Source: a virus. From it: DNA of 23,310 bases. This document shows positions 1 through 23,310 of this stretch, one piece after another. The position numbers were made by a program, and so were the translations under genes. The stretch is from positions 1 through 23,310 of IMG/VR virus record IMGVR_UViG_3300010151_000180. One strand, 5' to 3'. The notes below the pieces were generated by a model that was not told the origin of the DNA, did no database searches, and saw only the letters and a list, made by a program, of their open reading frames with translations. Position 1 is the first letter of the stretch; the number at the start of each line of letters is the position of its first letter.

Positions 1-1
1 A

Positions 2-148
2 TCTAATAGTGGCTGGCGTATCTGGTTAAATGCCAATGGAGACTTTACACTAGGCACATTCATACAATTAAATGATAATAACACCATCCAACGTGTGACT
101 TGGCACGAAGATGGTACTGATTCCGTGTTCGATATAACTAATAACTAG
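2..148 (+). CDS. C-terminal fragment of a probable phage structural (tail) protein
   Basis: An open frame enters from the left edge and ends at TAG 146-148, giving 48 residues that end in FDITNN. The segment is rich in Gly, Asn, Thr and aromatic residues (GWRIWLNANGDFTLGTF), a composition typical of beta-rich phage tail or baseplate proteins. The 5' part lies outside the window, so the family cannot be assigned. It is followed after only a few bases by an HNH endonuclease gene on the same strand, and that pair is closed by the terminator at 747-780. This suggests it is the last structural gene of a plus-strand unit separate from the minus-strand late operon at the other end of the window. The tail assignment is inference from composition; that the frame is coding is likely but not proven. 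Confidence 0.55.
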   Translation, partial: SNSGWRIWLNANGDFTLGTFIQLNDNNTIQRVTWHEDGTDSVFDITNN

Positions 149-163
149 AATAGTGTGGTAATA

Positions 164-658
164 ATGCCAAGAACACCTAATAGACCCGTTGATGTTTTCA
201 AGCATATAGATATGAGTGGAGGCAATGAAAATGAATGTTGGGAATGGAAGGGCAGACTCAATCCGAAGGACAATAGACCATACTTTACTGTTGCAGGGCA
301 ACGCCGTCCATCATACGCCGTCGTCCTCGAATTATATACGGGCGAAGAAGCGAAAGGCCGTGTGGCTAGGCATCAGTGTGATAACTCTGTCTGTTGTAAT
401 CCTCACCATCTTGTATGGGGTGATCACCAAGATAATATGAACGACATGAAAGAAAGAGAGAGACATGGACTACCTAAAATTGTCGTACGCTCTATACGCA
501 AACTACTGGCTGAAGGACGAACCCAGTCAGACATTGCTGAGTTATACGGAGTTTCTAGAGAAACTATCTCAAGCATTAGTACAGGACGTAGAGGGGATAG
601 AGATAGTAACGAAAGCTGTAGCCGCGGAGAAGGCGAAGACAGTAAACAGGATACATGA
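164..658 (+). CDS. HNH homing-type endonuclease with C-terminal helix-turn-helix
   Basis: A protein of 164 residues when started at ATG 164; a GTG at 155 would add three residues. The HNH core is visible as ARHQCDN (His at residue 70), then CCNPHHLVWGDHQDNM (around residues 77-92). This is the pattern of HNH_3-type nucleases, with the Cys residues probably structural. An aromatic CWEWKG motif near residue 25 is the usual N-terminal strand of these enzymes. Residues about 107-142 form a helix-turn-helix (TQSDIAELYGVSRETISSI), the DNA-binding tail common in phage homing endonucleases. The last 20 residues are polar and low in complexity. No good Shine-Dalgarno sequence is visible. It sits between a structural gene and a terminator, a typical insertion point for a free-standing homing endonuclease, which would nick or cut a related phage lacking the insertion. 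Confidence 0.85.
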   Translation: MPRTPNRPVDVFKHIDMSGGNENECWEWKGRLNPKDNRPYFTVAGQRRPSYAVVLELYTGEEAKGRVARHQCDNSVCCNPHHLVWGDHQDNMNDMKERERHGLPKIVVRSIRKLLAEGRTQSDIAELYGVSRETISSISTGRRGDRDSNESCSRGEGEDSKQDT

Positions 659-704
659 AATAAAAGATAACTTGACACCCATTAAATTCTGAGCTTAAGA
701 TTAC

Positions 705-732
705 TGGAATCATGTTCCTCCTGTTGATTCCA
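705..732 (+). other. 8-bp inverted repeat upstream of terminator
   Basis: TGGAATCA (705-712) pairs perfectly with TGATTCCA (725-732) around a 12-base loop. It lies 14 bases before the intrinsic terminator, after the HNH gene. It could be an RNA hairpin protecting the transcript end or a protein-binding site. No downstream T-run, so it is not itself a terminator. Confidence 0.35.
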
Positions 733-746
733 TGTGATCTCCTTTA

Positions 747-780
747 GCCCCGGATGCCTCCCTCATCCGGGGCATTTTTT
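747..780 (+). terminator. Rho-independent terminator closing the left plus-strand unit
   Basis: A perfect 10-bp GC-rich stem, GCCCCGGATG (747-756) with CATCCGGGGC (764-773), has a 7-base loop and is followed by A and six T residues (775-780). The T-run is only on the plus-strand 3' side, so it acts on transcription coming from the left (structural gene and HNH gene). It separates that unit from the early genes that start at 853. Confidence 0.9.
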
Positions 781-784
781 GTGC

Positions 785-813
785 TTGACCATGTGTGCTG
801 TTGCGGATAGACT
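785..813 (+). promoter_or_regulatory. Candidate sigma70-type promoter for the early operon
   Basis: TTGACC (785-790) and TAGACT (808-813) are spaced by 17 bases, immediately downstream of the terminator and 40 bases before the first early gene. The -35 box matches the consensus at 5 of 6 positions and the -10 box at 4 of 6. Position and spacing support a host-type promoter driving the plus-strand early genes; no experiment or comparison is available. Confidence 0.45.
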
Positions 814-852
814 TGTTTTTACGTTAGCAATAAAGCTAGTTAGGAGAGTATA

Positions 853-1740
853 ATGAATAACATCGTCCAATTCCCAAAAGCTACTGACTATTTCCCACAA
901 GAATCAGACCTTTACTTTGATACATGGGAACGGCCTGTCTATTTCAAGGGACAAGGCGATAAGTACTATGAAGTTCCTGATAAGAAGAGCATAATAAGAA
1001 TGGTAAACAAAAAGCCATACTCATTGGGTGTCGTTGGTAAAAACTATCAGCGATTGCCTACAAAAGAACTGTGTCAAGCAGTCGAAGAAGAATATATTGG
1101 GAGCCTAACACATGAACAACTCGATGGAGTTCAAGTTGTCGACAAGACAGCATACCATGGAGGTTTATGCATCCGGCAGTACATATTCCCAAACATTAAG
1201 GCAGAGCTTAAGTCGGGAAAAAGCGATGTCGCATTTCGAACTGTCATTATTAATGGGTATGATGGCTCATCCAGCTTCAAGTTTTACAACGGAGCTATCG
1301 ACTTCTTCTGTACAAATGGAATGGTCACAGGAATATACGATCTAGTTTACAAGAGACACACCAAAGGTCTTACCATTCCTAAGCTCACCGACAAAATCAA
1401 ATCATCAATCGACATATTCTATAAACAAGCTGACCAATGGAACAAATGGATCGGCAAGGAGATCAGTGATGAAGACGCCAAAGAATGTTTCGAAGCCATC
1501 CCTGGCGCGAGTGAACGTTTCGTCAAAAAACTTATGCGACAATTCTACATCGAATGCCTGTCCCACGGAAGAACAGTCTGGGCCTTATACTCGACGGCAA
1601 CATACTATGCTAGTAACTCAGATGGAGAATTTAGAGTCCGAGAAACCACGCAGGACCATTCAGCTAGTACTCTAATGAATAGAGAACGGCAGATTAGATC
1701 TTGGTTAAGCACCGATTCCTTTAAACAGATAGCAGCGTAG
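853..1740 (+). CDS. DUF932-like phage/plasmid protein
   Basis: 295 residues; the start is set by AGGAGAG at 842-848, five bases before the ATG. The central block NGYDGSSSFKF, then GAIDFFCTNGMV, then RHTKG (roughly residues 135-170) is characteristic of DUF932 proteins found on many phages and plasmids. Their biochemical role is not settled. It is the first gene of the early operon, directly behind a terminator and a candidate promoter, so it is likely among the earliest products. The C-terminal part (about residues 185-295) is helical and charged. It is followed after nine bases by the next gene, whose ribosome-binding site overlaps this gene's stop codon. Family call from motif recognition; function unknown. 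Confidence 0.75.
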   Translation: MNNIVQFPKATDYFPQESDLYFDTWERPVYFKGQGDKYYEVPDKKSIIRMVNKKPYSLGVVGKNYQRLPTKELCQAVEEEYIGSLTHEQLDGVQVVDKTAYHGGLCIRQYIFPNIKAELKSGKSDVAFRTVIINGYDGSSSFKFYNGAIDFFCTNGMVTGIYDLVYKRHTKGLTIPKLTDKIKSSIDIFYKQADQWNKWIGKEISDEDAKECFEAIPGASERFVKKLMRQFYIECLSHGRTVWALYSTATYYASNSDGEFRVRETTQDHSASTLMNRERQIRSWLSTDSFKQIAA

Positions 1741-1749
1741 GAGGCTAAC

Positions 1750-1998
1750 ATGGAAGAAATAGAAATTGATGGGATCAAGATAGAAAAGAATATCCCATTA
1801 CCAAGCAGTGGAAAGTGGGCGCAACTATTATCCGCATTAGATGTGGGAGATAGTTTCCTTGCTCCCTTATATAGTGATGACTTCAAGTATGAAGCATCAC
1901 GAATACGAGCTAATACATGGACTGTTGGTGTGCGACTAGGCATCAAAATCAAAACTCGCTTGGTAGATGGTGGACTACGTATATGGAGGACTGAATGA
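1750..1998 (+). CDS. Small conserved phage protein (DUF7303-like pattern)
   Basis: 82 residues. AGGAGG at 1739-1744 overlaps the upstream TAG and stands five bases before the ATG, so translation is probably coupled to the DUF932-like gene. The order 'I-P-L-P-S-S-G-K-W ... L-D-V-G-D-S-F' (residues about 15-36), then a strand rich in Arg and Thr near the C-terminus, is a layout I associate with the small DUF7303-type phage proteins. That assignment is from memory and not tested. Function is unknown. Its last four bases (ATGA) overlap the start of the next gene. Confidence 0.65.
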   Translation: MEEIEIDGIKIEKNIPLPSSGKWAQLLSALDVGDSFLAPLYSDDFKYEASRIRANTWTVGVRLGIKIKTRLVDGGLRIWRTE

Positions 1999-2492
1999 AC
2001 TCGATAAAAATTATAACTGTCTTGTCTGACCTCGATTACAAAATCTCTCTGGCAGTAAGTGATGCCATGACTGACCTAACGTCTGAGTTTAAAGGGTCAG
2101 CAAAGAACAATGAGGAAACAGCAGCCGAACACTCAATGAACATAGCAATGGCAACACAGAAGATCGCATCCAAACTGACAACAAGGTTCAAGAAGGATCA
2201 CGATCTATCTAAGAAGAAACTAGACGCAGCTTGTGAGCAGTTGATTGGCTCGTCACTAATGACACTTATTCCTGGAACAACAACTACTCTGTACTCTGAC
2301 AATATGTTTGTGTTCAGCAAACGTATGAATGAGGATAGTGCTGTTTGCTCGGCTAAAGATCTGATGATCGAACTAAACAAACTTGGTGTTGATCCAGATC
2401 AGATTGCTAAAGCAAAAGAAGCTGCTACTAAAGTCAAGAAGGGGAACGTCTACTACAACGTAGATGTTAATGAAACAGACGGAGGTACGTGA
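1995..2492 (+). CDS. Hypothetical early phage protein
   Basis: 165 residues, no family recognised. GGAGGA at 1985-1990 stands four bases before the ATG, and the start overlaps the preceding stop (ATGA). The N-terminal half is helical with many Ala, Ser and Lys residues. A middle segment LIPGTTTTLYSDNMFVF (about residues 92-108) looks like beta strands, and the C-terminal part is helical again (DPDQIAKAKEAATKVKKG). No membrane segment or Cys pair. It lies in a tightly packed set of small early genes, so an accessory role in host takeover or replication is possible, but this rests on position only. Confidence 0.65.
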   Translation: MNSIKIITVLSDLDYKISLAVSDAMTDLTSEFKGSAKNNEETAAEHSMNIAMATQKIASKLTTRFKKDHDLSKKKLDAACEQLIGSSLMTLIPGTTTTLYSDNMFVFSKRMNEDSAVCSAKDLMIELNKLGVDPDQIAKAKEAATKVKKGNVYYNVDVNETDGGT

Positions 2493-2641
2493 TGGTTGGA
2501 GTATTCATCATTGTTCTTGTACTTCTCTTATTCGCCAGCCAAACAGAGCAGGCAGTGCATCCAACAGATTTAATGATGACGCAAGAGGAGCTAGTGCAAC
2601 AAGAGATAGAGCTAACCCCATTATATAAGGATAAGAAATGA
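2492..2641 (+). CDS. Small single-pass membrane protein (49 aa)
   Basis: Reads from ATG 2492 to TGA 2639-2641. The ribosome-binding site GGAGGT (2481-2486) is five bases upstream. The start overlaps the preceding stop (TGATG) and its own stop overlaps the next ATG (ATGA), so it fits exactly into a coupled operon; this is the best evidence that it is real. Residues 2-16 (VGVFIIVLVLLLFAS) form one hydrophobic helix. The rest is acidic and polar (TQEELVQQEIEL) and ends in KDKK. The likely topology is an N-terminal anchor with a short cytoplasmic tail. Early phage membrane peptides of this kind often act on the host envelope or on superinfection, but no family is recognised here. Confidence 0.7.
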   Translation: MVGVFIIVLVLLLFASQTEQAVHPTDLMMTQEELVQQEIELTPLYKDKK

Positions 2642-2925
2642 AAGGGGATACACCAATCAAATTGACAGACATATCAAAGATGTCTGACGAACAACTAGAT
2701 GCTATGATCCACAACATCCGAGAACGCCGACTAAAACCTGTGCGGGACTTTGAGGAATTGTCAGCATTAAAGGCTGAAGCAATTCGGCAAGGACTAAACA
2801 AACAACTAACTAAACAGCTAGAGATGTTTGAAAAAGAACTATCCCGTGCAGACAAAGCCTTAGAGAAACTGGAACTTCGGACCATTAAACTACGCGCCCT
2901 CAAACTGGAGATAGAAGCGACATGA
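2638..2925 (+). CDS. Hypothetical coiled-coil protein
   Basis: 95 residues, almost entirely helical. The N-terminal motif MSDEQLDAMIHNIRERRL (about residues 15-32) is followed by a long heptad-rich stretch (about residues 38-93) full of Glu, Lys and Leu, which would form a coiled coil. It overlaps both neighbours through ATGA-type junctions, so it is translated with them. Motifs like 'SDEQLDALI..IRERR' recur in small phage proteins of unknown role. No enzymatic residues are apparent; a structural or scaffold role in a complex is possible. Confidence 0.65.
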   Translation: MKGDTPIKLTDISKMSDEQLDAMIHNIRERRLKPVRDFEELSALKAEAIRQGLNKQLTKQLEMFEKELSRADKALEKLELRTIKLRALKLEIEAT

Positions 2926-3188
2926 CAGATGAATTACCAGTAGTTATCCATAGCCGTGAATGGCTAATAAATGTAGTTGACCAAGCCATTACTGCTAATA
3001 ACGCAGTAATAGAAAAAGTCAAACGCAAACGTGCCATAGCTGAGTCAATAAGAAAGATGGACCTTGTTGATCTTAGACAACGACGAGCTATGTTGATGTG
3101 GGTACGGGATGATGTGTTACAAGAAGCTAACATGTCAGATAATATTCAGATAAACCGAATAGGCCAGGATGTAACTCCTGATGAGTAA
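2922..3188 (+). CDS. Hypothetical small helical protein
   Basis: 88 residues beginning at an ATG that overlaps the previous stop (ATGA). The sequence is helical and basic in the middle (KVKRKRAIAESIRKMDLVDLRQRR, about residues 32-55) with an acidic, disordered end (DVTPDE). It resembles the preceding coiled-coil gene in size and character, but I cannot show homology between them. It is part of the same coupled run of small genes between the DUF932-like gene and the Fe-S nuclease gene. No family recognised. Confidence 0.6.
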   Translation: MTDELPVVIHSREWLINVVDQAITANNAVIEKVKRKRAIAESIRKMDLVDLRQRRAMLMWVRDDVLQEANMSDNIQINRIGQDVTPDE

Positions 3189-3219
3189 AAGATCAAACAA
3201 CAACTAGAGGAGGATGCAC

Positions 3220-3465
3220 ATGAAAGCAAGAGAGATCCGGGAAAGACTGAAGAACAAAGCAGACCTACAAGTAAGCCATTGCTTAGAGGCATTGGCTGAA
3301 CAACTCAGCGTCCAACAACAACAGTTAATGGACATGGCCTTAATGCAAGATCAGATGGTAGCCATCGTTAGTAACTTTGTTAACGGATTAGAAGGCATGA
3401 AAGAAGCCACAGAATCTATGAACAAGATTAAGGGTGACGACGATGAATCAGGGCCAACACTTTAA
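3220..3465 (+). CDS. Hypothetical coiled-coil protein
   Basis: 81 residues. Two in-frame ATGs are available, at 3214 and 3220. The strong Shine-Dalgarno GAGGAGG (3207-3213) touches the first but stands at the correct six-base distance from the second, so the start is placed at 3220 (MKAREIRERL). The protein is helical throughout, with Gln- and Met-rich heptads (QLSVQQQQLMDMALMQDQM) and an acidic C-terminus (DDDESG). The 3' end overlaps the start of the nuclease gene by 23 bases in a different frame, implying coupled expression. Function unknown. Confidence 0.6.
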   Translation: MKAREIRERLKNKADLQVSHCLEALAEQLSVQQQQLMDMALMQDQMVAIVSNFVNGLEGMKEATESMNKIKGDDDESGPTL

Positions 3466-4540
3466 GTTACACTCCCTATCGACGGAGATGACTAGTGATG
3501 AAGACAAAGAAAAGTACAATGCTTATGATCACACTAAGTTATCTGCGATCAACACTTGTCCTACATGGGGCATCCTACGTTATACGATGCATAAAACGAT
3601 GGGAGGAACTAGTAGAGCAATGGCGCTGGAAGCTGGCGGTGCTGCACATGAATGTTTCTCGGCAGTTCGCTGGTATCAGTTCCACGCACGACAGGTTGAA
3701 GACAAAACGGGAGCAGCTATTGCAGAGAGACAGGGAATTAGAATCTTCGGAGAAGATCGTTTTGAAAAACTGGCACGTACTGTGTCTAGAACAGCAACAG
3801 ATCGTACCAATCTCATTAATGTCTCGCTTGAAGCACTCGACAGTTGCGGTTTCTACGATGACATCTCCGACACCCGAAGGACTAAGTCCAATATCAGTGA
3901 GTCGATTATCGCTTATATTGATCACTATGATCTCGATAGGTATCCTATTTGGGTTAGGGATAGCAGTGATCCAGAATCAGTAATAGGGGTAGAAAACCCT
4001 TTCGATATGTTAGTAACCGTCAACTACGACATGAGCGGTACTAACAGAAACAAGACTGTCAGATATACAGGAAAGCTAGATGGCTTACACTGGAACAGAG
4101 ATAGCCTCACAATCATCGAAGAAAAAACAGGGGCCAGGATTGACGAACATTGGCTGGCCCAATGGATGTTATCTCATCAAATTACTGGTTACTGTGTTGC
4201 TGCTAGTACCTTTACTAGTAATCCTTGCACTAATGCTATCGTTAGTGGAACCCGTCTACCGATTGGGAAAATCCCACACGAAGGCATCAGAAAAGAATTG
4301 GTTCCACGAAATGAAGTGATGATAGAGAAGTGGGCCAACTGGCTCGTAACTACTGTCGAACTAGAAGAGACTTGGAAAGATCAAGTCCTTAATGCGCCCA
4401 TGTATACCCATTCATGTAATCGGTACTTCCGTTCATGTGCGTTCTTGCCCTTCTGTGCATCAGATGATGTCGAAGAAAAAGAACATATCATAACTGAAAT
4501 GACTGATGATGAGTGGAGTCCACTACATGAGCCAACATAA
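3443..4540 (+). CDS. Cas4/AddB-type PD-(D/E)XK nuclease with likely 4Fe-4S cluster
   Basis: 365 residues from ATG 3443, eight bases after TTAAGGG (3428-3434); an upstream GTG at 3434 is less well placed. All hallmarks of the RecB/Cas4 nuclease fold are visible in order: Cys39 in the motif SAINTCPTW, the G-x-x-x-H motif ending at His69 (AGGAAHE), Asp213 in GKLDGL, the E-x-K motif at 226-228 (IIEEKTG), and Q-x-x-x-Y at Gln246/Tyr250. Three C-terminal Cys (325, 332, 338; CX6CX5C) with Cys39 match the four-Cys iron-sulfur arrangement of AddB and Cas4. It would act as an exonuclease that trims DNA ends to single strands for recombination. It lies just upstream of the Sak4-like ATPase, supporting a recombination role. 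No CRISPR array is present, so a Cas4 role in adaptation is unlikely. Confidence 0.85.
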   Translation: MNQGQHFKLHSLSTEMTSDEDKEKYNAYDHTKLSAINTCPTWGILRYTMHKTMGGTSRAMALEAGGAAHECFSAVRWYQFHARQVEDKTGAAIAERQGIRIFGEDRFEKLARTVSRTATDRTNLINVSLEALDSCGFYDDISDTRRTKSNISESIIAYIDHYDLDRYPIWVRDSSDPESVIGVENPFDMLVTVNYDMSGTNRNKTVRYTGKLDGLHWNRDSLTIIEEKTGARIDEHWLAQWMLSHQITGYCVAASTFTSNPCTNAIVSGTRLPIGKIPHEGIRKELVPRNEVMIEKWANWLVTTVELEETWKDQVLNAPMYTHSCNRYFRSCAFLPFCASDDVEEKEHIITEMTDDEWSPLHEPT

Positions 4541-4703
4541 ATATATAGTAACTAAACTCAGCAACAATAAGTTTCATGTGGGTAGACTCCGGGTTGATGA
4601 GGCTAACTATGAAGTCTTATGCCTATGTCAAACCCAAAAGATTGCTGAACGAATCATGGAAGCATTAGCTAGACATGAAAGGGGAACAATATGGCTTCAA
4701 TAA
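4527..4703 (+). CDS. Small hypothetical phage protein
   Basis: 58 residues from ATG 4527 (MSQHKYIVTKL), eight bases after GGAG (4515-4518); two earlier in-frame ATGs at 4506 and 4509 would add seven or six residues. The start lies inside the nuclease gene, and the 3' end overlaps the start of the next gene (4691), so it is embedded in the operon. The pattern of alternating strands, then a helix (QTQKIAERIMEALARHE) resembles many tiny phage proteins that carry one beta-hairpin and one helix. There is a Cys pair, CLC, near residue 36. Function not recognised. Confidence 0.6.
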   Translation: MSQHKYIVTKLSNNKFHVGRLRVDEANYEVLCLCQTQKIAERIMEALARHERGTIWLQ

Positions 4704-5488
4704 CACTCGGCAAGAAAGAACTAACTACTCCTAAAACTCAAGTGCGCCGTATGAGTACTATCATATGGGGGCCAAGTGGTAGTGGTAAAACTACTCTGGC
4801 TGCTACTGCTCCGCGTCCCATCTTATGGTGTAACTTTGATCCCGATGGTACTTCGTCCCTAATGGATCAACCTGATATCCATATTGCTGACTTCTCTACG
4901 GACAATCCAAATGTCGTAGAAACATTTAAGAGTGACGGGTGTGCTGGAATTAGACAATTCCTGGAAGATAACGAAGACGTACAAACCGTAGTCTTCGATT
5001 CCATAACCTCATTCAACGAACTATCCCTTAAACATGGAGTCGCACAAGTTAGAGGCGCATCAATGGAAGCTCCAACACTACAGGGATATGGCAGACGTAA
5101 CTCCTACACCATGCAAGGAATTATGTCCGTTATCAGAACAACTGGAGCCGCCAACAAACACGTAGTCTTCGTAGCACATGAAGATTCCCCACAAAAAGAC
5201 GAACTAAGTGGGGCTATGATGGTTAGTATTTTAGTCGGCGGCAAGATGCAGTCCGAAATTCCTATTAAGTTGTCAGAAGTCTGGCACTTAGAGGACACAG
5301 GGAAGAATCGTAAGATCACTATTAGATCTTCCCGCCTTCGAAAGCCTATGAAATCTCGGATGTTTGTAACCAGCGAAAGTAGTGACTTTACATGGTCATT
5401 CGATCCCGAATCATGGGAAGGCGAAGGAATAGCAGATTGGTATAATAAGTGGGTGAAAAACGACGGCAAAAAGATCGACCTACCATGA
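4691..5488 (+). CDS. Sak4-like RecA-fold ATPase (single-strand annealing recombinase)
   Basis: 265 residues. Walker A is GPSGSGKT (27-34), Walker B is VVFDS (100-104, Asp103), and a sensor-like strand VVFVAHED (158-165) matches the AAA_24/Sak4 phage ATPases, a short RecA-fold family that promotes annealing of single strands in phage recombination. SD AAGGGGAA precedes the ATG. The next gene encodes a protein of the type commonly found beside Sak4 as its ssDNA-binding partner. The upstream nuclease would provide the single-stranded ends. Length is in the usual range for Sak4-like proteins. An alternative is another RecA-like NTPase of phages; the neighbours favour the recombinase role. Confidence 0.85.
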   Translation: MASITLGKKELTTPKTQVRRMSTIIWGPSGSGKTTLAATAPRPILWCNFDPDGTSSLMDQPDIHIADFSTDNPNVVETFKSDGCAGIRQFLEDNEDVQTVVFDSITSFNELSLKHGVAQVRGASMEAPTLQGYGRRNSYTMQGIMSVIRTTGAANKHVVFVAHEDSPQKDELSGAMMVSILVGGKMQSEIPIKLSEVWHLEDTGKNRKITIRSSRLRKPMKSRMFVTSESSDFTWSFDPESWEGEGIADWYNKWVKNDGKKIDLP

Positions 5489-5489
5489 C

Positions 5490-5552
5490 ACACAATCTAT
5501 ATGTTGTGTCTATGAATAGGATAACTACTATACTTGGGGGCTTGCATAGTAG
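5490..5552 (+). promoter_or_regulatory. Two consecutive hairpins between the Sak4-like and ssDNA-binding genes
   Basis: ACACAA (5490-5495) pairs with TTGTGT (5504-5509) around an 8-base loop, starting right after the Sak4-like stop codon. CTACTAT (5525-5531) pairs with ATAGTAG (5546-5552) around a 14-base loop containing GGGGG. Neither has a downstream T-run, so they are not intrinsic terminators. They may mark transcript processing, stabilise the 3' end of the upstream message, or bind a regulator. The whole 123-base gap (5489-5611) has no credible gene. Confidence 0.35.
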
Positions 5553-5569
5553 AAGTAACAAACTATAAT
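5542..5569 (+). promoter_or_regulatory. Candidate internal promoter for the ssDNA-binding protein gene
   Basis: A perfect TATAAT (5564-5569) lies 42 bases before the ATG at 5612, with a weak TTGCAT (5542-5547) sixteen bases upstream of it. An extra promoter would let the abundant ssDNA-binding protein be made in excess of the ATPase. The -35 box overlaps the right arm of the hairpin at 5525-5552. Confidence 0.4.
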
Positions 5570-5611
5570 AAGTCCCTTTCTCAAACAACACACACAAAAG
5601 GAACTATCAAC

Positions 5612-6025
5612 ATGGATGATCTCGATAGCATTGTCGAATTCAGTGTCAATCTCAAAGACCAGAAAGCTCCCGATCCACTACCACCGGGGAAATACACTGG
5701 CGTTGTTCGTGGAGCCGAAGTGAAAATGTCACAGCGCGACACGCGATATGCCGCTGTTTCTTTCCACATCTCTCCCGACCAATTCCCGGCTGATTGGGAA
5801 GACGGTAATCCCGATGGACAAATCCTTGTCTATCGTCGGGTTGGTCTTGAAGACAATCCGAACTCTCGCTTCGGTACTAAGCGATTCATTGAATCAATTG
5901 GTGCGCCTTTGTCTAAGAAGATTGATGTCAACGAATGGGTCGGCCTCGAAGCTGAACTTGAAGTTGCTCACTCGACTTGGGAAGGTACAACTCGTGCCGA
6001 AATCACGCGAGTATCTGCTGCTTAA
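5612..6025 (+). CDS. Probable ssDNA-binding (OB-fold/DUF669-like) partner of the Sak4-like ATPase
   Basis: 137 residues from ATG 5612, ten bases after AAAAGGA (5596-5601); a longer frame reaches back to 5534 but only through a TTG and hairpin sequence. The pattern LPPGKYTGVVRGAEVKMS followed by alternating strands (AAVSFHISPDQF, GQILVYRRVGLED) and a C-terminal strand (GTTRAEITRVSAA) is typical of DUF669-like and related phage proteins, which are predicted OB-fold ssDNA binders. In several phages such genes directly follow Sak4-like ATPases. Inferred role: coats single strands and loads the annealase during replication and recombination. The end is not the acidic tail of classic SSB. A candidate internal promoter lies upstream and a 10-bp hairpin follows the stop. 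Confidence 0.7.
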   Translation: MDDLDSIVEFSVNLKDQKAPDPLPPGKYTGVVRGAEVKMSQRDTRYAAVSFHISPDQFPADWEDGNPDGQILVYRRVGLEDNPNSRFGTKRFIESIGAPLSKKIDVNEWVGLEAELEVAHSTWEGTTRAEITRVSAA

Positions 6026-6033
6026 TGCAGATA

Positions 6034-6061
6034 GGGAGGTAGGAGTAATTCCCTACCTCCC
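6034..6061 (+). promoter_or_regulatory. Perfect 10-bp hairpin after the ssDNA-binding protein gene
   Basis: GGGAGGTAGG (6034-6043) pairs with CCTACCTCCC (6052-6061) around an 8-base loop, starting eight bases after the stop codon. There is no T-run, so it is at best a weak terminator or a 3'-end stabiliser. The left arm is a near-perfect anti-16S (Shine-Dalgarno-like) sequence with no start codon behind it. Confidence 0.55.
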
Positions 6062-6094
6062 ACCTACTCAACTTCTAATAATAAGGGGAGTATA

Positions 6095-6301
6095 ATGGCT
6101 GAAGATAAAGCTAAAGCCAAACGCCGCACCCTACCTATCTATGCGGTAATGCAGATCATGGACGAATCCGGTAGGCCCATTCAAATCTCCAAAGATGATG
6201 TAAAAATCATTGGCGGTTATAAGAGTGCTGAAAACGTCCTCGACATTATGGAAAGCGGTCAATACGAGAACGCGATCTATAAAAAGATATCTCTCGATTA
6301 A
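6095..6301 (+). CDS. Small hypothetical protein
   Basis: 68 residues with a strong ribosome-binding site AAGGGGAG (6083-6090) four bases before the ATG. The leader GGGGAGTATAATG closely matches the leader of the DUF932-like gene (GGAGAGTATAATG). The N-terminus is Lys/Ala-rich (AEDKAKAKRR), followed by a compact alternation of strands and helix (IYAVMQIMDESGRPIQI, then a helix SAENVLDIMES). Looks like a small alpha/beta protein. No family recognised. It stands alone between two hairpins. Confidence 0.65.
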   Translation: MAEDKAKAKRRTLPIYAVMQIMDESGRPIQISKDDVKIIGGYKSAENVLDIMESGQYENAIYKKISLD

Positions 6302-6337
6302 CCGAGGTACTGGTTGAATACTTCTAGTCGAGAGATA

Positions 6338-6375
6338 GGGGAGAGGAATGGTAGTTTGGCATCCTGCCTCTCCCC
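6338..6375 (+). promoter_or_regulatory. 9-bp hairpin hiding a Shine-Dalgarno sequence
   Basis: GGGGAGAGG (6338-6346) pairs perfectly with CCTCTCCCC (6367-6375) around a 20-base loop. The left arm is an excellent ribosome-binding site for the ATG at 6348, and the right arm falls after it. If translation begins at 6348 the hairpin would block its own ribosome site; if the next gene begins at 6399 the hairpin is an untranslated leader element. No T-run follows. Confidence 0.5.
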
Positions 6376-6398
6376 ACCCTACCTTGACACACAAAGGA

Positions 6399-6599
6399 AT
6401 GTGTGCTATGTGCAATCACAAGTTCGATTGGAGAACAAACTACTGCATCTATTGCGGTAGTAAAAATGACACAGAAAATAAGTGCCACGATCACACAAAT
6501 GTAGTTTCATTCTCCCATGCAAAACGTAAGAAAGAACTTGATGATGTCATACGATCCCCCTTACAAGATATCAATTCCAACTCCGAGTATAATTCCTAA
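6399..6599 (+). CDS. Small zinc-ribbon-like protein
   Basis: 66 residues from ATG 6399 (MCAMCNHKFDW). Two CxxC knuckles, CAMC and CIYCG, eleven residues apart, form a zinc-ribbon pattern; a later KCHDH adds possible ligands. Choice of start is uncertain. ATG 6408 has the best-spaced ribosome site (AAAGGA 6393-6398, nine bases) but would lose the first Cys of the first knuckle. ATG 6348 has a good site (AGGGGA) buried in a hairpin and adds a Pro/His-rich leader. I chose 6399 because it is the shortest form keeping the ribbon intact. The C-terminal half is basic then polar. Probably binds nucleic acid or protein; no specific family recognised. The 3' end overlaps the next gene. Confidence 0.55.
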   Translation: MCAMCNHKFDWRTNYCIYCGSKNDTENKCHDHTNVVSFSHAKRKKELDDVIRSPLQDINSNSEYNS

Positions 6600-6828
6600 A
6601 GGCTTCGGTCCCAATTCCACTGGTAAAAGAGGTGGGAACCTTAGAATTCGTTGCACTAATGCTGAATACGATATGTTAGCTGAAGAAGCAGCGGAACTAG
6701 GGATCTCAATAGCTAACTTTGGCCGTTGGTGTTCTGTTCAAGTCGCTCAACAATTAAAAGAGCATAGACTTAGTAACTCAACGGCTCAAACCGTTGGGGA
6801 AAACAATGGACAATGGACTCAAATTTGA
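6544..6828 (+). CDS. Ribbon-helix-helix-like DNA-binding protein
   Basis: About 94 residues from ATG 6544 (MSYDPPYK); ATG 6541 and 6517 are alternatives and no strong ribosome site decides. After a Pro-rich lead, the block NLRIRCTNAEYDMLAEEAAE then LGISIANFGRWCSVQVA matches the strand-helix-helix layout of Arc/MetJ/CopG-type and mobilisation-accessory (MobC-like) proteins: a short basic strand RIRC, helix A, then the 'LGIS...F.R' turn and helix B. It would dimerise and bind DNA by the strand. It could be an early transcription repressor or a replication-associated binder. Its 3' end overlaps the start of the helicase gene by 23 bases. Confidence 0.6.
   Translation: MSYDPPYKISIPTPSIIPKGFGPNSTGKRGGNLRIRCTNAEYDMLAEEAAELGISIANFGRWCSVQVAQQLKEHRLSNSTAQTVGENNGQWTQI
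6779..6796 (+). promoter_or_regulatory. Small hairpin abutting the helicase ribosome-binding site
   Basis: CAACGG (6779-6784) pairs with CCGTTG (6791-6796) around a 6-base loop, ending at the start of the Shine-Dalgarno TGGGGA (6795-6800) of the helicase gene. It lies within the coding sequence of the ribbon-helix-helix gene, so ribosomes translating that gene would open it: a plausible coupling device. Confidence 0.35.
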
Positions 6829-8068
6829 TGAGACACAGGCTAAAGCTATTGGTGCTTGCTGTGACATTAGCCGTCGAATCGTACCTGTTACGGGCGCGGC
6901 TGGTACTGGAAAGACAACGATTCTACAGAATGTCTATAGAACGCTTAAAGCAAGAGGACACGAAGTCGTTTTGTGCGCTCCTACTGGCAAAGCAGCAAAA
7001 CGAATTCAAGAAGCGACAGGTATACCGGCTCGTACGATACATCGGTTACTTGAGTACCCCCATCCTGGAGAAAGAGATGAGAAAACTGGAAAAACTCTTA
7101 TCTCAACAGACCCAAAGCGAGACAGACAAAACCCCGTCGACTTTGATACAGTGCTAGTTGATGAATATGCAATGGTCAATGTGGAATTGCACCGTAATCT
7201 GATTGATGCGTTGCCTCATGGCGGAATAATAAGAATGTTTGGGGATGCTAACCAACTCCAACCAATTGAAACCTCCAAAAGAATCCAAGCAGAACCTTCG
7301 TCCTTCCTAAAGATGCTTAGTAAGTATGACGGGATCAGACTTACAAACATTCACCGACAAAAAGAAGATAGCAACATCATATCTAATGCTAACAGGATTG
7401 TTCTTGGCGGTATGCCAGTTCGCAAGCCTGACTTTAGTATTCAAATGACCGGCGAACCAGTTGAAGCTGTACAAGGATTTGTTCAGGACTGTTTAGCTAA
7501 TGGAGTTGACTATGGAATCATCAAGAACCAGATGATAACTCCAACTAAAGTTGGTTGGGTCGGGACTGAGGCATTGAATGGTTGTATCCAAAACCTATTA
7601 CACCCATCCGACAAACCATACACAGAAGTTGAACGACATAAGTGGTCCGACCAAGATTACATAAGAATGTATGAAGGGGATAAGGTCATCTATACCAGCA
7701 ACAACTATCCCTTAGAAGTATTCAACGGTGAGACAGGAGTTATCAAGTCACTAAATGCTGATGCTAGTATCACAGTAGACCTTGGCGATAGAGAACTAGA
7801 GATTCCTGTCTCGCTGGAGATGGAAGGTAGAGGGGGAATGTACTACATGAACCCACAAAAAGACTTAGATCTAGCTTATGTAATCACAACTCATAAGGCT
7901 CAAGGCAGTGAGTATGATCGTGTCTGTTACATTATGAACTCATCTCGCTCATGGCTGCTGAATAGAAAGAACTTATATACAGCAGTTACTAGAGCTAAAG
8001 AGCATGTACATATCATCACAGATCAGAAGTCATTGTCTCGTAGTCTCTATAAGGAGGGAGATAAATAG
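6806..8068 (+). CDS. RecD/Dda-like SF1B DNA helicase
   Basis: 420 residues from ATG 6806, five bases after TGGGGA; the upstream in-frame codon at 6794 is TTG. All SF1 helicase motifs are in place: Walker A GAAGTGKT (30-37), motif Ia around CAPTGKAAKR, motif II DEYAM (119-123), motif III GDANQLQPI (146-154), a NIHRQ motif (about 181-185), motif V TTHKAQGSEYD (361-371) and motif VI LYTAVTRAKE (390-399). Motif V/VI form the UvrD_C_2 end typical of RecD and T4 Dda. It would unwind DNA 5' to 3', for origin opening, fork restart or recombination. Compact compared with RecD (about 600 aa), closer to Dda. It overlaps the following tiny gene by one base. Confidence 0.92.
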   Translation: MDNGLKFDETQAKAIGACCDISRRIVPVTGAAGTGKTTILQNVYRTLKARGHEVVLCAPTGKAAKRIQEATGIPARTIHRLLEYPHPGERDEKTGKTLISTDPKRDRQNPVDFDTVLVDEYAMVNVELHRNLIDALPHGGIIRMFGDANQLQPIETSKRIQAEPSSFLKMLSKYDGIRLTNIHRQKEDSNIISNANRIVLGGMPVRKPDFSIQMTGEPVEAVQGFVQDCLANGVDYGIIKNQMITPTKVGWVGTEALNGCIQNLLHPSDKPYTEVERHKWSDQDYIRMYEGDKVIYTSNNYPLEVFNGETGVIKSLNADASITVDLGDRELEIPVSLEMEGRGGMYYMNPQKDLDLAYVITTHKAQGSEYDRVCYIMNSSRSWLLNRKNLYTAVTRAKEHVHIITDQKSLSRSLYKEGDK

Positions 8069-8229
8069 TGGGGCTGTCGTTTAAGAAAACAAACAACATT
8101 GGCGGCAAAACTAAGTTAGCAAAAAGAGGGAAGTTCAACAAAGCTAAAAAGAAAAGTAAAAGCTGCAACAAAAAGAAGCCGTGGCGAATTCGTAAAAGGA
8201 TGAAGATATATGCCAGACGAAACAGATAA
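8068..8229 (+). CDS. Very basic 53-residue protein
   Basis: Reads from GTG 8068, overlapping the helicase stop codon, to TAA 8227-8229. A strong ribosome site AAGGAGGGAG (8051-8060) stands seven bases upstream. About 40% of residues are Lys or Arg, in runs such as NKAKKKSKSCNKKKPWRIRK, with no Asp or Glu at all, so the net charge is extreme. One Cys, one Trp. The size and charge suggest binding to DNA or RNA or to an acidic protein surface, for example as a histone-like or translation-inhibiting peptide; no family recognised. Its 3' end overlaps the next gene by 20 bases in another frame. Confidence 0.65.
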   Translation: MGLSFKKTNNIGGKTKLAKRGKFNKAKKKSKSCNKKKPWRIRKRMKIYARRNR

Positions 8230-8473
8230 GCTGTTAAGTGAGAGAGAAAAGACTCACGGAGATGCAGCAGAAACATTCGAAGTGGGGATAGATTTAGTAA
8301 GTATTGTTGTCCACACTTGTTCTCCACTTAGACCACATCACTTTGCAATTCTAAATATCCTCCACAAGATAGCTCGCATCTTATGTGGATCATTCAACCC
8401 GGATCATTGGGATGACATTGAAGGCTACGCACGTTTAGGTAAAAGAATACAACAGGAGAATAATAGTGGCTGA
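8210..8473 (+). CDS. DUF6378-like phage protein
   Basis: 87 residues. The sequence LLSEREKTHGDAAETF (about residues 8-23) followed by HHFAILNILHKIARILCGSFN and PDHWDDIEGYARLGKRI is the well-recognised pattern of the small helical phage proteins DUF6378, with conserved 'HGD', 'K.aRi..G' and 'DHWDDi.GYa'. Their function is unknown; the conserved acidic and His residues hint at a metal site, which is speculation. AAAGGA lies ten bases upstream of the ATG. It is coupled to both neighbours by overlaps. Confidence 0.8.
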   Translation: MPDETDKLLSEREKTHGDAAETFEVGIDLVSIVVHTCSPLRPHHFAILNILHKIARILCGSFNPDHWDDIEGYARLGKRIQQENNSG

Positions 8474-8624
8474 TGTAGACAATTGGCTAATCCGCAACAC
8501 GAAAGACGATAGCTTTTGGAGCAATAAAATCGGATGGGTAGACTACTCTAGCTGTCAGGTGTTTACCCAAGAAGAAAAAGACAAGCTCGACTTACCTATA
8601 GACGGAGCATGGGAGAAATTATGA
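8466..8624 (+). CDS. Small conserved phage protein (52 aa)
   Basis: Starts at GTG 8466, seven bases after AGGAG (8454-8458), and overlaps the preceding stop. It ends at TGA 8622-8624, overlapping the polymerase start. The sequence NWLIRNTKDDSFWSNKIGWVDYSS, taken as motifs FWSN, GWVD and a VFTQEE helix, then LPIDGAWEKL, resembles tiny proteins widespread in phages that consist of 'FW...GWV...a..FT..E...LP..g.W'. Such proteins have no assigned role. The double overlap and clear ribosome site support that it is translated. Confidence 0.65.
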   Translation: MADVDNWLIRNTKDDSFWSNKIGWVDYSSCQVFTQEEKDKLDLPIDGAWEKL

Positions 8625-11056
8625 TAACAGAAGCATGGCTTATGCAGGAGTTCACCAAGAGAGCTAAAGCCTGTCAGTTAACTGTTGATTGTCTTGGTTC
8701 TGGAAAACTAGATAGTGAAATCGTCATCATCGGTGAAGCTCCCGGTGAACGTGAAGCTATGATGAAGATGCCACTCGTAGGTGGTAGCGGCAAGTTACTA
8801 TGGGATGTACTACAACCATTAGAAATATCTCGTAAAGATTGCTACGTGACTAACGTAGTCAAACGGCAAGTAGCATTATCTACTAAGACTGAAGCTCGTA
8901 ATCCAGTTAAGCGGGTAGAGATAGAACATTGGGAAGGGCTACTTGATTGGGAGTTAGAGCAACTTCCAAACATTAAATACATACTAGTGCTTGGTAACAT
9001 GGCATTACACGCATTACTAGGTGAGTCAGGCATAACTAACTGGCGTGGCTCAGTCTATGATGTAACTATTGGAAAGAGTAGGCGCAAAGTAAAAGCAGTT
9101 ATAACTAACAACCCTGCTCATGTACTCCGCAACATACAAATGGAACCGTTCTACAAGTTTGATGTTGCTAAACTCAGGAGAGTTATGGATGGACGATTTA
9201 AGCGACACATCGTTAGCGCAACAATTAACCCAACTTTCAACGAGGCTATCGAACATCTCGATAGACTTAGTGAATCTGAACAGCCAATTGCATTTGATAT
9301 TGAGGTCATGTCTGGCGAAACCGCATGTATCGGATTCGCCAACAACGAGCGAACAGGTATATCAATCAATTTTAGAGACGCTAAGTCAAACAGATATAGC
9401 CTTAATGAAGAGAGATTGCTCCGTAGAAGAATACAGCGACTACTATCTGATCAAAGATCCAAACTCATAGCACAGAACGGATCGTTTGACTGTGGCTGGC
9501 TCTGGTATAAGGACAGAATCCACGTACCTAAAATGTGGTTCGATACATTACTCGCACACCATACACTCTATCCAAGTATGCCTCACAATCTTGGCTTCCT
9601 CACGGCCCAATATACTGACCATCCTTACTACAAAGATGAAGGTAAGTCTTGGCGTGAAGGTGGTAACATTGATCAGTTCTGGGAATACAATGTTAAGGAT
9701 TGCTGCATTACATGGGCGGCACATGAGAAGTTACTTGAAGAACTTAAGTCGCAAGAGATGGATGACTTCTTCTTCTCTCATGTTATGCGACTACAACCTC
9801 ATCTTATCCAGATGCAAGTCGGCGGTGTAAAACTTGATATGGAACTCAAGGCATCTATCGTTGAGAGATTAGATGTAGAACTCCAAGACAAACTAAAAGA
9901 TATACAAGAGCAAGCAGCTACTCTAGCCGGTGAACACTGGAGATCCCTCAATCCAAACTCCCCAAGACAGTTAGGACAGTTCTTCTTTGGCGAACTACAA
10001 CTTGTAGGCCGCGGCAGTAGTACTAACAAAGAGAACAGGGATAGGATGAAGAAGCATCCAAGAACTGGTGAGGATCAAGTCAAGTTCATCGAAGCAATTG
10101 ATGTCTATAAAGAAGATCATAAGTTCTTCTCTACTTATGCAACCCAGAAGCCAGACCCAGATGGTAGGTTTCGTTGTGAGTATAAGCAGTTCGGAGTTCA
10201 AGCTGCACCGGGAAGACTAAGTTCAAGTGGAACCTTATGGGGAAGTGGAGGCAACTTACAGAACCAACCACATGCAGCGTATCCAATGTTCGTATGTGAT
10301 GAAGGCTATATGTTGTCCTACTTTGACCTCAAACAAGCGGAGGCAAAAGTTGTCGCATACTTATGGAATGTGGAAGGACTCATCGAAAATTTCGAGAGGG
10401 CCGAGGTTGATGAAGGCTTCGACGTACATCGAGGAAATGCTTCAAGAATCTTCAAGCTACCGTACGATGAAATACCGGAATCTGACTACGATGACAATGG
10501 CAAACGCTCTCTTAGATACCTTGGAAAGCGGTGCGTACACGGACTTAATTATAGAATGCAAGCTCCCAAACTTGCAACTGTGTGTGGCATTCCAATTAAC
10601 CAAGCAGAAGAAGCGTTCGCCTCGTATCATAGAGCTTTCCCTGAGATTAACAAAGCGTGGCAGCGTACAATATCAACTGTTAGAGAAGAACGCTGCTTAT
10701 ATACACCTCTCGGACGAAGATTTATTATCCTTGGCCGGGTAACAGAGGACAGCTTTGATAGTGTTATCGCATTTGTACCGCAATCAACGATTGGTGATAA
10801 AGTCAGTAGTGTTATTTATCTTTGTCACGAAGATGAAGAGTGGCCCGAAGACGCACGTATGTTACTCAACATCCATGACGCCCTCATCGCAATACATAGA
10901 CCTACTGACAAAGAAGTTGTCCAACGACTTATGAAGAAACACGCGGAAGCTCCTATTACTATTAGGGGTAATCAAGTAAGCATAGGTACTGACTTTAAAG
11001 AATCAGTACCAGATGAAGGAGGAATACATAGATGGTCAACACTGAAAGAGGCTTAA
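8621..11056 (+). CDS. UDG-like / 3'-5' exonuclease / family A DNA polymerase fusion
   Basis: 811 residues from ATG 8621 (GGGAGA 8611-8616 upstream; ATG 8609 would add four residues). Three domains. (1) About residues 15-190, a family-4-like uracil-DNA glycosylase domain: GEAPGE (38-43), PLVGGSGKLLWDVL, YVTNVVKR, then TNNPAHVLRN, where the usual motif-2 His is Asn164. (2) About 215-370, DEDD exonuclease: Asp226/Glu228 (FDIE), Asp290 (NGSFD), Tyr356/Asp360 (YNVKD), apparently intact. (3) About 390-811, polymerase: motif A FDLKQAE (Asp569, Glu574), motif B KRCVHGLNYRM (Lys636, His640, Tyr644, Arg645), motif C IHDA (Asp753). It replaces the phage replicative polymerase. UDG-like N-terminal domains are known to me from SPO1-type phage polymerases. 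His640 occupies the 762 position of E. coli Pol I, usually Phe, Tyr or Leu, and HDE is HDA. Confidence 0.93.
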   Translation: MITEAWLMQEFTKRAKACQLTVDCLGSGKLDSEIVIIGEAPGEREAMMKMPLVGGSGKLLWDVLQPLEISRKDCYVTNVVKRQVALSTKTEARNPVKRVEIEHWEGLLDWELEQLPNIKYILVLGNMALHALLGESGITNWRGSVYDVTIGKSRRKVKAVITNNPAHVLRNIQMEPFYKFDVAKLRRVMDGRFKRHIVSATINPTFNEAIEHLDRLSESEQPIAFDIEVMSGETACIGFANNERTGISINFRDAKSNRYSLNEERLLRRRIQRLLSDQRSKLIAQNGSFDCGWLWYKDRIHVPKMWFDTLLAHHTLYPSMPHNLGFLTAQYTDHPYYKDEGKSWREGGNIDQFWEYNVKDCCITWAAHEKLLEELKSQEMDDFFFSHVMRLQPHLIQMQVGGVKLDMELKASIVERLDVELQDKLKDIQEQAATLAGEHWRSLNPNSPRQLGQFFFGELQLVGRGSSTNKENRDRMKKHPRTGEDQVKFIEAIDVYKEDHKFFSTYATQKPDPDGRFRCEYKQFGVQAAPGRLSSSGTLWGSGGNLQNQPHAAYPMFVCDEGYMLSYFDLKQAEAKVVAYLWNVEGLIENFERAEVDEGFDVHRGNASRIFKLPYDEIPESDYDDNGKRSLRYLGKRCVHGLNYRMQAPKLATVCGIPINQAEEAFASYHRAFPEINKAWQRTISTVREERCLYTPLGRRFIILGRVTEDSFDSVIAFVPQSTIGDKVSSVIYLCHEDEEWPEDARMLLNIHDALIAIHRPTDKEVVQRLMKKHAEAPITIRGNQVSIGTDFKESVPDEGGIHRWSTLKEA

Positions 11057-11502
11057 CTTTAGAAGAAGCACGAAATTTATGGTCGGAGATTATTCTTGAT
11101 AAGGGCGCAAAATGTCCTTGCTGTGACCGTTGGGGCAGAGTTTATAGAAGGAGGATTAACTTATCTATGTGTAAATCTTTGTCATGGTTAGCAGCACAAG
11201 AGTTAATAGATGATTGGGTAGATGTACCTAATCGCGCTCCTAAATGGTTACTAAGAACTAATCAACTAGCTACTTTACGTTGGTGGGATTTAGTGGAACG
11301 TCGGCTGCTCGTTAAAGATTCCAAAAAGAAACATTCTGGTGAATGGCGGGTAACAGATAAAGGAAGAGAATTTCTAGAGGGAAGTAAGATTCCTGATGCT
11401 GTACTTACTTATGATGGTGAAGTTATTAGTACCTCTGAAGAATTAACTACTCTTAAAGAAGTCCACAACCGATTTGATTATCACGAAATAATGTCCACAT
11501 GA
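11032..11502 (+). CDS. Cys-rich winged-helix-like hypothetical protein
   Basis: 156 residues; AAGGAGG precedes ATG 11032 by nine bases and the start overlaps the polymerase end by 25 bases. A Cys cluster KCPCCDRWGRVYRRRI (about residues 27-42) looks like half of a metal-binding knuckle, typical of a group of small phage proteins with 'C.CC.R...YkR'. The middle (about residues 60-115) contains LRTNQLATLRWWDLVERRLLV then SGEWRVTDKGREFL, which has the helix-turn-helix and 'wing' (beta-hairpin, 'T.KG..F') layout of MarR-like winged helices. Placed between polymerase and helicase-type ATPase genes, it probably belongs to the replication module. DNA binding is inference. Confidence 0.65.
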   Translation: MVNTERGLTLEEARNLWSEIILDKGAKCPCCDRWGRVYRRRINLSMCKSLSWLAAQELIDDWVDVPNRAPKWLLRTNQLATLRWWDLVERRLLVKDSKKKHSGEWRVTDKGREFLEGSKIPDAVLTYDGEVISTSEELTTLKEVHNRFDYHEIMST

Positions 11503-12719
11503 ACTATAAGAAACTAATTCCACCTGACTCCTTCATAGGACGGTACATGGACTACATGTCCTATGTAGAAACGGCAGAGTCATACGATTTTTGGTGTGCA
11601 GTATGGGCAATAGGAGATGCTTGTGGTCGAAGAGTATATGTGGATCGTCCTAACATTCCAGTTTATCTTAATTGGTATATTATCTTGGCGGCTGAGTCTG
11701 GCTCTACAAGAAAATCAACAGCAATTACGTCGGTTGCTGGAGTTGTTGAGAATATTAGACGACCACTTCTTACGGGTAAGACCTCTCCCGAGTCATTGGA
11801 TCTCTTGCTTCACGAACAGAGCAGGATCTGCGGGGGAGCTTCCATCTCTTTCGCGGTATCGGAATTAGTAACAACACTAGGCAGAGAAGGTTACATGTCA
11901 GCTATGCCTGGACTGTTGACAGATCTATATGACTGTCCATCTATCAGGCGCATTCCAGGAACAATTAAATCAGGGGAGATAATTCAGAAAGATGTCTTCG
12001 TCAACTTCATATCAGCGTCAACTCCTTCTTGGCTTGTTACTGCAATCAATCCCTCAGTCATCGAGGGAGGATTTACGTCCAGAGTTATCTTCGTGGTTGA
12101 CGATACTAGAAAACGAGCTATTGCGTGGCCTACAAGAAGAGAATCAACAGATGGAATTGGACTTAGGGGACAACTCGAAAGGCTCCAAACAGATTCAACT
12201 TCCATTGGAGCTATCGGAATCTCAGATGGTGGCCTTAGAAAGTTCTCCAAGTGGTATAAATCTAAAACAAATAGCAATGATTCATTCTTGGGTAGCTTTG
12301 AAGCTAGAGAGGATGATCATGTCCTACGTCTCGCGGCCATACTATCTATCAACGACGGAACCTATGAGCTTCAGAGTAGACACATCTCAAATGCCATTGC
12401 TGTTATCAGTAGAGTTAAAAGTGGAGCGAATGCCCTCTTCGGAGGAGACTTCAGCCAAAGTGCAAGACTAGCTGATGCTGTTACTCGTATGCGAGAAGTA
12501 CTAATCAATGCTGGATCGGATGGGATTACACACTCAGAACTTCTACGCAAGATGCAGAAGCGATTAGATGCCAAAGAGTTAGGGACACTAATCAAAGTGT
12601 TACATGAATGTGGAATGATACAGATGTTCGAAGTAGGCCGTAAGAAATTCTATCGAGCTACTAGAGTTATCGAGAAGTTTGGTGTCACTTCCGAAGTGCT
12701 AGGCAAACTAAACCTTTAA
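11499..12719 (+). CDS. DUF3987-like P-loop ATPase, probable replicative helicase
   Basis: 406 residues; ATG overlaps the previous stop (ATGA). The P-loop is ESGSTRKSTAI (Gly68 to Thr74), the 'TRKST' variant seen in DUF3987-type phage proteins, lacking the usual Gly before Lys. An acidic strand FAVSELVTTLG (about residues 118-128, Glu122) may be the Walker B, followed by polar strands FVNFISASTPSWL and a GGFTSRVIFVVDD segment with the conserved Arg. The C-terminal 60 residues (ITHSELLRKMQKRLDAKELGTLI) form a winged-helix-like domain. DUF3987 proteins are the helicase portion of phage primase-helicases. No primase domain is attached here, and none is recognisable elsewhere in the window. This is the last plus-strand gene, ending in the late operon's stop codon. 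Confidence 0.78.
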   Translation: MNYKKLIPPDSFIGRYMDYMSYVETAESYDFWCAVWAIGDACGRRVYVDRPNIPVYLNWYIILAAESGSTRKSTAITSVAGVVENIRRPLLTGKTSPESLDLLLHEQSRICGGASISFAVSELVTTLGREGYMSAMPGLLTDLYDCPSIRRIPGTIKSGEIIQKDVFVNFISASTPSWLVTAINPSVIEGGFTSRVIFVVDDTRKRAIAWPTRRESTDGIGLRGQLERLQTDSTSIGAIGISDGGLRKFSKWYKSKTNSNDSFLGSFEAREDDHVLRLAAILSINDGTYELQSRHISNAIAVISRVKSGANALFGGDFSQSARLADAVTRMREVLINAGSDGITHSELLRKMQKRLDAKELGTLIKVLHECGMIQMFEVGRKKFYRATRVIEKFGVTSEVLGKLNL

Positions 12720-15700
12720 GGGTTAGGTCTTTTCTTAAAGGTGTCAAACTTAAGCCCTGTCAAATCTCTACCAATCCATTGGCCCACCGTATCAGCAAAC
12801 TGTTCTTCTGCTTTATTAAGTATAGATAGTTGTTGAGCTTTAAATGCTGATATCTGTAGGTTAAGTGAATCAATTAAGTCATCTCGACCTTTTACAGAGA
12901 GCTTCTTACCTGTGTATTGATCTTGTGTAGTAGTGCCAAGGGTTGATATTCTCTTGCGGAGTTTGCCTATCTCACCGTCAATATCCTTAATCGAACTTAA
13001 CACTGGATCGGCAGTAGCCGATAATGCTTGTTGTATAGGATCAGCGGGAACTTCTACAGTATTACCTTGAATTGGATCTTCGCCTGAGAATGTAGCGGCC
13101 CCACCAGGAGTTCCACTCAATACAGCATCTAGATCTTTCTTAGCTCTAGTAAGTGCATCTTTCTTTTGTATTACACTTCTAGCTATACTGTCATTCGGGT
13201 TAGGACGTAATGCTTTACCAAACAATGGTTGTAAGTATCGAGCCTGACGTAAAACATTTCTTCCTAATTCATCAAGAGCATATTCACCACGAGTAGCAAC
13301 TGACTCATCTATGCCTGGATTCATTGCTTCATATACAGCTATGCCTGTAGCTCCAGCAGCACCGAATAAGTCTTGTATTACAGCTACAACATCTTTATCG
13401 ACTTCGGCTCCTGTAAACTTAGCCTTACCGTAGTTACCTGTTACTCGTTCACCAGTAAGTAATGGCCTTCCTTCAAAGAAAGAGAATCCTGATCCATCTG
13501 TTTCATCAGGAATTATTCCCATTCGTAAGTCCATGTCCATAGAAGAACCTAATGCTGCAACTACTGGAGGTAATGGGATATCGAATACCCTACCAAGTCC
13601 AGCTAAGAAATGGTTGCCTTGATCAAGTCCAGATTCTGAAAGCCCAAATGCTGCTTCCATTCCATCTATTACTATCCCTCTTACCAAACTTATCTCAGGC
13701 ACTATTGGAATTAATATAGCTTCCCAAGGTGGCGCACCCGGTCTGAACACAATCATGTTGTTGTTGCGTTGGTCAGCAGTGAATCCTTTCCAATAGTAAT
13801 CTCTGTATGTCCACTGTTTAGAAGGATCAGCAGGGTCAGGAAAAGTTTTAGTAGGATCAAGGCTACTATTATATGCAACCTCTAATGCTGTTGGCGTACC
13901 AATTCCAGCAGTAAGTACCCCCATTGTTTTCGTCCAGCCAGCTTTCTTCATTGCTCTACCTAATGTAGAAAATGCTTGAAGCATTGCGCCAGAGAATGGA
14001 ATGGTAGCATTAACCGCTTTAGCTATTTCACTTGATCCTTGCAATCTAACATCACCAATCAAGTCGGCTGCTTCCCTTCGTGCTGTACGGATAGCATTAG
14101 GATTAGTCTCGCCAGCTAACTTTCTTAGTGTAACACCAACATTAGTGCCTTCATGTGCCGCAGCATTTAGATGTTTCCAAATCCTCCAGAACTGAGGTAG
14201 TACATTACCCCCATACACACTACTAATATAAGGAACTGTGTCTTCTAATATATTGGTAAGGTTGCCTGTGAATTCACTAGCGGCCAATGATGAAGCGGAT
14301 TTTCCTGTCTCACGTTCTATTGGATTTAGTAATGAACGCTCTACTCTACGAGTCAAAGCAGCATTAAATCCTTTGAGCCATTCGGGGCTTTGCCTACCTA
14401 ATGCAGTATTCCTAGCTATATTCTCTGCTGTAATGTCTGCTATATCTTGTGCTGTTCTAGTAGCTAGGATTTCCCAAGCCCCTCTAAATCCATCAGCCCA
14501 AACTTGTCCCGCTTCCTTACCAGATCCAATAAGGCTACTAAGAAACTTGCCATCTTTAGATTCAAACTTTAAGGCAGCATTAAGAGATCCCATACTGTTG
14601 TTATATATAAAAGATGTAGGCCCAAATGGAGAATACTTACCCGTAGTTAATTGGGTAAACATATTCTTAGTAGTATTACCAAACTTTAATAGCCTGTTAT
14701 GTAAGGCTGAATCAAACTCAAGTGCATTTTTAAGATGCTTATCAGGTACATAGAATCCGAAATAATCCCCCTTTCGTTGTACCCAAATCACATTATCCAT
14801 CTCAGCCATCATGTTAGGTGGAACAAGAGCATCTTCACCCAACCCGAACTTATCTTTAACTACTTTATCTCCAGAGTATTCTACGAACATATTGCCTCTG
14901 GCATTCTTGGGACTTGATAGGGATGCCTTACCTACAAACCTGACATTATCAATAGCATCATCAGGAACTATCTTTGAAACTTTAGGGACGTTTGCCTTAT
15001 CTAATGCAAGGCCAGTTAGTCTGCTCAATACATTCCATTGAGCCACAGATACATCAGTATGTTGCATAACTTGATGTGCATAGTTAGCAGTAGAATGGAA
15101 AATGTCTAATGGGTTTCTTATCCCTTTGCCATGATCTAATCCCTGTAACATCCAGTTAGATACGCCTCTAAGGTTCTTACCTTGGGTAGTATGGACTCCC
15201 ATATTAACTGCTAGACGTCTTACCCAACCGGCACGTTCTGTTATCTCTTTACCCGGAGTCCACAGAGACATCTTTTCCCCAAATTGTCCTGTCGTAAACT
15301 GACGCTTCCAGCCATTAGCAACTTCTTTACTCAAAGTTCCACGCTCTGCGGCATGATCAAGAATAGCCTCGTTCATCTTGACTAGATCTTTGTGCATCCT
15401 AACAAGTGCAGGATTAGCCATGAAGTCTTTCATCATCCTGTTTAATTCTGGATCGGTAACTGGATCTTTTGCTCCTCTCCACATTCCCGGCTTAGTACGA
15501 TCATCAAGTCCTCTACCACGAATACTACTTATTAAGTCATCTTGATCTCTTAGTATCATAGCTAACTCGTCGGCATCACCTTCCTTAAATGCTTTTTCTA
15601 AGCCAGTACCCTCAAGTAATCCTTTATTATCTCTTTTTATTGCATCCAAAGCAGTGGCACGATTACGGACAATGTTCTCGCGCATAGCCGCTATGCCATC

Positions 15701-17098
15701 AGTAAAGACCTGTTTATCAGTATCAGTTAATCTAGAGAATTGTTTAACAACTTCCTTCAACGAACGAACAGTTACTTCAGATCCTTGTCCAAAGACGCCA
15801 TCTTTAATCCATTGTTGAGTAGTCCCAAACGAATCAACAAACCCTTGTCCAGTTAGTTGGTCTATTTCTTTTTCGGGAACTCCTTGAGATCGTAAATACC
15901 GGGCTGTAACTTCCTGTTTATCAAATGCCTTACCAAAAACCTTGTTAGCTGTATCGGCTGCTACTCTTTTAGCCGCAGTCCACCCTGCACCAGCAACACT
16001 ATCTTTACCCACAGCAGGCGCACCAGCTTGTCTAGCTTTAGCCATGTCCTCTCTAATAGCATTAATGGATTCTTCTGCCCCACTAATCTTTCTAGTAGAC
16101 TTGGCACCTGTAACTGCTGGTATTCCTGTAATTGATTTAGCATGTCCGTATCTAGCAGCAGCAAATATACCAATAGCTGATGCACCAATCATCGCTGTGT
16201 TACGAATTATGTTACTAGTTTCAGCCTCTTCCGCAGCCTTATCAGCTTCAGCCATCCAAGGTCTTATTGCTGGAGGCACAACAGAAAGTTCTTCTGGAGA
16301 TATTTCTACTGAACTACCTAGATTAACTCCTTGAGCAAACTCTTCTGGACTTAACTCAACTTCACCAGTTAATTGATCATCACCAGCCCCGCCACCAAGA
16401 GTATCATCTCCAACACTCCCACTAATGATCTCTGATTCTGGAGTAGATTCTGGAGTAATGCCTTCAATAGCTTCTTTAGAAAGCATAAGAGGCATTTCTG
16501 GATTGTCCATATAGCCTCTAATACCTTGCTCGATACCTGTACCTATTCCTAACTGTGCGCCAGCGCGGCCAACATTACCTTTATGTAAGTAAGTTCCCTC
16601 AGTCATTTTGCCGAGCAACTTATCTCTGTGAGGATATTTAGATTTCTTGGTGTACTTAACCATAGGAGTTAGAACATTCCCAACACCCCTAGCAAATCCA
16701 GCAGCCTTACTAGCACCACCAAGAGCAGTAAAACCGGGAATAGGAATAAGACTAGCAGCTAAACGAGCAGCTTGATCTTCTGTAGATACGGGTTCTTGTA
16801 TTCCGAGAGCCTCATTAACCCAATTCCTGCCGCCAATACCTTTTTCTAGTAGCCATCTATCGGCTCCTTCAGACAAGGCTTCATTAAAATTATCTCCGAT
16901 TCCTTTATCGCCGGTCATAGTATTCCAACCAGCTTGAATACCAGCACCAGCAAGTCCTAGTAATGCAGGAATACCTGTAGCAATATCTGATAATCCAGCA
17001 ACAGCCTGTTTGCCGGGATCACTACGTCTAATAGTGCCAGCTTTGAACTCTTCTTCTGAGAGTTCTATAGCATTTTCTAGGTCTGGTGCATCAGCCAT
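12716..17098 (-). CDS. Giant virion-type protein (probable internal/DNA-ejection, LPD38-like)
   Basis: 1460 residues, last gene of the minus-strand operon. N-terminal hydrophobic Gly/Ala segments (about 32-57 and 293-318) could be membrane-active. An acidic linker (about 205-270) holds two copies of an EEF-type motif around an RTX-like block GGGAGDDQL, with a third copy near residue 12. The middle and C-terminal half contain SPFGPTSFIYNNSMGSLNAA (about 823-842), TIPFSGAMLQAFSTLGRAM and DQRNNNMIVFRPGAPPWEAI (about 1110-1130), the aromatic/Asn pattern I associate with LPD38-type large polyvalent proteins of phages. A coiled-coil tail follows. Length and operon position match the large internal virion proteins of podoviruses, which cross the host envelope during ejection. 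No lytic transglycosylase motif seen. No strong ribosome site. Confidence 0.7.
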   Translation of the reverse strand: MADAPDLENAIELSEEEFKAGTIRRSDPGKQAVAGLSDIATGIPALLGLAGAGIQAGWNTMTGDKGIGDNFNEALSEGADRWLLEKGIGGRNWVNEALGIQEPVSTEDQAARLAASLIPIPGFTALGGASKAAGFARGVGNVLTPMVKYTKKSKYPHRDKLLGKMTEGTYLHKGNVGRAGAQLGIGTGIEQGIRGYMDNPEMPLMLSKEAIEGITPESTPESEIISGSVGDDTLGGGAGDDQLTGEVELSPEEFAQGVNLGSSVEISPEELSVVPPAIRPWMAEADKAAEEAETSNIIRNTAMIGASAIGIFAAARYGHAKSITGIPAVTGAKSTRKISGAEESINAIREDMAKARQAGAPAVGKDSVAGAGWTAAKRVAADTANKVFGKAFDKQEVTARYLRSQGVPEKEIDQLTGQGFVDSFGTTQQWIKDGVFGQGSEVTVRSLKEVVKQFSRLTDTDKQVFTDGIAAMRENIVRNRATALDAIKRDNKGLLEGTGLEKAFKEGDADELAMILRDQDDLISSIRGRGLDDRTKPGMWRGAKDPVTDPELNRMMKDFMANPALVRMHKDLVKMNEAILDHAAERGTLSKEVANGWKRQFTTGQFGEKMSLWTPGKEITERAGWVRRLAVNMGVHTTQGKNLRGVSNWMLQGLDHGKGIRNPLDIFHSTANYAHQVMQHTDVSVAQWNVLSRLTGLALDKANVPKVSKIVPDDAIDNVRFVGKASLSSPKNARGNMFVEYSGDKVVKDKFGLGEDALVPPNMMAEMDNVIWVQRKGDYFGFYVPDKHLKNALEFDSALHNRLLKFGNTTKNMFTQLTTGKYSPFGPTSFIYNNSMGSLNAALKFESKDGKFLSSLIGSGKEAGQVWADGFRGAWEILATRTAQDIADITAENIARNTALGRQSPEWLKGFNAALTRRVERSLLNPIERETGKSASSLAASEFTGNLTNILEDTVPYISSVYGGNVLPQFWRIWKHLNAAAHEGTNVGVTLRKLAGETNPNAIRTARREAADLIGDVRLQGSSEIAKAVNATIPFSGAMLQAFSTLGRAMKKAGWTKTMGVLTAGIGTPTALEVAYNSSLDPTKTFPDPADPSKQWTYRDYYWKGFTADQRNNNMIVFRPGAPPWEAILIPIVPEISLVRGIVIDGMEAAFGLSESGLDQGNHFLAGLGRVFDIPLPPVVAALGSSMDMDLRMGIIPDETDGSGFSFFEGRPLLTGERVTGNYGKAKFTGAEVDKDVVAVIQDLFGAAGATGIAVYEAMNPGIDESVATRGEYALDELGRNVLRQARYLQPLFGKALRPNPNDSIARSVIQKKDALTRAKKDLDAVLSGTPGGAATFSGEDPIQGNTVEVPADPIQQALSATADPVLSSIKDIDGEIGKLRKRISTLGTTTQDQYTGKKLSVKGRDDLIDSLNLQISAFKAQQLSILNKAEEQFADTVGQWIGRDLTGLKFDTFKKRPNP

Positions 17099-17100
17099 GA

Positions 17101-17808
17101 TTATTCGGGATCAGGAATAAATCGGTACTTACCAGCAACCCCATAAACCCTGCCACTTTGTCTAGTTTTGGGGTTATACCAAGGAATTCCTTGAGGGGGA
17201 ATATCATCAGGTTGAGGAGCCGATACTTTATTAGCTTTAGCTGCGTCAACTGTTGCTGTAGTTGCATCAGGAGCTTTGGTTTGTACTTTTTTTGATTGCT
17301 TTCTTTTTCTTTTCGCAAACGGGCTAAGTGGTTTATTATCTGGAGCAACAATATCATCTATTGTAACGTCATCTTGTAGAGTTGTTTTGCCTAACCTAGC
17401 AGCTTGTCCACCAGGAAATTCAGATGGCCTAAGTCCTATTGTGGGTAAGTCTTGTATTGTAGTTCCAGCAGTTAGTTTAGGACCGACACCAGCACGGAAT
17501 AAGTTAGCTAATCCGGGAGCAAACTTACCAATTTCTACAGCAGTTTGTAGTCTCTTCAATCCAGCTTGTTGATCAGGATTATACATACCTGTTTCAGCTT
17601 GGTCAGGACTAAGTCCATAACCAAGTTGAAATGCTGTATTCCTTAATGTGTCTGCACCTTTACGTCTTTGAAGATCCATCGCACCACTAGTTTTTAGGCG
17701 TTGCAATGCCTCACCAGATGCTAAAGCTCTAGTATCTTTAGCAGTTTGCGCTGACGTATCAGGAGTAGGTGCAGACAGTAACTTAAATGGAAGCATCATA
17801 TCAGACAT
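17101..17808 (-). CDS. Hypothetical virion-type protein
   Basis: 235 residues, two bases before the giant gene, with GAAGGG eight bases before its ATG. The N-terminal half is helical with Ala, Gln and Arg (TAKDTRALASGEALQRLKTS). The middle is Gly/Pro-rich and the last 100 residues are Lys/Pro/Thr-rich and disordered (KPLSPFAKRKRKQSKK near residue 160), ending in an aromatic PWYNPKTRQSGRVYG strand. No family recognised. Its place between two probable ejection-type proteins suggests a minor virion component. The basic linker could contact packaged DNA. Confidence 0.6.
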   Translation of the reverse strand: MSDMMLPFKLLSAPTPDTSAQTAKDTRALASGEALQRLKTSGAMDLQRRKGADTLRNTAFQLGYGLSPDQAETGMYNPDQQAGLKRLQTAVEIGKFAPGLANLFRAGVGPKLTAGTTIQDLPTIGLRPSEFPGGQAARLGKTTLQDDVTIDDIVAPDNKPLSPFAKRKRKQSKKVQTKAPDATTATVDAAKANKVSAPQPDDIPPQGIPWYNPKTRQSGRVYGVAGKYRFIPDPE

Positions 17809-17810
17809 GA

Positions 17811-18641
17811 TTACGGCCCTTCATTCCCTACTTGCCTACCAGCTAGTGCAGCAATAAGTTTATTTTGATGATCCCAATACTTTTGATCAGCCGCAGCCAT
17901 TCTATCTCTAGCTGCCATGTCGGTAAAATAATTACCCGCAGCTTTAAATCCTAATGCTCCACTCATATCAGGAATAGAGGCTGGTGGTGGGGTACTATAT
18001 ATAGCTTGTGATGCCAAACCTCCCGGAGTCTTGTCAGTAAATCCCGGAGCCGGTGCTTGTGGACGGTTCAAGTTCTGAATGTCAGTTAATCTTGCACGAT
18101 CAGCAGTTCCTTGTTGGTTAAACAAGTTAAGTGCATCTATATCAGCAGTTTCAAACTGTCTATAAGCTGGTGCAAGTTTACCAGCCAACCTTCCAAGATC
18201 ATTAGTGGATGGAATGCCACTACTAGTCTGCCTATCTCTAGCAGTTAAGTTATTAATCTGATCCATAAAGTTAGCTCTGCCACGATTAGTATCTCTCGAT
18301 AGATAATCTTTAGCTGAACCTATAGACCCAAATGTTGGTGCAGCAGTAGCAGTTTGATTAAAGTTATCTGCCCTTGCTACATCACCTACTGCCATTTTCC
18401 TTCTAGCTTCAGCAGCAGCTTCACCCGCAGGACCGAAACTTACATCAAATCCACCTTCGGGAGTTCTAGTTGTACTAGAAAATGGAGTGTCACCTGTTAG
18501 AGCTTGTAGGGATTTCTCCTGATTAGCAGCGGCAGCAGCAATGTTAGCTTCATTAGCAGCAGTCTGGGCTTTAGAAGCATCTCTTCCAGCTAACCAATTA
18601 AGTCCAGCACCTACTACTGGGGCGATCCACTGAGCAACCAT
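17811..18641 (-). CDS. Probable internal virion protein, T7 gp14-like layout
   Basis: 276 residues. The N-terminus WIAPVVGAGLNWLAGRDASKA followed by a long Ala/Gln/Asn helix (NEANIAAAAANQEKSL) resembles the N-terminal hydrophobic-then-coiled layout of T7 gp14 and other phage ejection proteins; this is an architectural resemblance, not a sequence match. The middle is Thr/Gly/Pro-rich; the C-terminus is a charged helix (DRMAAADQKYWDHQNKLIAALAG). It is two bases before the next gene and shares the operon with the giant protein. Likely a small ejection or internal core protein. Ribosome site weak (GGAG ten bases upstream). Confidence 0.6.
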   Translation of the reverse strand: MVAQWIAPVVGAGLNWLAGRDASKAQTAANEANIAAAAANQEKSLQALTGDTPFSSTTRTPEGGFDVSFGPAGEAAAEARRKMAVGDVARADNFNQTATAAPTFGSIGSAKDYLSRDTNRGRANFMDQINNLTARDRQTSSGIPSTNDLGRLAGKLAPAYRQFETADIDALNLFNQQGTADRARLTDIQNLNRPQAPAPGFTDKTPGGLASQAIYSTPPPASIPDMSGALGFKAAGNYFTDMAARDRMAAADQKYWDHQNKLIAALAGRQVGNEGP

Positions 18642-18643
18642 AA

Positions 18644-20410
18644 TTAAAACACTCCACTTCCACGGGAACCAAGTCCTCGTTTATCTCTACTAGTTCCAAC
18701 TCCACTCTCTCTTTCTGCTAATGCATCAAGAAAACTCGGCGCACCACTTACCATGCCTTGTTGTCTTCCACCTTCTTGTAGTGCTGATACTGCACTAAAT
18801 AGTGGGTCTGTTCCTACTGCTTCCGATACTCGTCCAGGCAACTCGCCAACAGTTGTAGTTAAGTAGTCTCTAGCTTGGTCAGTGAATGGAGTAACATCGA
18901 ACAATTCATCTCCGAGTTTGTATCCTTGTGCAGCTTCTAGTGCTGACCCTCTAATAGCATCAATTCCACTTCCAGCTTCACTTCTAACACCACCAAGTAT
19001 ATCATCCAGCCTACTTTGTACGTCTGACCCTTGTGATAATAGACTTTCACTAGCTAAACGTCCACCTCTAGGACTTAACTGCCCCCGTGATCCAGCCCTA
19101 GCAATAACATCTTGTGCGCCACTTAACTTCTGGCCGTATATATTTTCCGCAACTTTACTAAATGCGTCAGGATTAAATATGTCAGTCTCAAATCCTTGAG
19201 GAAATGCTTGATTTATTGCTTGCACTCCTTGGCCGCGGAGTTCTACGTCCTTGTTAAATAAGGCTTCATCAGCGAAGGCTCTACCAATCTTTTCGTTGAG
19301 CATCGAATCGAAATCTTGTCCAGCTTCGAACTTATCAAAGATGCCTTTCGAACGATCTCTAGCTGCTTGTGCAAATCCTCGGTCAGTAAATCCTCTTTCG
19401 CCTACTACTGCATCAATACCTCTAATAGCATTTTCATAAGCTGTTAGAGCAGCCAATGGATCTACTTCTGGAATGTTACCGTAATTAGGATCTTGTAAGA
19501 ATCTGTAGATAGCGTCTATATTTCCTGCCTCTGGATTCTCACTTGGCGGTCCCGGATCAGGTGGGCCAAAAGTAAGTCCTGAAAACAGTCCCGGCATTTG
19601 TGCTGGTATATCTGATCCTAAATCTGAAAACTTGTTCGGCCCCAAACTAGGGTCCAAAGGATCTATATTAGCTGGTGTAGTGCCAAAAAGGTCATTAATT
19701 TTATCTATAGCATTACGTTCAATTCTATTCGTTTCTTGGGGAAAACCAATTCTGCCTCCCCATTGCGCTCCCATACCGATACCTGGGAAAGCAGAAAGCA
19801 GACTATAAATTCCTTCTCCGACTGATGTGGCGGGTTGTGGTGGCCCTCCGGGACCGTAAGTATCCCACTCATTACGTAAATATTCTGGTGGATGGTGAAT
19901 GGGTGAGTCTGGTGGCGAAGTTAGCCCAAAATCAGGGTGGCCTGTAACACCTCCAGCTATAGGATCACCAGTTCCAAGTTGATTAACTGGTCTGCCATAT
20001 CCCCCCGCAGAGTCTTTGGACATTGTTTTGAGTGCAGCTATTAATGCATCTCTTCCTGTAAGATCAGATTTTTCGAATTTGCGTCCATCTATGGACCTTT
20101 TTCCATCTATGAAATCTAAGATGTCATCGGTTTTCTTTTCTGCATCTTCACGAGTATATGAAGGATCAAATGCCGAAAAACGGCCACCAACGTCATATCC
20201 AATACTACTTAACTGATCTACTAAATCTTGTACTTGTGCAGCTTGGGCAGCTTGTTCGGCAGCAATACTAGCAGCTTGTTGAGCTTCTTGTGCCGCAGTC
20301 ATACCTGAGAATCCGGGAGGACTTCCTCCTCCGAGATCAGGCCCACGACCTGCATCAAACCCTTGAACCCCAGCAGGGTTACTAAACTCTTCAAAACTTT
20401 CCCAAGACAT
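18644..20410 (-). CDS. Hypothetical large virion-type protein (588 aa)
   Basis: The first third is Gly/Pro/Ala-rich, with a helix made of AAQ repeats (TAAQEAQQAASIAAEQAAQAA, about residues 38-58) and a long low-complexity GP-rich stretch (about 140-300). The second half is helical and better ordered, with QDVIARAGSRGQLSPRGGRL (about 442-461) and 'SLLSQGSDVQSRLDDILGG', which look like repeated amphipathic helices. Ends in basic GTSRDKRGLGSRGSGVF. TAGGTAGG lies upstream of the ATG. No family recognised. Position between lysozyme and two ejection-type proteins suggests a structural or core protein. I see no enzyme motif. Confidence 0.6.
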   Translation of the reverse strand: MSWESFEEFSNPAGVQGFDAGRGPDLGGGSPPGFSGMTAAQEAQQAASIAAEQAAQAAQVQDLVDQLSSIGYDVGGRFSAFDPSYTREDAEKKTDDILDFIDGKRSIDGRKFEKSDLTGRDALIAALKTMSKDSAGGYGRPVNQLGTGDPIAGGVTGHPDFGLTSPPDSPIHHPPEYLRNEWDTYGPGGPPQPATSVGEGIYSLLSAFPGIGMGAQWGGRIGFPQETNRIERNAIDKINDLFGTTPANIDPLDPSLGPNKFSDLGSDIPAQMPGLFSGLTFGPPDPGPPSENPEAGNIDAIYRFLQDPNYGNIPEVDPLAALTAYENAIRGIDAVVGERGFTDRGFAQAARDRSKGIFDKFEAGQDFDSMLNEKIGRAFADEALFNKDVELRGQGVQAINQAFPQGFETDIFNPDAFSKVAENIYGQKLSGAQDVIARAGSRGQLSPRGGRLASESLLSQGSDVQSRLDDILGGVRSEAGSGIDAIRGSALEAAQGYKLGDELFDVTPFTDQARDYLTTTVGELPGRVSEAVGTDPLFSAVSALQEGGRQQGMVSGAPSFLDALAERESGVGTSRDKRGLGSRGSGVF

Positions 20411-20421
20411 ATCTAACCTAC

Positions 20422-20868
20422 CTATACAGCCAAGAACAATTCACGTTCTTTAGCTCTGCGTTTTACTAAGCCTTTAAGTATTCTACCACCCGCCCTTCTC
20501 CACTTAGGAAACTCATCAGCGGCACCTTCGTACGAACCTCTATTTAATTTCATTCTTAATGTACTTCTTTGAAAGTTCCCACTTCCTATATTGTATATTA
20601 TAGAAGCAAGACTTGAGTACATATTCTCAGTTAACTCAGCAGTAACTAGTTTCCTAATTGCATGATCAACATGCTTTAACTCTCTTAGTAACAGTAACTC
20701 TCCATGACCTTTATCTATCTTCTTATGGTTCATGTTAACTTTGTCACCATTAATATCCCAAGTAGAACCAAAGCCTATAGTAGCAATACCCGCAGGACAT
20801 TTATAAGGGCGGCTTGACCACCCTTCGTAGTACTTAATAATGTCTAATCCTGCTTCGTTTATCTTCAT
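20422..20868 (-). CDS. Endolysin, GH24 phage lysozyme
   Basis: 148 residues with the family's catalytic array: Glu15 (YYEGW), Cys24 in the PYKCPAGIATIGFG motif (the D/C position) and Thr30, matching the E-(8)-D/C-(5)-T pattern of T4/P22-type muramidases. Cuts the NAM-NAG beta-1,4 bond of peptidoglycan. There is no signal peptide or SAR anchor, so export depends on the holin upstream in the operon. The start overlaps the holin stop by four bases (ATGA). The length (148) is typical of R-type lysozymes. The C-terminal half RRAGGRILKGLVKRRAKERELFL is the usual basic 'R..G..L.GLV.RR..E' end. Confidence 0.92.
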   Translation of the reverse strand: MKINEAGLDIIKYYEGWSSRPYKCPAGIATIGFGSTWDINGDKVNMNHKKIDKGHGELLLLRELKHVDHAIRKLVTAELTENMYSSLASIIYNIGSGNFQRSTLRMKLNRGSYEGAADEFPKWRRAGGRILKGLVKRRAKERELFLAV

Positions 20869-21302
20869 TTTCTGTTAAAACTTCTCTGACCAAACCAGAA
20901 AGAAACAACAGCAGCCCAGACAGCTTGGAACTCATCATTCCAAATCATCTTGTACTGTTCCATTGTTATCCAATCAGCATTAACACAAACAGAAAGTGCA
21001 GCGAACTCAATGAATAAACAGTATGTTATTATTGGTCTAACTGAAGAACTAAGATTAATAACCCACTGACTAGACTTAGCAGTTATTGTTGCGTGTTCTT
21101 TATGTAATGTCTCAGTCTCTCGGATATCTGCGTCGATATCCATCATCTGCATCTTCTGCTTTCCAATCTGCAACTGTTGATCTAGTTGCTTATCCATCAT
21201 GGAAAGTTCGTGAGCTTGATCTCTTTTCTCTTCAAAGAAGTTAAGTACCTTTGGAAGAAAGGAAGTACCAAAACCAAGGACTGATCCGACAAGAGATAAC
21301 AT
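20865..21302 (-). CDS. Holin, 3TM/GTA-holin-like
   Basis: 145 residues. An amphipathic N-terminal helix (residues 1-23, VGSVLGFGTSFLPKVLNFF), a charged coiled-coil linker (24-75, EEKRDQAHELSMMDKQLDQQ) and a C-terminal membrane part: WVINLSSSVRPIITYCLFIEFAAL (about 80-103) then FQAVWAAVVSFWFGQRSFNR (about 124-144). The 'S.RP.ITY' and 'FWFG.R' motifs match phage proteins annotated as 3TM holins. It would form inner-membrane holes that release the cytoplasmic lysozyme encoded next. SD GGGGAG is seven bases upstream and lies within the 20-aa ORF, whose stop overlaps this start (TAATG). Confidence 0.82.
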   Translation of the reverse strand: MLSLVGSVLGFGTSFLPKVLNFFEEKRDQAHELSMMDKQLDQQLQIGKQKMQMMDIDADIRETETLHKEHATITAKSSQWVINLSSSVRPIITYCLFIEFAALSVCVNADWITMEQYKMIWNDEFQAVWAAVVSFWFGQRSFNRK

Positions 21303-21364
21303 TATAAAACTCCCCAGAGTATCGGGACTGCTGCACTAAGAACTAATAAGGTTAATCCGACCAT
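21302..21364 (-). CDS. 20-residue hydrophobic peptide in the lysis cassette
   Basis: A complete tiny gene: ATG at 21364-21362, 20 codons, TAA at 21304-21302. Upstream on the minus strand AAAGGA stands seven bases before the ATG. The preceding gene's TAA ends three bases before the ATG, and its own TAA overlaps the holin ATG (TAATG), so it is inserted exactly between two genes in a coupled frame. The peptide begins MVGLTLLVLSAAVPILW and contains no charged residue, so it would be almost wholly membrane-embedded. Likely role is a small membrane partner of the holin (antiholin or lysis timer) or simply a spacer ORF that couples translation. No homology claimed. Confidence 0.6.
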   Translation of the reverse strand: MVGLTLLVLSAAVPILWGVL

Positions 21365-21367
21365 TAC

Positions 21368-21721
21368 TTATTCCTTTACAGATGGGTGTTTGCCATTGTG
21401 TATGGCATTAAGGTGTGAAATCTGTGACTTCATAACTTTAACTTCTGCCTGTAGTGTAGCCATCTCACGGTTACGATGTTCCAAAGCAGCTACACTGTTG
21501 ATATCTTTTAGTACATCAATTTGACTAGTGAATACAGCCCTCTGTGATTCTGCATCGTCTAGTCTAGCATCAAACGTAGACTTAAACTTATCAAAGTTTT
21601 TGTGGAATACTTCTAGATCCTGCATCACTCTTTGTAAGTTTGATTTCACTACTGCATATCCGCCAGCAATAGTAGCAATTAACATCAGTCCTTGTATTGC
21701 ATGAGAAGCAGTTAGTTCCAT
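21368..21721 (-). CDS. N-anchored coiled-coil membrane protein (possible i-spanin-like)
   Basis: 117 residues. One hydrophobic segment at 8-26 (AIQGLMLIATIAGGYAVV) is followed by a long helical heptad region (28-105) with Leu and charged residues and no Cys. A type-II topology with a coiled coil outside the inner membrane matches inner-membrane spanins (Rz-like) in layout, and its position beside holin and lysozyme supports a lysis role, but no outer-membrane lipoprotein partner (Rz1, a lipobox) is visible. Alternatively the coiled coil is cytoplasmic and the protein is virion-associated. GAGGT lies four to five bases before the ATG. Confidence 0.6.
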   Translation of the reverse strand: MELTASHAIQGLMLIATIAGGYAVVKSNLQRVMQDLEVFHKNFDKFKSTFDARLDDAESQRAVFTSQIDVLKDINSVAALEHRNREMATLQAEVKVMKSQISHLNAIHNGKHPSVKE

Positions 21722-21722
21722 A

Positions 21723-22259
21723 TTACCTCACCGCTGGCCCATAAGTCGCTGCCCAATACAGAAAAGTACCAAGTCCACCAGCAATAACTGCAACAGCTAA
21801 TCCTTTGGCGACTTCAATTAGTATTGCCTTCCGGCGTTCTGCACGTTCTTCATCTAAAAGTTTCTGCTCTTTCGCTCGTTCTTTCTTTGCTTCAACCCGC
21901 TTATCACGTTCTTCAAGGATAAGGTTCCAGGTACTTTTCTCTCCGGGCTTAGTAGGCCACTTACGATTTATCTCATCCCTTAAATCATCAAGTTGTTGTT
22001 CTAATTGCTTCTGTTCAATTACTGCCGCAGCAGCAGATGACATTGATGTTTCTGAGCCATCATCAGCGGCACGTTTCTGTAGAATACTCTTATTTTTCTT
22101 ACCGATTGAGCTACCAGCTTTATGATCTTTATTCTGTTCATGCTGTTCTTTTGCCTGGAATAATCCGTCTAATCCGTGAGCAATTTCTTGAACACCTCTA
22201 GCAGATTTTACTAGAGTTTTAGTAGCAGCAATTGCAGCGGCTATTGTGAGTGGGTCCAT
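21723..22259 (-). CDS. C-anchored coiled-coil membrane protein
   Basis: 178 residues. The N-terminal short hydrophobic helix (MDPLTIAAAIAATKTLV) is followed by a helical charged region (about 80-145, with EQKQLEQQLDDLRDEINRKW and a Lys/Glu-rich helix) and one clear transmembrane segment at about 147-171 (AKGLAVAVIAGGLGTFLYWA). The topology mirrors that of the next gene: anchor at the end versus the start. The start 'MDPLTIA' with a C-terminal anchor is a layout I recall in proteins of marine phages, but I cannot name a family. It stands between tail fibre and lysis genes. Start site weakly supported (GGTGATGCG upstream). Function unknown. Confidence 0.62.
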   Translation of the reverse strand: MDPLTIAAAIAATKTLVKSARGVQEIAHGLDGLFQAKEQHEQNKDHKAGSSIGKKNKSILQKRAADDGSETSMSSAAAAVIEQKQLEQQLDDLRDEINRKWPTKPGEKSTWNLILEERDKRVEAKKERAKEQKLLDEERAERRKAILIEVAKGLAVAVIAGGLGTFLYWAATYGPAVR

Positions 22260-22263
22260 CGCA

Positions 22264-23310
22264 TCACCGCGCCTTTGCTTGCGCTACACCGTCGCCGCCA
22301 ATGGAACGCCCAATCGCCCAAATGAAGTTTCTTACGCTGGTCTGGTTAAAATCGTTATTGGTATCGCTCTGTTTGAAACCTGTAGCGCACCAATCTTTTG
22401 ATGCGCCCGCAATCACTGAGGTTCCACCAGGATCATCAAATTCAACCATAGTGTTTTCTGGGTTACTGCCTTGTCTAACATATGCGAATGTATTACAGCC
22501 GGTGGTATGACGGCGAGATATCATAAACTCCGGCTGCATACCCGTGTACACAAAAGGTCCATTCGCATCACCGTTGCCGAGCAGGGTCGGCAGTGATGAA
22601 AATCCTGCCACCTCAACAATCGCAATCACGCGATATGTCCCGGTTGGTGCCGCCGATTTGACAATCACGTTTGTGTCATCAATCCCCGCGTAGACGGTAC
22701 TATTCTGTTCGCCCGGCGAGTGTGTGTTCAACGAAATATTATAGCCTGACGTCATGCCGGGGTGCGACCAATACCAGGCACCTGTGGTATTGGTAATTTT
22801 AACCACTGCCATTTTCAATCCTGAACCTAAAGAATGTGCGGTGTTAGTGTCAGAACCATTACTGTGGCTTACTTCAGCAGTAAACATCCCGTGGGTCGCG
22901 TTCATATTAAACGACCAACCAACGAAATCGTTGGAACCAGAAGGTGCGACGAATGTGGTTTTTGCGGCGGTGCTTTCGCAGTCGAGGCCGTTGCTGGCAT
23001 CGTCAGAGAAACGCCACTGCCATGCAGTCGAACCGTCTAAATCTTTGAAGATTTCCATATATGTGCTGTGACCGGATCGCGCCGTCGCCAACGCCGACTC
23101 AATATTCGCACCAGTGTTGAGTACTTGCACAAACCCATCATCTAAATTTGTTACAGTCGGTTCTGGAAGATTGGCGGTATTCCACTCCTTAAACCCACTT
23201 GTGACTGTTCCATCCATCGCCGCAATAGAATGTTCTAAGGTTGCTACGTATGTGCCAAACGGCATCCAAGTAAAGACCCACGGTTCATCAAACGTTAGGC
23301 TGGAAACAGC
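22264..23310 (-). CDS. Phage tail fibre/spike protein, C-terminal part (DUF7483-like), 5' truncated
   Basis: An open frame of 348 codons runs in from the right edge with no start needed; an ATG at 23265 is internal. The segment is beta-rich and full of Gly, Asn, Thr and Trp. The C-terminal signature LLGNGDANGPFVYTGMQPEF then MISRRHTTGCNTFAYVR and VRNFIWAIGRSIGGDG resembles the C-terminal module of phage tail proteins (DUF7483, 'y.GNG..dGpfvytGF.Pafvm.K'). The preceding 150-residue block (GWSFNMNATHGMFTAEVSHS ... WYWSHPGMTSGYN) may be a carbohydrate-binding domain. It would recognise the host surface. GC is about 52%, clearly higher than its neighbours, and the boundary coincides with the gene end, so recent exchange is likely. 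Confidence 0.65.
   Translation of the reverse strand, partial: AVSSLTFDEPWVFTWMPFGTYVATLEHSIAAMDGTVTSGFKEWNTANLPEPTVTNLDDGFVQVLNTGANIESALATARSGHSTYMEIFKDLDGSTAWQWRFSDDASNGLDCESTAAKTTFVAPSGSNDFVGWSFNMNATHGMFTAEVSHSNGSDTNTAHSLGSGLKMAVVKITNTTGAWYWSHPGMTSGYNISLNTHSPGEQNSTVYAGIDDTNVIVKSAAPTGTYRVIAIVEVAGFSSLPTLLGNGDANGPFVYTGMQPEFMISRRHTTGCNTFAYVRQGSNPENTMVEFDDPGGTSVIAGASKDWCATGFKQSDTNNDFNQTSVRNFIWAIGRSIGGDGVAQAKAR

Follow-up and report, generated by a model that had tools for sequence, protein, structure and literature searches.

A 20-codon gene before a putative phage holin gene and its likeness to lipoprotein signal peptides

Antiholins and second holins, such as lambda S107 and P1 LydC/LydD, are small membrane proteins that are encoded beside a holin, as is the tiny gene discussed here. 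Shorter hydrophobic peptides are also known to act on membranes. The type I toxin IbsC, with 19 aa, depolarizes membranes and can be reduced to 15 aa (PMC8309996), and the signal peptide of the bacteriocin release protein, expressed alone, is functional in release according to the title of a study cited in PMC5727409. Furthermore, overlaps of 1 nt between genes confer strong translational coupling, and the subunits of complexes are enriched for short overlaps (PMC10666635).

Herein, we focus on a gene for a tiny peptide in a phage lysis operon. What is new is the likeness, seen in its sequence, to the signal peptides of lipoproteins that occupy the same slot in related phages. The forms of this peptide, at 16–20 residues, document purifying selection on a very short protein of phage lysis operons whose probable origin (a lipoprotein signal peptide) is unusually easy to see. 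If functional, the peptide would imply that a signal peptide on its own can constitute an independent gene, and it would provide a small, experimentally tractable system in which to find the minimum a phage requires to affect membrane failure. Gene callers would overlook such genes across a whole phage group.

The lysis operon and its smallest gene

The window (i.e., the whole stretch of DNA analyzed) is a virus record of 23,310 bases. A Pelagibacter phage (35.8% identity) is among its nearest named relatives, the genome matches are mostly metagenome-assembled Alphaproteobacteria, and a marine origin of the phage is probable, with the environment taken from these nearest relatives. The minus strand carries, in this order, the genes of a 178-aa protein and a 117-aa membrane/coiled-coil protein, the tiny ORF, and the genes of a 145-aa putative holin and a 148-aa lysozyme.

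The 145-aa protein (20,865–21,302, minus strand) combines a long N-terminal helix with two C-terminal membrane helices. It matches PHROG 6637, a family of unknown function, and resembles Pfam GTA_holin_3TM at 17.9 bits (E 0.0045), below the gathering score of 24.8 bits, a weak match that recurs in 20 of the 24 holin-family members. Position, membrane helices, and this sub-threshold similarity provisionally point to a holin; its fold prediction is poor (pLDDT 60, pTM 0.31). The endolysin gene (20,422–20,868, minus strand) encodes a Phage_lysozyme domain (PF00959), and an N-terminal signal was not seen in its product. The 117-aa immediate upstream neighbor (21,368–21,721, minus strand) has an N-terminal membrane segment and a coiled coil and weakly matches the Rz-like spanin family phrog_739 (E 0.018); it is possibly an i-spanin.

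The tiny gene itself (21,302–21,364, minus strand) encodes MVGLTLLVLSAAVPILWGVL, a single uncharged hydrophobic segment of 20 aa with a GRAVY of 2.24. The initial annotation had described a 20-codon ORF without charged residues, and its coordinates, strand, and codon count all hold, as do the three local features that it had pointed out: a well-spaced AAAGGA resembling a ribosome site (21,372–21,377, minus strand, with a 7-nt spacer to the ATG), a tight junction with the upstream neighbor, whose stop (21,368–21,370) lies just before the tiny gene, and a coupling layout in which TAATG (21,300–21,304, minus strand) joins the two genes, with the tiny-gene TAA sharing one base with the ATG of the putative holin gene. 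The ribosome-site-like sequence of the latter, GGGGAG (21,310–21,315, minus strand), falls within the 3′-terminal codons of the tiny gene. No unusual RNA fold was detected at the junction (z +1.1), and the sequence offers no slippery heptamer, for which reason a −1 frameshift leading from the tiny ORF into that of the holin was rejected. A DNA search of annotated phages gave no match, nor did a tblastn search of the annotated phage collection with the peptide or a PHROGs search with the gene, both of which are weak for 20 residues.

Occurrence in relatives and traces of selection

A motif pattern of the tiny gene, for which shuffles of the window predict 0.00 matches, was found in 20 stretches of the viral collection; each of those that were read within the loci is an in-frame tiny ORF whose terminal TAATG leads into a member of the same putative holin family. 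Among the holin relatives from this collection, the tiny gene occurs in 16 of 197 distinct contexts, with a length of 16, 18, or 20 codons (e.g., MVGLTLLILTVAFPLLIGVL, MVGLTILIFTVALPLLIGVL, MVGLTIILFQIAIIGVLL, MVGLTFLVLQVLVIGVLL, MVGLTMLLLTLLLGVL, and MAGLAMLILTLLLGVL). Since the relatives are metagenomic fragments, independent counts are based on distinct sequences. The stop overlaps the holin ATG in all 16 contexts (as TGATG instead of TAATG in loci L030 and L054), and a ribosome-site-like sequence is always present.

An unbiased screen of ~377 related loci for mini-ORFs (uncharged, hydrophobic, 13–40 codons, with a ribosome-site-like sequence and the next gene within 10 nt) yielded 17 entries, namely 15 members of the tiny-gene family before a holin, the unrelated L099, and the family-like L222. 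As the 16-aa form of L222 precedes a nuclease gene and not a holin, coupling to the holin is usual (16 of 17 tiny-gene family contexts) and not obligatory. The ORF of L099 encodes a hydrophobic 17-aa peptide (MPLWLIIILAAAAVGGS), has a ribosome-site-like sequence, and ends 4 nt before the holin ATG, possibly a convergent case. In L011–L014, a candidate for another tiny gene occupies the same place: an ORF for a 17-aa lysine-proline repeat (MKTKPKPKPRPRPKPSY), which lies ~20 nt before the holin and has a ribosome-site-like sequence.

The upstream neighbor of the tiny gene changes among a 117-aa coiled coil, a 126-aa lipoprotein, a 65–66-aa protein, and a 134/158-aa protein, and the 18-aa form can even coexist with a full lipoprotein by sitting directly downstream of it. 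Most holin relatives have no tiny gene. On the holin tree its presence is scattered, with 7 changes, at least 5 of which are forced by supported branches. Because it is cleanly absent beside holins that are 88% identical to that of the window (L008 and L009), the gene is, by this distribution, accessory and dispensable, gained and lost 5′ of the holin gene. Broken copies were not encountered: a frameshift or stop beside an intact holin, which the initial annotation had put forward as a sign against the gene, occurs in none of the DNA-similar places (79 of 79 intact, with several of these places deriving from contigs that were retrieved repeatedly), and only clean absences were seen.

Substitutions among the relatives bear on whether the frame is read as protein. 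In the ten 18-codon forms, variable sites number 9, 1, and 16 at the first, second, and third codon positions, respectively, with a pN/pS of 0.34, and for the N-terminal MVGLT across all 15 sequences pN/pS falls to 0.08. Selection acts on the protein, since MVGLT is written with varied synonymous codons (GTT/GTC/GTA, GGA/GGC/GGG, TTA/CTA/CTT/CTC, and ACC/ACA/ACT/ACG). In a matched non-coding simulation (1500 runs along the tree of the gene itself, rescaled to match the nucleotide identity seen), the observed amino acid identity was reached in 4 runs and second-position variation as low as that observed in none (0/1500). An earlier unscaled simulation (0/2000) was too diverged (nucleotide identity of 0.71 versus 0.76 observed) and overstated the significance, and a column-shuffle test of the 20-aa set, a weak null with few stop-free shuffles, was not significant (31/184). 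With fifteen short sequences, all these selection statistics have limited power.

Not all conservation counts equally. The C-terminal GV(L) codons (GGA-GTN) hold the holin's own ribosome site, with a glycine codon that is always GGA or GGG, so conservation there is not independent evidence for the peptide. Independent evidence comes from the conserved MVGLT and from position 10, where a polar residue (Q, S, or T) is kept. The excess of synonymous change in the same frame that had been suggested as a check is thus found, and the view that the gene is unlikely to be accidental, while falling below gene-calling limits, is backed by conservation with synonymous change. Judged by these patterns, the tiny ORF is a real protein-coding gene, a microprotein whose frame is kept as protein under purifying selection.

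Relation to lipoprotein signal peptides

Lipoproteins are called here from a lipobox-like N-terminus only. In several relatives a 134-aa gene lies upstream, and differing genes follow its TAATG junction. In L023 and L390 this is a 119-aa lipoprotein that starts with MAGLALLILTLLISAC followed by QTVET; in L383, L398, L389, L406, L413, and L420 it is another lipoprotein; and in L006, L105, and L004 it is a tiny gene (MAGLAMLILTLLLGVL, MVGLTMLLLTLLLGVL, and MVGLTLLILTVAFPLLIGVL, respectively). Lipoproteins of other relatives with the same upstream gene family begin with MVPRAVVLLTLLLSACQ, MARVSIFMLTLFLAGCQ, and MARLLILPLVLALAACQ. The junction DNA is common to L023 (which continues from MAGLALLILTLLISACQ), L006, and L004 (which stop after MAGLAMLILTLLLGVL and MVGLTLLILTVAFPLLIGVL), and L023 and L004 are identical in the bases that directly precede the ATG (cggaggctctaaata). 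In L222, MVNLTILLLTLLIGIF and its stop lie between the 134-aa gene and a nuclease-like gene, exactly the position of the L023 lipoprotein, and in L053 a 45-aa lipoprotein (MAGLTMLIFSLLLGAC followed by RLEVPVD) is found just upstream of the holin.

When the L006 peptide was compared with 449 uncharged hydrophobic N-termini from all loci, its nearest neighbors outside its own family were three lipoprotein signal peptides (L053, L078, and L023), each with 11 of 16 identical residues; with 20,000 shuffled sequences, an identity of 12/16 never occurred. What the 18- and 20-aa forms have in common with the lipoprotein signals is limited to MVGLT and a generally hydrophobic character. No form of 16–20 aa contains a Cys, and the lipobox Cys of an o-spanin or lipoprotein is thus missing from all of them.

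From these comparisons, the tiny peptide is seen to occupy the slot of small lipoproteins and to resemble their signal peptide without the Cys and the mature part. The 16-aa forms clearly look like lipoprotein genes of which just the signal peptide is left, and a lipoprotein origin is likewise clear for the L004 form. The same reduction probably holds for the tiny-gene family as a whole. The proposed link is less secure for the window's peptide and the other 18- and 20-aa forms, where it is drawn from the common slot and from the MVGLT with which they begin.

Several further observations concern the same slot. Lipoproteins of 26–28 aa occupy it just upstream of the holin in L017, L018, L026, L032, L052, and L224 (e.g., MRYLTLLSVLILLGAC followed by KWRIPIDFGY), with a mature part of the form C(K/R/Q)(W/L)RIPxD...Y. 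In L222 and L023, the nuclease-like gene (MFEYGCK...GDTVDVDIDLG; weak SNase match) is inserted between the slot and the holin. Elsewhere in the window (2492–2641, plus strand), a 50-aa ORF, MMVGVFIIVLVLLLFASQTEQAVHPTDLMMTQEELVQQEIELTPLYKDKK, is located among opposite-strand genes; it aligns at 63% identity with residues 1–43 of a 121-aa lipoprotein from a lysis locus, with Ser in place of the lipobox Cys, and it was not seen in the record of L002, a locus with an identical holin.

Possible roles and comparison with known systems

The most likely role, as far as the sequences suggest, is that of an accessory inner-membrane lysis peptide. More precisely, we propose a stand-alone, signal-peptide-like inner-membrane peptide that is usually co-translated with the holin and assists or tunes lysis, to which we assign a probability of just under one half (about 0.48). 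A lipoprotein gene would have shrunk to its membrane-inserting segment, and translation of the tiny gene would yield a 20-residue, single-helix inner-membrane peptide. Since the 1-nt overlap makes termination-reinitiation likely, ribosomes that end the tiny gene would reinitiate on the holin gene, and the two products should be synthesized jointly. As one uncharged, helix-length stretch with no cleavage Cys, the peptide should be retained in the inner membrane, its signal-like helix uncleaved, where it may assist or tune holin action or membrane failure at lysis, as an activator or an antiholin, both among the candidate roles named in the initial annotation. That the bare signal peptide of a lysis-locus lipoprotein has been kept as an independent, selected gene, yielding a lysis factor of 16–20 residues that ranks among the smallest phage proteins with demonstrable selection, is a tentative proposal that has some plausibility.

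The strongest rival holds that the peptide is inert and that the gene, a lipoprotein remnant, is kept as a translational leader, since ribosome loading and the stop at TAATG would set holin synthesis. The invariable overlap with the holin ATG (16 of 16 holin contexts), the holin ribosome site within the tiny gene with its constant GGA or GGG, and the coupling known for 1-nt overlaps (PMC10666635) all agree with a leader. However, MVGLT is kept despite free codon variation (pN/pS 0.08), amino acid conservation exceeds that of the matched non-coding simulation, the L222 copy does not precede a holin, and the RNA fold is ordinary (z +1.1), which makes a mere leader somewhat unlikely. A narrower form of our preferred explanation, in which the peptide acts specifically on the holin, as its antiholin or partner, by pairing with its membrane helices and setting the lysis time, draws on the linkage to the holin, the co-translation layout, the enrichment of short overlaps among complex subunits (PMC10666635), and the polar Q, S, or T kept at position 10. 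We consider it doubtful, as holins with and without the tiny gene are close in sequence (88%) and L222 lies outside immediate holin coupling.

A free peptide that damages membranes independently of the holin, like the 19-aa IbsC, would suit the size class and hydrophobicity (IbsC works at 15–19 aa), but most relatives lack the tiny gene and we deem this explanation improbable. Finally, a functionless, decaying remnant of a lipoprotein gene could account for a slot held by lipoproteins of several lengths and for the clean losses; 79 intact copies out of 79 and the purifying selection already disfavor such decay, to which we attach very little probability.

The preferred accessory lysis peptide can now be placed beside the described systems. 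Known antiholins and second holins are several times longer, and we know of no start or sequence that they have in common with the tiny peptide. Two-component spanins (Rz/Rz1) offer a likeness in the operon, with its membrane-anchored coiled-coil protein and, in relatives, lipoproteins in the tiny-gene slot; the tiny peptide cannot be an o-spanin because it has neither a Cys nor a periplasmic part. The IbsC type I toxins are of similar size (19 aa), very hydrophobic, and composed of a single helix (PMC8309996), a likeness in size and hydrophobicity only. IbsC tolerates N-terminal deletion, whereas the N-terminus is the conserved part of the tiny peptide, which moreover belongs to a phage lysis operon with no known antitoxin RNA. 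The bacteriocin release protein (colicin lysis protein) is a literature analogy, drawn by description and, for the signal peptide acting alone, from the title cited in PMC5727409: it is a small lipoprotein tied to lysis or release, with a stable signal peptide, whereas the tiny peptide is encoded by a phage gene of its own, without the lipobox Cys and mature part, placed before a holin.
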